From: Calditrichales bacterium MX18-03
Lineage (GTDB): Bacteria; Bacillota; Clostridia; Lutisporales; Lutisporaceae
Reading direction: 5' to 3'
NCBI GenBank assembly: GCA_021083345.1
Contig: JAJGRE010000007.1
Location: 62,001 to 126,000, forward strand
DNA length: 64,000 nucleotides
Position numbers and translations under genes: made by a program. The notes beneath the pieces are model-generated. The model was given only the letters and a program-made list of their open reading frames with translations. It had not been told where the DNA came from and did no database searches. Every line of letters begins with the position of its first letter. Position 1 is the first letter of the stretch. Shown here one piece after another: positions 1-64,000 of the stretch.

Positions 1-66
1 CCGGTACGGTCGATAAGGACCGCAGGATTTTAAGTCCTGTGCGTCTGCCAGTTCCGCCACTTCGGC
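1..66 (-). tRNA. tRNA-Leu (anticodon TAA), 3' end cut by the window edge
   Basis: Read on the minus strand, the 5' end is GCCGAAG (acceptor strand) followed by TG, then a D-arm with GGCAGACGC typical of leucine tRNAs. The anticodon arm CAGGA-CTTAAAA-TCCTG places TAA as anticodon, which reads UUA. A long variable arm (CGGTCC...GACCG) follows, the hallmark of a class II tRNA. The T-arm and 3' acceptor strand lie beyond base 1. A strong promoter sits just upstream. Confidence 0.93.
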
Positions 67-113
67 ATGCCATTTCGTCCGATTTGCGTTACCGTGTCGT
101 GACGACAAATATT

Positions 114-142
114 ATTATATCTCCTTTGGACCAAAACGTCAA
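114..142 (-). promoter_or_regulatory. sigma-A promoter of tRNA-Leu
   Basis: On the minus strand, TTGACG (142-137) is followed by a 17-nt spacer and a perfect TATAAT (119-114). The predicted start site is near 107. It falls at a 13-bp palindrome TGTCGT-c-ACGACA (95-107), which could be a leader hairpin. The promoter lies between ppx and the tRNA and points only at the tRNA. Confidence 0.8.
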
Positions 143-167
143 CACTTTTTTGCAGTTTCCATAATGT

Positions 168-1085
168 TTAAAGCATGTATTTGATTACCGCGCCTTCCAG
201 ATTGTCATTCTCGCTGATGACCACCTGCTCCAGATCCAGCTGCTCCAACAGATGCTCCAGAATAAAGAGACCGGCTGGTATGACATCTGCCCGCTCTTTC
301 TGCAGGCCTTTGATTCCAAAACGCTGCTCAACCGTCATGCTGCTTAAATTTTCAAAGGTTTTTTTCACATAGCCTTTTGAGATAATAGTATTATGTACGG
401 TTTCTGCCGAATATATGCCAAGTCCGAGATAAATCGCACCTAAAGTGGTTGCAGTGCCGCCGATGGCAAGAGCTTTTTCAATTTTTTTTGTTTTCAGCAG
501 ATCAACGGCTGATGCAAAACACTCTTTCAAACTGCAGTCCAGTGCCGTCAGGTCCTCTTGACTGATGGGATGACCCTTTATATAGCCTTCCGTCATTCTG
601 ACCGTACCTGCATTGATACTGACTGAAAAACCGATCCTGCCGTTCTTGTAATAGATCAGTTCGGTACTGCCGCCGCCGATATCAATGACCAGAGTGCCCT
701 CATCCACTTCCGGGCATTCGCTCATGACACCTATGATCCCCAGTTCAGCCTCTTCCTTGCCGTCAATGACCTGCACTAAAATGCCTGCCTCCAGCTTCGC
801 CTTGTCGACGAAATCCTTGCGGTTGGCAGCATCCCGGACGGCGCTGGTGGCTATGGCGATCAATCTGCCCGCTCCGTACCTTTCAGCCTTGTTCCTGAAA
901 AATTTAAGCGCTTCCACATTCCTGGAAATTGCCTTTTCGGACAGTAGTCCCGTTGCCGAAACACCCATACCGATTCTGGTAACCAGGATGTCCTTTTCCT
1001 TTTTTCGGATCTTTTTCCCTTCCGCCTCGCACAGCAGAAGACGCATTGAGTTGGTGCCGATATCGATTGCTGCTATCTTTTCCAT
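168..1085 (-). CDS. Ppx/GppA family phosphatase (exopolyphosphatase / pppGpp phosphohydrolase type)
   Basis: A 305-aa protein of the sugar-kinase/Hsp70 actin-like fold. The N-terminal phosphate loop DIGTNSMRLLL and the second motif DIGGGSTELIY are both present, as is a GGTATTLGAI motif in the third subdomain. Family members hydrolyse the terminal phosphate of polyphosphate or convert pppGpp to ppGpp. This is the short form of about 300 residues without the C-terminal HD-like domain, so polyphosphate or pppGpp specificity cannot be decided. The ATG at 1085 is preferred to a GTG three codons upstream, because AGGTGA lies five bases before the ATG. The next gene upstream is yabR, 114 bp away. 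Confidence 0.88.
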   Translation of the reverse strand: MEKIAAIDIGTNSMRLLLCEAEGKKIRKKEKDILVTRIGMGVSATGLLSEKAISRNVEALKFFRNKAERYGAGRLIAIATSAVRDAANRKDFVDKAKLEAGILVQVIDGKEEAELGIIGVMSECPEVDEGTLVIDIGGGSTELIYYKNGRIGFSVSINAGTVRMTEGYIKGHPISQEDLTALDCSLKECFASAVDLLKTKKIEKALAIGGTATTLGAIYLGLGIYSAETVHNTIISKGYVKKTFENLSSMTVEQRFGIKGLQKERADVIPAGLFILEHLLEQLDLEQVVISENDNLEGAVIKYML

Positions 1086-1199
1086 CCCTATCACCTATCG
1101 CCTGAAAATAATAAACTGTCAGACAAGCTGACAGTGAATGACATGATAATGCTATAAAAGCCGTATAAGTGCATTGACCGGTTTGCGACTACCCTTGCC

Positions 1200-1625
1200 C
1201 TAAATTTTCTGAACGCTGTCGCTTTTCCGATAGCCGCCCGTGCGCTTGTTATCGGTACTCTTCTTGAGCTGCTGAAGCTTTTCATCGCTTTCTTTCAGAA
1301 ATTTGGCAAGGCGGTCTTCAAAATTATTGCCGGAATTTTTTCTGGATTCCTGTTCCCAATCAATTTCAAGCGGTCTTGGGCTTCTCTTGTGCTCCTGTGC
1401 CTGCTTGATCGAAAGGTTAATTTTGCCGTTCTTTTCTACCGTCAATACCTTGACTTTGACCTTTTCCTTTTCCTTAATGAAGTGCCGGATGTCTTTTACA
1501 TAGGTATCCGCTATCTCCGAGATGTGCACCAAACCCATTTTACCTTCCGGCAGCTGTATAAAAGCGCCAAAGCTGGTAATGCTGGACACGACGCCCTCAA
1601 CTACCTTACCTTCCTCAATAGGCAT
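1200..1625 (-). CDS. yabR: S1 RNA-binding domain protein, YabR family
   Basis: A 141-aa cytosolic protein. Residues 1-75 form a canonical S1/OB-fold domain: GKVVEGVVSSITSFGAFIQL, then GLVHISEIADTYV and VKVKVLTVEKNGKINLSIKQA. The C-terminal half is charged and low in complexity. The family includes B. subtilis YabR and general stress protein 13, which bind RNA or ribosomes; the precise role is not settled. A strong ribosome binding site (AAAGGAGGAA) precedes the ATG. It sits downstream of divIC as in Bacillus, and is separated from it by about 128 bp. Confidence 0.9.
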   Translation of the reverse strand: MPIEEGKVVEGVVSSITSFGAFIQLPEGKMGLVHISEIADTYVKDIRHFIKEKEKVKVKVLTVEKNGKINLSIKQAQEHKRSPRPLEIDWEQESRKNSGNNFEDRLAKFLKESDEKLQQLKKSTDNKRTGGYRKSDSVQKI

Positions 1626-1753
1626 AATGAAAAAATTCCTCCTTTAAAATGCAAATATAAGCGGAGATGATACTCCTGCTTATAACGGCTGCTATGGATA
1701 TAATATATTAAAACGCTTCTGCTGTCAATATTGCAATGCAGCAGCCCTTTCAA

Positions 1754-2059
1754 TCAGTTCTCCGTGCTTTTGGGTTCCTGCTCGACGGCAGATTGATCGA
1801 TATAAACCCGTTCTCCTATTTTTACAAGCCCCAGCTGCTCCCTTGCCATTCTTTCCACATACTCCGGCGTTGCCGCATGGTTAATCATGTCCTTCAGCTT
1901 TTCATTCTCCTGATTGACCTTCTGAATCCTTCCGACTGCTTCCTGCTTGGTCTTGTTCAGCTTTGCTATGGTCATCTGCTGGTTGGTCAGGATAATGGCC
2001 GCATAAATGACAAATACGGTTATGGCAATTCTTTTAAATGTGAGTCCTCTTTTTTTCAT
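1754..2059 (-). CDS. divIC: Septum formation initiator DivIC/FtsB-like
   Basis: A 101-aa bitopic division protein. A short basic cytoplasmic start (MKKRGLTFKR) is followed by one membrane helix (IAITVFVIYAAIILT), a coiled coil (about residues 29-62) and a short extracytoplasmic tail with the family motif ERMAREQLGLVKIGERVY. DivIC works with FtsL and DivIB in the septal complex that activates cell-wall synthesis. The ATG at 2059 is chosen because GAGGGG lies about eight bases upstream and the resulting N-terminus matches the family. An upstream in-frame start at 2113 would add 18 residues with no homology value. Gene order yabP-yabQ-divIC-yabR matches Bacillus. Confidence 0.92.
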   Translation of the reverse strand: MKKRGLTFKRIAITVFVIYAAIILTNQQMTIAKLNKTKQEAVGRIQKVNQENEKLKDMINHAATPEYVERMAREQLGLVKIGERVYIDQSAVEQEPKSTEN

Positions 2060-2156
2060 GGCTTGTCCCCTCGTATGCCCTGATGGAATACAGCATACAC
2101 GCTGCATTGCCAAATAATCGTAAAGTACTATATTCGACGGCCTGAGGTAAATTCCT

Positions 2157-2666
2157 TCACTGCTTTTTCTTTATTTGTTTTTTCAGAACCAGCCTATAGT
2201 ATTTTTTTGTGTCCTCTATCATTATCTTCGGCAACTTTTTGAATTTTCTTAGCCTGTTTTTTTGAGCACCCAGCTTTTTCAGCCCGATTCCGAACAGGCT
2301 GATCAAGCCCTTCAGCGGTACCGCCAGGATATTATTTGTAGTTTTGATAAAATGCGCCATCCGTCTGAATAGAGCTTGAAATACAGCAACGGCAATCCTC
2401 CCCAGCAGCCTTTCATATAGGTAAAAGCCCACCGTAAACCCAATGAACACATAAGCCCTTAAGTCTCCGTAATTGCTTGAGTAAATCACCCAAACGGCTA
2501 CCAGCAGCACGGAAATCAAAAAAGCGGCATCCCAAATGGATGAGATCAGCCTGTCACTCCGCTTCTTGCGCCGGATGACCCTGTAGATATCGTATAGAAT
2601 GCCGATGGTAATCCCGCCATACACGGCATATAAAAACACATAGCTCTGAAACTGAACAGTCTCCAT
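2157..2666 (-). CDS. yabQ: Spore cortex biosynthesis protein YabQ
   Basis: A 169-aa membrane protein with helices near residues 8-28, 45-62 and 70-85, followed by a long basic C-terminal tail ending KKQIKKKQ. The N-terminal segment QSYVFLYAVYGGITIGILYDIYRVIRR is the YabQ signature. In Bacillus YabQ localises to the forespore membranes and is needed for cortex formation. It sits between yabP and divIC, 36 bp from yabP, as in other spore formers. Expression during sporulation is inferred from context, not seen. Confidence 0.9.
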   Translation of the reverse strand: METVQFQSYVFLYAVYGGITIGILYDIYRVIRRKKRSDRLISSIWDAAFLISVLLVAVWVIYSSNYGDLRAYVFIGFTVGFYLYERLLGRIAVAVFQALFRRMAHFIKTTNNILAVPLKGLISLFGIGLKKLGAQKNRLRKFKKLPKIMIEDTKKYYRLVLKKQIKKKQ

Positions 2667-2702
2667 GAACTACCCTCCTATATCATCCTGCAGCCGATAA
2701 GT

Positions 2703-2990
2703 CTATTTGAAAATATTGCTGAAAAAACTGCCGCTCTTCTTGCTCTCAACCTTGTCATGATAGGCACAGGAAATGATAAAGCCGTCAACCGCCAGGTTGC
2801 CGTCATCCAGGTTCAGCTTCTGAATATGCAGCTCTGCGCCCCTGATGGTAAGGCCGCCCTCCTCGGTATCCAGTTCGATGGTATTATCATTAAAGCTTGC
2901 AACGTCTTTTACGCCGCTGATACTGATCCTCTCACGGTTTTCCATTGTAATATTGTGCGGTCTGGCCTTTGCGGTTTTCTTTTCTTCCAT
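2703..2990 (-). CDS. yabP: Sporulation protein YabP
   Basis: A 95-aa soluble protein with the YabP/YqfC family core: HNITMENRERISISGV, then DVASFNDNTIELDTEEGGLTI and GAELHIQKLNLDDGNLAVDG. YabP acts in the mother cell together with YabQ during cortex and coat formation in Bacillus. The start at 2990 is preferred because AGGGGG lies nine bases upstream; the longer frame to 3032 adds an unconserved leader. It is followed at once by yabQ. Confidence 0.9.
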   Translation of the reverse strand: MEEKKTAKARPHNITMENRERISISGVKDVASFNDNTIELDTEEGGLTIRGAELHIQKLNLDDGNLAVDGFIISCAYHDKVESKKSGSFFSNIFK

Positions 2991-3090
2991 ACAAAAAAAC
3001 CCCCTATGCATATATAAAACTGCGAAATGCACGTTTTATTTATATATATGCCGGGAGCCTGCAATTATGATTGCGATGAATGGTGTGTAA

Positions 3091-3333
3091 TTATTCGATG
3101 ATCCGGTACATTTCTCTGGCAGCATCCTTTGTAGCGCGGTCGGAAATGTCCAGCACCTCCGCTTTGATGCGCCGTTCCCCGAACACGATCTCCACAATGT
3201 CGCCAACCTTTACTTCCGAACTGGGTTTTGCCTGTTTACCGTTCAGATAGACCTTTTCTCCTTCGCAGGCATCCTTCGCCACCGTTCTTCTCTTGATCAG
3301 CCTTGAGTTTTTTAAGTATTTGTCCAGCCTCAT
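3091..3333 (-). CDS. rqcP: RqcP, S4-domain ribosome rescue factor (YabO family)
   Basis: An 80-aa protein that is almost entirely one S4 RNA-binding domain: MRLDKYLKNSRLIKRRTVAKDAC, then VYLNGKQAKPSSEVKVGDIVEI. In B. subtilis RqcP (YabO) binds stalled 50S-peptidyl-tRNA complexes and supports RqcH-driven alanine tailing. It lies between HU and yabP, the usual position. A terminator between HU and rqcP suggests transcription by read-through or from a promoter I cannot place in the 28-bp gap. Confidence 0.9.
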   Translation of the reverse strand: MRLDKYLKNSRLIKRRTVAKDACEGEKVYLNGKQAKPSSEVKVGDIVEIVFGERRIKAEVLDISDRATKDAAREMYRIIE

Positions 3334-3352
3334 GCCGTTCCCTTCCTTGTCT

Positions 3353-3385
3353 AAAAATGAAAAATCAGGCTTTGCAGCCTGATTT
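3353..3385 (-). terminator. Intrinsic terminator of HU gene
   Basis: The inverted repeat AAATCAGGCT (3362-3371) and AGCCTGATTT (3376-3385) encloses a 4-nt loop. On the minus strand it is followed by a T-rich run to 3353. It sits just after the HU stop codon and before rqcP. Confidence 0.85.
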
Positions 3386-3401
3386 CACGCATATGTATGA
3401 T

Positions 3402-3677
3402 TTATTTGTTCACTAAATCCTTTAAATCCTTACCAGGCTTGAAAATAGGAGCCTTTGATGCAGGAATCTGAATCTCTTCTCTTGTTCTGGGGTTTCTGCC
3501 AACTCTTGCTGCTCTTTCCTTTACTTCGAAAGTACCGAAGCCAACCAGCTGAACCTTGTCACCCTTTGCAAGTGCTTCTTCAACACTTTCAACCAATGCC
3601 TTAAGAGCCTTTTCAGAGTCCTTCTTTGTCAATTCGCTTTTCTCAGCCATGCTTGTAATGAGTTCGGATTTATTCAT
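3402..3677 (-). CDS. hup: HU family DNA-binding protein
   Basis: A 91-aa histone-like protein. It opens [25 protein letters not shown] and carries the beta-arm signature [21 protein letters not shown], with the arm tip EEIQIPAS and the C-terminal [13 protein letters not shown] dimers bend and coat DNA; this is the only HU in the window. It is preceded by a sequence matching the sigma-H consensus exactly and followed by a terminator, so it appears to be its own transcript inside the sporulation block. Confidence 0.97.
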
Positions 3678-3731
3678 TTATTTTTCCCTCCATTTTTTTA
3701 TAATAATCACAAAAGCTTACTGAAATAGCAT

Positions 3732-3758
3732 ATTCTCTATTCTTGCCAAAAATCCTTC
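3732..3758 (-). promoter_or_regulatory. Candidate sigma-H promoter of HU gene
   Basis: On the minus strand GAAGGATTT (3758-3750) is followed by 11 nt and AGAGAAT (3738-3732), then AT. This fits the B. subtilis sigma-H consensus RnAGGAwWW-N11-12-RnnGAAT at every defined position. It lies just after the mazG stop and 55 bp before the HU start codon. Confidence 0.6.
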
Positions 3759-3768
3759 TTGCAATCTG

Positions 3769-5250
3769 CTAATTTTCATCTTTTTTTGCATGATTTTGTG
3801 ATTTTGCCTGTTCCCACAGCTTATCCATTTCCTGCAAGCTCATTTTATCAAGTTTTTTCCCAAATTGCAAGGCTGTTTCCTCAATATACCTGAACCGGTT
3901 GATGAACTTTTCGATGGTGCCCCGCAGCGCCAGCTCCGGCTGTATCTTGAGGAACCTGGCCACATTTACGGCAGAAAAAAGCAAATCACCCATTTCTTCT
4001 TCTATTATGCCTTTTTCACCTGTTTTATATACTTCCAGCAGTTCATTCATTTCTTCATGCACCTTGGCAATGGCATCTTCGATATTGTCCCAGTCAAAGC
4101 CGACCAACGCTGCTTTCTGCTGTACCTTGTAGCTCCGAATCAGGGAAGGCAGGGTCTGCGGGATGTCGGTCAGCGTCTGGGTGTAACCCTCTATCCCCTT
4201 TTGCTCCCTTTTGGAGGCCTCCCAGCTTTTCAATGCGCCGCTTTCAGAAGTTGCCTTCACATCTCCGAATACATGGGGATGCCTCACAATCAACTTATCA
4301 TAGATCTGGGTAATGACTTCATTGATGTCAAACTCCCCATCCTCCTTTGCGATCTGAGCATGGAATACCACCTGCAAAAGCAGGTCTCCCAGCTCTTCCA
4401 CCAAAAGCGTCAGGTCGTCCTTCTCGATGGCATCCAGAACCTCATAGGCTTCTTCCAGAAGATAAGGCTTCAGAGACTGCCGGGTCTGCTCCCTGTCCCA
4501 GGGGCAGCCACCTTCGGCCCTCAGCTGCGCCATCAGTGCTGTCAGGTCTTCCATGGTTTTGTACCGGGCAGCCGCAGAGCCTGCAGGCGGGATATAGATA
4601 CTGGTCAGATAATCCACCCATTCAATGCGATCCAGCTCATAAAGGGGAATCCAAGCCAGCTGCTCCATTTCCGGAACCCCTGCCGCCTTAATGACACAGA
4701 TCCTGAAATCCTCCTGATAAAGCTCCATTAGCGCCAGCTTCACCTCGGAGGCAACCAGCCGGTCATATACCTGGGTCACGATGTTTCCGCAGTGCAGATC
4801 CGGTTTTTGCTCTTTCAGGCTCAGGCCGTCGATGATCTTGAGTCCGTAGGCCGGATCCAGCCTGAGGGTGCTCAGTATGGCATCGATAAAGCTCATTGCA
4901 GGCAGAATGCGCAGCTCCACTGCACCGGACCCATGCTGCACCAGCAGTTCAACGCTTTTTTCCGCAACCAGGGGATGTCCCGGTACGGCAAAAACCACAT
5001 CTCCCTTGGCCATGCAGCTTTCCAGAACCCGTCTGCTGATCTCCCTGTAAGTGTCATCAAAGGATGCTGCTGAATCATAGATGTCATCGCAGCTTTCCAC
5101 AGCAATTCCCTGTGCTTTTATGTAATCCACCACCGGATGCTTGACTGTCCTCAATATCACCGTTTTTGCCTGTTTCATGGTCTCCAGGGCCTCCAGGGTC
5201 AGCTGTCCGGCTCCCCCCGGCCCTAGGCCGATGACTGTTAACTTTGGCAT
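3769..5250 (-). CDS. mazG: MazG-like NTP pyrophosphohydrolase with N-terminal tetrapyrrole methylase domain (YabN family)
   Basis: A 493-aa fusion protein. Residues 1-215 form a SAM-dependent tetrapyrrole methylase fold (LTVIGLGPGGAGQLTLEA; DVVFAVPGHPLVAEKSVELL). Residues 225-480 carry two MazG repeats, with GGCPWDREQTRQSLKPYLLEE and two metal-binding EExxE-type clusters (EELGDLLLQ; EEEMGDLLFS). MazG hydrolyses non-canonical or excess NTPs to NMP and pyrophosphate; the role of the methylase domain in this fusion is not known. It is transcribed with spoVB, 13 bp upstream. Confidence 0.93.
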   Translation of the reverse strand: MPKLTVIGLGPGGAGQLTLEALETMKQAKTVILRTVKHPVVDYIKAQGIAVESCDDIYDSAASFDDTYREISRRVLESCMAKGDVVFAVPGHPLVAEKSVELLVQHGSGAVELRILPAMSFIDAILSTLRLDPAYGLKIIDGLSLKEQKPDLHCGNIVTQVYDRLVASEVKLALMELYQEDFRICVIKAAGVPEMEQLAWIPLYELDRIEWVDYLTSIYIPPAGSAAARYKTMEDLTALMAQLRAEGGCPWDREQTRQSLKPYLLEEAYEVLDAIEKDDLTLLVEELGDLLLQVVFHAQIAKEDGEFDINEVITQIYDKLIVRHPHVFGDVKATSESGALKSWEASKREQKGIEGYTQTLTDIPQTLPSLIRSYKVQQKAALVGFDWDNIEDAIAKVHEEMNELLEVYKTGEKGIIEEEMGDLLFSAVNVARFLKIQPELALRGTIEKFINRFRYIEETALQFGKKLDKMSLQEMDKLWEQAKSQNHAKKDEN

Positions 5251-5263
5251 TTCCTATTCTCCT

Positions 5264-6865
5264 TTACAATAATCCTCTTTTCTTCAGCATGACCGAAAGC
5301 CGCTTGCCTCCCGGCGCCATTTCCAGCTCCTCCTTTGTCACGCCTTTGATCAGGATCAGGGCGATTCCATAGACGCCTGCTGCAAACGCCATGCTGATCA
5401 GTGTGGATATGGAATTCCTGCCCGTAAGGGCAAAGAGCCCCAGATAACTGAAGTAAGCTGCAGCCACCATTGCAGCAGTGGCCATTGCCGGTTTGATTAC
5501 GATCCTGGTGATCAGCATCCCTGATTTCTGATATTTCATAATGGCAGCCATATTAAGTATCGCAGATACTGCATATCCTGCAACCGTGCCCAAAGCCGCA
5601 CCGCGGATATTGACAGCCGGTATGGAAGTCAGCAGGTAGCTCACTACCACTTTCACCAATGCACCGATTATCATATTGACAACCGGAATACGTTCCTTGC
5701 CCATTCCTTGCAGGATTCCGGTCATGGTCTGCACCAGGGTAAGGAATATGACAGCCATGGAAAGATAGCGCAGCGCCACACCCAGGCTGGCTGTCTCAGC
5801 CGGATACATCAGCTGCATGATAGGATCTGCCAGGATGAAAAGCCCGAAGGCTGCCGGCAAGCCGATAATCAGGCTGATCCGGATAGCCAGCTCGGACTTG
5901 CGCCGGATGGAGTCGTGATCATGCCGCGCCACGGATTCCGATATGGCCGGAACCAGGCTTGCCGCAAGGGAAATGGTAAAGATCTGCGGCAGATTGATAA
6001 AGGCGCCTGCCATGCCCTTCAGCTGTCCGAAAAGCCGGGTGGCGTGATCTACGGTAAACCCGCCGGCCTGCAGCCGGTCCATGACAATAAAGGTGTCCAA
6101 TACGTTCATAACCGGCATGATGCTACCGCCGATGGTGATGGGAACGGAAAACACAATGATCTTTTTCAGGATGCTGAGTGTGGATTCCATCCGCGGACCC
6201 TTCTGCAACCGGATGCTGTCCCATACTTCACTGCGTTTCCTGCGGTATATGAAAATCAATGTCAGAAAGCTGGTCAGGCCAGCAACCGTCGTTCCGAATA
6301 CGGCACCGCCTGCAGCGGCTTTATAACCCAGCGGCAGGAATAACAAGGCCAGTGCAAAACCAAAGACCACCCTTGCCAGCTGCTCCGTTACCTGGGAAAC
6401 AGCGCTGGGTGTCATGTTCTGCATTCCTTGGAAATAGCCTCTGAAAGCGCCGCTCAGGGATACGGTGAAAATGGCCGGTGCCACGCAGAGCACAGCCAGA
6501 TAAGCACCGGGGTTCTTTAAAAGCTCGGCAAGCTCCCGGGCATTGAAGAACAGAACTGCCGATACGGCAACCCCCAGAAAGGCAATCAGCGCAACCGCCA
6601 CCTTGAATATTTTATGCGCTTCGTCCCGCCTATGCAGCTCAATCTTTTCCGACACAAGCTTCGATATGGCAATGGGTATGGAGTAGGCCGATATGGTCAG
6701 CATCCAGACATACAGGTCGTAAGCCGTCTGGTAGTAAGCCATCCCTTCAGAGCCGATGATCCTTCCCAGCGGAATGCGGTAAACGGCGCCCAAAGCCTTG
6801 GAGATGATGCCGGCAACAGCCAATATGGCCGCACCCTTCAAGAACGATTGCTTCTTAGAACTCAT
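5264..6865 (-). CDS. spoVB: Stage V sporulation protein B / MOP-family flippase
   Basis: A 533-aa polytopic protein with about 14 membrane helices of the MVF/MATE polysaccharide flippase superfamily. It opens KQSFLKGAAILAVAGIISKALGAVYRIPL, the typical SpoVB/YabM start, and keeps the FQGMQNMTPSAVSQVTEQLARV region. SpoVB-type proteins are thought to flip lipid-linked cortex precursors; YabM is the neighbour in Bacillus. The start at 6865 has GGGAGG five bases before the ATG and is preferred to the frame start at 6892. A sigma-A-like promoter lies upstream. Confidence 0.9.
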   Translation of the reverse strand: MSSKKQSFLKGAAILAVAGIISKALGAVYRIPLGRIIGSEGMAYYQTAYDLYVWMLTISAYSIPIAISKLVSEKIELHRRDEAHKIFKVAVALIAFLGVAVSAVLFFNARELAELLKNPGAYLAVLCVAPAIFTVSLSGAFRGYFQGMQNMTPSAVSQVTEQLARVVFGFALALLFLPLGYKAAAGGAVFGTTVAGLTSFLTLIFIYRRKRSEVWDSIRLQKGPRMESTLSILKKIIVFSVPITIGGSIMPVMNVLDTFIVMDRLQAGGFTVDHATRLFGQLKGMAGAFINLPQIFTISLAASLVPAISESVARHDHDSIRRKSELAIRISLIIGLPAAFGLFILADPIMQLMYPAETASLGVALRYLSMAVIFLTLVQTMTGILQGMGKERIPVVNMIIGALVKVVVSYLLTSIPAVNIRGAALGTVAGYAVSAILNMAAIMKYQKSGMLITRIVIKPAMATAAMVAAAYFSYLGLFALTGRNSISTLISMAFAAGVYGIALILIKGVTKEELEMAPGGKRLSVMLKKRGLL

Positions 6866-6901
6866 TTTTGACCTCCCAAAAAAACTTCTCAAAACATATT
6901 C

Positions 6902-6931
6902 ATTTTACCATATTCTAGAGCCAAGCTGCAA
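6902..6931 (-). promoter_or_regulatory. Candidate sigma-A promoter of spoVB-mazG
   Basis: On the minus strand TTGCAG (6931-6926), an 18-nt spacer and TAAAAT (6907-6902) lie 37 bp before the spoVB start codon. The match is good but not perfect, and a sporulation sigma factor could also act here. Confidence 0.5.
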
Positions 6932-7014
6932 ATGGGTTAATGCATCTTTGCCGCATTCTATCTATATAGCCTCTTCCCTTAGCTTAGAACTGCTTTTATG
7001 GCGTCTGATAAACT

Positions 7015-7046
7015 AAAAAGTAGCAGCCGTCCCGGCTACTACTTTT
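7015..7046 (-). terminator. Intrinsic terminator of spoVT
   Basis: AAAAGTAG-c-AGCCG (7016-7029) pairs with CGGCT-a-CTACTTTT (7033-7046) around a 3-nt loop with one mismatch, and a U-run follows on the minus strand. It lies 13 bp beyond the spoVT stop. Confidence 0.85.
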
Positions 7047-7058
7047 GCTATTGTTGCG

Positions 7059-7616
7059 TTATTGCTCCATTTGCTTTCCCAGGAAGCTGGCAGCAGTCTC
7101 CGCCAGTTTCATTTCCAATTCGCCCATCTGTACGTTCGGATCCTTAGAAAGTATGAGGACGGCCCCGATGGAATCACCCTGGGTTATGATCGGTGCCACC
7201 ACACCGGCGGTATATTTGGGTGCGCCTTCTTCATCCGCTGCCATATTGATCATTTTGTTCTCTCCGGTCATGCTCAGTATGACGGCGGTCTTGTCTTCCA
7301 TCACCTTTTCCAAGGCCGGGCTGACCCTTTTGTCCAAGAGTTCTTTTTTGGGTGCACCTGCAACAGCGATGATGGTATCTCTATCTGCGACGCATGTGAT
7401 ATGGTCCATTGAGCTGTGCAGTGACTCGACATATTCCTTCGCAAAATCGCTTAGCTCACCGATGGGAGAATACTTCTTCAGGATAACTTCGCCTTCTCTA
7501 TCGGTAAATATCTCTAGCGGATCGCCTTCTCTTATACGCAGGGTTCTTCTTATTTCTTTCGGTATTACGACTCTTCCAAGGTCATCAATTCTTCTAACTA
7601 TTCCGGTTGCTTTCAA
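7059..7616 (-). CDS. spoVT: Stage V sporulation protein T, forespore transcription regulator
   Basis: A 185-aa DNA-binding protein. Residues 1-50 are an AbrB-type swapped-hairpin domain (MKATGIVRRIDDLGRVVIPKE...REGDPLEIF). Residues 55-180 are a GAF-like ligand domain (HITCVADRDTIIAVAGAPKKELLDKRVSPAL). SpoVT modulates sigma-G-dependent genes in the forespore. It keeps its Bacillus position between mfd/prsA and spoVB. A ribosome binding site (AAGGAGGG) precedes the ATG. A hairpin at 7713-7734 lies upstream, between spoVT and prsA. Confidence 0.95.
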   Translation of the reverse strand: MKATGIVRRIDDLGRVVIPKEIRRTLRIREGDPLEIFTDREGEVILKKYSPIGELSDFAKEYVESLHSSMDHITCVADRDTIIAVAGAPKKELLDKRVSPALEKVMEDKTAVILSMTGENKMINMAADEEGAPKYTAGVVAPIITQGDSIGAVLILSKDPNVQMGELEMKLAETAASFLGKQMEQ

Positions 7617-7750
7617 GTTTTACCCTCCTTTTTTGAAAGTTCACTTCATTGTCTTTGTAATGCTTATTATTTTACCAACTTATTTTTTTTATACACATTT
7701 TTGAAAAATTGCCTTGCAATTGATAAATTGCAAGCTTTTGAGGCAGGAAT

Positions 7751-7788
7751 AAAAAGTGGTCTGCAGATTATTCCACAGACCACTTTTT
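7751..7788 (-). terminator. Intrinsic terminator of prsA-like gene
   Basis: AAAAAGTGGTCTG (7751-7763) and CAGACCACTTTTT (7776-7788) form a 13-bp perfect stem with a 12-nt loop and a U-run. It lies four bases from the prsA-like stop codon. A/U tracts on both sides would let it work in either direction. Confidence 0.9.
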
Positions 7789-7792
7789 ATTC

Positions 7793-8761
7793 TTATAGAT
7801 TTTTTTCGAACTTCTGGATATTTGCCTTGCTGCGCATGTCTTCCAGCATCTTTTCATACTCGCTGTTCATCTTATCGTTCAGCTGCGTATTCTTTAACTG
7901 CTCTTTGATATCCTCGAACTTGTCGATCTTGCTGTCCTCCACCTTTATGATGTGGAATCCGTACTGTGTCTCTACAATTTCACTGATTTGTCCCGGCTTC
8001 AGTGCAAATGCCGCCTGCTCGAAGGGCTCCACCATATCGCCGTGACCAAAGAACCCGAGGTCCCCGCCGTTGTCTTTGGCACTGGGGTCCTTGGAAAACT
8101 CTTTTGCAAGGTCATTGAAATTTTCTCCGGCCTTGACGCGATCCAGCAGCTTCTGGGCCTCTTCCTTTGTTTCCAGCAGGATATGGCTGGCTTTGACCTG
8201 CATGAATTCATTCAGATGGGCATCGTAGTAGCTCTTGACCTCTTCATCTGTAACCGTTACATTCACTGTCAGCTTTTCCCTTACCTTGCTGATGATCATG
8301 TCCTTTCTGACAGAATCCTTGAAATAGTTGAGGTCCATACTCTGTTCCTTCAGGAACTCATTGAACTTCTCTTCGGTCTCGAAGTACTTCTTTGCATTTT
8401 CGATCTCGGTGTTTATTTCCTCATCCGTCACCTTGATTCCCATTTCATCGGCTTTCTTAAGCTGAATCCTGGTATCAATCAGCATTTCAAGGATTTTTTC
8501 CTTGGCAACATCACCGAACTTGCGTCCATCCATTTCCTTGTCCCATACCTCTGCGCCGAACTGCTTTTCATATTGTGCTTTGAATATATCGAACATTTGT
8601 GTAAATTCCGCTTTTTTCACTTCTTCACCGGCAACAACAGCCACAATCGTTTCCTTGTCCTTTTCAGGATCCACCCGCACCATGCCGCAGCCTGCCAGAA
8701 CCGACAGGGTCATCGCAAGCAAACAAAGCAGCAGGCTTATTTTTCTCGTCTTACTAGCCAA
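7793..8761 (-). CDS. prsA: Foldase lipoprotein, PrsA/SurA-type peptidyl-prolyl isomerase
   Basis: A 322-aa exported lipoprotein. The signal peptide ends in a lipobox (SVLAGC, Cys near residue 25). Residues 45-180 resemble a SurA-like N-terminal chaperone domain, and residues 185-285 are a parvulin rotamase domain (VKASHILLETKEEA; NGGDLGFFGHGDMVEPFEQAAF; TQYGFHIIKVED). It would help exported proteins fold outside the membrane. The start appears to be TTG, with GAGGAG about ten bases upstream. It follows mfd by 42 bp and has its own promoter-like sequence. Confidence 0.88.
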   Translation of the reverse strand: MASKTRKISLLLCLLAMTLSVLAGCGMVRVDPEKDKETIVAVVAGEEVKKAEFTQMFDIFKAQYEKQFGAEVWDKEMDGRKFGDVAKEKILEMLIDTRIQLKKADEMGIKVTDEEINTEIENAKKYFETEEKFNEFLKEQSMDLNYFKDSVRKDMIISKVREKLTVNVTVTDEEVKSYYDAHLNEFMQVKASHILLETKEEAQKLLDRVKAGENFNDLAKEFSKDPSAKDNGGDLGFFGHGDMVEPFEQAAFALKPGQISEIVETQYGFHIIKVEDSKIDKFEDIKEQLKNTQLNDKMNSEYEKMLEDMRSKANIQKFEKNL

Positions 8762-8785
8762 TTGAACATCGCTCCTCTTTAAATA

Positions 8786-8814
8786 ATTATGCCTAATTTA
8801 ATATTATACCTCAA
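8786..8814 (-). promoter_or_regulatory. Candidate promoter of prsA-like gene
   Basis: On the minus strand TTGAGG (8814-8809), a 17-nt spacer and CATAAT (8791-8786) stand 25 bp before the start codon. The -35 box overlaps the 3' end of mfd. Confidence 0.45.
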
Positions 8815-11800
8815 GTTGTCCATTCTGGAAACTGCAAATTTTTTCCACAATCTCCCTTACCAGCTTCAATGCCTCCTCCGGCTTTCCTTCATCCGTCTTC
8901 AAAGTGAAGTACGGCTGCTCGCTGGCTGTAAACAGCAGCCTGTTGGGATATTCACCCGCAACCCGGATAACGGTCTGCGGCGTGGTGTACCGGTCGGACT
9001 TGAATTTCAGCACGATGCTGTTTTTCCGCTGAGTTACCGCAACGATACCGCACTTTCTGGACAGATGCCTGACATAGGAAATACCCAGAAGGTTTCTTAC
9101 TGACTCCGGCAAATCGCCGAAGCGGTCTTCTATTTCCTCCTCCACATCGTAAAGGTCCTCACGGTTTTCGATGTAGGCAATCTTCTTGTAAATCTCGATC
9201 TTCTGGTTTTCATCCGGTATATAGGTTTCCGGTATATGGGCATTGATCAGGAGCTCAACAGATGTCTCAATATTTTCTGCAACAGGCTCTCCCTGCAGCT
9301 CCTTCACCGTATCCTCCAGCAGCTTGATGTACAGGTCATAGCCAATGGCCTCCATATGCCCATGCTGTTCACGGCCCAGGAGGTTTCCGGCGCCGCGGAT
9401 CTCCAGATCCCGCATGGCGATTTTGAAGCCTGACCCGAACTCGGTGAACTCCCGGATGGCCTGAAGCCGCTTCTCAGCCACCTCGTTCAGGACCTTGTCG
9501 CGCTGGTAGGTGAAGTAGGCATAAGCCAGGCGGTTGGAACGCCCTACCCGGCCTCTCAACTGATACAGCTGGGAAAGTCCCATTCTGTCCGCATCGCTGA
9601 TAATGATGGTATTGACGTTTGGAATATCCAGCCCGGCCTCAATGATGGTGGTACAGACCAGGACGTCATATTCACCGTTGTAGAAATCCAGCATGGTATC
9701 CTCCAGCTGCTTCTCCTCCATCTGTCCGTGGGCAACGGCAACCCTGGCTTCCGGCACCAGCTCTTTGAGTCTGGATGCTATTTTCTGTATATTCCGGACG
9801 CGGTTGTACAGGTAGTAAACCTGCCCGCCCCTTGAAAGCTCCTTGGCCAGTGCATCCCTTATGACATCCTCGTTATATTCCATCACGTAGGTCTGAACAG
9901 GATACCGTTCCTCCGGCGGCTCCTCCAGCACGCTGATATCCCTGATGCCGATCATTGACATGTGCAGCGTTCTGGGAATAGGCGTCGCCGTCAGGGTAAG
10001 GACATCCACGTTTTTCTTGACGCCTTTTATTTTTTCTTTATGGGCAACGCCGAAGCGCTGCTCCTCATCTATGACCAGAAGGCCCAGGTCGTTGTATACC
10101 ACATCGTCCTGCAGCATACGGTGGGTGCCGATAATGATGTCCACATTGCCATTCTTCAGATTGGCAATGGTTCTGGCTTGCTCTGCCGATGTCCTGAAAC
10201 GCGATAAGACGTCAATATTCACCGGGAAGTTAGAAAAACGCTGAACACAGGTATTGTAATGCTGCTGTGCCAGGATAGTCGTTGGTGCAAGAAAGGCCAC
10301 CTGCTTATTGTCCATGACGCACTTGAAGGCAGCCCGGAGTGCCACCTCCGTCTTCCCATAGCCCACATCGCCGCACAGCAGACGATCCATCACCTTCCGG
10401 CTTTCCATGCTTTGCTTGATTTCTTCAATGCAGCGCAGCTGATCCTGGGTTTCCTGGTATGGGAACTGATCCTCAAATTCCTTTTGCCACCGGGTATCGC
10501 CTGCAAAAGCAAAACCGGTGGTCTGCTGCCTTTCGGCATACAGCTTCAGAAGGTCCACGGCCATGGACTCAATGGCCTTCTTGGCTCTTGCCTTCACCTT
10601 GACCCATTCGGCGCTGCCCAGCTTATTCAGCTTGGGCGCTTTGTCCTCCGCGCCGATGAACTTCTGGATCACATCCAACTGGTCTGTAGGAATATATAGC
10701 TTATCATTGCCGGAATATTTGATATGGAGATAGTCTCTGGTCAGCCCGTCGATTTTCAGCTTTTCAATGCCTAGATACTGGCCGATCCCATGGTTTTCGT
10801 GAACGACAAAATCGCCCATCTTCAGGTCGGTAAAAACCTTGATCGGCTTGCCCTTTTTCTTCTCTGACGTCTTCTTCTTGGTGGTAAAAGCTTCCCTGTC
10901 GCTGACCACTGCGTACCGGACAGATGGAAAATCAAAACCGCTGTTCAGGATTCCGGGCATCACCACTATATGCCCCTCCTGCAGTTCGATATCCAGCTTT
11001 TCCTTGAACACCGCGTCGATCTGCTTTTCACGCAGCGCCTCCACTAGGCGCTTTCCCCTATCGGAACTGCCGGAAAGGATCAGCACACGGTAACGCTTCT
11101 TCCGCCACAGTTCCACCTCTTCCAGCAGCAGGTTGATTTTCCCGTGGAAGGGGTGCATGGACCGGCATGTCATGCTGATGGTCCTATCCGGTAAAAAATC
11201 GCCGGTGCTCTTCAGAAGCGCATCCATGCAGACGGTTTGACGGTACTGCAGTCTGGCCATCAGCTCATCGTAGGTATAGAACACGTTGAACTGCTCCGGC
11301 AGTACCTCGCCTTCCTCCAGCAGGTGGTTGAAATATTCCTGAAACTCCAGCTGAAGGGTCTCGTACCGCTGTTTGACCCGGTTGGGTTCATCCACAATGA
11401 CGATGCAGTCATCCAGATAGTCCACAAAACTGGTGTACCTTTTATCAAAATAAGGGTTGTATTTTTCAATTCCCTCAAAATAACTGCCCAGCTTCAGTTT
11501 TTCGATATCCATACCCAGCTTTTCCTGCAGCTTGGCTGTCACGGTTTTCTTCTTCCCGGAGCTGTTCAGCGCTTTCACTCTCTTGTCCAGATCTGTCTGC
11601 AGCCTGGCAGCCCCCGCTTTCAGCTCATCCTGGGTCAGCAGCAGCTCTCGCGCGGGCGCAATGCTGATTTCGCTCGCTTTCCCTACCGACCGCTGCGTTA
11701 AAATATCAAAAAAACGGACGGAGTCCACTTCGTTGTCAAAAAGCTCGATCCTGACCGGATTCTGGTACGCAGGCGAGAAGAAGTCGATAATGCCGCCTCT

Positions 11801-12343
11801 GATGGAAAACTGGCCTTTCCCTTCTACCATGTCGATCCGCTCGTAGCCTGCCTGTACAAAAAAGCTTTTCAGCGCCTCCACATCAACCAGGTCGCCCACC
11901 TTCAACGACCTGATCATGGCTCTAAACTCAGAACGCTGCACCATTTTGGTCAGAAGGGCTTCAACAGAGGTGCAGACCACTCTTTCTTCCCCCTGATAAG
12001 ACCGGTCAGCCGTCTCACAAATGGTTTGAAGCCTGCTTTGGGCTATATCGTTGCTCTTGGCATCAATACGGTGGAAAATCATCTCCCCGCTGGGCAGCAG
12101 TGCTGCCGAATCCTGATCGAAGAACTGGATGTCTTCATACATTTTTCGTGCAAGGAGCTGGTTATGGGTGATCAAGATGCAGGATTTCCTGAAATGCCGG
12201 CTGAGCGATGCCGCAATCAGCGCTTTTTGCGTATCGGAGATACCATAAACCGCTACAATGCGTGATCCCGATTGAAGGGATGAAATCAGCTGCTTGTATT
12301 CTTCCATATCATAGAGCGGCCTGATCAGATTCTCAAAACTCAA
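8804..12343 (-). CDS. mfd: Transcription-repair coupling factor Mfd
   Basis: An 1179-aa ATP-dependent translocase. It has an N-terminal UvrB-like module (residues about 1-330), an RNA polymerase-interacting CarD-like domain (KMGDFVVHENHGIGQYLGIEKL), RecG-like helicase motifs (GDVGYGKTEVA; DEEQRFGVAHKE; LTATPIPRTLHM; QLRGRVGRSNRLAYAY) and a C-terminal regulatory domain. It releases RNA polymerase stalled at lesions and recruits UvrA. The likely start is TTG at 12343, with GGAGGTGGGCAT directly upstream; a later ATG would lose conserved N-terminal residues. It lies between pth and prsA; no Fin homologue lies between pth and mfd. Confidence 0.97.
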   Translation of the reverse strand: MSFENLIRPLYDMEEYKQLISSLQSGSRIVAVYGISDTQKALIAASLSRHFRKSCILITHNQLLARKMYEDIQFFDQDSAALLPSGEMIFHRIDAKSNDIAQSRLQTICETADRSYQGEERVVCTSVEALLTKMVQRSEFRAMIRSLKVGDLVDVEALKSFFVQAGYERIDMVEGKGQFSIRGGIIDFFSPAYQNPVRIELFDNEVDSVRFFDILTQRSVGKASEISIAPARELLLTQDELKAGAARLQTDLDKRVKALNSSGKKKTVTAKLQEKLGMDIEKLKLGSYFEGIEKYNPYFDKRYTSFVDYLDDCIVIVDEPNRVKQRYETLQLEFQEYFNHLLEEGEVLPEQFNVFYTYDELMARLQYRQTVCMDALLKSTGDFLPDRTISMTCRSMHPFHGKINLLLEEVELWRKKRYRVLILSGSSDRGKRLVEALREKQIDAVFKEKLDIELQEGHIVVMPGILNSGFDFPSVRYAVVSDREAFTTKKKTSEKKKGKPIKVFTDLKMGDFVVHENHGIGQYLGIEKLKIDGLTRDYLHIKYSGNDKLYIPTDQLDVIQKFIGAEDKAPKLNKLGSAEWVKVKARAKKAIESMAVDLLKLYAERQQTTGFAFAGDTRWQKEFEDQFPYQETQDQLRCIEEIKQSMESRKVMDRLLCGDVGYGKTEVALRAAFKCVMDNKQVAFLAPTTILAQQHYNTCVQRFSNFPVNIDVLSRFRTSAEQARTIANLKNGNVDIIIGTHRMLQDDVVYNDLGLLVIDEEQRFGVAHKEKIKGVKKNVDVLTLTATPIPRTLHMSMIGIRDISVLEEPPEERYPVQTYVMEYNEDVIRDALAKELSRGGQVYYLYNRVRNIQKIASRLKELVPEARVAVAHGQMEEKQLEDTMLDFYNGEYDVLVCTTIIEAGLDIPNVNTIIISDADRMGLSQLYQLRGRVGRSNRLAYAYFTYQRDKVLNEVAEKRLQAIREFTEFGSGFKIAMRDLEIRGAGNLLGREQHGHMEAIGYDLYIKLLEDTVKELQGEPVAENIETSVELLINAHIPETYIPDENQKIEIYKKIAYIENREDLYDVEEEIEDRFGDLPESVRNLLGISYVRHLSRKCGIVAVTQRKNSIVLKFKSDRYTTPQTVIRVAGEYPNRLLFTASEQPYFTLKTDEGKPEEALKLVREIVEKICSFQNGQLEV

Positions 12344-12401
12344 ATGCCCACCTCCGTCAAAAAGCACCGGTGCATCCGTCTCAATGCCAATCCGGCTTAC
12401 A

Positions 12402-12419
12402 ATCCTAATATATTAGGAT
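12402..12419. repeat. 18-bp perfect palindrome in mfd leader
   Basis: ATCCTAATATATTAGGAT is self-complementary over all 18 bases and lies about 60 bp upstream of the mfd start. It could be an operator or a short hairpin; nothing nearby identifies a binding protein. Confidence 0.5.
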
Positions 12420-12460
12420 ATTTGTTAAGATAGTCTTATGAAAACAGGGTCTTATGAAGA

Positions 12461-12545
12461 AGAAATGCGGCTTGACCGCATTTCTTAGCCCATGTGCCAT
12501 TTTTGAGCTTGCGAGAAAATTCTGGCACGGGCAGTTAAATCAAAG
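12461..12545 (-). ncRNA. Dispersed structured element, copy 1 (candidate RNA)
   Basis: Two stems are clear. AGAAATGCGG (12461-12470) pairs with CCGCATTTCT (12476-12485) around the loop CTTGA. GCCCatGTGCCA (12488-12499) pairs with TGGCACGGGC (12523-12532) around a loop holding TTTTTGAGCTTG, and then AGTTAAATCAAAG follows. The block recurs at 53293-53392 with changed but still paired stem bases. Read on the minus strand the element ends in a GC hairpin followed by TTCTT, like a terminator. It lies between pth and mfd. No function is known to me; the strand is inferred from the terminator-like end. Confidence 0.6.
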
Positions 12546-12606
12546 CTTGTTTTTGAATGGGAAATTTATTTTCCTATTCAAGAACAAATGCGGCTATGAG
12601 CCGCTT
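12546..12606 (-). terminator. Terminator hairpin pair after pth
   Basis: Immediately after the pth stop, GCGGC (12590-12594) pairs with GCCGC (12600-12604), with AAAA before it and ATTTGTT after it on the minus strand. A second stem of about 18 bp with two G-U pairs (12547-12564 with 12570-12587) follows. Either could end pth transcription; the second joins directly to the dispersed element. Confidence 0.65.
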
Positions 12607-13167
12607 TTATCCATTATACTTGTTCATGGCGGAATGGATTCCATTCCGGACGATTTCCTCTATAGTAAGGGAAGCTTTCTTTACCGCTTCCTCCATGGCC
12701 GGTATGTCGGCGTCAGCAAACTTTCCGAGGACATAATCTCCCAGATCCATAAAATCCGGCTGTTTTCCGATGCCGATCCGAATCCGTGGAAACTGATCGG
12801 TACCCAGCAGATAGATGATGGATTTCATCCCATTATGGCTTCCTGAACTGCCGAAAGGCCGTATCCGGATCTTGCCCACGGGCAGGTCAACGTCGTCATA
12901 GACCACAATCAGGTTTGAAGGCTTTGCCTTGTACCAGTTCATGAGCGCCACGACGCTTTCTCCGCTGAGGTTCATATAGGTCTGGGGTTTTGCCAGGACC
13001 AGCTTTTCCTCACCGATCATGCCCTCCCCCATCACCGCCTTATATTTGATTCTGCCGATATTGAGCTTGTGGGCGGCAGCAAAATAATCCACCGCCATAA
13101 ATCCGACGTTGTGCTTAGTATAACGGTATTTATCACCGGGGTTTCCCAAGCCGACAACTATATGCAT
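12607..13167 (-). CDS. pth: Peptidyl-tRNA hydrolase
   Basis: A 186-aa cytosolic esterase that frees tRNA from prematurely released peptidyl-tRNA. The family motifs are intact: GLGNPGDKYRYTKHNVGFM (with the catalytic His), KPQTYMNLSGESV, VVYDDVDLPVGKIRIRPFGSSGSHNGMKS. In Bacillus the gene is also called spoVC. It lies 56 bp after prs on the same strand, so prs-pth is a likely operon, and a terminator follows it. Confidence 0.97.
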   Translation of the reverse strand: MHIVVGLGNPGDKYRYTKHNVGFMAVDYFAAAHKLNIGRIKYKAVMGEGMIGEEKLVLAKPQTYMNLSGESVVALMNWYKAKPSNLIVVYDDVDLPVGKIRIRPFGSSGSHNGMKSIIYLLGTDQFPRIRIGIGKQPDFMDLGDYVLGKFADADIPAMEEAVKKASLTIEEIVRNGIHSAMNKYNG

Positions 13168-13223
13168 AAAAACCTCCGGACTAAAGGGAATATTGAATGA
13201 TCCATTTCATTATTCCGTTTTCT

Positions 13224-14171
13224 TTAATCAAACAATTTGCTTAAGGATAAACCTTCATAAATCCGCTTGATGGCCTCGGCAAACAAGGGGGCTACCGAGA
13301 GGACCTTGATTTTGTCCACCGGCTTTCCGGCCGGAAGCGGAATGGTATTGGTCACGATCAGCTCTTTGATCATGGACTCCTGTACTCTTTCAAAGGCCGG
13401 TCCGGATAGAACCGGATGTGAGCAAGCCACATAAACATCCTTGGCACCCATGTTCATCAGCACTTTTGCTGCGTTGACGACAGAGCCCGCTGTGTCAACG
13501 ATATCGTCGATGATGATGCAGTCCTTGCCGTTGATGTCGCCGATAACGTTCATGACCTCCGAAACATTGGGCCGCGGCCGTCTCTTGTCGATGATGGCCA
13601 GCGGTGCATCCAGCTTCGCCGCCAGATACCTTGCCCTGGTAACACCGCCCACGTCGGGAGAAACGACAACAATGTCATCCAGCTTCTTGTTGATGAAATA
13701 GTTGACCATGAGCGGTGCTGCATACAGATGGTCCACAGGTATGTCAAAAAAGCCCTGTATCTGATGCGCATGTAGATCCATGGTTATAACCCGGTCCGCA
13801 CCTGCAGCCGTAATCAGGTTTGCAACCAGCTTGGCCGTGATGGGCTCTCTGGACTTGGACTTTCTGTCCTGCCTTGCGTAGCCGTAAAATGGAATCACCG
13901 CATTAATTCTTCCCGCTGAAGCTCTCTTTAATGCGTCAATCATGATCAGAAGCTCCATCAGGTTGTCGTTAACGGGTGCACTGGTTGACTGAACAACAAA
14001 AACGTCCGCGCCTCTTATGGATTCGTTAATGCCGACATTGATCTCCCCGTTGCTGAAAGTACTTACCTGAGCATCTCCTACAGGAATGCCTAAGTTGAAG
14101 GCGATATCCTTCGCCAATTCCTTGTTGGCATTACAATGAAGGACTTTTATGCTCTTTCCATGCACATTCAT
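13224..14171 (-). CDS. prs: Ribose-phosphate pyrophosphokinase
   Basis: A 315-aa class I PRPP synthase, which makes phosphoribosyl pyrophosphate from ribose 5-phosphate and ATP for purine, pyrimidine, NAD, His and Trp synthesis. It has the regulatory flexible loop ([20 protein letters not shown]), the metal site [20 protein letters not shown] and the PRPP loop [16 protein letters not shown] precedes the ATG. It follows glmU by 40 bp, keeping the glmU-prs-pth order of Bacillus. Confidence 0.97.
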
Positions 14172-14211
14172 TTTTACAGAAACCTCCCAAATTTTATTAT
14201 TTAGTTACTCC

Positions 14212-15579
14212 TTAGCCTTTTCTTGTGTTGGTCCAGCCTTCTTTGTTCTCCTGCCTGGCTCTTCCGATGGCCAGGCTGCCTTCCGGCACTTCCTGTGTAA
14301 CAGTCGTACCGGCGGCTATATAGGCATTGTCATTGACCTTGACCGGCGCTATCAGATTGACGTTGCAGCCAATGAAGCAGTTGTCCCCTACAACCGTCCT
14401 GTGCTTCTTCTTTCCGTCATAGTTGACGAAAACAACGCCGCAGCCTAAGTTGACATTGCTGCCCACATCCCCGTCTCCCACATATGTGAGATGCGATGCC
14501 TTGGAGTGGTCTCCGAAAACGGAGTTTTTCATTTCGACAAAATCACCGATCCGTGCAAATCTTCCGATGGTATTGCCTGGACGGATATAGGCAAAAGGTC
14601 CGACGCTGGTGCCTTCCCCGATGGTGCTCTCCAAAACGACGGAATTCTGGATGCTGACCCCTTTGCCGATGACGGCGTCCTTTATTCTGGTGCCCGGTCC
14701 GATCTCGCATTCCTCTTCGATAACGGTGCTTCCCTCAAGAATGCAGCCGGGATACAACGTGACATCCCTGCCGATCCTAACTTCGGCATCAATATACGTA
14801 TTGCCTGGATCCAGCATGATGACCCCATCCAGCAGATGCTGCCGGATGATGCGGCGACCCATGATGGCATTGGCCTCGGCAAGCTGAAGCTTGTTGTTGA
14901 CGCCCATGATTTCCTCGGCGTCCTTTATCTTGTATGCCCCTATCCCAAGACCTTTTTCCCTCAGGATGCCGATAACATCGGTTATATAGTACTCACCCTG
15001 CGCATTATTGTTTTTCAGCTGCTTTAGGGCTTCCTTCAACGCTTTTCCGTCAAAAAAGTAAATCCCTGAATTGATTTCCTTGATTGTCCTTGTTTCACTG
15101 TCTGCATCCTTCTCTTCGATGATAGCGTCAACCAGCCCGGATTCATTCCGGATGATCCGTCCGTAGCCGGTGGGCTCCTCAAAGTCGGCTGTCAGTATCA
15201 TTGCCCCATATCCGTTCTCCTTGTACCGGGCATACATATCCTTCAGCGTTTCTGCCCGCAGCAGCGGTGTATCTCCATACAGCAGAAGGATGTCACCGTC
15301 GTTGATATAGCTGGCGGCCTGCATGACGGCATGGCCTGTTCCCAGCTGCTTCTCCTGAAGCACAAACTTCACTCCGGCTACCGACTGCTTGACGGCGTCG
15401 GCGCCATGGCCTACCACCACAACGGGTTCAGGGTCACCCACCTCTCTGGCGCACCGGATGACATGCTCCACCATGGGCATCCCGCAAACACGGTGCAGTA
15501 CCTTGGGAATTTTTGAGTACATCCGCTTGCCTTCTCCCGCTGCCAGGATAATGGACGTAATACTGTATACACAGCTCAA
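14212..15579 (-). CDS. glmU: Bifunctional UDP-N-acetylglucosamine pyrophosphorylase / GlcN-1-P acetyltransferase
   Basis: A 455-aa enzyme making UDP-GlcNAc. The N-terminal uridylyltransferase domain (residues 1-230) has LAAGEGKRMYSKIPKVLHR, GTGHAVMQA and GDTPLL. The C-terminal left-handed beta-helix (250-450) has hexapeptide repeats and the acetyl-transfer site NYDGKKKHRTVVGDNCFIGCN. It supplies cell-wall precursors, so linkage with murC and spoVB fits. The start is TTG at 15579, with GAGGTGAT four bases upstream. Confidence 0.97.
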   Translation of the reverse strand: MSCVYSITSIILAAGEGKRMYSKIPKVLHRVCGMPMVEHVIRCAREVGDPEPVVVVGHGADAVKQSVAGVKFVLQEKQLGTGHAVMQAASYINDGDILLLYGDTPLLRAETLKDMYARYKENGYGAMILTADFEEPTGYGRIIRNESGLVDAIIEEKDADSETRTIKEINSGIYFFDGKALKEALKQLKNNNAQGEYYITDVIGILREKGLGIGAYKIKDAEEIMGVNNKLQLAEANAIMGRRIIRQHLLDGVIMLDPGNTYIDAEVRIGRDVTLYPGCILEGSTVIEEECEIGPGTRIKDAVIGKGVSIQNSVVLESTIGEGTSVGPFAYIRPGNTIGRFARIGDFVEMKNSVFGDHSKASHLTYVGDGDVGSNVNLGCGVVFVNYDGKKKHRTVVGDNCFIGCNVNLIAPVKVNDNAYIAAGTTVTQEVPEGSLAIGRARQENKEGWTNTRKG

Positions 15580-15842
15580 TTTATCACCTCAGTTATCATT
15601 AATAGTCTATATTTGCCACATTCCGTTTGTTATATCCCTATCAACCATTTTTATTTTACCACATCAGCGCCTGATAAAAAAGCCTTCACCGACCTGCTTT
15701 AATGCATCAAATCCTTCATTTTTTAGGCCTATCGACTGGATGCGCGGGATAGGCATCGTTTAGCCGATTTTATCTCCTTTTATCGAAGGATGCAAAAAAC
15801 AGTTTTAGGACAGTCATGCATACGCACACCATCCTAATGCCT
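15580..15842. other. Gene-free stretch between glmU and nadC
   Basis: This stretch of 263 bp holds the upstream region of glmU and the tail of the nad operon. The only structure I see is a 7-bp stem GCCTATC (15727-15733) with GATAGGC (15748-15754). It lacks a U-run on either strand, so I do not call it a terminator. No credible small ORF was found. Confidence 0.5.
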
Positions 15843-16685
15843 TTATAAGAATCTCAGGCTGATATCCATCGCCGCTACGGAGTGCGTCAACGCTCCGATT
15901 GAAATGATATCAACACCGGTTTCTGCTATTTTCCGGATGCTCCGTTCCCCCTGGAGGGCTACATTGCCCGAAGCTTCAAGCAAGACTCTCCCGGCAGCAA
16001 GTCCCGTAGCCTCCCGCATCATATCCAGGGACATATTGTCCAGCATGACGATATCCGCACCTGCTCTGATTGCTTCATCCAGCTCCAACAGGGATTCCAC
16101 CTCCACTTCGATCTTGACTGCATGGGACAGCCGGGCTTTTGCCGCCCGCACTGCAGGGGTGATCCCCCCGGCAGCTTTGATGTGGTTATCCTTTATCAGC
16201 ACCATATCTGAAAGGTTGAACCTGTGGTTGTACCCACCGCCCATCCTGACGGCATATTTGTCCAATATGCGAAGTCCCGGAGCGGTTTTGCGCGTATCGG
16301 CAATCCTGGCGGAAGTACCGGCCGCCTGATCGGCAAACCGGCGGGTCATGCTTGCTATGCCGGACATGCGCTGAAGCAGGTTCAGTCCCGTCCGCTCCCC
16401 TTTCAGGATGCTCCTTGCCTTCCCGCTTATATGGGCAATGATATCGCCTTTTGCCACCTTCTGTCCTTCCTGAACCAGGGGTTCAAATACAACCGTTTCA
16501 TCCAATATCCTGAAAACAGTGCCCACTACACCCAGGCCGCACACAACACCTTCCTCCTTGGCAATAAACCTGCCCTTGATTTCAGTGTCTGCGGGAATCG
16601 TGGAATCGGTTGTAACATCTCCCCAGCCAAGATCCTCCTCCAACGCGCTCCTGATAATCTTTTCCACTGCTATCTGTTCCAGCAT
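15843..16685 (-). CDS. nadC: Nicotinate-nucleotide pyrophosphorylase (carboxylating)
   Basis: A 280-aa quinolinate phosphoribosyltransferase, third step of de novo NAD synthesis: quinolinate plus PRPP gives nicotinate mononucleotide. Conserved motifs are EEDLGWGDVTTDSTIP, RMSGIASMTRRFADQA, ADTRKTAPGLRILDKYAVRMGGG and EVEVESLLELDEAIRAGADIVMLDNM. It is last in nadA-nadB-nadC, 62 bp after nadB. Confidence 0.97.
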   Translation of the reverse strand: MLEQIAVEKIIRSALEEDLGWGDVTTDSTIPADTEIKGRFIAKEEGVVCGLGVVGTVFRILDETVVFEPLVQEGQKVAKGDIIAHISGKARSILKGERTGLNLLQRMSGIASMTRRFADQAAGTSARIADTRKTAPGLRILDKYAVRMGGGYNHRFNLSDMVLIKDNHIKAAGGITPAVRAAKARLSHAVKIEVEVESLLELDEAIRAGADIVMLDNMSLDMMREATGLAAGRVLLEASGNVALQGERSIRKIAETGVDIISIGALTHSVAAMDISLRFL

Positions 16686-16747
16686 ATGCTTTCCTTTCCT
16701 GCCTCTATTGTTTCGTGCTATGGGTATTTCAATCCCGTACTTATTTT

Positions 16748-18310
16748 CTATTGACTATCGGTTCTAAAGTGGCTGCCGCTGCTTTTTTCGCGCTGTATGG
16801 CACTCTGAAGGATCAGGGATGCAATAACCGCCATATTCAGCGTCTCAATGGCTGCGACGCTTCCAAGCGCTGTCTTCTCCAGCTTCTCAACGATCTTCTC
16901 GATCCTTGCCAGGGCTTCTGCCATTTCAAGCCCGTTTCTTTCTATTCCGGCATGGTCGTTCATTTCCTGCCTAAGCACTTCCCGCACTTGAGAGACATCG
17001 GTGATGAGGCCCTTTTTCTTTTCACTGCTGACGATGACCGGTTTATCCAGGTCCCCCCGTGCAGTCTCTTCCATGATGGCTTCAGCACAACGCCGGCCGA
17101 ACACCAGCCCCTCCAGCAGCGAATTGCTGGCCAGCCGGTTGGCGCCGTGAACCCCCGTATTGGCTGCTTCGCCGCAGGCATACAGGCCTGCCACGTTGGT
17201 CCTGCCGTACAGGTCGGTTTTCAGGCCGCCCATAAAATAATGCTGCACCGGACAGACCGGTATGTAATCCTTGGTAATGTCGATACCTTCCAGTAAACAT
17301 CTTTCATAAATCGTGGGAAAGCGCTTCCTCAGGTAACCACCCTCGCGGTGGGTGACATCCAGATAGACACAGGGGCTTCCTGTTTTCCGCATTTCGGAAA
17401 AAATAGCCCGGGATACGATATCTCTGGGTGCGATTTCTCCCATTTCATGATAGCCGGGCATGAACCGCTCCCCTTTGTTGTTCTTCAGAATGCCGCCTTC
17501 CCCTCTGACAGCCTCCGAGATCAGAAAGCTGCTGCCTTCGCTGTGTGCCTTGTAAAACGCAGTGGGGTGGAACTGGACGAACTCCATATCCGAAAGCACT
17601 GCCCCGGCACGGTAAGCCATGGCAATGCCGTCCCCCGTCACCACCTCCGAGTTGGTGGTGTGCTTATAAACCTGCCCGATGCCGCCGCTGGCACAGACGA
17701 TGCTCTTGCCATAAAAAACAACCTGCGTCTCCAGCACCGCTGCGTTTGAGTTGGCACATGCCAATACCCCGACGCATTTACCATTGTGGGTCAATATATC
17801 CAAAGCAAAGCAATTCTCAATAATTTCTATATTAGGCTTCTTCCGGCACGCCTTCAGAAGGGAATCAACCACCTCTCTGCCGGTGGCATCGCCCAGAGCA
17901 TGTACAATTCTGAAGCGCCTGTGCCCGCCTTCTCTGGTGGTGGTCAGCGTCCCGTCCGGATTCCTGTCGAAATTGGTTCCCAGTCTGCACAGGGCGTCAA
18001 TATCAGCCGGGGCTTCGTTCACCAGCACTGAAACCGCTTCGGCGTTGCAATGACCTGCTCCTGCCCGGATGGTATCCTCATAATGATACGCCGGCAGGTC
18101 ATCCTGTCCGATTGCTGCCGCTATACCGCCCTGAGCCAGATAGGAGTTGTTTTCGTCCATGGTCTCTTTGCTGAGCACACATACGCTCAATCCGGAGTCC
18201 AGATTGACAGCTGTATATAGGCCGGCAATACCGCTGCCGATGATTATGACATCCCACTCCCGGGCATCCAGCCCGGCGGTATCAAAATTGCTTGAATACC
18301 TCAGCGGCAT
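16748..18310 (-). CDS. nadB: L-aspartate oxidase
   Basis: A 520-aa flavoprotein that oxidises L-aspartate to iminoaspartate, the substrate of NadA. The FAD-binding Rossmann motif is VIIIGSGIAGLYTAVNL (about residues 20-36); YLAQGGIAAAI, VQFHPTAFY, GEGGILKN and GLYACGEAANTGVHGANRLASNSLLE follow as in the succinate dehydrogenase flavoprotein family. In anaerobes the reoxidant is fumarate rather than oxygen. Its stop is 62 bp from nadC and its start 11 bp from nadA. Confidence 0.97.
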   Translation of the reverse strand: MPLRYSSNFDTAGLDAREWDVIIIGSGIAGLYTAVNLDSGLSVCVLSKETMDENNSYLAQGGIAAAIGQDDLPAYHYEDTIRAGAGHCNAEAVSVLVNEAPADIDALCRLGTNFDRNPDGTLTTTREGGHRRFRIVHALGDATGREVVDSLLKACRKKPNIEIIENCFALDILTHNGKCVGVLACANSNAAVLETQVVFYGKSIVCASGGIGQVYKHTTNSEVVTGDGIAMAYRAGAVLSDMEFVQFHPTAFYKAHSEGSSFLISEAVRGEGGILKNNKGERFMPGYHEMGEIAPRDIVSRAIFSEMRKTGSPCVYLDVTHREGGYLRKRFPTIYERCLLEGIDITKDYIPVCPVQHYFMGGLKTDLYGRTNVAGLYACGEAANTGVHGANRLASNSLLEGLVFGRRCAEAIMEETARGDLDKPVIVSSEKKKGLITDVSQVREVLRQEMNDHAGIERNGLEMAEALARIEKIVEKLEKTALGSVAAIETLNMAVIASLILQSAIQREKSSGSHFRTDSQ

Positions 18311-18321
18311 ATTCCTTCCCC

Positions 18322-19230
18322 CTAGCTAATCTTGAGCATTTCCTCCAAGGACCTCAAGGCTTTCAGTCTTGTCTCTTCCTGCACGTCTATCTGATGCTGC
18401 ATGTGCAGCAGTGACTGATAGACATCCTCCACCCTGGTCTTTTTCATGTTGGGACAAATCAACCCGGTGGACAGCAGGTAAAAATTCTTCTCCGGGTTCT
18501 GCTTTTTCAAAATATGCATAACGCCTTCCTCCGTACCGATGATAATATCCTTTTCCGGTATGGATCCGGCATATTTGATGATCTCAGAAGTGCTTCCCAG
18601 GAAGTCCGCCAGCTTCTGCACTTCCGGCTGGCATTCCGGATGCACCAGGATCTTGGCTGCAGGATGAAGTTCCCTGATCTTCATGACCTCTTGCGGTCTG
18701 ACACGCTTGTGGGTGATGCAGAAGCCTTTCCACAGCAGGATTTCCTTTTCCGGAACCTTTTCCGCCACATAGCTGCCCAGGTTTTCATCCGGCACAAACA
18801 GAACCTGCTTTTGCTTGACGCTCCTGACAACCTTGATCGCATTAGAGGAGGTGCAGCATATATCACTTTCAGCCTTAACCTCTGCGGAAGAATTGACATA
18901 GCAAACCACCGCTGCCTCCGGGTATTTGGCCTTCATTTCTCTCAACCCCTCGGCTGTTACCATTTCTGCCATAGGACACCCAGCATCCTTCGCAGGCAGC
19001 AGCACGGTCTTATCCGGCGACAGAATCTTGGCGCTTTCGGCCATAAAGTGGACACCGCAAAAAACGATAACCTTGTTGTCCGTATTGGCGGCATGCTTGC
19101 TCAGCGCATAGGAATCTCCCACCACATCCGCAATATCCTGAACCTCGGGCACCTGGTAGTTGTGTGCCAAAATGATGGCATCCCGCTCTTGCTTCAGCTT
19201 GCGTATCTCATCCATATACTTGTTTTGCAT
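18322..19230 (-). CDS. nadA: Quinolinate synthase A
   Basis: A 302-aa 4Fe-4S enzyme that condenses iminoaspartate with dihydroxyacetone phosphate to quinolinate. The three cluster cysteines sit in DAGCPMAEM, HPECQPEV and GLICPNMK; ILAHNYQVPEVQDIAD and the sugar-phosphate site GVHFMAESAKIL are intact. This is the short form typical of Firmicutes. It is first in the nadABC operon and has a strong promoter. Confidence 0.97.
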   Translation of the reverse strand: MQNKYMDEIRKLKQERDAIILAHNYQVPEVQDIADVVGDSYALSKHAANTDNKVIVFCGVHFMAESAKILSPDKTVLLPAKDAGCPMAEMVTAEGLREMKAKYPEAAVVCYVNSSAEVKAESDICCTSSNAIKVVRSVKQKQVLFVPDENLGSYVAEKVPEKEILLWKGFCITHKRVRPQEVMKIRELHPAAKILVHPECQPEVQKLADFLGSTSEIIKYAGSIPEKDIIIGTEEGVMHILKKQNPEKNFYLLSTGLICPNMKKTRVEDVYQSLLHMQHQIDVQEETRLKALRSLEEMLKIS

Positions 19231-19298
19231 TCCAACCTACCTTCTTCTTGAGGCGCATCAAAATAGATGTTCCTGATCCTCAGATTTGTTCATACTTG

Positions 19299-19327
19299 AC
19301 TATATCACTAATCTTTCCCTTTTTCAA
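19299..19327 (-). promoter_or_regulatory. sigma-A promoter of nadABC
   Basis: On the minus strand TTGAAA (19327-19322), a 17-nt spacer and TATAGT (19304-19299) precede nadA by 69 bp. The long leader leaves room for an operator such as one for NiaR, but I could not define one. Confidence 0.7.
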
Positions 19328-19373
19328 CAATTTGTATCGCAGGGTACTCCGAATATTCGACAGGCCAAAAGGT

Positions 19374-19757
19374 TCAGGCGCCTGCTTTCTCCGGGAAGAA
19401 AACTGCAATTTCCCTTTCCGCGCTTTGAAGGGAATCGGAGCCGTGCACTGTATTCTGTGTCGTATTAACCGCATAACTTTTCCGCAGTTCTTCATTGATC
19501 CGCCTGACCTGGACTATGGCATCTCTGCCCTCCAGCAAAACCGCAACGGACGGTCCCGAGGTTATATAGGCAATCAGCTCCTGATAAAAGCTTTTTCCCT
19601 TATGTTCTCCATAATGCTGCTCCGCCAGGCTGTTGTCCAGCTGCAGCATCTTCAGCCCGACCACCGTCAGCCCATTCTGCTCATAATGTCCGATAAGGCG
19701 TCCAATCAGATTCCGCCTCACACCGTCAGGTTTGATGATGACAAGGGTTCCTTCCAT
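19374..19757 (-). CDS. ndk: Nucleoside diphosphate kinase with shortened Kpn loop
   Basis: A 127-aa Ndk that moves the gamma-phosphate of NTPs to NDPs through a phosphohistidine. KPDGVRRNLIG, EHKGKSFYQELIAYITSGPSV and the active-site NTVHGSDS are all present. Between RRIN and LRKSYAV about ten residues of the usual GATNPxxAxPGT stretch are missing, so the Kpn loop is short. Standard bacterial Ndks are about 135-145 residues. The reading frame is intact, so this looks like a real variant rather than a damaged gene. A TATAAT-containing promoter lies upstream (19813-19818). Confidence 0.9.
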   Translation of the reverse strand: MEGTLVIIKPDGVRRNLIGRLIGHYEQNGLTVVGLKMLQLDNSLAEQHYGEHKGKSFYQELIAYITSGPSVAVLLEGRDAIVQVRRINEELRKSYAVNTTQNTVHGSDSLQSAEREIAVFFPEKAGA

Positions 19758-19812
19758 TGCTACCGCTTCCTTCCGTACTCAATTTCCAAAGCTACGAACT
19801 TTTCCTCTCTTT

Positions 19813-19841
19813 ATTATATACCAATTTATGCCGATGCATAA
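19813..19841 (-). promoter_or_regulatory. Candidate ndk promoter with palindrome
   Basis: On the minus strand a perfect TATAAT (19818-19813) lies 55 bp before the ndk start. The palindrome TTATGC-cgat-GCATAA (19826-19841) spans the -35 region, where the sigma-A match is weak. This suggests control by an unknown factor. Confidence 0.4.
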
Positions 19842-19854
19842 GCAACCCAAATAA

Positions 19855-19897
19855 AAAAGGCCGGGATTGACAATGGATTAACGGTCAATCGGGCCTT
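19855..19897 (-). terminator. Intrinsic terminator of the Met-rich gene
   Basis: AAGGCC-gg-GATTGAC (19857-19871) pairs with GTCAATC-g-GGCCTT (19884-19897) with a small internal loop, and T6 follows on the minus strand. It lies 22 bp past the stop. Confidence 0.8.
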
Positions 19898-19919
19898 CAA
19901 TGGGTGGTGCTGGCGTATC

Positions 19920-20312
19920 CTATTTTTTCTTCTTCTTTTTATGATAAGGCGTCTGCTGGAAATAAGCAGGCCATAGCCATGGGTAAACCGGGTCTTTGTG
20001 CTTGGGTTTCCAGTAAAAATACGGGTAGACGTCGGATTCATCGCTGCTGTAATCGCTGTCATCGTCATCATACCAGTTCTTGATACGCATCTCGTGTTGT
20101 CCGTACACAGGCGCCTCCATGTACGGTCCCATACTCATGCAGGGCGGCATCATCATCTGCTCCATGCAAGGCGGCTGCATAGCCGGCATGGCCTGCATGG
20201 CCATCATAGGACACATGTGCTGTTTGGGCATATATTCTACTGGCTCTTCCATCATAGGCATCTCTATTTCAGCCGCTTCCGGCTTCAGTTGTTTTTTCTT
20301 CTTATCTGTCAT
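19920..20312 (-). CDS. Met-rich low-complexity protein, probable sporulation/coat protein
   Basis: A 130-aa protein I do not recognise as a named family. Residues 18-68 are Met/Pro-rich with three cysteines in MCPMMAMQAM, PPCMEQ and PPCMSM contexts. An acidic Asp/Ser stretch (YDDDDSDYSSDES) follows, then a Tyr/Trp/Pro-rich region, and the C-terminus is a run of six lysines. Such composition is common in coat proteins and also fits metal binding. A sigma-E-like promoter precedes it, which supports mother-cell expression. A second Met-rich protein with the same MCPMM motif lies at 58686. Function is inferred only. Confidence 0.7.
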   Translation of the reverse strand: MTDKKKKQLKPEAAEIEMPMMEEPVEYMPKQHMCPMMAMQAMPAMQPPCMEQMMMPPCMSMGPYMEAPVYGQHEMRIKNWYDDDDSDYSSDESDVYPYFYWKPKHKDPVYPWLWPAYFQQTPYHKKKKKK

Positions 20313-20350
20313 ATTGCTACCTCCTCCGATAACCTTAGCTCCTTTCCTAA

Positions 20351-20380
20351 ATTATATAAGGCAAAGGGTAAAAATATGAC
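20351..20380 (-). promoter_or_regulatory. Candidate sigma-E promoter of the Met-rich gene
   Basis: On the minus strand GTCATATT (20380-20373) is followed by 14 nt and TATATAAT (20358-20351). The -35 matches the sigma-E consensus kmATATt, and the -10 matches CATACAAT at six of eight positions. The start codon is 38 bp downstream with GGAGGAGG before it. Confidence 0.5.
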
Positions 20381-20412
20381 AAAAAAACATCCACCTAAGT
20401 CTTTAGGTGGAT
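20381..20412 (-). terminator. Intrinsic terminator of spoVG
   Basis: ATCCACCTAA (20389-20398) and TTAGGTGGAT (20403-20412) form a perfect 10-bp stem with a 4-nt loop, and GT7 follows on the minus strand, 13 bp past the spoVG stop. It abuts the sigma-E-like promoter of the next gene. Confidence 0.92.
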
Positions 20413-20425
20413 ATCCGTACCCGTT

Positions 20426-20686
20426 CTACTCATTTTTAACTTTCTCGTACTCCTGCAGTATTGATGTCTGCAGCTTTTCTCTTGTTGAAGAATTAATCGG
20501 ATGCGCAATATCCTTAAATTCTCCGTCAGGAGTCTTCCTACTCGGCATAGCGATAAATAACCCCTCTTGGCCTTCGATGACTTTGATGTCGTGAACGACA
20601 AACTCGTTGTCAAAGGTTACTGAGACAACCGCCTTCATCTTTCCCTCAGCATTGACCTTTCTGATCCTAACATCCGTTATCTGCAT
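20426..20686 (-). CDS. spoVG: Septation/sporulation regulator SpoVG
   Basis: An 86-aa nucleic-acid-binding regulator. The family sequence is clear: [49 protein letters not shown] and [18 protein letters not shown]. SpoVG affects asymmetric septation and, in other Firmicutes, virulence and cell-wall genes by binding DNA or RNA. It has a near-perfect sigma-H promoter and its own terminator, so it is monocistronic. In Bacillus spoVG is next to glmU; here the nad operon, ndk and the Met-rich gene lie between them. Confidence 0.97.
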
Positions 20687-20731
20687 CTAGCTCACCACCT
20701 TCCGCCGTTTCATTTTGTCATTTGAATAATA

Positions 20732-20758
20732 ATTCGTCATTTATTAATTATTTCCTTC
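20732..20758 (-). promoter_or_regulatory. Candidate sigma-H promoter of spoVG
   Basis: On the minus strand GAAGGAAAT (20758-20750), 11 nt and GACGAAT (20738-20732) followed by TA match RnAGGAwWW-N11-RnnGAATww at every position. B. subtilis spoVG is a classic sigma-H gene, which supports the assignment. Confidence 0.75.
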
Positions 20759-20852
20759 TTTTTATTACAATCAATTTCAGAAAATATACATTATTCTTGC
20801 TAATTCTGAAATACAAGGCATATCAATTATATAAACTATTATTTGTATTTTG

Positions 20853-20880
20853 GGCGGTTTTAAATCCCGCCTATTTTTTC
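20853..20880 (+). terminator. Terminator-like hairpin with no gene before it
   Basis: GGCGG (20853-20857) and CCGCC (20867-20871) close a 9-nt loop and are followed by TATTTTTT on the plus strand. The only gene upstream, spoVG, points the other way. The surrounding AT-rich stretch 20759-21004 contains no convincing gene, so this may end a short RNA or upstream leader. Confidence 0.45.
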
Positions 20881-21004
20881 AAATTAATCCGACAGGAAGG
20901 ATTATCCGGTAGCAAAATAATGGTTATAATAATATTATGTATATTATATCTTTTTAAATCCACGTTTCAACACCCCGCCGTGAGTGCACACTGCTTTGTT
21001 CATT

Positions 21005-21039
21005 TTCCTGTTGACAGGAATCCATTAAATCGGTAAAAT
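21005..21039 (+). promoter_or_regulatory. murC promoter with overlapping 16-bp palindrome
   Basis: TTGACA (21011-21016), a 17-nt spacer and TAAAAT (21034-21039) make a strong sigma-A promoter. The -35 box lies inside the perfect palindrome TTCCTGT-tg-ACAGGAA (21005-21020), the expected layout for a repressor site. The leader to the murC ATG is about 112 nt. Confidence 0.65.
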
Positions 21040-21157
21040 TTAAAGTTGACAATTGAAGGAGAAAAAAACTTTTCTTGAACTATACCGGAATCATGGCTTG
21101 GTCAAACGAATGCTATAGAAAGTCCAACTAGGCAGTTATGAAAAGGAGTGCATCCCC

Positions 21158-22540
21158 ATGGTTTCCTTAACGGAAATAAAAAATGTTCACTTTATCGGTA
21201 TCGGCGGCATCAGCATGAGCGGTCTCGCCCAAATACTTCTCAAAGCAGGCTATCGTGTGACCGGGTCGGATATCAGCCAAAGCAACCTGACGGATAAGCT
21301 TGCGGCAAACGGCGCCGACGTTTATATACCCCATGATCCGCAAAACGTTGAAAACGCGGAGCTGGTGGTCTATACAGCTGCTGTCAGGGAAGACAACTGT
21401 GAGATCATAAGGGCAAAGGAGCTTGAAATCCCTCTGATCGACAGGGCCGAGTTTCTTGGCATCATTATGAAAAATTACCGCTACGGCATCGCTATCTCCG
21501 GCTGCCATGGAAAAACCACCACCACGTCAATGGTCTCCATCATCTTTCAGAACGCAGGGTTGGACCCCACCGTCCTCATCGGCGGCGAGCTGGATGCTAT
21601 CGGCGGCAATGTCCGAGTGGGGGAAAGCCCCTATTTTATTACCGAAGCCTGCGAATATGTCGAAAGCTTCCTGAAGTTTTTCCCATATACAGCTGCTATT
21701 CTGAACATTGAGAAGGACCATCTGGATTACTTCAAGGATATCGACCACATCGTGTCTGCTTTTGAAAAGTTCGCCCATCTGGTGCCCAAGGACGGCTGCC
21801 TGGTGGTATGCAACGACAGCCAACCGGCGAGAGAGATCGCGAAGAATGTGGAATGCAATACATTAACTTACGGCATCAAGAATAAATCGGATTTTTACGC
21901 TACCAATATCCAGTATGATTACCTGGGGCATCCCACCTTTGAGGTAAGGCATCACCGCAGGAAGCTGGGGGTCTTCGCCCTGAGCATCCCGGGGAGCCAT
22001 AACGTCCTGAATGCACTGGCCGCCATTGCCATAGCCCACAACGCAGGCATCGGCATGGATATGGTCCGCAAAAGCCTTCTGGAGTTCAAAGGCACTTACC
22101 GGCGCTTCGACATCAAGGGAACCCGAAACAACATCACGGTGGTTGACGATTATGCCCATCATCCGACGGAGATCAAAGCCACGCTTGAAGCAGCGAAGCA
22201 GTTTCCGCATCACAAAATCTGGTGTATTTTTCAGCCCCATACCTATACCCGGACTATGACGCTGTTTGATGACTTTACGCAGGCTTTTCACAATGCGGAT
22301 CAGGTCATCATCACCGACATTTATGCCGCAAGGGAAAAGGATAACGGCTTGATCCATCCCAGTACCCTGGTGGACGGCATTAACCGTTCCAGTTCCAACG
22401 CCGTTTATCAGAATGATTTCAAGAGCATTGCCCATTGGGTGGCGGAAAAGGCGGAGCCTGGGGACCTGGTGTTCACCATGGGCGCAGGCGACATTTTCAA
22501 GCTGGGACCTATGATACTTGAGGAAATCAAGTGCTCTTAA
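21158..22540 (+). CDS. murC: UDP-N-acetylmuramate--L-alanine ligase
   Basis: A 460-aa Mur ligase that adds L-Ala to UDP-MurNAc, the first amino acid of the peptidoglycan stem. The N-terminal UDP-binding fold (FIGIGGISMSGLAQIL) is followed by the ATP loop SGCHGKTTTTSM, the central domain (EACEYVESFLKFFPYTAAILNIEKDHLDYF) and the C-terminal domain with YAHHPTEIKATL and FQPHTYTRT. AAAAGGAG precedes the ATG. It is a single-gene unit between spoVG and the nitrilase, with its own promoter and terminator. Confidence 0.97.
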   Translation: MVSLTEIKNVHFIGIGGISMSGLAQILLKAGYRVTGSDISQSNLTDKLAANGADVYIPHDPQNVENAELVVYTAAVREDNCEIIRAKELEIPLIDRAEFLGIIMKNYRYGIAISGCHGKTTTTSMVSIIFQNAGLDPTVLIGGELDAIGGNVRVGESPYFITEACEYVESFLKFFPYTAAILNIEKDHLDYFKDIDHIVSAFEKFAHLVPKDGCLVVCNDSQPAREIAKNVECNTLTYGIKNKSDFYATNIQYDYLGHPTFEVRHHRRKLGVFALSIPGSHNVLNALAAIAIAHNAGIGMDMVRKSLLEFKGTYRRFDIKGTRNNITVVDDYAHHPTEIKATLEAAKQFPHHKIWCIFQPHTYTRTMTLFDDFTQAFHNADQVIITDIYAAREKDNGLIHPSTLVDGINRSSSNAVYQNDFKSIAHWVAEKAEPGDLVFTMGAGDIFKLGPMILEEIKCS

Positions 22541-22566
22541 TGTGTTTTTAAGCCAAAGCAAATTTC

Positions 22567-22600
22567 ACAAAAGCGCTATCATTAACGATAGCGCTTTTGT
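22567..22600 (+). terminator. Intrinsic terminator of murC
   Basis: ACAAAAGCGCTATC (22567-22580) and GATAGCGCTTTTGT (22587-22600) form a perfect 14-bp stem with a 6-nt loop, and the T4 is built into the stem. It lies 27 bp past murC. Confidence 0.9.
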
Positions 22601-22607
22601 ATGCTTG

Positions 22608-22636
22608 TGGGCAATAGGAAAGCAATCTGCTATAAT
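22608..22636 (+). promoter_or_regulatory. Promoter of nitrilase gene
   Basis: TGGGCA, a 17-nt spacer and TATAAT (22631-22636) with an extended TGC just before the -10 box. It lies 46 bp before the start codon. Confidence 0.6.
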
Positions 22637-22681
22637 GGGTTTATCGAGCTAATGGAATTGATTGGAACAGGAGGATGAAAG

Positions 22682-23617
22682 ATGCCTGATCGTAAACCCA
22701 CCGTACAGGTTGCCGTTGTACAAGCAGCCTCGGTTATCATGGACCGTGAAGCAACCACGGAAAAGGCTGTATCTCTGACACTGGAAGCCGCACGGAAAGG
22801 CGCCAAGATCGTTGTATTCCCCGAGGCTTTTATACCCGCTTATCCCAGAGGCCTTACCTTCGGTGCAAAGGTAGGGAGCCGTTCTCCTGAAGGGCGCAGG
22901 GATTGGCTCCGGTATTGGGAGAATGCCGTTCCCGTACCGGGCGGGACCACAGAAGCCCTGGGAGAAGCAGCACGCCAAGCCGGTGTCTATCTGATCATCG
23001 GCGTTATTGAAAGAGATACCGAAATGAGCTGCGGCACAGTCTACTGCTCCGTCCTCTTTTTCGGTCCCGACGGGACACTGATGGGCAAACACCGCAAATT
23101 GAAGCCCACAGGCTCCGAGCGCCTGATCTGGGGAGAGGGCGACGGCAGCACCCTGCCTGTCTTTGACACCCCTTACGGCAGAATCGGCGCTCTGATATGC
23201 TGGGAAAACTACATGCCCCTGGCACGTGCGGCCATGTATGCCAAAGGAGTTCAGCTTTATATCGCGCCCACTGCCGATGCGCGGAACCTGTGGCAGTCCA
23301 CCATACGGCACATCGCCTTTGAGGGAAGATGCTTTGTCCTGTCCTGCAACCAGTATGTGACAAAGGACATGTATCCGGCAAATCTGGCCACTTATGACGA
23401 GCTGGCATCCTCTCCCGATGTGATGTGCAATGGTGGAAGCGCAATCGTAGGCCCTATGGGGGACTATGTAGCGGAGCCGGTGTGGGGGCGCGAGGAAATC
23501 CTTCTGGCAGAGCTGGATCTAAGCGCCATTGCAGCCGCCCATTTTGATTTTGATGTAGTGGGACACTACGCAAGGCCTGATGTATTCCAGCTGCATGTCA
23601 ATGAGGAAAAGCGGTAA
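22682..23617 (+). CDS. Nitrilase (carbon-nitrogen hydrolase family)
   Basis: A 311-aa enzyme of the nitrilase branch. The catalytic triad is visible as Glu48 (VVFPEAFIP), Lys139 (GKHRKLKPTGSERLIWGEGDGS) and Cys173 (GALICWENYMPL). The CWEN context and HRKLKPT motif point to a true nitrilase, which converts a nitrile to a carboxylate and ammonia, rather than an amidase. The natural substrate is unknown. GGAGGATGAAAG precedes the ATG. The gene stands alone and converges on the MFS gene. Confidence 0.9.
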   Translation: MPDRKPTVQVAVVQAASVIMDREATTEKAVSLTLEAARKGAKIVVFPEAFIPAYPRGLTFGAKVGSRSPEGRRDWLRYWENAVPVPGGTTEALGEAARQAGVYLIIGVIERDTEMSCGTVYCSVLFFGPDGTLMGKHRKLKPTGSERLIWGEGDGSTLPVFDTPYGRIGALICWENYMPLARAAMYAKGVQLYIAPTADARNLWQSTIRHIAFEGRCFVLSCNQYVTKDMYPANLATYDELASSPDVMCNGGSAIVGPMGDYVAEPVWGREEILLAELDLSAIAAAHFDFDVVGHYARPDVFQLHVNEEKR

Positions 23618-23633
23618 TCCGCTTTTCCTCATT
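23600..23633. terminator. Bidirectional terminator shared by nitrilase and MFS genes
   Basis: AATGAGGAAAAGCGG (23600-23614) and CCGCTTTTCCTCATT (23619-23633) form a perfect 15-bp stem with a TAAT loop. The nitrilase stop codon (23615-23617) lies in the loop and the MFS stop is on the other arm, so one hairpin serves both convergent genes. Confidence 0.85.
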
Positions 23634-24837
23634 GATTGTGGGGAGTTTCAATATCTTTTCCGAACATCCCGAATACCAGCATTCCGATGATGCCGAAGGC
23701 GAAGGCCGTCATGAAGTTGGTTTTAGGTGATATGTTCCAGAGAAAGGCACTGCTTAATGCCGCAAGGGATACTACCACGTCCCGGATGAAGTAGTAGATG
23801 CCGAAGGTCTTGGCTTTTGCATCCTCCGGCGCCAGATCCATGATCAGGGCTTTTCTTGTAGGTTCTCCGAACTCCTTCAGCCCCCGGATGATGAAAGCCA
23901 ATACGAACATCCAGAAGCTTCGCGAAAAGTACAGGATCAGCGGGAACAGCGTAAAAAAGCCGAAGGTGATGAGCACGAAAGGCTTCTTGCCGTACTTGTC
24001 CGCCATATAGGCAACGGGGATATACACCAAGATGGCCGTTACCATTTCAATAACTGTCAGGATGCTGAATTGCAGCGGCGTGAGGCCGTTGACTTTCACT
24101 GCCCAAACCACCATAAAAGCGTAGGGTATCTGTTCCGCAAAGCGGATGAGGATGTCCGATACCAGCAAATTGACCAGGGAGGGGCTGAAGTATTCTTTTA
24201 TATTATTCAGCTTCAGCGGTTTGGACTCCTTGACGCAGGATACATCATCCTCCATGAACCAGTATTCGAAGAACAGTGCGGCTACCCCTAAAACGAATGC
24301 TGCTGCAAAAGCGACCCGCATACCCAGGACCTGTCCGAAGATGCCGATAATGATCCCCCCGATAACCGGCCCTAAGGCCATTGGGATCCTGCGCACCAGC
24401 GAATGCATGGATACACCCATGGTTCGCTTGTTCTTTTTCGTCACTTTGTTGACCATGCTCATGATAGCCGGCAGTGAAACCGCCGTCCAGGCGATGAAGA
24501 ATACCGAGCCCGCCAACACGGCCTGCCAGGTGGGAATAAGGATGACGATGGCATATCCGAAAAGCGCGATGACGGTAAAGACCATCAGCGCTTTTTTATA
24601 GCCCAGACGATCCGTCAGCATGCCCCCCGGAATCGAATACAGAGCGCTGAGCAGGTTATCCAGAAAGTTCAGGATACCCACCGACATGGCCGTACCGCCC
24701 ACCGCCAGAAGATAAAGGGGCAGAAACCGCTCTGCCATCTTCTCCCCCAAGCCGATCAGGATGACCATGGTCAGCATGGCCCCCATGCTTCTGTTAAAGC
24801 CAAAAAACTCTTTTATCTTGATGTTGCATTTTTCCAT
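23629..24837 (-). CDS. Major facilitator superfamily transporter
   Basis: A 402-aa protein with about twelve membrane helices. GGMLTDRLGYKKALM after helix 2 is the MFS signature A loop, and a similar YMADKYGKKPFVL follows helix 8, as expected for the duplicated fold. It is likely an exporter, because its gene lies 2 bp after a marR regulator. The substrate cannot be read from the sequence. Confidence 0.88.
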   Translation of the reverse strand: MEKCNIKIKEFFGFNRSMGAMLTMVILIGLGEKMAERFLPLYLLAVGGTAMSVGILNFLDNLLSALYSIPGGMLTDRLGYKKALMVFTVIALFGYAIVILIPTWQAVLAGSVFFIAWTAVSLPAIMSMVNKVTKKNKRTMGVSMHSLVRRIPMALGPVIGGIIIGIFGQVLGMRVAFAAAFVLGVAALFFEYWFMEDDVSCVKESKPLKLNNIKEYFSPSLVNLLVSDILIRFAEQIPYAFMVVWAVKVNGLTPLQFSILTVIEMVTAILVYIPVAYMADKYGKKPFVLITFGFFTLFPLILYFSRSFWMFVLAFIIRGLKEFGEPTRKALIMDLAPEDAKAKTFGIYYFIRDVVVSLAALSSAFLWNISPKTNFMTAFAFGIIGMLVFGMFGKDIETPHNQ

Positions 24838-24839
24838 TT

Positions 24840-25277
24840 TTACCTCCCTTGCGCCATAAAAAGCAGCTTCGGATCCTCTATACTGCCGGTCAGCTTATCC
24901 AAAAGCTGCGTGAACTGCTCTTTTTCCTCATCGCTTAAAGCACTAAGCAGGTTCTGCAGGAACAGCCTATCCTCTGCCATGTGCATTTCCACCTTCTCAT
25001 TTCCCTTTTCCGTTGCCGTTACCATGACCACCCGCTTATCCTGCTGCTGCCGTTCCCGCCTGATCAGGCCGGCCTTTTCAAGATGGTCCAATATGCCGAT
25101 CAGCGTGGAGGGTGAGATGGCCATCTGCTTGGAGATGTCCAAAGTCTTGCTTTCCTTCTGCTTGAATATCTTCTCCAGCACATGCAGCTCCTGATAGTTC
25201 AGTCCGCTGCTCTTCAGCTGGTAATCTTTCTTAAACTCAAACAAGGATAAAAGCCGGTGAAAGACTTTTTGATCCAT
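24840..25277 (-). CDS. MarR family transcriptional regulator
   Basis: A 145-aa winged-helix protein. The recognition region ISKQMAISPSTLIGILDHLEKAGLIRRERQQQDKRVVMVTATEKG is typical of MarR, including the DKR of the wing. It is cotranscribed with the MFS gene directly downstream and probably represses both until a ligand binds. A promoter with an operator-like repeat lies upstream. Confidence 0.92.
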   Translation of the reverse strand: MDQKVFHRLLSLFEFKKDYQLKSSGLNYQELHVLEKIFKQKESKTLDISKQMAISPSTLIGILDHLEKAGLIRRERQQQDKRVVMVTATEKGNEKVEMHMAEDRLFLQNLLSALSDEEKEQFTQLLDKLTGSIEDPKLLFMAQGR

Positions 25278-25296
25278 TTAATTCGCCTCCTGAATA

Positions 25297-25339
25297 ATTC
25301 ACTGTACGAATATAATACCACAACGTTGAAAAAAGTCAA
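25297..25339 (-). promoter_or_regulatory. marR-MFS promoter with operator-like repeat
   Basis: On the minus strand TTGACT (25339-25334) and TATTAT (25317-25312) are 16 nt apart. An imperfect inverted repeat (ATTC...GAAT, 25297-25311) follows the -10 box, and CAACGTTG lies in the spacer; both are candidate MarR sites. Confidence 0.55.
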
Positions 25340-25340
25340 C

Positions 25341-25367
25341 AAAAAAGTCTGGAGACATTCTCCAGAC
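25341..25367 (-). terminator. Terminator of the ABC-2 exporter operon
   Basis: GTCTGGAGA (25347-25355) and TCTCCAGAC (25359-25367) form a 9-bp stem with a 3-nt loop, then T6 on the minus strand. It lies 31 bp past the last permease gene. Confidence 0.88.
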
Positions 25368-25397
25368 AGCATACAGCAATGCTTGATATTTGACAAT

Positions 25398-26195
25398 TCA
25401 GAAGATATCCAACGTTGCCTTTTTTCGTGACAGATACTCCATTATTGCTAAAGTACAATAGCCTGCCAGCATATAAAGGATTCCCAACAACGCTTCCTGG
25501 AGCATCAGCTGTGAAACCGCACCGAATCGGTTACCTTCCGCTATCATCCAGGCAGCCTGAATACTCCTTGTCAGCGGAAGGCAGTATGAGATTTTTTGTA
25601 AAAACAGCGGAAGTCTTTCCACCGGGAAATTTGTTCCGCATAGCGCCAAAAGCGTTGTTGCAGCTGTATTCATCAGAAGATTCATATCTCTTATAACCAG
25701 CCCGCAGCACCCGATCAGCATACCCAGTCCGGAGGCTGCAAAAACTGCAATCAATATGTCCGCTGCAAACAGGGCCACATTCACCTTGGAGAAGTCTGCT
25801 CCGAAAACAATGATGCCGGCAGCTATACAAATCAATACGGTAGAAATACCGTCTGTAATATGCATAAGAGATCTTCCAATAAAAGAAACGAATTTATTGT
25901 ATGGTGTTGCAATGATAAGCTTCAAGGTGCCAAAGTTCCTCTCCTCCGCCATAATACCGCCCAGGCCGAATACAGTGTTGAGATAGCACATCAATATGGA
26001 GTTCCCGATAACCCATTGGGTGACATCCGCCTTTCCATACGCGAACCTTGCCAGTGAACAGAAAAAAATTAGTTGAAAGATCGGACTCACTATCTTCGTA
26101 AGAATATATACCTTTGGGTCCAGCCACCCGAAGAGTGCCTTGTAAGAAAAGATCCCTTGCCGGAAAAAACTTCCGATTGACTCCAGCTTGTTCAA
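25398..26195 (-). CDS. ABC-2 type transporter permease, second subunit
   Basis: A 265-aa membrane protein with six predicted helices. It shares the ABC-2 layout, with a central loop (GGIMAEERNFGTLKLIIATPYNKFVSFIGRSL) that contacts the ATPase. It abuts the companion permease with no gap (26195/26196), so the pair probably forms a heterodimeric channel. Export of a drug or peptide is typical of the class, but the substrate is unknown. A terminator follows. Confidence 0.85.
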   Translation of the reverse strand: MNKLESIGSFFRQGIFSYKALFGWLDPKVYILTKIVSPIFQLIFFCSLARFAYGKADVTQWVIGNSILMCYLNTVFGLGGIMAEERNFGTLKLIIATPYNKFVSFIGRSLMHITDGISTVLICIAAGIIVFGADFSKVNVALFAADILIAVFAASGLGMLIGCCGLVIRDMNLLMNTAATTLLALCGTNFPVERLPLFLQKISYCLPLTRSIQAAWMIAEGNRFGAVSQLMLQEALLGILYMLAGYCTLAIMEYLSRKKATLDIF

Positions 26196-26981
26196 TTAAC
26201 ACACCCCCAATGTCGCACCAACCCTGATTTTTTTCTCTATCTTGTCATACAGTATTACAAATATGCCAAGGTAAATGACTGAGACTGCTATCAGCAGCAC
26301 CATGTCCAACGCAAACCGCCCATAGCTGTCGATGCCGGACATGCTTGCGTGCAGCAGGCGTGCCGCCCAGGTGGGAGATAGGATGTATGAAAACGGTCTG
26401 GTCCAGGAAGGCAGTATCTCAATTGGAAAAAACAACCCACACAGGATCATTACGGGATAGGACATGCAATTCATCAGCCCCCGCGCATTCCTGGACAGAG
26501 TGAACAGAACCGCCATAATCAGGGACATTGCCAGAAAAGATAAAATGGATAAAATAAAGGAGATCATGAATAGAACAGGATTGGCAATGTCCATTTGTGC
26601 TTTAAAGACAACCCTGACAAAGATGTAAGCAATCGTCATGGAGGTCAAACCCAAAAGGGTATTCCCAAGCACCTTACCGGCAAGAATGGTCCTGAATCTG
26701 GAAGGTAAAGCCATCAGTACTTCCAATGTGCCCATAAAGCGTTCCCGCTCAATATCTCCTGCAGAGGAAAAGCATATCGTGTTGTACAGGCTGGACAAAC
26801 CCGTTCCCAGCACGACATATAGCGCAAAATTGCCGATTCCCGAATCCTTATACATGACATAAGTGATCAAGGCAAACAGAATTGGATCTATAAGGACACA
26901 GTAACGGAACATTGCTCTGGAGAAAGACTGCTTCATTTGTAGTATGCAGCTTGAAATAATCACCTTCATCCAGCCCATCAT
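26196..26981 (-). CDS. ABC-2 type transporter permease, first subunit
   Basis: A 261-aa membrane protein with six predicted helices. The coupling-helix region reads GDIERERFMGTLEVLMALPSRFRTILAGKVLGN, close in pattern to that of its neighbour. The start overlaps the ATPase stop by four bases (ATGA), a sign of translational coupling. It is the middle gene of ATPase-permease-permease. Confidence 0.85.
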   Translation of the reverse strand: MMGWMKVIISSCILQMKQSFSRAMFRYCVLIDPILFALITYVMYKDSGIGNFALYVVLGTGLSSLYNTICFSSAGDIERERFMGTLEVLMALPSRFRTILAGKVLGNTLLGLTSMTIAYIFVRVVFKAQMDIANPVLFMISFILSILSFLAMSLIMAVLFTLSRNARGLMNCMSYPVMILCGLFFPIEILPSWTRPFSYILSPTWAARLLHASMSGIDSYGRFALDMVLLIAVSVIYLGIFVILYDKIEKKIRVGATLGVC

Positions 26982-27952
26982 TCATTCCCCCCGACCATTT
27001 TAATATATGCATCCTCCAAAGTTGCCTGCCTGATATTGAGTCCCGTTACACTATATTTTCTCAGAAGATTCATCACTTTTTGCAGAACGGCATAGGGTTC
27101 CGCACAGTGAACCCTCAGAACGCTGACATGATCACTGCTGGTAAGGTTGACTGCATCTACCCCGTCCATACCTGAAATTGCATGAATATCTTTTTTTTCA
27201 ATATCCTTCAGACAGACTTCCAGCACAGATAAACCCATATTCATATTTTTCAGCCGTTCGGGTGTGTCAAGCGCCAAAATCTCCCCAGCATTTATGACAG
27301 CAATCCGGCTGCAAAGTTCGTCAGCCTCATACATATAGTGTGTTGTCAATAAGATCGTCTTCCCCATACCGGACAGCATTCTGATAATATTTCTCAGATC
27401 CCTTGCTCCAACCGGATCCAATCCGATAGTGGGTTCATCCAGAAAGATCACCTTCGGGTCGTTGATTAGCCCTCTGGCAATCTGCAAGCGTTGCTTCATT
27501 CCTTTTGAATAGGCTTCTACCTTTTCATCCGCCCGGTCCTGTAGCCCCACCATCTCCAGAAGCTCCGGAAGTCTCTTTGCTCTTGTCCTTTTGTCTACAC
27601 CGTACAAATCCGAAAAATAGTTCAGATTGTCTTTTGCAGTCAGCCTCCAATATAGCCCCCGCTCTCCTCCGAAAATAAAATTGATATGCTTTCGTAATTC
27701 CTTTGCATCTTTGAACACATTGAATCCCAATACCTCTGCTTCTCCTGCGGTTGGTGCCAGCAATGTTGTCAGTATTTTAATCGTTGTGGTCTTTCCAGCA
27801 CCGTTAGGCCCCAAAAGTCCAAAAATCTCGCCCTGCTGCACCTCAAAGGAGACTCCCTTCAGTGCCTCTATCCGGATCCGCTCTTTTTTGATCATCCCTT
27901 TAACGGATTCATATTCCCGAATAAGCCCCTTGGCATTAATTACTTCACCCAT
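26978..27952 (-). CDS. ABC transporter ATP-binding protein
   Basis: A 324-aa ATPase. It shows Walker A GPNGAGKTTT, the signature YSKGMKQRLQIARGL, Walker B VIFLDEPTIGLDP and the H-loop LTTHYMYEADEL. A C-terminal extension of about 90 residues is typical of ABC-2 drug and polysaccharide exporters. The ATG at 27952 is preferred because AGGAGA lies seven bases upstream; the frame extends to 27970. A palindromic operator precedes the gene. Confidence 0.93.
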   Translation of the reverse strand: MGEVINAKGLIREYESVKGMIKKERIRIEALKGVSFEVQQGEIFGLLGPNGAGKTTTIKILTTLLAPTAGEAEVLGFNVFKDAKELRKHINFIFGGERGLYWRLTAKDNLNYFSDLYGVDKRTRAKRLPELLEMVGLQDRADEKVEAYSKGMKQRLQIARGLINDPKVIFLDEPTIGLDPVGARDLRNIIRMLSGMGKTILLTTHYMYEADELCSRIAVINAGEILALDTPERLKNMNMGLSVLEVCLKDIEKKDIHAISGMDGVDAVNLTSSDHVSVLRVHCAEPYAVLQKVMNLLRKYSVTGLNIRQATLEDAYIKMVGGNE

Positions 27953-27982
27953 ATTGCATTCTCCTATCATATTTAATATTTG

Positions 27983-27998
27983 TCAAATATGTATTTGA
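27983..27998. promoter_or_regulatory. Palindromic operator upstream of the ABC exporter
   Basis: TCAAATA-tg-TATTTGA is a perfect inverted repeat 31 bp before the ATPase start. Its size and AT-rich nature suit an ArsR-type dimer, and such a regulator is encoded just upstream. The assignment is inferred. Confidence 0.5.
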
Positions 27999-28137
27999 TT
28001 TTTGTCTAATATTCTATTATCTTAATATGAACGCAACTATTTGTCAATTTAATCCTTTTCAAAAAAAAGAAAAAAAGCACAACAGCATACCGATTTTTCA
28101 GTATCCTATCGTGCCCATTCCTACACTGCACGCGCTT

Positions 28138-29160
28138 CTATTTCATCAAATAGTGGACTATTCCTTTGAACAGCTTGTTGATGTGCTCAATATTCGTTTT
28201 ATAGTATTTGATATGCTTAACCTTTATTTCATCGATCAATCCGGCTTGCTTCAGTTCATTCAGATGATGGGATATGGTGGCGGTATTCAGGTTCATTTTA
28301 TCTGACAGGGTTTTGCCGTACATCATATCCTTGCACAGCACCCTTAATATCTCCAGCCTTGTCCTGTCGCCAATGGCCTTAATGGCATCAAGGATTTCCC
28401 CGGCGGGATGCACCTCCTCAAAGGTGTGTACATGCAAATTGTATATCAGAATATTGGTTTTTTCATTGAAAAACCTTATTTGAGGCGGATGGATAAAGCC
28501 CGAGGGGATAAAATAAAACGACTCATAATCGGAAACCCTCCGGAATTTCTTCCCCATAATCGCCTGTGCCAAATCCAGAGGCGTCATAATGCCAAGCTCC
28601 GATTTCAACCGGCTTAAGCTTTCTTCATAAGCCTGTGACATTGACAGATACCTTTTACGGAAGGCGTCACCATCCAGCTCATCAATCAGCCTTAAAAATC
28701 CGCTTCTGAAATTCTTTGTATCATAAAAAATGATACCTATTGCATCACTGCTGTATGCAACCGATGGATTCCTCTCCTTTAGCTTGTCAATTGTTATCGC
28801 TCCGCTTTTGACTGCCAGGATTTCTTCACGGGTTAATTCATCGCCGAAGAAGCCATACAAAAAGTCCGTTTCATCCATAGCGGCTATTGTATCTATAAAC
28901 AGTTCCACATTGTCAAACATCTTGAACCGGAGTACCAGTTCAGTAAATTCAAGTCCATAGGATTTAAAGCCGAAAAGTATCCCAAGCATTCGGATGCTGT
29001 CCGGCTGCAAGCCGCTTCTGATTGGTTCGATCCGCTCATCGTATTTTTCGCAGCCCACGGATTCTGCCAATAACCGTACCAACGCCAATAGCTCCATAAT
29101 TTTTGAAGGAAAAACATATACCTTAGGTGCCTCATTATTCAGTTGTGTATCAAGGGGCAT
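28138..29160 (-). CDS. ArsR-like winged-helix regulator with long N-terminal domain
   Basis: A 340-aa protein. Residues 250-320 form an ArsR-type helix-turn-helix: IKAIGDRTRLEILRVLCKDMMYGKTLSDKMNLNTATISHHLNELKQAGLI. The N-terminal 240 residues are an unrecognised alpha-helical domain, probably for ligand sensing, and there are no obvious metal-binding CxC pairs. The gene lies just upstream of the ABC exporter on the same strand, with about 185 bp between them holding a palindrome. It likely controls the exporter. Confidence 0.82.
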   Translation of the reverse strand: MPLDTQLNNEAPKVYVFPSKIMELLALVRLLAESVGCEKYDERIEPIRSGLQPDSIRMLGILFGFKSYGLEFTELVLRFKMFDNVELFIDTIAAMDETDFLYGFFGDELTREEILAVKSGAITIDKLKERNPSVAYSSDAIGIIFYDTKNFRSGFLRLIDELDGDAFRKRYLSMSQAYEESLSRLKSELGIMTPLDLAQAIMGKKFRRVSDYESFYFIPSGFIHPPQIRFFNEKTNILIYNLHVHTFEEVHPAGEILDAIKAIGDRTRLEILRVLCKDMMYGKTLSDKMNLNTATISHHLNELKQAGLIDEIKVKHIKYYKTNIEHINKLFKGIVHYLMK

Positions 29161-29169
29161 ACAATCACC

Positions 29170-29412
29170 TCAGAATAAGGATGTGCTTTTATTATACCTA
29201 TTTTCTGCCTCTATTAAGCATTCATCATCATCTCTCTTAGATACTACAATAATATACATTATCATACCCGGCCTGTCCAACACATAAACAACTCTAATCC
29301 CTATACCTTTATACTTTATCTTGAAATACCCTGTAAGATTGCTTCCGTGCTTATGACCAAGCGGTTTCCCATATCCCCTTCGCTCTGAGGCAAAGGATTC
29401 TGTCCACATCAT
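29170..29412 (-). CDS. RelE/ParE-family toxin, shortened at the N-terminus
   Basis: An 80-aa protein. From residue 14 it follows the RelE/ParE beta-sheet core: GYGKPLGHKHGSNLTGYFKIKYKGIGIRVVYVLD, then MYIIVVSKRDDDECLIEAENRY. The usual helical hairpin of about 25-30 residues between the first strand (MW...) and GKPLG is absent. Family toxins cleave mRNA or block gyrase; without the helices this copy may be inactive. The start overlaps the antitoxin stop (ATGA), as in intact type II operons. Confidence 0.75.
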   Translation of the reverse strand: MMWTESFASERRGYGKPLGHKHGSNLTGYFKIKYKGIGIRVVYVLDRPGMIMYIIVVSKRDDDECLIEAENRYNKSTSLF

Positions 29413-29732
29413 TCAATCTCCACGTCTATGCCGTCGAGGTCTTCGTCAGTCAGCCCGTATTGAGCCAGAACTTTCTCATGACTCATAGCTTCAGCAGGAT
29501 TAAGATACTTTATCCTGCTTTCAGCAATGCTTAACAGCGCAATATCCTCCATTGCTTCCGTGTACTTAATATAGTCTTCCACCGGCACAATGACAGCCTC
29601 AGGCTTGTTGTTCTTGATTACCAGGTAATGATGCTTATTCTCTGATACCTCATTGATGATTCTTGAGGCTTTTCCCCGGCCCAGATCAGACACGGAGATA
29701 ATAAACTTCAGTAAATTGCCAAGGTCAAACAT
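29409..29732 (-). CDS. Phd/YefM-type antitoxin
   Basis: A 107-aa protein. FIISVSDLGRGKASRIINEVSENKHHYLVIKNNKPEAVIVPVEDYIKY is the Phd/YefM DNA-binding fold, and the acidic C-terminus (LTDEDLDGIDVEIE) would wrap the toxin. The start at 29732 puts the conserved core at the N-terminus; the ribosome binding site (GAGAGG) is loose and the frame is open to 29813, so the start is uncertain. Antitoxin precedes toxin, the normal order. Confidence 0.8.
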   Translation of the reverse strand: MFDLGNLLKFIISVSDLGRGKASRIINEVSENKHHYLVIKNNKPEAVIVPVEDYIKYTEAMEDIALLSIAESRIKYLNPAEAMSHEKVLAQYGLTDEDLDGIDVEIE

Positions 29733-29867
29733 CGAAGCAAACCCTCTCTCACTGCTACTCGCTTTTTTGATTGTTATATTCATAAGCATACCATTTTCTA
29801 TGAATATCTGCAATAAAATTTACATGCATATTTTAGTGCGTTTTATGTGTTAGAAGGTTATCTCTCT

Positions 29868-32642
29868 TTATGTTCTATCCCTTTTCTTTTTCAGGAGCGA
29901 GGTGGTATCCAAGGATTCTTCTTTCAACTTCTCTTTAACCTGACCAGGTGTTTTTTCTGTATGCCTATCAAGCTTTGCGGCTGTAGACTGCTCTTGTTCT
30001 GATGCCCTTTCAGATTTTGCCCCGCCGCTTCCTGCAGACTTTTCGGTGGGCTTGCGTTTCGGGGAAAGTCTGAGCCTCATGCGCAGCAGCCACTCCTCCA
30101 ACCGCCCAATAGGCAGGTTTAATCGCCTCAACGCCACATCCAACATGAAAAGGAGCAGCGCCAGCACCAATAAGTAAGGTGTCAGCCTGATGCTTCCGGA
30201 TACGGCTTTAGGCTCACCCCGGAAAACCTCTTCCGGCGTGCGAATATAGCTGCCGCCTGTCTGGGCCACCAGCCGGTCCAAGGCCGCAGATACCGGAGCC
30301 GGTTTGAACTCCGGCGAGTAGGGCACGGCAAGTCCGGTGTTTACCGCATATACCGTCTCCCCATCCTTCTTCTGATATGCCTTTATGAGATAAGCTCCTG
30401 TTTCTCTCAGGTCAAAGCTGCCGCTGTACTGCCCCGGTGCCGTCGGGTAAAGGATGGCCTCACTGCTTTCCAGACCAGGCGATACCACCGTCGCCTGGGT
30501 ATCGAGAATATCATCCTCTAACCTATTGGAAAGGGTCACGACACCTTTTCCGCCTTCCACCCTGGTTTCCACTGTCAATGCATCTTCTCCGTATTTCTCG
30601 ATGGTCCAGTTGATCAGGTTCTGCCACAGCCGGAGGTTTTTGTCCCAGGCTGCATAATTGGCACTCCACTTGCCGTTTACATCCGAGTTCCAGGCTGCCG
30701 TCTTCCCCAAGCCGTATTGCCAGAGAGTCAGGATGGGATCCTCCTCATCACTGGCCAATACCACCCTGGACGCATTCTTGGGCGATGCCGCCACATAGCC
30801 CAGCAGCTGCGGCAAACCTTCTTCCGCCACGCCGGCCAGTACCGGATGCGCACTGGTGATGGCCGGTGTAAAAGGCCGGTGGTTCAGGTAAGCCCTGGCT
30901 GCAATAAAGGTTTCCTTTGCAAATATGCGCGGCAGGTTGGAGAAGGCATCGGTATAATAGAACCGGCCGCCGGCACCCTCTGCAATGTCCCTCAGCAGCT
31001 GCACATCGGCGCCCTCGCCTACCGCAACGGTAGAAACCGTTATATGGTCTCTGCTTATCTTCTCCACCAGCTCCTTATATCCGCTCTTCTCGGCCTGCCC
31101 GTCCGTCAGCAGGATAATGTGCTTTATTTTGGTGTCGCTTTGCAGAATAGAAGCATAGCCGCTTTGCAAGGCCGGCAGGATACTTGTACCGCCGCCGGAG
31201 CGGATGGTCCCGATATCGTCCCGTATCCTTTCCGGCTCCTCCGCCTTCTGTGTTTCCACGACCCAATAAACGGTATCGTCAAAGGCAATAACGCCGATCC
31301 TGTCCTTGGGCCGCAGCGAGTCCAGCGTTCTGGCCGCTGCTTCCTTGGCAAGGTCCAGTTTGGTGATGCCGCCCCGGCCTTCCGTCATGCTGCCGGATTT
31401 ATCGATGACCAGTACAATGGACATGTCGGGAATCTCCTTCTTCCCTTGAAGCGTCATATTCACCGGCAGCACTTTTTCAAGGGGCGTTTTGAAATATCCC
31501 CCCAGCGCAAAGGAATTCTCACCGCCTGTTGCAATAAAACCGCCGCCCAGGTCTCTGACATAAGCCTCCAGCGCATTCAGGAAACCCTCATTGAAATTCT
31601 CTGCCGAGACATCGCAGCTTATAATGGTTTTATATGCTGCGAGTCCTTCCAGGGTACCGGGCGCTGAGCCGGCCTCCCTCTGATCATAGTCCATCCCCGA
31701 AGCCCGGAGCATCCCAGCCAGCGCTTCGCTCTCACCGGGCCGGTCCTCCAAGAGAAGGACGCGGGGCTTTGCCAGTACGTCGGAAAAAGCTGAAGCCTCA
31801 TTATTTCTGGTTTCTGTATCCCTATCCGGTTCCAGGAGGACACGGTAGCTGACAAAGCCGCCTGCGGCAGCCTGGTCCCTGAATACGAACCGGTTCTCCC
31901 CCTTCTGCAGCTCGACCCGCTGCTCAGCTGCCTTTTCTTTGCCGTTGAAAAGAATCAGCCTTGCGCCCGTTCTGACATTTCCCGTGATCGTGACGGCGAT
32001 GCTGAACGCCTCTCCCATGCGCAGCCGCTGCGGCAAGGTCAGAGCATCAACGGCCACCTCCGCCTGTGGCGCTTTCTCCAGCTTGTGCACCTTCAGCTCT
32101 ATGCCCATATCCTCAAGGCTTGCTGCCAGCTTTGTACTGCTGCCCGCATTTTCCTCTCCGTCGGTAACCAACACGATCCTTTTCCGAGTGTTCCGTGGGA
32201 AAAGCGTCAATGCCGTGCTCAATGCGTTTTCTATATTGGTATAAAAGCGGTCGGGCCGCGTCTCGATCCGATCAAAAAGCATTTCTCCGGACACAAAGCT
32301 CTCTACCAGGGCATTGCCGCCAAAGGCCACCACACCGGTCCGGTCACGGCTTCCGCGCTTTGCAGCCGCCTCTCTGACGAACTGCTCCGCCTGGCTGCGG
32401 CCGTCGCCCATACTATCCGAAGCATCTACGACAAAGATGGTAGTGGTGTTCTGCACCGTCCACTGGATATTAAAGCCTGCAAGGGCAAGAACCAGCAGGA
32501 CGATCACCAGGTTCCGCACAAAAAGGATCACACTGCGGCGCAGGCTGTTCATTTTACCCAGTTTTTTCGACATCAGCCACACCAGACTTAAAAGAATCGG
32601 AATAAGAAGCAATGCATACCACCTGTCAAAGCTAATAGCCAC
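29868..32642 (-). CDS. Membrane protein with two VWA domains and a GATase-like domain
   Basis: A 924-aa protein. Two N-terminal helices (about 8-25 and 40-60) are followed by a first VWA domain with MIDAS start FVVDASDSMGDG (about 72), a glutamine-amidotransferase-like region (VLLLEDRPGESEALAGM; GFIATGGENSFALGG, about 290-395) and a second VWA with VLVIDKSGSMTEG (about 407). A late helix (LTPYLLVLALLLFMLDVAL) and a long charged cytosolic tail end it. The layout implies metal-dependent binding of an envelope partner. It is last in the MoxR/VWA operon and overlaps the preceding gene by 11 bp. Confidence 0.85.
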   Translation of the reverse strand: MAISFDRWYALLLIPILLSLVWLMSKKLGKMNSLRRSVILFVRNLVIVLLVLALAGFNIQWTVQNTTTIFVVDASDSMGDGRSQAEQFVREAAAKRGSRDRTGVVAFGGNALVESFVSGEMLFDRIETRPDRFYTNIENALSTALTLFPRNTRKRIVLVTDGEENAGSSTKLAASLEDMGIELKVHKLEKAPQAEVAVDALTLPQRLRMGEAFSIAVTITGNVRTGARLILFNGKEKAAEQRVELQKGENRFVFRDQAAAGGFVSYRVLLEPDRDTETRNNEASAFSDVLAKPRVLLLEDRPGESEALAGMLRASGMDYDQREAGSAPGTLEGLAAYKTIISCDVSAENFNEGFLNALEAYVRDLGGGFIATGGENSFALGGYFKTPLEKVLPVNMTLQGKKEIPDMSIVLVIDKSGSMTEGRGGITKLDLAKEAAARTLDSLRPKDRIGVIAFDDTVYWVVETQKAEEPERIRDDIGTIRSGGGTSILPALQSGYASILQSDTKIKHIILLTDGQAEKSGYKELVEKISRDHITVSTVAVGEGADVQLLRDIAEGAGGRFYYTDAFSNLPRIFAKETFIAARAYLNHRPFTPAITSAHPVLAGVAEEGLPQLLGYVAASPKNASRVVLASDEEDPILTLWQYGLGKTAAWNSDVNGKWSANYAAWDKNLRLWQNLINWTIEKYGEDALTVETRVEGGKGVVTLSNRLEDDILDTQATVVSPGLESSEAILYPTAPGQYSGSFDLRETGAYLIKAYQKKDGETVYAVNTGLAVPYSPEFKPAPVSAALDRLVAQTGGSYIRTPEEVFRGEPKAVSGSIRLTPYLLVLALLLFMLDVALRRLNLPIGRLEEWLLRMRLRLSPKRKPTEKSAGSGGAKSERASEQEQSTAAKLDRHTEKTPGQVKEKLKEESLDTTSLLKKKRDRT

Positions 32643-34464
32643 GGAGATACACCTCCCATTCCGTTACAGCTGCCACCAGCAGCAGCAAAATAAGCCACAT
32701 TTGCAAGCTTGTGCCTGCATCGCTGCTGCTTTCCGGCAAGTCAGTACCGGTTTGCTGTGCTGCAGACGCAGGTACGGCGGACTCCGTCTCAGTGGGATAA
32801 TTGACCGCGAAATAAGAGATACGCTCATTCTCCCCTATCGTCTCGCGGATTTCATAGATGCCGGTTTTCTCCGTTGCCGCAAAAGGCGGTATCGGGTACT
32901 GGAGCGGTATCGGATGCGGCTTGCCGTCAGCGTCTATGATCCGGAGTGATTCAGTTTCAGGCAAGGGCGACAACGCCACCGCATCCCCCGAGAAATATGC
33001 GCTTTTGCTTTCGAAGCTTTGATTTGTCAAATAAGCTGCCAGATTATTCATGAATATGGGGTACTCCGGCATCAATACAAAGTCACTGTTGTGAAGGTCA
33101 AAGCCGATGACTGCGATTTTTCTTCCCTTGTATTCACCTATCGCGGCTGCAGGACTGTCCCCAACGGCTATAACCGTTTCAGCCCAATAGGGCAGCTCCA
33201 GCTTTTTCAGCTTGGAAACGGTAAAAGCAGCAGCTTCTACATATCGGGTGACACCATGCTGCAAAAACGCGGCACGGCCGCCGGACTGCTCAGAACCAGA
33301 CACAAAAAGGCTGCCTTCATCGCCATTAATGGGAGGGCTGGAAGGCGGATCAAGAAATAATAAACTGCCGGAAGACGGCAAAATCTCCGGCACATTGCCG
33401 TCATAGATGTACAAGTCATAAGGGCCGGCAAGCGTTTCTCCCGGGTTGGTTTTGTATAGCGACAGCCCTTTGACGCCCAGCAGTGCCTTTTCTATGAATA
33501 CATTGGTTTCCGAAACCAGAAGCACCTCAAGGGGCTTGCTCTGACCCGCCACCTCGTAGACAGCGTTGTCTTGGGACAGGTCATCCTGCTCCGTCAGCTC
33601 CGCCCAGATGTATACCGTTTCAGGAGGAGACTGCACCTCAAAACCGATTGTCCGGGTTTCTCCCGCTGCAAGCGTGATAGATTGCAGTGCCAATAGAGCC
33701 TCTGTGCTGTAAAGCGATACCTCTCTTGCGGCTTCCTCATTGCTTCTGTTGGACACCCTGACCAAAGCCTTGAGCCTTCCGTTATCAATGCTGTGTGAGA
33801 TATAATCCAGACTGACATTCTGTGTATCCGAATACAGGCGGACCACCTCCGCATTCAGGCCTTCTGCCGATACGCCGCTATCGGTATAAAACAAAGCTTT
33901 ATAGCCGCCTTGGGCCTCATATGCTCTGGCCATCGCCTTAACCATCGATACGGCGTCCGCCATGCTGCCTGCGGTGCTGCTTTCGCCAATTCCGCGGATG
34001 CTTTTCAACACTTCGCCTTTGTCAGCTGCTTTGCTCAGCATGATTTCAGGGTATCTGCCTCCGCGGATCAATGTAATGGCGGTCTTGCCGCCTGCATTTC
34101 TGACGGCTGCCTCTGCCAGCGCCTTGGCCTCTTCCAGCCTTGTAGCCTCTCCATAGCGGGTGTTCATACTGCCGGTATTGTCTATAACCAGGATCAGGTT
34201 GGCATAACCGCTGCCTGCCGTCCTGAAGTAGGGATCGGAAAGTGTGAAAGCAGCGAGCATGACAAAAAGAATCTGCAGCAGCAGCAGCAAATTCTTTTTC
34301 AGTCTCTGCCAAGGGGTGTTGACTTCCACATCCTTCAGGACCTTCTGCCAGAGAAAGATGCTGCCGACCTCCCGCTCTTCAAATTTCTGCTTGAGTATAT
34401 ACATAAGGATGAGCAAGGGGGTCAATGCCAGAAAACCCAATGCCCAAGGGGAATAAAAGCCCAT
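32632..34464 (-). CDS. BatA-like membrane protein with VWA domain
   Basis: A 610-aa protein. The N-terminal two-helix BatA domain (LGFLALTPLLILMYILKQKFEEREVGSIFLW and LLLLLQILFVMLAAFTLSDPYF) is followed by a VWA domain with LILVIDNTGSMNTRYGE, in which the DxSxS motif reads DNTGS. A long extracytoplasmic region and a C-terminal helix (MWLILLLLVAAVTEWEVYL) complete it. Proteins of this kind work with MoxR ATPases in complex assembly. It follows the DUF58 gene by 9 bp. Confidence 0.85.
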   Translation of the reverse strand: MGFYSPWALGFLALTPLLILMYILKQKFEEREVGSIFLWQKVLKDVEVNTPWQRLKKNLLLLLQILFVMLAAFTLSDPYFRTAGSGYANLILVIDNTGSMNTRYGEATRLEEAKALAEAAVRNAGGKTAITLIRGGRYPEIMLSKAADKGEVLKSIRGIGESSTAGSMADAVSMVKAMARAYEAQGGYKALFYTDSGVSAEGLNAEVVRLYSDTQNVSLDYISHSIDNGRLKALVRVSNRSNEEAAREVSLYSTEALLALQSITLAAGETRTIGFEVQSPPETVYIWAELTEQDDLSQDNAVYEVAGQSKPLEVLLVSETNVFIEKALLGVKGLSLYKTNPGETLAGPYDLYIYDGNVPEILPSSGSLLFLDPPSSPPINGDEGSLFVSGSEQSGGRAAFLQHGVTRYVEAAAFTVSKLKKLELPYWAETVIAVGDSPAAAIGEYKGRKIAVIGFDLHNSDFVLMPEYPIFMNNLAAYLTNQSFESKSAYFSGDAVALSPLPETESLRIIDADGKPHPIPLQYPIPPFAATEKTGIYEIRETIGENERISYFAVNYPTETESAVPASAAQQTGTDLPESSSDAGTSLQMWLILLLLVAAVTEWEVYLRGY

Positions 34465-34473
34465 AATATCACC

Positions 34474-35358
34474 CTATCCGATGAACCCAGCACGGGTCAA
34501 ATCTTCAAATATAATCTTTTCCAGTGATTCAGCCGAGGAAAGCTGCACATATACTGCCCCCATCCTGGCCGCATGTTCCCGAAGCCGCCCGGTAAAACGG
34601 TTCAGCTCCTTTTGGTACTGCAGGAGCAAGCTGGGCGTCACTGCCACATCCCTGGCTTCCTGTGTTTCGCTGTCCAAAAGCCGCACCTGACCCGAAAGCT
34701 CCGGCTGAAGCTCCTGAGGCGACAGGATATGCAGCAGGACCACTTCCTGCTTTTTATACAGCAGATACCGGACTGCTTCTTCGATTCCGGCCGGCATGAA
34801 AAAATCCGAGAGGATTACCGACACGCCGCTGCCGGCAAATGCTTTCCTCTTGATGGCGGTGTTGATATCCACCGCACCCCGCCATTCCATTTCTTCCAGG
34901 AAACGGATGCAGCGGTGGAAACGTCCTTTCCCATTCAGGACCTCCGAGCTTCTGACGGATTGCTCTGTCAGCAGATTGATGCAAACCCGGTCCAGGTTGT
35001 TCAGCGCCAGATAGGCAAGGGCACCCCCCAGCCTTGCTGCCGCCACCGACTTTCCCGGTTCTCCGAAAGCCATGGATCGGCTGCCGTCTATAAATAGGTT
35101 AACCACCGACTCCCTTTCTTCCATGAACAACTTGACAAACAACCTGTCAAACCGGCCATAGGCATTCCAATCAACCCGCCGGAAATCATCACCGGCCGTA
35201 TACTCCCTGAAGTCCGAAAACTCGATGGAGCTGCCCTTGCTGCGGGATTTCCTGTTGCCGCCTGCACCCGCATTCATGAGCATCCTGACACGGATTGCCA
35301 AATGCTCCAGCTTCACCAGTAACTCATTGTCAAAAATCTTGTCCGCCACTTGCAGCAC
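34474..35358 (-). CDS. DUF58 domain protein
   Basis: A 294-aa soluble protein. The DUF58 signature SIEFSDFREYTAGDDFRRVDWNAYGRFDRLFVKLFMEERE is intact and is followed by a VWA-like fold whose metal motif reads FIDGSRSM. DUF58 proteins nearly always sit next to MoxR and are thought to be part of the same assembly machine. The start is immediately adjacent to the MoxR stop (35358/35359). Confidence 0.92.
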   Translation of the reverse strand: MLQVADKIFDNELLVKLEHLAIRVRMLMNAGAGGNRKSRSKGSSIEFSDFREYTAGDDFRRVDWNAYGRFDRLFVKLFMEERESVVNLFIDGSRSMAFGEPGKSVAAARLGGALAYLALNNLDRVCINLLTEQSVRSSEVLNGKGRFHRCIRFLEEMEWRGAVDINTAIKRKAFAGSGVSVILSDFFMPAGIEEAVRYLLYKKQEVVLLHILSPQELQPELSGQVRLLDSETQEARDVAVTPSLLLQYQKELNRFTGRLREHAARMGAVYVQLSSAESLEKIIFEDLTRAGFIG

Positions 35359-36345
35359 CTACACCTTCATACAAAGGTCCAACAGCTCGCCGATCAAGCC
35401 ATCCGCTGTGATACCCTCTGAGACGGCATCGAAATTCAGAAAGAACCGGTGCCGCAGCGCGGGATATGCTACATACCGCACATCCTCGAAGGATACATTG
35501 TAGCGCCCCTCCATCAGTGCCCGCACCCTGGAAGCCGCTGCAATGGCCTGAGCCGCCCTGGGGCTTGCCCCGAAACGGATGTACCGCCGTGCGCTCTCCG
35601 GCGCCTCCGGGCTCTCAGGATGGGTGGCCATGACGGCGCGCAGTGCAAAATCCTGCACCGGTCTTGCCATCGGCACTTCCCGGATCATCCGGCGCATCTC
35701 CAGGATGCTCTGCCCATCCAGCACCTTATCCAGTTCTGCTGTCGTGTTGGAGGCAGTCATATCAACAATGCCCCTCAGTTCTTCAAGACTGGGGAACAAT
35801 ACATTCAGCTTGAAAAGAAAACGGTCCATCTGTGCTTCAGGAAGAGGATAGGTCCCCTCCATCTCAATGGGATTCTGCGTCGCCAGGACCATAAAGGGCT
35901 GCGGCAGGGGGTAGGTGGTTTTTCCCACTGTCACCGTCTGCTCCTGCATGGCCTCCAGCAATGCCGACTGTGTCTTGGGGGTAGCCCTGTTGATCTCATC
36001 CGCCAATACCAGGTTGGCAAATACCGGCCCTTTCTGAAATTCAAAACGCGCAGCGCCATTGTCATCCTTCATGATGATATTGGTTCCCATGACATCTGCC
36101 GGCATCATATCCGGTGTGAACTGTATCCTGGAAAAGTCCAGTGCAGCCACCCTGGCCAGCGTTTTGACAAGCTGCGTCTTCCCAAGTCCGGGAACGCCTT
36201 CCAAAAGAACATTCCCTCCCGCCAGAACAGCAATCAGCACCTGCCTGACGATATCCTTCTGCCCGATGATGGCTTTACCGATCTCCGCTTCCGTCCGTTT
36301 TACTTTATCCATTATTTCAGCGATTGTCTTTTCGTTAATCTCCAA
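35359..36345 (-). CDS. MoxR family AAA+ ATPase
   Basis: A 328-aa ATPase of the MoxR branch. Walker A is GVPGLGKT (residues 50-57), Walker B NLVLADEINRATPKTQSALLEAMQE; sensor 1 (VLATQNPIEMEGTYPLPEAQMDRFLFK) and the C-terminal sensor 2 region (RRYIRFGASPRAAQAI) are present. MoxR proteins act as chaperones for metal or cofactor insertion and complex assembly with VWA partners, two of which follow here. It lies 11 bp after the coiled-coil gene. Confidence 0.95.
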   Translation of the reverse strand: MEINEKTIAEIMDKVKRTEAEIGKAIIGQKDIVRQVLIAVLAGGNVLLEGVPGLGKTQLVKTLARVAALDFSRIQFTPDMMPADVMGTNIIMKDDNGAARFEFQKGPVFANLVLADEINRATPKTQSALLEAMQEQTVTVGKTTYPLPQPFMVLATQNPIEMEGTYPLPEAQMDRFLFKLNVLFPSLEELRGIVDMTASNTTAELDKVLDGQSILEMRRMIREVPMARPVQDFALRAVMATHPESPEAPESARRYIRFGASPRAAQAIAAASRVRALMEGRYNVSFEDVRYVAYPALRHRFFLNFDAVSEGITADGLIGELLDLCMKV

Positions 36346-36356
36346 GCTATCTCCTC

Positions 36357-37901
36357 CTACTCCTCTAACGAGGTGAAATAATCCTTCACCAGATCCCGCA
36401 TGCCGGGCGGAATATCAGAAGCCTCCACGCTCTCCATGGCCTTCTGCCGGTACTCGCCGATAACCTGGTCATAAGGAACCGAGTTGCCTCTGACAGCAGG
36501 GCCTTCATCCGTCCGCACCTGCTCTGCAGAGCCGCCGCTGCCCTTCTGACCGGGAAGCTGGCTGGTCTCCCCTTCTCCCCCCAAGGTCTGCGGCGTGAAC
36601 ACTTTCTCGTACTCGCCCACTTTATTTGTGGAGCCGTCCTTCTTGCCGATTCCCGAAGCACCCGGCTTCACCGGCTGTACATTCTCATTTCCAGGAGCGG
36701 TACCATTCCCCGCTCCCCCGCCCTGGCCTTTTCCAGCTCCCTGCTGACCCGGCTGGTTGCCCTGACCCGGTTGATTGCCTTGTCCCTGCTTGCTGCCCGG
36801 ATTCTGCGAGCTACCCTGCAGCTCTTTCGAAATCTCCTCTATAGCCTGGCGCAAGCCCTCGTCCTCCATCAATTCGCTGATGCTCCCTTCCAGCTGTGAA
36901 AGCTCCTTTGACAGATTCCCCAACTCGCCGGCCGCAAGCTTCCGGGACAGCTCTCCCAACGCCTGCTTCAGGGCAGGATTGCCTCTCAGCTCCTGCGCCA
37001 GCTTGGACAGGTCTTGTGAAAGCTGCTGCCGCTCCGCTGACGTCATGCTGCCAATCGCCTGCGCCAGCTGCTTGAAGTGCGCTTTCAGGCGCTCCTCATC
37101 CCGCTCTCTGATCAGCTCGGCAAGCTGCCGGGTTTTTTCATTCTTCTCCAGCACTTCGGCGATTTTCTGCAGATCGTTCAGAGCAGGATCTTTCTCAATA
37201 TATTGGAGCTTTTTTTCTGCCCTGTCCAGCGCCTTGTCGATGTCTTTATCGCTCTTGGCTGCCTTCAGCTCTTTTTTCAGCTCCGTCAGCTTTTTTTCTA
37301 TCTCTTTTTTCTGATCCTCTGTTAGCCTGGGATTGCTTTTTACCCGCTCAACCATGGCGTCCGCCTTTTTGACCTGTGCGGCAGTCTTCTTGCTCAGCTG
37401 ATGCCTGGCCGCCGCTTCCTCTGCCTTGGCATTGGGAATGAAGCCTGTCAGCATCAGCAAGCCTGCCAGCCCCAGGCAAAGGAGCAGCAGCTTCCTTTCC
37501 GGCATCACCGGAATCCGCTTCCTGTATTCCAGCTTTTCCAGCTTTTCCAGTGCATCCGCCTTCTCAAGCACGGCGAAAGCCGACTGCTGCCCGATCAGCT
37601 CCAATGCCGTAACAACGCGTTCCTGCAAGCCTAGACCGTCTGCCTTCATCGCCGCTTCCACATTCCTCGGAGAGAAAAAGGCCGCAACCAGAAATGTGAC
37701 TGAAACACCGGCAGCCAGAAGGATCATTGTGATGCGGTATACACCGTATATGGGAAAGAAATGCGACGCCAGCATGATCCCCAGTCCTGCAGCCAGTGCA
37801 GCTGCTGCAACCAGCGACATCAGCCTGAACATGGCTGCCGTATGCATCCTGTCACGGATCTTTCTTATTATTTTCAGCAGCGCTTTGTCTGTCGGACTCA
37901 T
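36357..37901 (-). CDS. Coiled-coil membrane protein of the MoxR/VWA operon
   Basis: A 514-aa protein with no function known to me. Two helices near residues 25-80 and one near 134-152 anchor it. A long charged, helical stretch (about 165-355), rich in Lys/Glu/Leu heptads, would form a coiled coil. A linker with repeated GQGNQPGQ units (about 370-400) leads to a C-terminal acidic tail ending DYFTSLEE. Similar architecture is seen in other MoxR clusters. It may organise the complex at the membrane. Confidence 0.75.
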   Translation of the reverse strand: MSPTDKALLKIIRKIRDRMHTAAMFRLMSLVAAAALAAGLGIMLASHFFPIYGVYRITMILLAAGVSVTFLVAAFFSPRNVEAAMKADGLGLQERVVTALELIGQQSAFAVLEKADALEKLEKLEYRKRIPVMPERKLLLLCLGLAGLLMLTGFIPNAKAEEAAARHQLSKKTAAQVKKADAMVERVKSNPRLTEDQKKEIEKKLTELKKELKAAKSDKDIDKALDRAEKKLQYIEKDPALNDLQKIAEVLEKNEKTRQLAELIRERDEERLKAHFKQLAQAIGSMTSAERQQLSQDLSKLAQELRGNPALKQALGELSRKLAAGELGNLSKELSQLEGSISELMEDEGLRQAIEEISKELQGSSQNPGSKQGQGNQPGQGNQPGQQGAGKGQGGGAGNGTAPGNENVQPVKPGASGIGKKDGSTNKVGEYEKVFTPQTLGGEGETSQLPGQKGSGGSAEQVRTDEGPAVRGNSVPYDQVIGEYRQKAMESVEASDIPPGMRDLVKDYFTSLEE

Positions 37902-37954
37902 ATCTCATACCCCCTGCCATATCCATCATCTGCTGTTCGGGTCATTCATGGCCT

Positions 37955-38821
37955 TTATTTCTTCCGCTTCCACAAAACAGCTATTCCCTTCCTTACCGGA
38001 TTGATCTTGTATGCCGACAGCGCTGCCAGCAGCACCGATAAACCAATGTCAAAAAGGATGTTGACCTGCCAGGGCTCTAACAAGCCCTTCGCTGCCGCAT
38101 TGGCCGAGCCAAAGCCCGGCAAGAAGTTTGCACTGCTGCCGAATTGTCCCGACAGCAAAGAGCTGAAGCCCGCTATGGGGTTGATATACAACAGCGGAAA
38201 GAATTTGTCGTAGCTCATGTTATAAACCATGCCCAGGTACAAAACCGTGATGAATATCGAACCCAGCGTCATGAATGCCACAACACCGTAAGTCAGCACG
38301 GTGGCTGCCGTCGTCCGCTTCAGGCTGACGGAAAAATAGATACCGATGGTGCCTATGGTCAGTGCGGTAACGGCATAGAATCCGAAAAGCTGCAGGATCT
38401 CCATCATGGATATGCCTCCAAAGAGGAATACCGTAGAAAAGACCGGCAGTGATGCGGCTATCAGGAGAATAATCTGACTCAAGGATGCAAAAAGCTTTCC
38501 GAGAATAATGGAAATAGGTCTGAGTCGCGTGCACAAGACCAGATCCAGCGTTTGCTTTTCCCGTTCTCCTGATATGGCACCTGCCGTCAAAGCCGGTACA
38601 ATGAAAAGGATCAGGATGAACTGGAATATAGCCAGTACCGTATAGGACCCCACTGAGGCCTGAGGGTCCACCGTCGAGCTGTACGGGTTCATATAGGTGG
38701 TGTAAATGATGAATACCGCGACGGCAGCCAGTATCAAAAGGTATAGTGCGATCATGGCCGCTGCCCGCCAGCCCCTCATCCTTACTTTCAATTCCTTTAA
38801 TAAAACGGGGTTGATGTTCAT
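37955..38821 (-). CDS. ABC-2 type permease
   Basis: A 288-aa membrane protein with six helices. The coupling region GAISGEREKQTLDLVLCTRLRPISIILGKLFASL is typical of ABC-2 permeases of the NatB/GldF kind. It overlaps its ATPase gene in a TAATG junction, so the pair is translationally coupled. The presence of a transporter inside a MoxR/VWA operon suggests that the assembly serves the envelope. Confidence 0.87.
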   Translation of the reverse strand: MNINPVLLKELKVRMRGWRAAAMIALYLLILAAVAVFIIYTTYMNPYSSTVDPQASVGSYTVLAIFQFILILFIVPALTAGAISGEREKQTLDLVLCTRLRPISIILGKLFASLSQIILLIAASLPVFSTVFLFGGISMMEILQLFGFYAVTALTIGTIGIYFSVSLKRTTAATVLTYGVVAFMTLGSIFITVLYLGMVYNMSYDKFFPLLYINPIAGFSSLLSGQFGSSANFLPGFGSANAAAKGLLEPWQVNILFDIGLSVLLAALSAYKINPVRKGIAVLWKRKK

Positions 38822-39747
38822 TATTCCTCTTCCCCCTTCGTCACCTTCATAAAAATGTCCTCCAAGTTTCCTTCCAGCTGCGAGAAGGAGGCCACAGGAA
38901 TCTGCCGGTTTACCAGTGCAGCCAGTACCCTGCTCATTTCTGCTTCTCCGCCCTCGAAGCCGGCCTGGAGGGTGTTCTCTCCTACATTAAGTTTATCGAC
39001 AAAAGGAAACTCCCGCATGATCAGCGCTGCCTCCTCCAGCTTATCCAGGACCTTTACCCGGATCACCTGCTTGCTGTATACCTGCTGCAGGATATCCGAC
39101 ACGCTGCCGCTGACCACCATCCTCCCTTTGTCGATGATCCCGATGCTGGTGCAAAGCTCAGCCAGCTCGGGCAGGATATGGGAGCTGATGATGATGGTCT
39201 TTCCCATGGACTTAAGATTTCTTAGGATTTCCTTCATCTCCACCCGGGCACGGGGATCCATGCCCGAAGCAGGCTCATCCAGCACCAGCAGCCCCGGATT
39301 GTGCACAAGGCTCCTGGCAAGGCACAACCTCTGCTTCATCCCTCTTGAGAGGCTGTCTACATAGGCTTCCTTTTTTCCGGTCAGGTCCACCAGCTCCAGA
39401 AGGTCGTCAATCAGCTTCGAGCGGCGGCTGCCCTTGATATGATAAATGGATGCATAGAATTCCAGGTATTCATGGACCTTCAAGTCATCATATACGCCGA
39501 AAAAATCCGGCATATAACCTAGTTTCTCCTTGATTTTCTTGTAATCGCGGATGACATCCACCCCGTCCAGGGTAATATCTCCGGAGGTGGCACTCAAAAG
39601 CCCGCAAATGATTTTCATGGTGGTGGTCTTTCCTGCGCCGTTGGGGCCAACGAAGCCGTATATCTCGCCAGGCCGCACCTCCAGGCTCAAATTGTTGACG
39701 GCCAGGTTCCTGCCGTATTTTTTGCAGAGGTTTTTAATGGTCAGCAT
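38821..39747 (-). CDS. ABC transporter ATP-binding protein
   Basis: A 308-aa ATPase with Walker A GPNGAGKTTT, signature LSRGMKQRLCLARSL, Walker B LLVLDEPASGMDPRA and switch SSHILPELAEL. It is of the class that partners ABC-2 permeases (GldA/NatA type). The start overlaps the stop of the upstream 855-aa gene (TAATG), making it the second gene of the operon. Confidence 0.93.
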   Translation of the reverse strand: MLTIKNLCKKYGRNLAVNNLSLEVRPGEIYGFVGPNGAGKTTTMKIICGLLSATSGDITLDGVDVIRDYKKIKEKLGYMPDFFGVYDDLKVHEYLEFYASIYHIKGSRRSKLIDDLLELVDLTGKKEAYVDSLSRGMKQRLCLARSLVHNPGLLVLDEPASGMDPRARVEMKEILRNLKSMGKTIIISSHILPELAELCTSIGIIDKGRMVVSGSVSDILQQVYSKQVIRVKVLDKLEEAALIMREFPFVDKLNVGENTLQAGFEGGEAEMSRVLAALVNRQIPVASFSQLEGNLEDIFMKVTKGEEE

Positions 39748-42314
39748 TATTTCACACTTCCTTTCACAGAGATTTCAGGAAGCTGCATATTGTCGTCGCT
39801 GATTTCAAATTTCAACCTCATCAGGTTGTTTTCATCCACATATTTCCCTGTATTTTCACCATCGATGGAAAAGCTTGTATAATCGCCTTGCTCCCAGCTC
39901 TTGGTACTTGCATTCCAGATAAATTGCCTTATGTTGGGGGTACCGACGGTATATTTGATCTTCACGCCTTCCACCTGTATATCCCTGTCGATGGGATAAT
40001 GGACCTCCATCGTCCCCGATCCATAAAAGGTCTTGTTCATCTCATCAAAGTTGCCCATAGCAGGACTGCCTACGATATCCGGACGGATAAAGCCATATGG
40101 GTATTCCACGGTATTCCCGCTTCTGAAGCTGATATCCACATCCGCGAGAATCAGGCTCTTTTCGTAACGCTTGGTCTGCTTTTCGTTAACCAGCAGGTTC
40201 TGTGCGCCAGAACGACGGCTCCAGCCCATCAGGACGGCTTCGCGGTTTCCCAGGTCCTGGCTCAGAAAGCTGTATTCCAGCACCTGCCGCTTCTGCATGC
40301 TCTCCCTCAGGCCTCTGATTTCCTCGTAATTCAGCCTGTTCAACGGGGCAGGCCCCGAGTAAGGATCCTTATAGATGGCATTCAGAAGGTCATAGCGGTT
40401 CCCGAAGTAACTGCTGGGTTTTGCATTGATGCTTGCCGTTTCTCCGTTTCTAATTGCACCCACCTTCATATATTGGTTTGCGGTAATGATATAGCATTCT
40501 TCAAGGTCAAAGCCCGAGTTATTCGTCACGCTGCCTGTGAAGCTTTCGCCTCCGTAATTCAAGCTGCCTTCCACCGAACCGCCGGATACCTGGCCATCCT
40601 CCAGCATCACAGCCTTCATGCTCCATACGCCGGTTTTGTAATATTCGATGGTGTTCAGCGGTGCCAGATTCACTTTTGCTTCTATCCGGCTGACCTGCTC
40701 ATTACCGCCCACCGATCCATAGCGGCCCCTGTCCACAAAAAGGGGTCTGATTCTGCCTTCTCCCTCGGATTTTACCACGATGTTATTCTTAGTCGGGGTG
40801 AAGATGCCCGCATAGGTCTTGGATGCGACTGCTCCTCTTTTTTCATAATTCAAGACAGATATGACATTAACCACAGGCTCCGTCATTCTGGTACCAAAGC
40901 CCGATATATAGACGGCACCGGAGAAAACAAGGGATAGCACCGGGACCGTCAGCCATAGTAGCTCTCTCCTGTCCATCCGCTTCAGTATCGTGTAGCTGAC
41001 AGGTCCTGCCAGGAGGATATAGAGTGCAAATACTAGGATCATGTAGCTTATCTTTGGCAAAGCGATCTCCGGAATGTTGCGGATGGCGCTGTCCATGGCA
41101 TAAATATTCTGCTCCGGTCCGCCTTTGTAAAGGTTCCACCCCCCTGTAAGGCTGTTCAGTGAGGTGCTCAGCAGCCTGTCAGCAAAGGCCCCGCTGCCGA
41201 TCCAGCCGGCCAGCGGTTCCATGCCCAAGTCGAAGGAAGTCAACAGCACGCTTCCTCTGTCTCTGTCTACACGCTGCACCAGGTCTAAGTTGCCCTCGGC
41301 AATAACCGGCATGCTGTCCTTCAGCTGAATGGCCAATACATTCAATGTCAGGGAAGCGGCTTTTCCGGTCAGCTCCGGCGCTGCCGCAGCAGGCACTTGC
41401 ACTGCTGTGGGCACCCGGACGGCTTTTGCAGCTACCACCTGCCTGCCGGATCCGTATGCACCGCCATATACAACTGTGCTCTGCCCTACACCTGCCGTGG
41501 CGTATGTTGAAGCACTACCTGTCTTATTTGTCACGAAGCCGGCAAGGGCTTCTGTTTCTACCATACTGAGCTGTCCTGTCTGTCCTGCCAGAAAGTCATC
41601 CTTAAAGACAGCCAGCGTCTTGTTATAGGATGGACCTGTCCCGATAATCAGCAGTCCGCCTTCCATGGTCCAGTTTTTCAAGTTCTCGTATTGCCTGATG
41701 TTAAGCTTTGCGGTGTCAAAATCATTGATGAGGATGACGTTAAAGGCTTTAAGGACTTCCGGTTCCTCCGGAAAGACCGCTTCGTCCAAGCGGAGGTTTT
41801 TTACTGCCATCGCACCTGTTCCCTGGAGGCTGACGGAGTTTATATACTGAATACGGTCATAGGTGTCGCTCAGCACACCGATAACCATAGTTTCCGCGCT
41901 GACCCCGGGATCAATGCGGAAGGTCTTGGATACAAGCTGGTTCTTGCCCTCAGCCAGGTTAACCTTCAGCTTGGAAAGGAATCGGGTCATGGGGATATTG
42001 ACCACCAGCTTTTTTACCGAGTCTTTGGGAAGATTGACCGGAACGGCATAAAGCATGACGGTCTCATATTCTGTAGGCAGCTCCACCTGCAGCTCCCCGC
42101 TGAAGTCTTTCAGTTTGTTGTCCAGTTCAAAGTATAGGGGTACCGAATACCCCAGCTTGTAGAATTTGTCAAAGCCGATCTTCATATCGACAGCGATAGT
42201 CAGACCGTCAGCCTGACTGCCGGCAAAAACAGCCCCGGATACGGTGCAGGCCAACATGACGAATAGCAGAATGAATGCAATGGGCTTCATCCTGTTACGC
42301 ATTAAAAAGTTCAC
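39747..42314 (-). CDS. Large exported membrane protein heading the MoxR/VWA operon
   Basis: An 855-aa protein of unknown function. A signal sequence (residues 10-32, ending near SGAVFAG) is followed by an extracytoplasmic domain with a GATase-like segment (VILINDFDTAKLN...GGLLIIGTGPSY, about 190-230). A pair of helices at about 425-470 and a second beta-rich extracytoplasmic domain complete it. The start is GTG at 42314, with GAGGGGG seven bases upstream. As first gene it defines the operon promoter; it may be the envelope component exported or matured by the rest. Confidence 0.78.
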   Translation of the reverse strand: MNFLMRNRMKPIAFILLFVMLACTVSGAVFAGSQADGLTIAVDMKIGFDKFYKLGYSVPLYFELDNKLKDFSGELQVELPTEYETVMLYAVPVNLPKDSVKKLVVNIPMTRFLSKLKVNLAEGKNQLVSKTFRIDPGVSAETMVIGVLSDTYDRIQYINSVSLQGTGAMAVKNLRLDEAVFPEEPEVLKAFNVILINDFDTAKLNIRQYENLKNWTMEGGLLIIGTGPSYNKTLAVFKDDFLAGQTGQLSMVETEALAGFVTNKTGSASTYATAGVGQSTVVYGGAYGSGRQVVAAKAVRVPTAVQVPAAAAPELTGKAASLTLNVLAIQLKDSMPVIAEGNLDLVQRVDRDRGSVLLTSFDLGMEPLAGWIGSGAFADRLLSTSLNSLTGGWNLYKGGPEQNIYAMDSAIRNIPEIALPKISYMILVFALYILLAGPVSYTILKRMDRRELLWLTVPVLSLVFSGAVYISGFGTRMTEPVVNVISVLNYEKRGAVASKTYAGIFTPTKNNIVVKSEGEGRIRPLFVDRGRYGSVGGNEQVSRIEAKVNLAPLNTIEYYKTGVWSMKAVMLEDGQVSGGSVEGSLNYGGESFTGSVTNNSGFDLEECYIITANQYMKVGAIRNGETASINAKPSSYFGNRYDLLNAIYKDPYSGPAPLNRLNYEEIRGLRESMQKRQVLEYSFLSQDLGNREAVLMGWSRRSGAQNLLVNEKQTKRYEKSLILADVDISFRSGNTVEYPYGFIRPDIVGSPAMGNFDEMNKTFYGSGTMEVHYPIDRDIQVEGVKIKYTVGTPNIRQFIWNASTKSWEQGDYTSFSIDGENTGKYVDENNLMRLKFEISDDNMQLPEISVKGSVK

Positions 42315-42415
42315 ACACTAACCCCCTCGTTTTATGCTCTCTCTTTAGACGTTTAAAAGCAGGAAAAGTTTCTCTCTCTACAAGGAACAACTAAACAGGT
42401 TCCTGCTTACCTATT

Positions 42416-42444
42416 ATTCTAGCTTACCCGTTTCGGCAAGCCAA
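42416..42444 (-). promoter_or_regulatory. Candidate promoter of the MoxR/VWA operon
   Basis: On the minus strand TTGGCT (42444-42439), a 17-nt spacer and TAGAAT (42421-42416) precede the 855-aa gene by about 100 bp. An inverted repeat AAGCAGGAA/TTCCTGCTT (42357-42365 and 42400-42408) lies in the leader. Confidence 0.45.
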
Positions 42445-42507
42445 TATAAATTTACAGCATATCCCTGAAATCTGCCCTCTTCTACTTACGCATAGGAGCA
42501 AAATTGC

Positions 42508-42513
42508 TATAAT
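42508..42513 (+). promoter_or_regulatory. Extended -10 promoter of the M20 peptidase gene
   Basis: A perfect TATAAT preceded by TGC, 34 bp before the start codon. The -35 region has little match, as expected for an extended -10 promoter. It is divergent from the MoxR/VWA operon promoter. Confidence 0.5.
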
Positions 42514-42546
42514 AGAGTTAATAGCTATAATATGGAGGATGCAAAT

Positions 42547-44184
42547 ATGGATCGAAGCCGCATGACGGACAACCTGCTGGAGTTATGCAGCGTACCCAGC
42601 ATATCGGGCACGGAAAGTGAAATCAGGATAGCAGAAAGAATCAGGAAGATGCTTCTGCAGATCGACTATTTCAGGGATAACCCTGAAAATGTGGTCACCC
42701 ATGGTGTCCCCAGGGATGCGATAGGGCGCACTTATGTTTCCGCTTTTATGGAAGGCGGCAGCAGAACGTCCAAAACCCTGATACTCCTCAGTCATTTTGA
42801 CGTTGTAGGGGTGGAGGAATTCGGCAAGTTGAAGGAATATGCCTTTAACCCCGTGGTCTATACCGATCATCTGAAAAAATCCGCTGTCAGTCTGCCAAAG
42901 GAGGCCAGGGCCGATTTGGAGTCCGGTGATTATTTGTTCGGCAGGGGCATCATGGATATGAAATACGGCATCGCAGCGGATGTCGAAATACTGCATCAAA
43001 TCGGTAGAATAAGAGAAAATTTCCCGGGAAATATATTATTCCTGTCAGTTCCTGACGAAGAAGCCAATTCTGCCGGCATGCTGGCCGCAGTGGAAATGCT
43101 TTACAGCCTCAGGCAGACAAAACAGCTTGACTATATCGGCTGTATCGTCTCCGAGCCCCACTTCCCCAAATATCCCGGCGACAGCAGCAAATACATCTAT
43201 ACCGGCGCTGTAGGCAAGCTGCTGCCCGTCTTTTATTGCGTGGGACGGGAAACCCATGTGGGGGAACCCTTTTCCGGCATCAACCCCAATCTGCTGTCGG
43301 CAAGGATCATCCAGTTGATAGAGCAAAACCCCGAGCTTTCCGACTGCGCAGGGGATTTCCATGTGCCTACCCCGGTATGCCTCAAGCATTCCGATACAAA
43401 AGAAGATTACTCTGTGCAAACACCCACCGCCGCCTATGCCTATTTCAACTTTATGACTGTCCGCTCCTCCCCGGAGGAGGTGCTGGGCAAGCTGAAGGGC
43501 GTGGCACGGGAAGCCTTTGTCAGCGTACTGCAGGACGTAGCGGCAAAAGCCAAAGCTCTGGAAAGAAAAACAGGAAGCAAACCCGCGCTTCCTGTGATTG
43601 AACCTGTGGTTATGACCTTTGAAGAACTTTTCAACCTTTGCAGAGAGTCCCAGGGCAAAGCCTTCGAAGCCCATATGACGGATTTTATCGCGTCCTGCCA
43701 GACAGCCGACCTGAGGCAGGCCTCCCTGAGAATCATCAGAGAGGTTCATCAATTCTGTCCTTACAGGGACCCGATGATCATCCTGTCTTTTGCTCCACCC
43801 TACTACCCGCACTCCGAAGCGCTGCAGGACGATAGCAAAGTCATGCAGGTATGCCGGCAGCTGATCCGGTCCGCAAAGGAACAGTATGGGGAAACCCTAT
43901 CCCTGGAGCCATACTTTCCCGGCTTGTCGGACATGAGCTACCTGAGCGTGCCTGCCGGTACGGATCTGAAAAGGCTGAAAAACAATTTCCCTTTGTGGGG
44001 AAGCCGCTATGCCATTCCACTGGACCTGATCGCCCAGTTGGGCATCCCCTTTATGAACATCGGCCCGCTGGGAAAGGACGCCCATAAGTATGTGGAAAGG
44101 CTGTGCCTGTCCTATTCCTTCGACGTTGCCGCCAAGCTTCTATATCAAGCCGTCCTGTCCTTCTTCGACATAGACATGGCGTAG
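42547..44184 (+). CDS. M20 family metallopeptidase, RocB-like
   Basis: A 545-aa zinc hydrolase. The M20 metal-site motifs are LLSHFDVVG, GRGIMDMKYGIA and VPDEEANSAGM (catalytic Glu of PDEE). The length and an insertion relative to ArgE/DapE fit the arginine-utilisation protein RocB, whose exact reaction is not settled. The ATG at 42547 has GGAGG eight bases upstream; an earlier in-frame ATG at 42532 overlaps that site. It stands alone, followed by a gene-free 245 bp. Confidence 0.88.
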   Translation: MDRSRMTDNLLELCSVPSISGTESEIRIAERIRKMLLQIDYFRDNPENVVTHGVPRDAIGRTYVSAFMEGGSRTSKTLILLSHFDVVGVEEFGKLKEYAFNPVVYTDHLKKSAVSLPKEARADLESGDYLFGRGIMDMKYGIAADVEILHQIGRIRENFPGNILFLSVPDEEANSAGMLAAVEMLYSLRQTKQLDYIGCIVSEPHFPKYPGDSSKYIYTGAVGKLLPVFYCVGRETHVGEPFSGINPNLLSARIIQLIEQNPELSDCAGDFHVPTPVCLKHSDTKEDYSVQTPTAAYAYFNFMTVRSSPEEVLGKLKGVAREAFVSVLQDVAAKAKALERKTGSKPALPVIEPVVMTFEELFNLCRESQGKAFEAHMTDFIASCQTADLRQASLRIIREVHQFCPYRDPMIILSFAPPYYPHSEALQDDSKVMQVCRQLIRSAKEQYGETLSLEPYFPGLSDMSYLSVPAGTDLKRLKNNFPLWGSRYAIPLDLIAQLGIPFMNIGPLGKDAHKYVERLCLSYSFDVAAKLLYQAVLSFFDIDMA

Positions 44185-44244
44185 CCCGGATGAGTGACAA
44201 ACCTTACTAATTGATGCTATGTATAAAGGCATATCTTTATTCGT

Positions 44245-44391
44245 TTAGTCCATAGGTCTTTGCGAAGGATTATTTAAAAAGCGTAAGACTGGCACGGACG
44301 CCAGGCTAGGTTCAACAGCTTGTCGTAGCTCATGGATGAGCGTTTTGAGCCGTTAGCTTTTTCAATAAGACAAGCAACTAGACCTATCTAA
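44245..44391. ncRNA. Candidate structured RNA in a gene-free stretch
   Basis: Nested complementary blocks enclose about 145 bp. TTAG...ATAGGTCT (44245-44259) pairs with AGACCTAT-CTAA (44380-44391). GCTTGTC (44318-44324) pairs with GACAAGC (44369-44375). Inside are the hairpins CTGGC-acggac-GCCAG (44289-44304), GCTCA-tgga-TGAGC (44328-44341, minus two flanking bases) and a weaker AGC-cgtta-GCT. I cannot assign it to a known riboswitch, and the strand is undetermined. It lies between the M20 gene (+) and the zinc-ribbon gene (-). Confidence 0.5.
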
Positions 44392-44429
44392 TAAGAATAA
44401 CAATATACCGTATACATACATTCAATACT

Positions 44430-44792
44430 CTATGGTTTGTCTATATTCCGGAGCTGCGCCTCCGCCATCTCCATCCCCCAGCCCTCGGGACCAGGCCCGT
44501 ACTTCCATGCGCAGCCTTCCTGCTTCCACTTTCTTCGCAGAATTGCCCATGCGGTTTTCTTTTCATATCGGGCATTTTTCAGATAAGTCGTCACATGCTC
44601 CGGCACCGGCTTCTTTTTGTGCTCAAAATCATCCCGGATCTTGAGCATCACAAGGTATTCGTCATAATCGATATCTTCCTTCTCGATATCGTCATCGTAG
44701 CCGCTTTCATTGCCGCAGCACAGGCAGATAACGCCGTCTGCATAGACACGCCCCAATTCGTAGCCGCAAATCGGGCAATAGTGCTTATTCAT
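44430..44792 (-). CDS. Small zinc-ribbon protein of unknown function
   Basis: A 120-aa soluble protein. The N-terminus YCPICGYELG...VICLCCGNESGYDDD holds two CxxC knuckles 17 residues apart, a rubredoxin/zinc-ribbon arrangement. The remainder is helical and charged, with a Gly/Trp-rich end (GPGPEGWGMEMAEAQL). I do not recognise the family. It is 28 bp after the MacB-like permease on the same strand and could be cotranscribed with it. Confidence 0.75.
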   Translation of the reverse strand: MNKHYCPICGYELGRVYADGVICLCCGNESGYDDDIEKEDIDYDEYLVMLKIRDDFEHKKKPVPEHVTTYLKNARYEKKTAWAILRRKWKQEGCAWKYGPGPEGWGMEMAEAQLRNIDKP

Positions 44793-44820
44793 TCTTACAT
44801 CCTCCTAACCACAATGATGC

Positions 44821-46161
44821 TTATTCTGTTCTGATCGCTTCCAGCGCGCTGAGCCGCATAGCCCGCCTTGCCGGGTAGAAGCCGGATACCAACCCTACAA
44901 CGGCAGCAAAAACAACAGCCGCTGCAGACAGCCATGCCGGTATGACGGACATCCTGCTGCCCTCTCCCACCGGACCCATGAATTGGATGAAGCTGAGCCC
45001 GGCATAATTCAAAAGGTACGATATGCCGTAGCTGAAGCCGATTCCCAGCAGACCGCCCAGAAAACCGATCATCCCTGCCTCCAGCAGGAACAGCTTCCGT
45101 ATGTCGTTCAGATTGGCTCCCAGCACCTTCATTACGCCGATTTCCCTGGTTCTCTCATAGATGGACATGATCATGGTATTGGTTATTCCCAAGGCTGCCA
45201 CCAGCAGGGATATGGCGCCGATGCCGCCTAAGAGTGCTTGAATGCCCAACGCCGTTTCCTGCATTGACTTCAGAATATCCGACAGGCTGAAGCACTCAAA
45301 GCCCATATCCTTGATGTGCTGCTGAATCCTCTGGACATCCTGAATATCCTTCACCTTGACTTTGGCCTGCTGATAACCCTGTCCGGGGGAAAAATCTCCG
45401 ACCCCTTGCTGCCGCTGCATTTTTCTCCCTTCTGCGATGATTTTCTCCAACGACTTGATATCCATATAGGCGCTGTAGTCCTTTTCATCATTGCTTTGCT
45501 GCAGTACCCCGACTCCCTTCACCTTATAGACCTTCAGGGGCTTGCTGTCGTCTCCGCTGCTGCTCTGCCGCCGCTCCCCGTACTGGTGATTCATAGTCAG
45601 AAGCAGCTTGTCACTGATCAGGTTTACCGGATTGCTGCCCCCCATACCGTAGAAATTCCTGGACTTGGGATTATAAAATAGGGTGGGTGCCTGGCTGCCG
45701 AATACCACGGCAGTGGTATCCCCAGGCAGGAGATTCCTTCCCTTGTCTATCTTAAAGTCAAACTTATCCATAACGGCTGTATCCATTCCAATGACGCTAA
45801 TATCCGTCACGTATTTGCCTGCAGCAAACCGCATGTAATCCTGCGCGATGGGCGTAACCGCCTCCACCCCTTCAAGCTTTCGGAACTCAGCCAATGCCTT
45901 GTCATCTAGCCTGGCATTTTTTATGGGTCCTCCCCTTTCCATCATGCCCGGGCCCCTATAGGGCATGTGGACATCGATGAGGTTCAGACTGCCCATATTC
46001 TCCAACTCCCGGCGAAAATTCTCATTCATACCGATCCCCAGGGAGATCATGATCACGATAGCCGTGGTGCCAATAATGACGCCCAGGATGGTCAGGATGG
46101 TTTTCGTTTTTCTTCGCCATAGGTTTCCAAAACCAAAAGCCAATAGATCCCTGCTATTCAT
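44821..46161 (-). CDS. MacB/FtsX-like ABC transporter permease
   Basis: A 446-aa permease with the MacB plan: one N-terminal helix (ILTILGVIIGTTAIVIMISLGIGMN), a large extracytoplasmic domain (residues 45-310), then three C-terminal helices with the signature TREIGVMKVLGANLNDIRKLFLLEAGMIGFLGG. Such proteins transmit ATP hydrolysis to an outside partner rather than form a channel. It overlaps the CARDB-like gene by 8 bp, so the two are coupled. Confidence 0.92.
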   Translation of the reverse strand: MNSRDLLAFGFGNLWRRKTKTILTILGVIIGTTAIVIMISLGIGMNENFRRELENMGSLNLIDVHMPYRGPGMMERGGPIKNARLDDKALAEFRKLEGVEAVTPIAQDYMRFAAGKYVTDISVIGMDTAVMDKFDFKIDKGRNLLPGDTTAVVFGSQAPTLFYNPKSRNFYGMGGSNPVNLISDKLLLTMNHQYGERRQSSSGDDSKPLKVYKVKGVGVLQQSNDEKDYSAYMDIKSLEKIIAEGRKMQRQQGVGDFSPGQGYQQAKVKVKDIQDVQRIQQHIKDMGFECFSLSDILKSMQETALGIQALLGGIGAISLLVAALGITNTMIMSIYERTREIGVMKVLGANLNDIRKLFLLEAGMIGFLGGLLGIGFSYGISYLLNYAGLSFIQFMGPVGEGSRMSVIPAWLSAAAVVFAAVVGLVSGFYPARRAMRLSALEAIRTE

Positions 46162-48544
46162 CCAGTTCCATCCCCTTCTTCCGCTTCCGGATCCTGCGGA
46201 TGATAAATGCAGCGGCGCCTGCAGCGATTACCGCTGTCTCCACTGCGATTACCGGATTTTTGAATACCTCCCTTGCCCTGGTCCACAGCGTTTGCTTCTC
46301 CGGTCCTTCCATTCCTTCCCCTTCCATGGGCGGCGCCTGCGGCACCGGTGCTGCGGTAAAGGCAATCTCCTTTGTCACCTCCACCGGCTGCCCCGCACCA
46401 TCCTCAAAATAGAAAAGTACCCTGCCGGCACATTGCCCTTCCTGCATAGGGATCAATGTCACTTCATAGACATCGCTTCGTCCCGATTCAAAATTACCCA
46501 CATAATAGCTGGAATTCTGCATGTCAAAATTACCTTCTGCTTTGATCATCAGGTTATTCAAGGTGCTTTTGCCCATATTGAAAAACTCTACCGACAGGGG
46601 AATGGGCTGCCCAACAAAAAGCTCAGGGGGCAGGTTCATATCTCCCAGCACCAGCTTGGGCACCTGGATCACCGGCACACTGATCATATCCTTGGCATTG
46701 TACTGCGTTCCCTTTGAATCTTCATAATCGATATTGACAGTGATTCCATAGGTCTTGTGGGCTGCATCATACTTGACCTGCAGTGCCTGCGTCTTTTCCA
46801 CCCGTCCACCGGGTCCGATGGCCTCTATATAGAACGTGTTGCTGCTGTCCACCGGATTGAAGATCCCTTCTTCAGAGGCAAGTGAAACCTTGATGTTTCT
46901 GACTTCCAGGGTCTCGCTGGTATTCAGCAGGGATATGTCCATGCTAAGGGTGTCGCCGCCCTTGATCACCTGCGGCTCATATTGATAACGGTCAATGATG
47001 ATCCGCGGTGTGCTTTTGCTCCCGTCACCATTAATATATACCCCAATGTATTGGCTGATGGTGTGCTTTTCCTTTTTTGCACCTGTTCCAGTCTCATACT
47101 CTACTTGTATCTGGATAGGGTAGTTCTTCGTCACAGCCTCCGATGTCGCACCCAACACGAATTCAACCCGCTGGCTGCCTTTGCCCGGAAGCTTAATGCT
47201 CCTGATGCTCTGCGACTTTGAAATCAGCTCTTTGTCCGTATTCAAGGAGACCTTGACATTGTTAAGACCTGCTTCTCCATTATTCATTACATCAAAAGCA
47301 ACTTTGAAGTCCTGCTCCGGCCTGATCCCGGCCTGGGGCACCTCTATATTTGTTATAGACAGGTCCGCATCCACTTCGTCCTGCCCCTGGACCGGGAGGA
47401 ACAAGCGGCTTTCATCCGTGTAAGCGGTGCCTTTTTCATCCTTATACGAAAGCTTCAGCTCCAGATCATGGTTGCCGCTTTCCATTTCCCCGGAAGGAAT
47501 CAGCAGGTATTCCAGTGCTGCCGTTTTGTCACCTTCCAAGACCTTTATCAGACGGGTATCGGTAGCGTCATGCACGGTAAAACCGCCGCTTTTGAGCCCC
47601 GCCAGCGTCGCCTTGATGTCTTTTGCTTTTTGCTTCCCTTCGTTCCGCAGGAGGAGGGTGACTTTGCTCGGCTCACCGGCTGTCAGTGCCTTGCCGCCGT
47701 AGTTGATTCTCTCGATGATCACTTTCGGCATGCTGCTGTCGGAGAGTATCCGCACATAAACCATCTCGGCCGAGGTGTATTCCTTTCCGCTGGAATTTGC
47801 ATAGCTGTAAATAAGCTTGATGGGGTACACCTTATCGGCAGCACTGGCAAGCACATTGAAGCTGAAGGTGATTTTCTCTGCGTCACCGGCGTTCAGCTTG
47901 CTGATGGTTGCAGCGGTTTTCATCTTATCCAGTTCAAAGGGTATATCGGTGCCTTCACCAAAATCCGGAGTAATGGTAATATCCTTTGCCGCATACCTGG
48001 AGGTGTTCTCAATCTGTAAAGGAAGCTTCACCGTCTCTCCTGCCTCGGCAACGGGTATGTCGGTACCGCCCATGACCGATAGCTTCGGCTGCTTTTCCGT
48101 ACTGCTTGGGGTATCTTCATCCTCGGGTACGGCATCGATGTAGATGAAGTCTTCCATTTCTTCGGTTGCACCGTCTTTTGTGTAGCGGATCGTAAAGCTC
48201 AGTTTGTTATCGTCCTTCCCATTGTATACCAGCTCCAGTTCATCGCTATAGGTTTCTTCTTCATCTTCTCCAAGTTCATCATCCAGCTTTTTCTTGGAGG
48301 TGGAATTGGGAAAGTAGAAGTTTGTATCCGCATCGAGAATGAAGTATATATCTTCCAAATCATCACCGGAGTTATTCTCCAGCGTCAGGGTCAGATTAAA
48401 ATGCTCATCCGCCCGCACCGGTTCATTGTCAACCTCACACTCTACGATACTGATATCGGCATTATCGCCTAAAACTGCCAGACTGCCGCTCCAGGACAGG
48501 AGCAGAAAGACGGCAAAAAAAACACCCAGCAACCGCTTTTTCAT
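46154..48544 (-). CDS. CARDB/Ig-like repeat membrane protein of the MacB-type ABC system
   Basis: A 796-aa envelope protein. A signal sequence (residues 1-26) leads to about five beta-sandwich repeats of the CARDB/NEW1 type; recurring phrases are VTLLLRNEGKQKAKDIKATL, KVAFDVMNNGEAGLNNVKVSL and DISLLNTSETLEVRNIKVSL. A Pro/Glu-rich linker and a C-terminal helix with a basic anchor (AVIAAGAAAFIIRRIRKRKKG) end it. It takes the place of the MacA adaptor between ATPase and permease genes. The start overlaps the ATPase stop (ATGA). Confidence 0.85.
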   Translation of the reverse strand: MKKRLLGVFFAVFLLLSWSGSLAVLGDNADISIVECEVDNEPVRADEHFNLTLTLENNSGDDLEDIYFILDADTNFYFPNSTSKKKLDDELGEDEEETYSDELELVYNGKDDNKLSFTIRYTKDGATEEMEDFIYIDAVPEDEDTPSSTEKQPKLSVMGGTDIPVAEAGETVKLPLQIENTSRYAAKDITITPDFGEGTDIPFELDKMKTAATISKLNAGDAEKITFSFNVLASAADKVYPIKLIYSYANSSGKEYTSAEMVYVRILSDSSMPKVIIERINYGGKALTAGEPSKVTLLLRNEGKQKAKDIKATLAGLKSGGFTVHDATDTRLIKVLEGDKTAALEYLLIPSGEMESGNHDLELKLSYKDEKGTAYTDESRLFLPVQGQDEVDADLSITNIEVPQAGIRPEQDFKVAFDVMNNGEAGLNNVKVSLNTDKELISKSQSIRSIKLPGKGSQRVEFVLGATSEAVTKNYPIQIQVEYETGTGAKKEKHTISQYIGVYINGDGSKSTPRIIIDRYQYEPQVIKGGDTLSMDISLLNTSETLEVRNIKVSLASEEGIFNPVDSSNTFYIEAIGPGGRVEKTQALQVKYDAAHKTYGITVNIDYEDSKGTQYNAKDMISVPVIQVPKLVLGDMNLPPELFVGQPIPLSVEFFNMGKSTLNNLMIKAEGNFDMQNSSYYVGNFESGRSDVYEVTLIPMQEGQCAGRVLFYFEDGAGQPVEVTKEIAFTAAPVPQAPPMEGEGMEGPEKQTLWTRAREVFKNPVIAVETAVIAAGAAAFIIRRIRKRKKGMELDE

Positions 48545-49257
48545 TGATTTACCCCCACATTTCCGCTGTTTTCTTCTATTTTTTCTATGTTTCCGTCCAG
48601 GATATGAATAACCCGGTCGGCATACCTGGCGATGCCCAGGTCGTGGGTCACCAGGATCAGGGTTTGCCCATTTTGTCTGGCAATACCCGTAATCAGTTTC
48701 ATAACCTCCATGGTTGTTTTGGAGTCCAGGTTCCCTGTAGGCTCATCCGCAAAAACAATGCCGGGCTTTCCAATAAAAGCCCTGGCGATGCCCACCCGCT
48801 GCTGCTGTCCACCGCTCATCTGGCTGGGCCTATGCCGGTAATGGGTTTCCAAGCCCACGTCCTTCAGCATTTTTCTAGCCCTGGCTTCGCGGATCTCTTT
48901 GCTGACGCCTCTGAAGGTCAGAGGCAGGCAGACGTTCTCCACTGCATTCAAGGCAGGCAGCAGATTAAAGGACTGAAAAATGAAGCCGACATGCTTCTGT
49001 CTGAAAAGTGCCAGCTCCTGCTCGCTCATCCTTTCTATGCGGCTGCCTTTAATGACGATCTGTCCCTTGGTTGGTTTTTCCAAACCCGCCATCAGGTTCA
49101 AAAGCGTTGACTTTCCGGATCCGGAGGTGCCGAGGAAACAACAAAACGCTCCCTCTTCTATCGTTAGGTTGATGCTGTCCAAAGCAACCACCTTTTCATT
49201 GCCGACACGGTAAACCTTTCTGACGTCCTTCAGCTCAATGATATTGGCTATTGCCAA
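48541..49257 (-). CDS. MacB/LolD-type ABC ATPase
   Basis: A 238-aa (or longer) ATPase with Walker A GTSGSGKSTLLNLMAG, signature MSGGQQQRVGIARAF, Walker B GIVFADEPTGNLDSKT and switch VTHDLGIARYAD. It energises the adjacent MacB-like permease. Homology begins at NIIELKDVRKVYRVG. The true start is unclear: GGGGAGGGG directly abuts a TTG at 49257, too close for normal use, and an ATA six bases on is better spaced. The frame is open to 49308 but lacks a ribosome binding site there. Confidence 0.9.
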   Translation of the reverse strand: MAIANIIELKDVRKVYRVGNEKVVALDSINLTIEEGAFCCFLGTSGSGKSTLLNLMAGLEKPTKGQIVIKGSRIERMSEQELALFRQKHVGFIFQSFNLLPALNAVENVCLPLTFRGVSKEIREARARKMLKDVGLETHYRHRPSQMSGGQQQRVGIARAFIGKPGIVFADEPTGNLDSKTTMEVMKLITGIARQNGQTLILVTHDLGIARYADRVIHILDGNIEKIEENSGNVGVNQ

Positions 49258-49286
49258 CCCCTCCCCACTGTTATACGCTATCTGTT

Positions 49287-49351
49287 CATCTAGGATAAAC
49301 ATTATCAAATCCGTTCATTTCTGACAATGCACCATTAGTCCTAGATGCATT
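49287..49351. repeat. Inverted repeats upstream of the MacB-like operon
   Basis: CATCTAGGA (49287-49295) and TCCTAGATG (49339-49347) are 9-bp complements. AATGCA (49326-49331) and TGCATT (49346-49351) are a second nested pair. They may form a leader stem or operator for the ABC operon. Confidence 0.4.
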
Positions 49352-49415
49352 TTGAGCAATTTCATTTTATCATTTTTCAAGGGAGAAGGAAATATTTCCA
49401 TGGGGACAACAATTT

Positions 49416-49445
49416 TTGTTAGCGATCCCGCTCTTGTGATATACT
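49416..49445 (+). promoter_or_regulatory. Promoter of the rRNA methyltransferase gene
   Basis: TTGTTA (49416-49421), an 18-nt spacer and TATACT (49440-49445) lie 30 bp before the ATG. GGAGGTATAAA precedes the start codon. Confidence 0.6.
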
Positions 49446-49475
49446 ATGGATGAATGTTGATCTTGGAGGTATAAA

Positions 49476-50645
49476 ATGGCAAGAATCCTGTTGAAAAAAG
49501 GCGAGGAAAAACGAATCCAGATGGGGCACCCCTGGATCTTTGACAATGAAGTCAAAGCGGTGGAGGGAGATTATGCACCTGCCGATATTGTGGATATACA
49601 TGATTTCAAGAATACCTTCCTGGGCCGGGGCTACATCAATCCCAAGTCAAAAATACTGGTCCGCATGCTGACACGGCATAAGGAAGACATCAATGAAGCA
49701 TTCTTCAGACAGCGGATCATCGACGCGTGGGAGTACCGCAAGAAGCTGACAGATACCGACAGCTGCCGCGTAATCTTTGGTGAAGCGGATTTTCTTCCGG
49801 CCCTTATCGTAGATAAGTTCGGAGATTACCTCAGCATCCAGACCCTGTCACTGGGCATTGAGAAATACAAGGATATGATTGTGGCGCTGCTGGATGAAAT
49901 CCTGGAGCCCAGAGGCATCTATGAACGGAACGATGTCCCGATCCGTGAAAAGGAAGGTCTGGAGCAAAAGAAAGGCTTTATAAAAGGTCCCTTCGACACC
50001 ACCGTGCAGATCCGGGAAAACGAGATCAAGCTGTGGGTTGATATCGAAAACGGCCAGAAAACCGGTTACTTTCTGGACCAGCGGGAGAACCGGGCTGCGT
50101 TGAAGCCTCTGGTCAAGGATGCCCGTGTACTGGATACCTTTACCCATACCGGCGGCTTCGCGCTTCATGCTGCCTATTACGGCGCAAAGGAAGTCACGGC
50201 GGTGGACATTTCAGAGCATGCTATCGATTATGTCATGAAAAATGCCGCCTTGAACAGCCTGGAGGACAAGGTGAAGGGTGTTGCTGCCAATGTTTTCGAC
50301 CTGTTGAAGGCGTACCAGGTCCAGGGTGAAAATTTCGACGTCGTCATACTGGACCCTCCTGCCTTCTGCAAAACGAAGTCGGCACTGGAGGGTGCATACC
50401 GGGGCTATAAGGAGATCAACCTGCGGGCCATGAAGCTCATCAAGCCCGGTGGCTTTCTGGTCACCTGCTCCTGCTCCCATTACATGTATCCGTCTATTTT
50501 CGCAGAAATGATAGCGGATGCAGCCAGGGACGCCAGAAGGATCGTCCGTCAGGTGGAGTTCAGGACACAGGCCAAGGACCATCCGGTACTCTTCGGCTCC
50601 GATGAGTCGATGTACCTCAAGTGCGCAATATTGCAAATCGTATAG
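49476..50645 (+). CDS. Class I SAM-dependent rRNA methyltransferase, RlmI/YwbD family
   Basis: A 389-aa enzyme. The N-terminal PUA domain (ARILLKKGEEKRIQMGHPWIFDNEV) is followed by a linker and a Rossmann-fold methyltransferase with FTHTGGFALHAAYYGAKEVTAVDIS (SAM site) and DVVILDPPAFCKTK (DPP(A/S)F motif IV). TGYFLDQRENR is the family signature. RlmI methylates C1962 of 23S rRNA in E. coli; the site here is inferred. Its last codons form part of a long terminator stem. Confidence 0.93.
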   Translation: MARILLKKGEEKRIQMGHPWIFDNEVKAVEGDYAPADIVDIHDFKNTFLGRGYINPKSKILVRMLTRHKEDINEAFFRQRIIDAWEYRKKLTDTDSCRVIFGEADFLPALIVDKFGDYLSIQTLSLGIEKYKDMIVALLDEILEPRGIYERNDVPIREKEGLEQKKGFIKGPFDTTVQIRENEIKLWVDIENGQKTGYFLDQRENRAALKPLVKDARVLDTFTHTGGFALHAAYYGAKEVTAVDISEHAIDYVMKNAALNSLEDKVKGVAANVFDLLKAYQVQGENFDVVILDPPAFCKTKSALEGAYRGYKEINLRAMKLIKPGGFLVTCSCSHYMYPSIFAEMIADAARDARRIVRQVEFRTQAKDHPVLFGSDESMYLKCAILQIV

Positions 50646-50688
50646 AAAAGGCTGCCAGAAGGCAGCCTTTTCTATACGATTTGCAATA
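50629..50688. terminator. Very long perfect hairpin ending the methyltransferase gene
   Basis: The arms 50629-50656 and 50661-50688 are complementary over 28 bp with no mismatch, around an AGAA loop. The left arm includes the final codons and stop of the methyltransferase gene. The stem contains AAAAGGCTGCC/GGCAGCCTTTT, so it can end transcription from both convergent genes. Confidence 0.85.
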
Positions 50689-50734
50689 ACTAATTATTAC
50701 CGCTGCCCGCCGGGCAGCTTGTGGGGTCGACACC

Positions 50735-52633
50735 TCACGGCAGGTCTGTGATGGTGACCTGCTTGTCGAAGGCGTTCCAGAATGTGCCTTCGGTGTCGAT
50801 CATGCCGATGATTTCGCCGTAGGGGATATCAAAGGCAGGGAAGCCGGCGGCATAAGCGGCGATCTCGTAAGGCTCAAAATATATCCGGAGTCCGGTCTCC
50901 GTCAAGGTAAAGCCTTGCTCTGCATCAATGCCGTTGTATGCTTCACTGAAAAGCATGGCATCTTCCTGTCTGCTTCTTTCTTCAACCTGTTTTCCGATAA
51001 TCTCACTCAGTCTTTTCAGATAAACGTTATCTTTTTTGAACAGGTCCTTCAGCTCATAGAATTTCCCGCTTCGCAAGTCAATATGATAATAATGCTTCAG
51101 CGGCATCCCATGCGCTGCACCGTAAGGATAGACATACCCTTCCTTTTCTATGATCAGCAGCTCTTCATTCTGCGCTGCATAAAAGCTATAGTAGATGCTT
51201 TCGGTAAATTCTCCTGTCTCACTATTCCTGACCGAAACCGGATCATTTCCCACAAAAGCCTTCCTTAAGCTTTGGTTGATATTCTCCAGGACACGCTGCT
51301 CCGGATGCCCGGCAAGCTGCGGGTAGTAAATCAACAGGCTTTGGTCTGGGCGGTATTTCTGCTCCGATACCATCATGCCGTTATCCAGCCTGTGCGTGTG
51401 GTCACCCTGCCAGATGACCTTTCCGTCCTTCTTCAGGTATTTGAGCTGCCGGTCAATATCTGCTTTTACGACATCGCCCAGTACGGTCATAGTCCCGCTG
51501 CCCTCCAGCTTCGGCAGCGAGTCAACAGGCTCAAAGCGTTCATTGACAAAGTAGGCAGCTTCGCCGTCATTAACGCAGAACAAGCCGCCGCCTTGCGGCT
51601 CAATCATTTGAAACTTATAGTCCGTGATCCTTTTGCCTTCTGAGCTTACTATGGCTTTCCTGCCTGAATAAAAGGAATCGGAGGCTTTTTCCCCGGCGGC
51701 ATAAAAACCCATTCCCAGATCATATAGATACGGATACGCCGTTTCGATGACATACTCGCCTTTTTTGTTTATTGCGCCTGCAAGATAACCTGCGCTGCCC
51801 TTATCCTGACTTACAACCGCAAAACCGTCCTGAAACGGATATGCCTGATCAAAGGCAGCCGCTATAACAATATTCCCTTGATCGTCCATATAGCCATACT
51901 TTTTATTGGCTTTGCTCTGATACACCCGCAGGTCCTCCGAAGACCATCCCACATACTCACAATCCAGGGTCCTGATGACGGAACCGTTTTTATCGATAGC
52001 CTGGTACAGCCGTTCTTCCGTCATGACCACTGCAGTACCGTCCTTATTGGGAGAGACATCCAGATAGCGGGGCTCACCAATGACCCTGCCGGTCTGATCC
52101 ATATAACCATAGCGTGATTCACCCATGCTGTTGCTCTTGGTGAAAACAGCAAACCCGTCACGGAAATAAACAGCAAAATAAGGCATCTCCACCATGATCT
52201 GACCTTTTTCGTTAATGATGCGGCTGCTGTCTTCCAGATTGGCGATTGCAACGCCGTTCTCAAAAACACCGATATGGGTATATACCGGCTCCAGCACCAG
52301 CTTTCCGTTTTTATCGATAAGGCCTTTTTTGCCGTCCATGTGCACGACAGCCAGTCCATTGTCATTGAAGGGCTCCACATAATCAAAGGCCGGCTGTATT
52401 GCAAATCGTCCGGTTTCATCAATAAAACCCCACCGGTCCCCGTTTCCAATTCCTATCCCGCCATTCTTTCCCAGCGCATTGCCGCTTCTGACATATGCCG
52501 GATACAAGGCGGCAGACTCCACTGCCGGTTTCGGTACGCTTACGCCCGAAGCCTCCCTAACCGCAGGGCTGCATGATGTTACTGCGATTATTAGTACTGC
52601 TAGTAATAAGAATATTGCTATTTGCCTTTTCAT
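50735..52633 (-). CDS. WG-repeat lipoprotein with C-terminal DUF4163/DUF3298-like region
   Basis: A 632-aa exported lipoprotein. MKRQIAIFLLLAVLIIAVTSC is a lipoprotein signal with Cys at about 21. Residues 50-390 hold about seven WG repeats (for example WGFIDETGRFAIQPAFDYVEPFNDNGLAVV; YGYMDDQGNIVIAAAFDQAYPFQDGFAVV). Residues 425-630 resemble the DUF4163 plus DUF3298 pair seen in RsiV-like sensors, with PYGAAHGMPLKHYYHIDLRSGKFYELKDLF. The start at 52633 follows GGGGGAAAA; the open frame to 52687 would overlap the upstream gene. It lies 14 bp after the GyrI-like gene. Confidence 0.85.
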   Translation of the reverse strand: MKRQIAIFLLLAVLIIAVTSCSPAVREASGVSVPKPAVESAALYPAYVRSGNALGKNGGIGIGNGDRWGFIDETGRFAIQPAFDYVEPFNDNGLAVVHMDGKKGLIDKNGKLVLEPVYTHIGVFENGVAIANLEDSSRIINEKGQIMVEMPYFAVYFRDGFAVFTKSNSMGESRYGYMDQTGRVIGEPRYLDVSPNKDGTAVVMTEERLYQAIDKNGSVIRTLDCEYVGWSSEDLRVYQSKANKKYGYMDDQGNIVIAAAFDQAYPFQDGFAVVSQDKGSAGYLAGAINKKGEYVIETAYPYLYDLGMGFYAAGEKASDSFYSGRKAIVSSEGKRITDYKFQMIEPQGGGLFCVNDGEAAYFVNERFEPVDSLPKLEGSGTMTVLGDVVKADIDRQLKYLKKDGKVIWQGDHTHRLDNGMMVSEQKYRPDQSLLIYYPQLAGHPEQRVLENINQSLRKAFVGNDPVSVRNSETGEFTESIYYSFYAAQNEELLIIEKEGYVYPYGAAHGMPLKHYYHIDLRSGKFYELKDLFKKDNVYLKRLSEIIGKQVEERSRQEDAMLFSEAYNGIDAEQGFTLTETGLRIYFEPYEIAAYAAGFPAFDIPYGEIIGMIDTEGTFWNAFDKQVTITDLP

Positions 52634-52647
52634 TTTTCCCCCGCAAT

Positions 52648-53265
52648 CTACTTCTTCGCCATGGGCTGCCGCACGACCGTCTTCCACTTCTCCGGCGCGG
52701 CCTTCCTGATATCACTCAGATAAATCTCATGGTGCTTGCCCGACGGCATGTATCCGTTTTCATCGATGTACCGGTGCAGCCGCGCCACGGTAGGGCCTTC
52801 CTCAGAGAAAGGACCTATATGCATGATCTGTACGCTGAGGCCTTCCTCGTAGCTTTCAAAGCGGAGAGCAGGCAGCACCGCATCGCTTTTCTTCTTCCGT
52901 ACCTCCGACACAGCCTTTTCATAGAGCTCCGGCGTAACAAATTCCGGCTGCATGACCATAAGGGTCCACTTCCAGTTGGACTTGTCCTCTACATTGAATG
53001 CCGCCATATCATCAGCCCACCACAAGCCCTCAAGCGGCATGACACCGTAGTCGATGCCGGCAGCGCCCTTTTTGACCATGAACTTCAGGGTATATGATAC
53101 ACTCATGAGCGCCTCAACAGCTGACTGAAAAGCTTCCGAACGGTTGGGATCCCCTTCCCCGTCCGTCATGATGAAGCGCAGCTCCGGTACCGTTGCAACA
53201 GACACTTCCTTGGGGGAAGGATTATAATATTCCTTTAATTCTTTTTTCAGATCCAGTTTGTCCAT
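52648..53265 (-). CDS. GyrI-like small-molecule-binding domain protein
   Basis: A 205-aa cytosolic protein of the GyrI/SOUL-like fold (AraC effector-binding superfamily), here without a DNA-binding domain: ELRFIMTDGEGDPNRSEAFQSAVEALMSVSYTLKF, GVMPLEGLWWAD, VQIMHIGPFSEEGPTVARLHRYIDENGY and HHEIYLSDIRKAAPEKWKTVVRQP. Relatives bind drugs or hydrolyse small toxins. AGGAGTGAG precedes the ATG at 53265. The dispersed RNA-like element ends just before this ribosome binding site. Confidence 0.87.
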   Translation of the reverse strand: MDKLDLKKELKEYYNPSPKEVSVATVPELRFIMTDGEGDPNRSEAFQSAVEALMSVSYTLKFMVKKGAAGIDYGVMPLEGLWWADDMAAFNVEDKSNWKWTLMVMQPEFVTPELYEKAVSEVRKKKSDAVLPALRFESYEEGLSVQIMHIGPFSEEGPTVARLHRYIDENGYMPSGKHHEIYLSDIRKAAPEKWKTVVRQPMAKK

Positions 53266-53292
53266 CCGACTCACTCCTCTCCATTTATAGAA

Positions 53293-53392
53293 CAAAGGCG
53301 GCCTTGAGCCGCATTTGGAGCCCATGTGCCATTTTTGAGCTTGTGAGGCGATTCGCCAATCACAAATACTGGCACGGGCAGTTAAATCAAAG
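53293..53392 (-). ncRNA. Dispersed structured element, copy 2 (candidate RNA)
   Basis: It shares 12461-12545's layout. GCGGC-cttga-GCCGC (53298-53312) is flanked by paired CAAA/TTTG. GCCCatGTGCCA (53320-53331) pairs with TGGCACGGGC (53370-53379), and AGTTAAATCAAAG follows. Here the loop carries an extra nested hairpin, TTGTGA-GGCG-att-CGCC-aa-TCACAA (53341-53365), which copy 1 lacks. On the minus strand the GC hairpin and a short U-rich tail end about 25 bp before the GyrI-like start codon. An ORF reading through it on the minus strand is probably not translated. Confidence 0.6.
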
Positions 53393-53443
53393 TTTTCTAA
53401 TTGATAAGAAATGGATGGCGGTACAGCCATACATGCTTTTTTG

Positions 53444-54403
53444 CTAAATGTAATGATGTTTGCTGAAAATAAAAAGCGATATGCAAACCACTAGGATGCT
53501 TAGTCCGAAAACATAAGGATAACCGTATATCCACTTAAGCTCAGGCATATGCTCGAAATTCATCCCGTACCAGCCTGCAATCAATGTCAAAGGCAGGAAA
53601 ATGGCTGTGATGACGGTAAACACCTTCATGATCCGGTTCATGCTGATATCCACCTGGGCCTGGTATGCTTCCCTGACCTGAGTAACATAGTCCCGCAGGT
53701 TCAACACATTCTGATTGAGCCGCTGGATCCTGTTGATCAGTATCCTGAAATACTTCAGGGACCCTTCCTCCAGAACGCCGTTTTCGTTCTCTTCCAGCCC
53801 TTCTGCAATATCCATCAGCGGTTCATAGTAGCGCTTGAGGAAAAGCAGCTGCTTTCTCAGACTGATGATCTCCCGTGTAAAGTCTTTTTTGATGTCCTCC
53901 AGCACCTGCTCTTCCAATGCCGCAATCCTGGACTCAATTTCCTTCAAGACAATATTGTCCATGGAAGTCAGGCGGTCCATAAAAATATAGAGGATCCTTG
54001 AAAGGCTGGGCGTAAAGCTATAGGGGCCGTTTACTCCCTCCAGCACTTCTCTTTTTACCCCGTCCACCAGGCGGTTTTTTGACCTGGACACCAGAATAAG
54101 ATGCCTGGGGCTGAGATAGAAATTAAGCTCCTTCGCCGTCAGCCAATTGGAATCATTGTTCTCCGGATTTTTTTCCATGAAGTTCAGAACACCGAAGCTG
54201 AAATCATCATAAACCTCCAGCCGGGGATGCTGCTTTGCGCTCATGCATTCCTGCACGGTTGAATGCTGAAATCTGAAGTATTCATTATTCTTGCATATTT
54301 CTTCGGGCGTCGCAATGATCCAGTACCGGGCATCCTTCTGGCCGTATAGCTCGTCCAACGCCACCGCTTTTATAGTTCCCTCGCCGATCCGGTATATTTC
54401 CAT
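53444..54403 (-). CDS. corA: CorA family magnesium/divalent cation transporter
   Basis: A 319-aa channel protein. The long N-terminal cytoplasmic domain and stalk helix (residues 1-255) lead to two C-terminal helices, with the pore motif GMN in LTLIAGWYGMNFEHMPELKW. CorA forms a homopentamer for Mg2+ uptake gated by internal Mg2+. The ATG at 54403 has GGAG eight bases upstream; the frame extends to a TTG at 54427. It follows the HAD gene by 28 bp. Confidence 0.93.
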   Translation of the reverse strand: MEIYRIGEGTIKAVALDELYGQKDARYWIIATPEEICKNNEYFRFQHSTVQECMSAKQHPRLEVYDDFSFGVLNFMEKNPENNDSNWLTAKELNFYLSPRHLILVSRSKNRLVDGVKREVLEGVNGPYSFTPSLSRILYIFMDRLTSMDNIVLKEIESRIAALEEQVLEDIKKDFTREIISLRKQLLFLKRYYEPLMDIAEGLEENENGVLEEGSLKYFRILINRIQRLNQNVLNLRDYVTQVREAYQAQVDISMNRIMKVFTVITAIFLPLTLIAGWYGMNFEHMPELKWIYGYPYVFGLSILVVCISLFIFSKHHYI

Positions 54404-54431
54404 ATCACCATCTCCAATATCCTTCAATCAG

Positions 54432-54902
54432 CTAAAGCCTCAAGGTCGCCTGGATCTTCTCAGGCTTGATCAGAAGCCCCAATGCATCGGTAATGCTTGT
54501 TACCACGATATCCGCCGACAGCATGGCCTTTACCGAGCAGCCTTCCTCACCGGCAATACAGATTCCCAGGCAGCTTTTCTCCAGCATCTGGGAGTCATTG
54601 TTCCCATTTCCGATGGCGACCACCTGGCTTCCGCCCAGCCGGTCTACAAAGCCCCCCTTTTCCAGGGCGCCGTTTTCACCTTTGGTGACCACTACCTCCA
54701 CCGGCAGACCTGCGCACTGCTCTGCAACCGTCCCGTAGGTATCAGCCGATACGACATAGATTTTCAATTCCTTGGAGAGCTTGTTCAGATAAGCGGTAAT
54801 CTTTTGTCTCAATACGCCATCCCGCGCCATGGTTCCGTTGAAGTCCATCACCAGGTAATTCAAGTTCATTTGTCCCAGTCCGGGAACGTTGATTTCCAAC
54901 AT
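54432..54902 (-). CDS. HAD family protein related to soluble P-type-ATPase-like phosphatases
   Basis: A 156-aa HAD-fold protein without a membrane part. Motif I reads VMDFNGTMA, with Asn in place of the usual second Asp, as in the COG4087-type group. Motif III/IV VVAIGNGNNDSQML and the late GICIAGEEGCSVKAMLSADIVV match P-type ATPase phosphorylation domains. It may be a phosphatase or a regulatory protein; linkage with corA hints at ion control. The ATG at 54902 follows GAGAGGG. Confidence 0.85.
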   Translation of the reverse strand: MLEINVPGLGQMNLNYLVMDFNGTMARDGVLRQKITAYLNKLSKELKIYVVSADTYGTVAEQCAGLPVEVVVTKGENGALEKGGFVDRLGGSQVVAIGNGNNDSQMLEKSCLGICIAGEEGCSVKAMLSADIVVTSITDALGLLIKPEKIQATLRL

Positions 54903-54992
54903 CTTTATCCCTCTCTTCCCATTCTTCTTTTGTTTTCTATTCACAATAATGATATTTTACTAGAAATCCATGCGAATTTTCATGTATAAAAA

Positions 54993-55553
54993 CTAAATCC
55001 CGTTCTCCAGCATAAAGACCTTCCAATGACTAAAGACCTTTCTGAAATGAAGGAACCAGGTCTGCGGCGCTTTTTCATCCATCAGCAGCAGCTCGATGCC
55101 CGATGTCACTGTTCCTTTTTCCCCTTCCACATACCATTTATGCTTAACCTTCAGAAGCCGCTTGTTTGTCGCCATATAGCCCTCCACATGCTGTTCCTTG
55201 TCAATATAACGTATATAGCTGTCTCCCTCCGGCAGCAGCACATAGGTTGTGCCTCTGGCCAGCAGCCTCTCCATCTTTTCGCTGTCATGCAGAAAAGCCG
55301 TGATGACGAACTCCAGTGATTTTTTCTCGATGACATCGCTCAGCTCTTTATTCTTCCAGCTGCCGATATCCGGTAATGACCATCTGCCCAGTTCCATAGA
55401 CTCGGCCATAACCGCCTGTTCGGCACTTTCCGACCGAGCAGTCAGGTTACCAGCCTTGAGCACATTGTATCCCAGTAAATGGTTGGTCACCATCATGACC
55501 AGGAACAAGGTCGCAATGGAATAAAAATAACGTCTGATTTGGTTCACTTGCAA
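54993..55553 (-). CDS. Single-pass membrane protein of unknown function
   Basis: A 186-aa protein I do not recognise. A short basic N-terminus and one helix (YSIATLFLVMMVTNHLLGYNVL, about 10-31) put the remaining 150 residues outside. That domain is mixed alpha/beta, with a region SLEFVITAFLHDSEKMERLLARGTTYVLL that resembles nuclear transport factor 2-like folds in length and layout only. It stands alone between the HAD and HD-GYP genes. Confidence 0.72.
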   Translation of the reverse strand: MQVNQIRRYFYSIATLFLVMMVTNHLLGYNVLKAGNLTARSESAEQAVMAESMELGRWSLPDIGSWKNKELSDVIEKKSLEFVITAFLHDSEKMERLLARGTTYVLLPEGDSYIRYIDKEQHVEGYMATNKRLLKVKHKWYVEGEKGTVTSGIELLLMDEKAPQTWFLHFRKVFSHWKVFMLENGI

Positions 55554-55651
55554 TCCACCCCGCCTTCCACACCGGCATCCGTCATGTCATCCTTCTATAT
55601 AGTATGAGCCCGTATGGAATAAATATGACCGCGGCGTAGAACCGGGCAGTA

Positions 55652-55685
55652 AAATTTGAGGCACCGCCTGCTGTCCTGCGGTGCC
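55652..55685 (-). terminator. Terminator of HD-GYP gene
   Basis: GGCACCGC (55660-55667) and GCGGTGCC (55678-55685) form a perfect 8-bp stem with a 10-nt loop at the HD-GYP stop codon, followed by TCAAATTTT on the minus strand. The U-run is broken, so efficiency may be moderate. Confidence 0.6.
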
Positions 55686-56765
55686 CTATAATATCGTCTT
55701 AATCTGTCTTTTTTGGCTGTCCGCCGATAGGTCGATAAACTCCTCTCCGAACCGGACAATAGGCTGCCATACCCTGCTTGGGTTGATGAACACCACTTCA
55801 CATATTTCTCCGGTATCCAGCTCCACATAGTCTCCCAGGTAGGAATTGGCAATGTTCCTGAGGAATACCGTCAAAACCTTGGTATCCAGCTTGCCGAAGG
55901 TTTGCTGCTCAAAATTGCGGATGACCTCGAAGGGACACATTTTCCCGCGGTAAGAGCGGTTGGAGGTCATGGCATCATATATATCGGCAATGGCAATGAT
56001 TTTGGGGAAAAGGGGAATCTGGCTGTCCGTTGCGCCTACGGGATACCCAGATCCGTCAATCTTCTCATGATGCATCAGTACCGAATGCCGGATATTATTG
56101 GAAGCATCATTGACTTTTTCCAGCATCATATAGCCCAGGACGGTATGCTTTTTGATCTCTTCAAACTCCTCGGTTGTCAGCTTGCCCGGCTTTGCAAGCA
56201 GTGCCTCCGCCACTTTTGTCTTGCCCAGGTCATGCAATAGCCCTGCAGTGGCAAGCTCGTCTACTTCAGCTTCGCTGAGGTTCAGCCATTTCCCGATGAT
56301 AATGGCCATCAGAGAGACATTGAGGGAATGGGAATAAGTGTAATCATCCAGCGGCCTCACCAGCTGGAGATAGTTCAGAACTTCGCTCAAGGTGTCAAAA
56401 TCCTTGATAATGTGGCGGCTGATCTGGCTGATCTCCTGAATATTGACATTGCCGCCCCTGCCGATTTCCTTTATAACATGGGTGATTTCATCCACCTTCC
56501 CCATGTACTTCTTCCTGAAAGCATCGATCTTCTGCTGATCATATACGCTCTTGATACCAACCTTATCAGGGCCATGGTATAAACCATCCCCCTCATTCAG
56601 CAGGATCCTGACCCTCTCTATCTGGTAAGCCGCTATCTTCTCTATGAGCTTGTCATCCAGCACGGTTTCCTTGCACAAAATGACCGCACCTGCCGGACTA
56701 TATATATCCTCATACAGCACCATGCCCGGTTTCAAAAGCGTAGCAGCGATATTCATTGCTTTCAT
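55686..56765 (-). CDS. HD-GYP domain protein, probable c-di-GMP phosphodiesterase
   Basis: A 359-aa soluble protein. Residues 1-100 are an N-terminal helical/beta region. The HD-GYP domain (125-310) keeps HDLGK (178-182) and the full HHEKIDGSGYP motif (232-242), including GYP, and later ADIYDAMTSNRSYR. HD-GYP enzymes hydrolyse c-di-GMP to pGpG or GMP. A probable diguanylate cyclase lies at 61717, but there is no operon link. No receiver or sensor domain is present. Confidence 0.92.
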   Translation of the reverse strand: MKAMNIAATLLKPGMVLYEDIYSPAGAVILCKETVLDDKLIEKIAAYQIERVRILLNEGDGLYHGPDKVGIKSVYDQQKIDAFRKKYMGKVDEITHVIKEIGRGGNVNIQEISQISRHIIKDFDTLSEVLNYLQLVRPLDDYTYSHSLNVSLMAIIIGKWLNLSEAEVDELATAGLLHDLGKTKVAEALLAKPGKLTTEEFEEIKKHTVLGYMMLEKVNDASNNIRHSVLMHHEKIDGSGYPVGATDSQIPLFPKIIAIADIYDAMTSNRSYRGKMCPFEVIRNFEQQTFGKLDTKVLTVFLRNIANSYLGDYVELDTGEICEVVFINPSRVWQPIVRFGEEFIDLSADSQKRQIKTIL

Positions 56766-56864
56766 AGGAGTTTCCTCCGCATCTTATTTTATCACTATTA
56801 TATCAGAGTCACTCCCAGGAATAAACAAGAATTCATCGCGATTTCCCATATTCTTCTTTTTCGA

Positions 56865-57866
56865 CTATTTCCTTAAGCGGTAATAAATTTTCATGACATT
56901 GAAAAAAGCTTCCGAAAGGGCCTCATTGCGGATCACCCGGCTGCACGTCTCCGGTTTGTAGGGTTTTGCCCTTTTCATAGCCTCCAGAAAACCTGAGAGG
57001 CGCGCCTCTTCCAGTATGCCGTCCAGGCTGAAAAGTGAAAAATCCTCTATGCCGCACTGCTTCAGAATACCGATATCCTTCTCAAATTCTTCCATACTCT
57101 CATAATACGGTTCATTACCCATTTTCCCCACATTGGTAACCCCTACGGAGATGGCCAGCTTTTCCTTCAGTTTTTCCTTCAGGTGGGAAACCTGGTGGTA
57201 AATCAGGTAGTCTACATTGACCTTCTTTATTTTTTTCAGCTCGTTTCGTATCATGGTGGCATAATACATCAGATTATATTTGTCCCAATCCACGCCAAAG
57301 ACCGGAATCTCCAAGGCATTCTGCATGATTTCCGAGTTGAAGCGCAAGTCATAGTAGCAGTGCCGGATACAGGTGGCATAGCTTTCCAGGTTTTTTGAGC
57401 GAAGATATGCTGCCGTATCCGTCAGAACCCGCCTGGCTTCATGGAATCGTTTCTTGTTCAGGTTATGGGTCAGCATCTTGAGATAGGTCGCAGCAGGGCT
57501 GAGCAGCGTTTTGGGATCGGCCAGCCGCTGGATGTCGGACAACGGAGTTTCCAGATCAATGCACAGCCCTTTTATTTTCAACGCCCTGGCCTCCAGCGTA
57601 CCCACCAGGTCCCGTATGTAGCGGTCAAAGTGACAGGCGTTTTTTTCATTGATCCAGTAGCCCATGTCGTCGGAAAGGGTAGCCCATACCGAAACAGGCA
57701 CGTCATGCCGGTTGTAGGTCTCCAGCATATGAAAAAAATCTCCAGTGTCCTGTCCGAATTCCAGCTTATAGTTCAAGGTCACACCGTATTGCTTGAAAAG
57801 CGCCAGAACATGTTCCCTGCAGACTTCTTTCGGGGGAGCAAACTCACACCAGATTCTCGTATCCAT
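56865..57866 (-). CDS. Conserved-looking protein with TIM-barrel-like features, function unknown
   Basis: A 333-aa soluble protein. Alternating strand/helix pattern and acidic residues at strand ends (VSVWATLSD, IKGLCIDLETPL, FGVDWDKYNLMYY, IEDFSLFSLDGI) suggest a TIM-barrel hydrolase fold, possibly a glycosidase-like scaffold. I cannot match it to a family. No signal peptide is visible. The start MDTRIWCEFAPP has GGAGG upstream. It is divergent from yigZ and tail-to-head with the HD-GYP gene. Confidence 0.7.
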   Translation of the reverse strand: MDTRIWCEFAPPKEVCREHVLALFKQYGVTLNYKLEFGQDTGDFFHMLETYNRHDVPVSVWATLSDDMGYWINEKNACHFDRYIRDLVGTLEARALKIKGLCIDLETPLSDIQRLADPKTLLSPAATYLKMLTHNLNKKRFHEARRVLTDTAAYLRSKNLESYATCIRHCYYDLRFNSEIMQNALEIPVFGVDWDKYNLMYYATMIRNELKKIKKVNVDYLIYHQVSHLKEKLKEKLAISVGVTNVGKMGNEPYYESMEEFEKDIGILKQCGIEDFSLFSLDGILEEARLSGFLEAMKRAKPYKPETCSRVIRNEALSEAFFNVMKIYYRLRK

Positions 57867-57976
57867 GCTGTAGCCTCCTCTCCAAAATAGTGTATAATAG
57901 GTAAAGGGATACTTAGGGTAAAAGGTACAAAATTATAATATCCATAAAAGAAAACTATATGATACAGGGTGATAAA

Positions 57977-58630
57977 ATGACACATGGCTATCGTATGATA
58001 AAAGACTATGGTGAAGCAAGCTTTATCGAAAAAAAATCAAAATTCATTTCCTATACCAGGCCGGTTCAGACGGAGGAGGAGGCTTTGCAGTTCTTAAGCG
58101 GCATCCGCAAGAAGCACTATGATGCCACACACAACTGCTACGCCTATGTCCTTGGGGAAAACGGCGGAGTCCAACGGTCCAGCGACGACGGGGAGCCCTC
58201 CGGCACGGCCGGTCTTCCCATACTGGAGGTGCTGCGGAAGGAAAACCTCACCGACACCATCATCGTTGTTACCCGTTACTTTGGCGGCATCATGCTGGGC
58301 GCAGGAGGGCTTATCCGCGCTTATACCGAAGGGGCTGCCGGTGCAGTCAGGGCAGCCGGCACCGTTCTGGTGCAGCCTTATGCCGTCTATTCCCTGATGA
58401 TTGACTATAGCGCCTTAAGCAAGCTTCAGTATGAGCTGCCAAGGAAACAGTATCTCATCACCGATATTCAGTACGCCGATACTGTCAGCATGCGGATCCT
58501 GACGCGCTTGAACCAGAAGGATGCCTTTCCTGCGGATTCGGCGGAATGGACAAACGGCACTGCGGCCTGCAGCTTCCTGGGCATTGAGCTGCTGAAGCTG
58601 GATGAAGCCAATGATAAAATCATCCCATAA
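57977..58630 (+). CDS. YigZ/IMPACT family protein
   Basis: A 217-aa cytosolic protein. The N-terminal UPF0029 domain (IEKKSKFISYTRPVQTEEEALQFLSGIRKKHYDATHNCYAYVLGENGGVQRSSDDGEPSGTAGLPIL) and the signature TRYFGGIMLGAGGLIRAYTEGA are unmistakable. The C-terminal part has a DUF1949 ferredoxin-like fold. Eukaryotic IMPACT regulates GCN2; the bacterial role is unknown. AGGGTGAT precedes the ATG at 57977; an in-frame ATG at 57959 lacks a site. Confidence 0.92.
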   Translation: MTHGYRMIKDYGEASFIEKKSKFISYTRPVQTEEEALQFLSGIRKKHYDATHNCYAYVLGENGGVQRSSDDGEPSGTAGLPILEVLRKENLTDTIIVVTRYFGGIMLGAGGLIRAYTEGAAGAVRAAGTVLVQPYAVYSLMIDYSALSKLQYELPRKQYLITDIQYADTVSMRILTRLNQKDAFPADSAEWTNGTAACSFLGIELLKLDEANDKIIP

Positions 58631-58634
58631 CGCA

Positions 58635-58668
58635 CAAGAGGCACATACGGTTGGTATTGTGCCTCTTG
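58635..58668. terminator. Terminator of yigZ (possibly shared)
   Basis: CAAGAGGCACA (58635-58645) and TGTGCCTCTTG (58658-58668) form an 11-bp stem, extended by TAC/GTA with one bulge. It lies between convergent yigZ and the Met-rich gene and ends with TGCTTCGTT on the plus strand. Confidence 0.7.
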
Positions 58669-58685
58669 CTTCGTTATTTCGCTGG

Positions 58686-59240
58686 TTAGTCGTAATAGTA
58701 GTAATCACCGTAGCCATAAGACGGATAACCATACCCGTAATGCGGTCTTCTTCTGCGGAACCGTCTTCTCCTTCTCCCCAGCTCACCAAGCAGCAAAAGC
58801 CCCAGCAGGTCTCTTGCAAAACGCCTTCTGCCGAATTGTCTGCCATCTTCCTCTTCTGCCATATCCGGCATTTCGCCTATCATGATGCGGTAGGTACTTT
58901 CAATCATGATATTGATGCTTTCCCTATCAGGATAGGAAGTGTAGATCTTGTCGTTCTTCTTTTCCATTTTATCTACGGCGGACTTGACATAGGGCATCAT
59001 CTTTTTGCTGGCATCGGAATACATCTCAGCAAAGTAATCGTCGTCCTCTTCATCCTCCTGGTGATGCACCATATCCATGTCCATCATGGGCATTTGCATC
59101 CCCTGCATCATCGGCATCGGCATCTGCATCTGCATCATCGGCATCTGCATCATCGGCATCTGCATTTCTTCCGTCTCCGGCATGGTCATGGGTCCTGCCA
59201 TATGCATCTGCATCATGGGGCACATAAATTTATTGCGCAT
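58686..59240 (-). CDS. Met-rich protein with basic Arg and Gly/Tyr-rich tail, probable coat protein
   Basis: A 184-aa protein. Residues 1-58 contain more than twenty Met in repeats such as MQMPMMQMPMMQ. A His/acidic patch (HHQEDEEDDD) and a helical middle (residues 68-125) follow. The tail is Arg-rich (GRRRRRFRRRR) and ends HYGYGYPSYGYGDYYYYD. Arg- and Tyr/Gly-rich tails recall spore coat proteins such as CotG/CotC in style, not in sequence. The MCPMM start resembles the protein at 19920. Metal binding by Met and His is possible. No function is proven. Confidence 0.7.
   Translation of the reverse strand: MRNKFMCPMMQMHMAGPMTMPETEEMQMPMMQMPMMQMQMPMPMMQGMQMPMMDMDMVHHQEDEEDDDYFAEMYSDASKKMMPYVKSAVDKMEKKNDKIYTSYPDRESINIMIESTYRIMIGEMPDMAEEEDGRQFGRRRFARDLLGLLLLGELGRRRRRFRRRRPHYGYGYPSYGYGDYYYYD
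59086..59172 (-). repeat. Short tandem repeat encoding the Met-rich segment
   Basis: Units of GGCATCTGCATCATC-type sequence repeat several times on the plus strand, encoding Met-Gln-Met-Pro-Met-Met runs on the other. Codon-level repetition makes this region prone to copy-number change. Confidence 0.7.
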
Positions 59241-59394
59241 TAGGCTTCCTCCCTTAATTCACAATTCAATACATATTATTCCTGAGGCGCCTATTGGTGC
59301 ATGTCTGCTTATACGTCCCCGGAATCTGTATAATATCTCTTTACCGGTAAAACCCTATTGTATGGAATAACTCATGAAGATGGGGGCAAAACCG

Positions 59395-59931
59395 ATGGAT
59401 CATATTCCTTTCCCGGTGATCAGGACTGAAAGGCTGCTGCTCAGGGCTGTCAGGGACTCGGATCTGGACAGCCTTTTCCGGATGTACAGCAACCCCCTGG
59501 TCTCTGAGTATGATAGTTTCTGTCCTATCAAAAGCACCGGCGAGGCGAGGCAGCTCCTGGCAAGCAGCCGGGATGAATACCGGACAGGGAAAAGGATTCC
59601 CTGGGGAATAGCCCTGCAGTCCGACGACCTGCTGATCGGAACCTGCAGCCTGCTTAATTTTGCTGAAGCGCCCAAGCACTGCGAAATTGGCTGCGCCATA
59701 ACCCCTGAAATGTGGCATAAGGGGTATGCGGTAGAGGCTATGGGCTATGCCATGAAGTATGCCTTTGATATGCTTGGGCTGGAGATGATCCTGGCTTACG
59801 CTGCTCCCGAAAACGCTGCCTCTCACCTGATGCTGCAAAGACTGGGTTTTGCCAGGCTGAAAACAATCAAAAACCGGTCCTTCTACAAAGGCCGGTTTCA
59901 CGATGAAGTATCCTATCAAAAGAGCCGGTAA
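59395..59931 (+). CDS. GNAT family N-acetyltransferase, RimJ/RimL-like
   Basis: A 178-aa acetyltransferase. It opens PVIRTERLLLRAVRDSDLDSLFRMYSNP, the RimJ/RimL pattern, and keeps the acetyl-CoA region HCEIGCAITPEMWHKGYAVEAMGYAMKYAFD and the late ASHLMLQRLGFARL. The substrate (ribosomal protein, amino group or small molecule) cannot be told. The start at 59395 has GGGGG eight bases upstream; an earlier in-frame ATG exists at 59374. It precedes the cupin gene on the same strand. Confidence 0.87.
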   Translation: MDHIPFPVIRTERLLLRAVRDSDLDSLFRMYSNPLVSEYDSFCPIKSTGEARQLLASSRDEYRTGKRIPWGIALQSDDLLIGTCSLLNFAEAPKHCEIGCAITPEMWHKGYAVEAMGYAMKYAFDMLGLEMILAYAAPENAASHLMLQRLGFARLKTIKNRSFYKGRFHDEVSYQKSR

Positions 59932-59953
59932 ATTTTCTCCGGATAGGGCGAAG

Positions 59954-59986
59954 CCCTTTCGAAAGGGTGTTAATTTATTGTATAAT
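59954..59986 (+). promoter_or_regulatory. Cupin gene promoter with 14-bp palindrome
   Basis: TATAAT (59981-59986) lies 27 bp before the cupin start. The -35 region (59958-59963) falls inside the perfect palindrome CCCTTTCGAAAGGG (59954-59967) and matches sigma-A poorly. A repressor or activator site is possible. Confidence 0.45.
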
Positions 59987-60013
59987 GATACCATCACAGA
60001 TAGAGGAGGAATC

Positions 60014-60343
60014 ATGATGTCCATCTTCCGGCTTGACGAGATTCAGGAAAAAGAGTTCATTCCAGGTTACTTTGTACGGTTTGTCCATTCGGAAAATATG
60101 ACTATGGCGCACTGGCGCATCGAAGCGGGGCATGCCCTTCCGGACCACGCCCATCCCCATGAGCAGGTCGTCAATCTGATTGAGGGAACCTTCGAGCTGA
60201 CCCTGGATGGTGTCCCCCATGTCCTTGAAGCACCGGCCGTTGCGGTAGTCCCCTCCAATGTGAAGCATTCCGGAAAGGCCTTGACAAAAGTGCGGATCAT
60301 CGATGCCTTCTACCCCGTCAGAGAAGATTATAGAGACAAGTAG
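60014..60343 (+). CDS. Small cupin domain protein
   Basis: A 109-aa single-domain cupin. Motif 1 reads HWRIEAGHALPDHAHPHEQVVNLIEGTFEL, with three His and a Glu for a metal; motif 2 is APAVAVVPSNVKHSGKAL. Such small cupins act as dioxygenases, isomerases or binding proteins; the substrate is unknown. The start is set by GAGGAGGAATC just before ATGATG; a longer frame back to 59903 overlaps the GNAT gene. Confidence 0.9.
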   Translation: MMSIFRLDEIQEKEFIPGYFVRFVHSENMTMAHWRIEAGHALPDHAHPHEQVVNLIEGTFELTLDGVPHVLEAPAVAVVPSNVKHSGKALTKVRIIDAFYPVREDYRDK

Positions 60344-60373
60344 AGCTTCACATTGCTGTGAAGCTCCTCTTTT
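60343..60373 (+). terminator. Terminator of cupin gene
   Basis: GAGCTTCACA (60343-60352) and TGTGAAGCTC (60357-60366) form a perfect 10-bp stem with a TTGC loop, then CTCTTTTT. The first arm begins inside the cupin stop codon. Confidence 0.9.
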
Positions 60374-60376
60374 TGC

Positions 60377-61612
60377 TTAACCTATGGCGTTTTTTATCTT
60401 TTGGGGCACCCCTGACAGCTTTACTGCCGGTACCGAGCAAATGGCAAAGCGGATCCCTCTGGTCAACGGTACTGCAAAGATATTGTCCTTCTTCAGGCGG
60501 TCACAGGCATCACCCGGCTGTATAGCCGGTATGGTAACAAAGAAGCCTGCTTTATAGGGACAGGTATCCAGCCCGATTTGCTTCGCTTCCTCTGTAAATA
60601 CCGCAGCCCTCTCTACCAGCAGCTGCTCCAGTTCCTTGCGTTCTGCCTCCACCTGCAGAAGGATTTCGCTGTCATGCATGATAGTGGAAAGCAGCTTCAT
60701 GCCGCAGCGGGTTCCGTTGGACCAGGTTCCACGGTTGGACGCCTGACAGACATCGTAAAACTCCTGGACCACGTCCTTATTGGCACTGAGGCCGATGGCA
60801 GCCCCCGTCCTCAAGCCGTACATGGTCAGACTTTTTGATACACTGTATGCTACCACGATAAGCAGGTTCTCCGGCAGGTTGGAAAGGTGCTTCATAAAGT
60901 CCCTGCCTGACGGACCGGCATAATCGATATAGGCAATATCGCAGAGCAGCGTTATTTTCTTTGTTCCGTCCGCCGCCTGGTGCTTAAGCACCTCCAAAAG
61001 CTGCAGCCACTCCTCACCGGTAAGGGCAAAGCCCGTGGGATTATGGGCGGGAGAATTCAGGAGGATCACCAGACTGTCCTGTCTGGCAAGCAGCTCGCTA
61101 GACTTTTCCTTAAAGGAAGCCAGGTTGAATTTCTTATCCTTGTCGAAATAGCTGAAGACGCCCAGCTTGCGCAGGTTTTCCTCAGCCAGCGTCTTATAGG
61201 GTCCCCAGAACCAATCGGAGGTCAGTATGGTATCACCTATGTCGGAGTAATTCCAGATGGTATGGCGGAGTGCACCGGAGCCTCCCGGCGTTGCCACTGC
61301 CTTGATGAATCCCTCCGGCCTGCTGTCCTTGAATGCGGCTGAAACGGCGGCTTCCAGAAAATCCGGGGTACCGGCGATGGGTGCATAGGCTGCATACTCG
61401 GTATCCGGGATATTCCGCAGTACTTCCATCACCGTGGGCATGACGGCCAGTTTCTCTTCGTCATCCAATATGGCGCCTACGGTGGCATTGATTACCTGCT
61501 CTTTTCCGTACATGGCTGCAGCATTGACCGCTTCCCGGTTGGCAGCGAATATTTTATCCTCTGCCTGTATATTGTTGACATGCTTCGCAACCATCGAATA
61601 ATGATGACTCAT
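60377..61612 (-). CDS. Class I/II pyridoxal-phosphate aminotransferase
   Basis: A 411-aa fold-type I PLP enzyme. It shows the cofactor region TPGGSGALRHTIWNYSDIGDTIL, substrate residues LNSPAHNPTGFALTGEEW, the Asp/Tyr of LCDIAYIDYAGP and the Schiff-base lysine in YSVSKSLTMYGLRTGAAIG. The overall plan is that of aromatic/aspartate aminotransferases; substrate unassigned. It stands alone, with its own promoter and a hairpin between it and the convergent cupin gene. Confidence 0.9.
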   Translation of the reverse strand: MSHHYSMVAKHVNNIQAEDKIFAANREAVNAAAMYGKEQVINATVGAILDDEEKLAVMPTVMEVLRNIPDTEYAAYAPIAGTPDFLEAAVSAAFKDSRPEGFIKAVATPGGSGALRHTIWNYSDIGDTILTSDWFWGPYKTLAEENLRKLGVFSYFDKDKKFNLASFKEKSSELLARQDSLVILLNSPAHNPTGFALTGEEWLQLLEVLKHQAADGTKKITLLCDIAYIDYAGPSGRDFMKHLSNLPENLLIVVAYSVSKSLTMYGLRTGAAIGLSANKDVVQEFYDVCQASNRGTWSNGTRCGMKLLSTIMHDSEILLQVEAERKELEQLLVERAAVFTEEAKQIGLDTCPYKAGFFVTIPAIQPGDACDRLKKDNIFAVPLTRGIRFAICSVPAVKLSGVPQKIKNAIG

Positions 61613-61651
61613 CCAATCCCTCCAAACTAGTACTCTGTTAACTCTAATTCT

Positions 61652-61679
61652 ATTATATCCTGAAATGCATAAATATCAA
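61652..61679 (-). promoter_or_regulatory. Promoter of aminotransferase gene
   Basis: On the minus strand TTGATA (61679-61674), a 16-nt spacer and a perfect TATAAT (61657-61652) lie 39 bp before the start; GGAGGGATTGG precedes the ATG. Confidence 0.65.
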
Positions 61680-61716
61680 TCCCAAACCCATCAAAGCCTT
61701 CCATTCTGAACATCCG

Positions 61717-63708
61717 CTATTCCTTTTTTCCGAAAATACAGGTTCTGTTCCTGCCGGTATTCTTCGCTTGGTACAACGCTTTGTCCGCCGACTGGATAAG
61801 CTTTTCCATATCGCTGCCATGAAGGGGGTAGCAGGAGATTCCCAGACTGCAGGTGATTCTCGGCGGATCGCTTTCATTGATGGCTGTCAGGCTGATTTTC
61901 TCCACTGCCATGCGCAGCTTTTCCGCTGCCGTAAATGCAGCATCAACATCCGTCTGGGGCAGAACCATAATGAACTCTTCCCCGCCATACCGGGCTGCCA
62001 CATCGCTTTCCCGGGTGTAGGACTTGATGGTCTCGGCAAAACGCATCAGAACATAATCCCCGGCTTCATGGCCGTAGGTGTCGTTGAAGCGTTTGAAATG
62101 GTCTATGTCGATCATGACGATGCTCAAGTACTGATTGTTGCGCTTGGCCTGGTTGATCTGCTTCTCCAGATAATCATCCAGGAACCGCCTGTTGAACATC
62201 TTTGTCAGCGTATCGGTTGAAGCCATCGTGTTCAGGCTCTCCAGCAGCCTCAGATTGCTGATGACCGGTGTGATGGTGTCAACATAAAGCTTAAGCTCCG
62301 ATACCATTTCATCGGTAAAAAAATTCTTCACATCGCTTTGAATCTGTATGATTGCGGAAACGTACCCTCCCACCACCACCGGAATGCACATGTGGGATGC
62401 CGCTTCGCTGTGAAAGTCCCGGCAGTTGAAATCCCTGTCCTTGTCGTTCATGATGAATTCCTTGCCGCTCCGGATCGCCCAGCAGGCTTCCTCCGGTGTC
62501 CGGATAAACCGGTCGATGGCAGTACCGTCATCCTTCAGGGCTTTGTACATTTTAAGATTCTTATCCGTATAATCCTTTTGTACGATGATGACCTGCCGGA
62601 TATGTTCCTTGGCCCTCAAAATATCGAAAAGCAGTTCATAGACCTCGTCCTCGGTAATGGCCTGCCTAACCATATCGGAGAACTTCTTCAGGTCCCCCAG
62701 CCGTTTGGTGTGCTGCTTCTCCTTCTGCAGGATCCTGTCCGTCCGCTGATAGGACCATGCAAGGATGGAGAACACGGCTGACAGCAGCAGGATAATGATG
62801 ATGCTGAAGTTCTTCAGTTGGTTGGCGGAAGAGTCCGCCAGTTGATCGTGATAGAGGATACCCTGTGCGCCTATCACCTGCCCGCTCATATCCTTGATGG
62901 GCCTGAAAGCGCAATAGAGAAAATGCTCATACATCAATCCGCCCTGAATGCCGCTATTCATCCGGCCGATATAGATGCCGCCTTCCTGCAGCACCTTGCG
63001 CGCAATCGGCTCCTCCAACTTTCCGCCTATGCGGAAACTGTCTTCCTCTGCTGCAACATTACTGGAAATAATGGTATCTCCGGCAGTGATGATACCGCGC
63101 ATACCGGTTTCTTCCATGATTTTATTCAGGATAATGGTATCCCCATCTAGGCTTATAGCCGTTACAATGGCGCCTGCAGCCGAAGAGCCGCTCCCGACCG
63201 GTACCGCTGCATACTGCACCAACTGCTCTCTTGCCTGATTCTTCTGAGCAAGCAGGTGGGTTCCCATAACGGCTTGCTTCTGCTCCAACACATTCCTGAT
63301 CATGTCGTGCAATATCAGCTTGTCTGCCGAGCGGAGCGTCCTCGTTCCTTTTACATGCTCAGCCATGATCCGGCCGTCCTTGTCTACCACATACCATTCG
63401 TCAACATAGCTCCGATGAACCGCCCAGCCTTCCAGTGTACGCTGCAAGGCGTCCGCATCTCCGGCAGCCAGCCGCTCCTGCAGGCAGGCTTCAGAGGAGG
63501 CCTGCAGCATGCCCATCCGCATCTGGCCCATATAAATGCCGTATGAGGTCTCTGCAAAGCGGATATTTCTTTCCATGATATTATTGAGGTTGTCCTGAAG
63601 CTGCCGCGAATAGGCTGTATAGATGGCACCGCCCATCAGAATGCCCACAAGGAACAATGCAGTCCATACCAGTACGATCCTTCGATTCCGAAAAAAATAA
63701 CTGCCCAT
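61717..63708 (-). CDS. Membrane-bound diguanylate cyclase (dCACHE-like sensor, GAF, GGDEF)
   Basis: A 663-aa signalling enzyme. An N-terminal helix (about 10-31), an extracellular CACHE-like sensor (32-300) and a second helix (about 305-325) lead to a GAF domain (about 360-480) and a GGDEF domain (500-660). The active site is GGEEF (residues 575-579), and an RxxD inhibitory site, RESD, sits at 566-569, five residues before it, so product inhibition is expected. It would make c-di-GMP in response to an outside ligand. The HD-GYP protein at 55686 may oppose it. Confidence 0.93.
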   Translation of the reverse strand: MGSYFFRNRRIVLVWTALFLVGILMGGAIYTAYSRQLQDNLNNIMERNIRFAETSYGIYMGQMRMGMLQASSEACLQERLAAGDADALQRTLEGWAVHRSYVDEWYVVDKDGRIMAEHVKGTRTLRSADKLILHDMIRNVLEQKQAVMGTHLLAQKNQAREQLVQYAAVPVGSGSSAAGAIVTAISLDGDTIILNKIMEETGMRGIITAGDTIISSNVAAEEDSFRIGGKLEEPIARKVLQEGGIYIGRMNSGIQGGLMYEHFLYCAFRPIKDMSGQVIGAQGILYHDQLADSSANQLKNFSIIIILLLSAVFSILAWSYQRTDRILQKEKQHTKRLGDLKKFSDMVRQAITEDEVYELLFDILRAKEHIRQVIIVQKDYTDKNLKMYKALKDDGTAIDRFIRTPEEACWAIRSGKEFIMNDKDRDFNCRDFHSEAASHMCIPVVVGGYVSAIIQIQSDVKNFFTDEMVSELKLYVDTITPVISNLRLLESLNTMASTDTLTKMFNRRFLDDYLEKQINQAKRNNQYLSIVMIDIDHFKRFNDTYGHEAGDYVLMRFAETIKSYTRESDVAARYGGEEFIMVLPQTDVDAAFTAAEKLRMAVEKISLTAINESDPPRITCSLGISCYPLHGSDMEKLIQSADKALYQAKNTGRNRTCIFGKKE

Positions 63709-63931
63709 TGCCCTTCCCCCTCAAGCATGATTTTTTTGCCCGTAAACCAACGCTATTACTCTGTATTTTATCACAATGCTATCGATTTTCGATGTTTTTC
63801 GACTAAAATTTTGCCTATATTTCCTTTATCGGCATGATATGCCGGTGTATCCATCATTCATGGGCTATATTTTTTTGTTCTGTGCAGAAACTATTAGGGA
63901 ATTCGTTATCAATCAAAAAGGAGGAACCCAA

Positions 63932-64000
63932 ATGCCGAATAACAACACCCCTCAGATAGAAGCCAAAAACCTGTCAATTGTATCGGATCAGCTGAATTTG
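63932..64000 (+). CDS. Start of a probable spore coat protein (CotF-like), cut by the window edge
   Basis: The first 23 codons of an open frame, MPNNNTPQIEAKNLSIVSDQ and on, after a strong ribosome binding site (AAGGAGGAACCCA). The opening resembles CotF-like, ferritin-fold coat proteins of Clostridia, which often start with a short polar leader followed by LSIVSDQLN. This is a family guess from a short segment. A hairpin CGGCAT-gat-ATGCCG (63830-63844) lies upstream. Confidence 0.55.
   Translation, partial: MPNNNTPQIEAKNLSIVSDQLNL

Follow-up and report, generated by a model that had tools for sequence, protein, structure and literature searches.

The stretch of DNA analysed here (64,000 nt, in the following called the window) contains two copies of a repeat, at 12456-12587 and at 53287-53392, which lie on the same strand and keep the order of their parts. 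Copy 1 is located between pth and mfd and copy 2 between a corA-like gene and a GyrI-like gene, all four on the minus strand. An earlier note made from the sequence had described a minus-strand gene on each side of both copies as well as common blocks in the same order and on the same strand, and both observations were borne out: the 18-mer GTGCCATTTTTGAGCTTG, which is common to the two copies, is found at two places of the window when up to 3 mismatches are allowed, far beyond the 0.08 occurrences expected from shuffled sequences. The parts of the two copies and the adjacent host signals are as follows:

12460..12486, minus strand: HP1 of copy 1, the far-end hairpin (right end read on the minus strand), with an 11-bp stem and a CTTGA loop
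12488..12532, minus strand: HP2 of copy 1, the conserved core hairpin GCCC-AT-GTGCCA ... TGGCAC-GGGC, based on covariation
12533..12545, minus strand: linker of copy 1, AGTTAAATCAAAG (on the minus strand CTTTGATTTAACT), mostly invariant or near-invariant in the ten own copies of the genome
12547..12587, minus strand: HP3 of copy 1, an 18-bp palindrome whose outer arm shares bases with the T-tract of the terminator of pth
12580..12604, minus strand: host signal before copy 1, the intrinsic terminator of pth with the tail ATTTGTTCTT
53293..53317, minus strand: HP1 of copy 2, terminator-like on the minus strand
53320..53379, minus strand: HP2 of copy 2 with a 15-nt insertion predicted to form a hairpin of its own
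53380..53392, minus strand: conserved linker of copy 2, AGTTAAATCAAAG, based on sequence and the alignment of own copies
53393..53411, minus strand: HP3 stub of copy 2, 5 bp (TTTCT/AGAAA), based on sequence; no long HP3 was found here
53415..53430, minus strand: hairpin resembling a terminator, located after the corA-like gene and immediately upstream of copy 2, found in a looser scan

The matches to the covariance model extend from 12456 to 12545 in copy 1 (86.4 bits) and from 53287 to 53392 in copy 2 (85.9 bits). The extent of 12461-12545 given previously for copy 1 includes the features described for it but is too short, as the copy continues into HP3. As noted before, HP1 keeps its CTTGA loop under stem change, the stem being AAGAAATGCGG/CCGCATTTCTT in copy 1 and CAAAGGCGGC/GCCGCATTTG in copy 2. 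HP1 of copy 1 was absent from the list of a terminator tool and was accepted on both strands by a similar script. A scan of both window copies for sigma-70 promoters found none. The sub-kind represented by L029, L033 and L034 has a 15-nt insertion in HP2 and no long HP3, and these two traits are coupled in 3 of 3 cases in this genome.

Distribution, fold and mobility of the repeat

The further copies and the covariation which the earlier note had proposed to look for with a covariance model exist in this genome and across Clostridia. The model R1 was built from 10 own copies, after a first genome-wide pattern search had already found further copies, and in the genome of 4.69 Mb it detected 12 copies at E<=5e-8; 3 more matches are weak (E 0.16-2.1). 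When this genome was searched together with 60 relatives, 14 of the 61 matched R1 at E<=0.01, namely 12 of the 22 of the own family and 2 others. Three relatives harbour 47, 22 and 15 copies, 47 being the highest number. From the 127 R1 matches, 121 were fetched and analysed and 6 were left out. At E<=0.001, a wider model, R2, built from 103 copies, had matches in 41 of the 391 genomes sampled from the class, and these belong to many families; as 11 candidates were scored per genome, the counts are low. The 121 copies and 74 further ones from the class search, 195 in total, were compared. They measure about 110-190 bp and carry no gene of their own. A close form of the element was found in named records of four uncultured Clostridia assemblies (26 stretches), and the same exact pattern had no match in viral contigs.

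The comparison with Rfam that had been proposed was run and matched no family: with Rfam 15, nothing reached the gathering score in the window, and in 19 loci searched to E 5 the element was touched by sub-gathering hits only. We found no report of the element in the searches of open-licence papers. Judging from available excerpts, PMC8040213 and PMC6429828 list structured-RNA candidates, and PMC6429828 also mobile or repeat candidates; an unnamed earlier listing of the element in such candidate sets is possible.

On the strand that carries the neighbouring genes, the layout is HP3, a stretch complementary to the sequence before HP3, the linker ATTTAANT, HP2 and an end domain. HP2 is the conserved core and has an AU bulge. 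HP1, which forms the end domain in the family of the window, is a hairpin containing a conserved mismatch. The claim that pairing is kept under sequence change holds: among 103 aligned copies, 92.8% of the cells are paired (79.3% in shuffled and 30-43% in slid controls) and 265 cells show two-sided changes (48 in shuffled and 38-60 in slid controls), and although this alignment was fitted to the model and thus favours the structure, the control values are far off. Two-sided changes are present at 21 of 24 core pairs, and the HP1 helix is 95% paired over the 103 copies, with two-sided changes in all 9 pairs. Counts of G-U versus A-C were 8 to 0 for the plus strand in the 10 own copies and 62 to 46 for the plus strand in the 103 copies; on the minus strand, 28 distant copies gave 25 to 30, or 20 to 19 without HP3. 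These counts do not settle which strand is folded. The plus strand, first read as the folded one from the 10 own copies, was withdrawn after the larger sets had been counted.

The genomic positions of the copies are not conserved. Of 21 relatives searched, 20 yielded pth, and in none of these 20 does the pth-mfd gap contain a copy. At the junction between the genes for an ABC-ATPase and CbiQ (presumably ecfA-ecfT), one genome contains two tandem copies of a more distant kind, which is described below, while the junction is plain and copy-free in 29 of the 29 relatives fetched, from 36 other matching ones. Further, only 2 cross-genome pairs among the 121 copies in 14 genomes have both flanking genes in common. 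Since the pth-mfd and ABC-ATPase/CbiQ sites are free of copies in relatives, the repeat is mobile and not a fixed RNA gene. The suggested functional RNA of these loci is thus not supported, and a single small RNA of the two window loci was rejected because of the 12 dispersed copies together with the copy-free orthologous sites. By contrast, the mobile, MITE-like unit, which had been named as one option, is well supported by the dispersal and by the copy-free sites.

Broken forms were also found: L183 and L195 consist of HP3 and part of HP2, and L037, L163 and L251 have internal deletions. Two loci in one assembly, L094 and L100, are near-identical duplicates, with HP3 present in one and absent in the other. 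L176 (G000 contig 7, 76960) and L179 are lone HP3 palindromes directly beside terminators, with no HP1-HP2. Solo HP1 units were searched for in 7 genomes and were few outside the element, with a pattern whose fixed loop length misses the HP1s of this genome. The flanking genes have the minus-minus arrangement around the copy in 67 of 121 cases, and the far-side gene points away from the element in 98 of the 116 copies having such a gene.

Docking at terminators, Shine-Dalgarno sites and -10 boxes

In the kind of element present in the window, our script places a minus-strand intrinsic terminator next to the HP3 side of 75 of 104 copies (59 of 74 with HP3 and 16 of 30 lacking it). At the opposite end, the two readings of this test yielded 4 and 8 of 104, and shuffled sequences gave 4.2. 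The test covered 104 of the 121 copies, because the own HP3 of the 17 AT-rich copies mimics a terminator and these were set aside. Copy 1 of the window belongs to the 75 terminator-docked copies; copy 2 is among the 29 of 104 without a terminator by this stricter script, while the looser scan lists the terminator-like hairpin beside it. The scripts missed the terminators of L136 and L153, which are clear by eye, and for the 46 distant copies outside the Shine-Dalgarno (SD) kind the script performed poorly (14 versus 7 in controls). HP3 itself was considered as a terminator and rejected, its T and A runs pointing the wrong way.

The opposite end had been described as terminator-like on the minus strand, and this is true family-wide: of the same 104 copies, 78 have a far-end HP1 that resembles a terminator on the gene (minus) strand, whereas only 4 have one that does so on the plus strand. 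Some of the docking terminators are part of T-box leaders (L040 according to Rfam; L031, L028 and L119 by eye), and thus the copy lies between the attenuator and its gene. The distant copy L274 is also located after a T-box.

In distant relatives, HP2 and the linker are kept and the end domain is larger. In most of 28 copies it closes with GGAG-ATT(A/T)TT-ATG, the exceptions including one GTG end and one copy running into the next. Of these 28 copies, the 25 with a recognisable HP3 start were tested for an SD sequence no more than 15 nt away from HP3. All 25 have one, compared with 4 of 75 control windows; when the bases of the purine-rich flank are shuffled, the motif appears in 10.6 of 25. 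The 27 start codons after far ends of this kind (one row, L272, is not of the SD kind) are each followed by an open frame of at least 81 residues, many of them cut by the end of the locus. The downstream genes examined are unrelated; Pfam identified seven of them, as NAPRTase, Dus, PP-loop, pseudouridine synthase, Fe-ADH, carbamoyltransferase and CbiQ. With an SD of the host before HP3 and a second SD at the far end, the element lies between the host SD and the host start codon, supplying a new SD. The far-end motif is a near-constant GGAGATT while the host SD is variable, which suggests that the motif is carried by the element and is not a target duplication. In four head-to-tail tandems of the SD type, the junction with the younger copy falls within the GGAGA(T/A)T belonging to the resident one.

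The fold of the SD kind, with helices drawn by hand from one copy, includes the SD pairing and a possible pseudoknot; over the 28 copies, 95.0% of the cells are paired (89.2% shuffled, 38-50% slid) and 23 of 49 pairs show two-sided changes, compared with 9.0 in controls. One copy of this kind, L285, lies downstream of a c-di-GMP-I riboswitch. In L286, L284 and other copies of the SD kind, the host SD faces a possible short frame from GTG AAA in HP3 to a conserved ATTTAA. As a trait of the SD kind, such an upstream frame was dropped, since it is missing in some copies.

The third docking position is the -10 box. In a set of 21 copies, comprising the AT-rich kind and some distant copies, which was chosen by sequence kind and partly by eye (the tandem copies L123 and L125 were left out beforehand), TATAAT immediately precedes HP3 or opens it in 20 cases, 17 of them with the sequence TGnTATAAT, and occurs again at the far end in 16. 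A -35-like hexamer (at least 4 of 6 positions, spacing 16-18) is present upstream in 8 of 20, while 3.0 are expected, which suggests that some, but not all, resemble host promoters. The tandems L123, L125 and L126 join at the resident copy's own motif (by eye); the corresponding search pattern gave 7 loose matches, which were not counted as tandems.

The three kinds have in common that a stretch inside the element (an A-run, CCTCC or ATTATA, respectively) can pair with the signal preceding HP3, and that the far end bears its own copy of the signal, again complementary to a sequence inside the element. This complementarity of signal and guide is read from the sequence, and for HP3 it is partly built into the way in which HP3 was found; for the same reason the table of flank versus guide motifs of the -10 set is biased. 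The three far-end sequence patterns do not account for 51 of the 195 copies, including copy 1 of the window. In 67 related copies of the terminator kind (copy 1 of the window is not among them, and a few small genomes were pooled), the outer HP3 arms agree with the partner from the same copy at 7.75 of 8, compared with 6.73+-0.08 when partners are permuted within genomes (0/2000). Template switching during replication at palindromes could also make the arms match copy by copy. As palindrome repair could have this effect, the matching of the arms supports pairing and is not a proof of guided insertion.

Proposed mode of movement and alternative explanations

The layout of the element resembles that of the IS200/IS605 family (IS608, ISDra2; HUH Y1 TnpA). 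According to available excerpts of PMC5934647, the cleavage sites of IS608 are paired with guides and insertion takes place 3' of the target; excerpts of the same paper and of PMC6006769 describe that the target is kept at the left flank, that the sites at both ends are read by internal guides, that the hairpins are bound by the Y1 transposase and that a changed guide changes the target. As far as these excerpts go, the likeness consists in subterminal hairpins and in guide pairing of the target and the right end. The element differs in having no transposase gene, in its targets, which are expression signals, and in a longer pairing that folds HP3: the guides of IS608 are tetranucleotides at the hairpin foot, while the pairing of the element is longer and about 10 nt from HP2.

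This likeness favours a non-autonomous element working in the manner of IS200/IS605. We consider it about evenly balanced whether the repeats are indeed small non-autonomous mobile elements which pair with their target by guides, move as a single strand and carry their docking signal along. Such an element would jump as single-stranded DNA, and its target would be chosen by pairing of the internal complement with the docking signal, as the ends of IS200/IS605 do; the transposase, of the Y1 type (HUH), would be provided in trans. The structure, the dispersal, the copy-free sites of relatives, the docking position and the second signal are observations. The docking signal is the T-tract of a terminator in the kind found in the window, the SD sequence in the second and the -10 box in the third kind. 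The host signal is followed by the apex of HP3, the complement of the signal, the linker ATTTAANT, HP2 and the end domain, which closes with a second, element-borne signal able to pair with an internal complement. The carried signal would keep the neighbouring gene working, and each insertion's own signal would become the target for the next insertion. We propose this mechanism only as a lead, prompted by the IS200/IS605-like layout.

We do not file the element as a member of IS200/IS605, because PF01797 (Y1) has no match in this genome despite 12 copies, because relatives without the element have such matches too (3 of 4, in addition to 7 of 7 element-bearing relatives tested, a test that left out 4 further carriers of the same family), and because the Y1 loci are copy-free: at 20 loci fetched of 38 matches, no element was found within about 1.5 kb. 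The possibility raised earlier that the copies are decayed remains of a known insertion sequence found no support; none was recognised, and no copy lies at the Y1, reverse-transcriptase and TnpB loci searched. At least 3 of 5 inspected IS200-like genes are directly behind terminators by eye; in relatives, IS200-like transposase genes (L198, L200 and L210) seem by eye to be located just behind intrinsic terminators, the position at which the element of the window docks.

With somewhat less than even odds, the three kinds form a natural, guide-programmed superfamily of tiny mobile elements, with one core, lineage-specific guides, three signals and a near-neutral insertion that makes a new docking site. 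If true, natural target choice would be rewritten by swapping short guides and would be aimed at three signals of gene expression, and the damage of insertion would be repaired by the element itself. This would explain much of the folded intergenic sequence in uncultured Clostridia and would be a caution against naming such leaders riboswitches. In addition, such elements would be a source of re-targetable insertion systems, and the extent of IS608-like pairing rules in nature would become testable.

Other small repeats share features with the element. The bcr1 repeats of Bacillus cereus are structured, dispersed and chromosomal like the element. In REP/REPIN sequences with TnpA-REP, the excerpts of PMC8266576 show the same combination of many folded intergenic copies, perhaps moved in trans by a Y1 enzyme; the element, however, has no GT[AG]G foot (by eye) and differs by its three-part architecture and its docking signals. 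According to excerpts of PMC3049150, BOX, RUP and SPRITE of the pneumococcus are typically shorter than 200 bp and strongly folded like the element, BOX being modular and SPRITE terminator-like, as is the element. A difference would be that BOX and RUP possess inverted repeats at their termini as well as target duplications; the three are nearly confined to pneumococcus and S. mitis, and in these excerpts no matching far-end signal is described (PMC3049150). The element could thus be an ordinary MITE or a BOX/REP-like repeat moved by a standard transposase, with the docking positions as leftovers of selection and the HP3 arms as products of palindrome repair. We regard this as rather unlikely. 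Being short, intergenic, multi-copy and rich in hairpins, like BOX and SPRITE in the excerpted text of PMC3049150, and having numerous decayed copies, the element has the appearance of such a repeat, but intergenic survival alone explains neither a junction exactly at a T-tract, an SD or a -10 box nor the matching motif at the far end, and a common terminal inverted repeat was not seen when the listings were inspected by eye.

Transposition via RNA must be considered as well. Group IIC introns insert behind intrinsic terminators. In a copy-out element moved as RNA, the internal complement would recognise its target by pairing, like group II introns do, and priming would occur at the T-tract; the choice of the target by pairing, the tie of group IIC introns to terminators and the conserved pseudoknot-like fold of the SD kind are consistent with it. 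We nevertheless consider this route unlikely: in contrast to group IIC introns, the element is about 110-190 nt long and no intron domains were recognised in it, 6 of the 8 carrier genomes tested, the genome with 47 copies among them, lack an RVT_1 match, no group II intron was detected by Rfam in the window (gathering score) or in 19 loci (E 5), and copies shortened at either end occur. RVT_1 matches were obtained in this genome (1) and in G001 (2), and the locus in this genome has no copy of the element. A group II intron as such was rejected, as there is neither an Rfam match nor a copy at this RVT_1 gene. A SINE-like retro-element primed at the T-tract is weakened by the absence of RVT_1 from the 6 carriers and by the existence of the SD and -10 docking kinds.

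Finally, the minus-strand transcript could be a cis-regulatory leader that controls the next gene, and in the SD kind an anti-SD would hide the SD and overlapping pairings would act as a switch. The orientation of the far-side gene, running away from the element in the 98 of 116 copies mentioned above, and in the SD kind the covarying SD/anti-SD pairing (93-95% paired) and the overlap of helices C and D would suit such a leader, which is nonetheless quite improbable: the downstream genes examined are unrelated, the two sites tested are copy-free in 20/20 and 29/29 relatives, the kind found in the window has no SD at its end, and the count of 25 G-U to 30 A-C gives the minus strand no advantage. 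A riboswitch was discarded, because the downstream genes examined are unrelated and the sites are not orthologous; a TnpB guide RNA, because PF07282 matches in 3 of 16 element-bearing genomes only (none in 13) and no copy was found at 5 loci examined; and an integron attC-like site, suggested by the GTTRRRY-like linker, was dropped by eye.

The pth terminator before copy 1 (12590-12604 in the window) is itself HP1-like, with the sequence GCGGC..GCCGC-ATTTGTTC, and because of this resemblance it may be the leftover of an older copy. A similar hairpin is present at the same place of pth in the relative L230.
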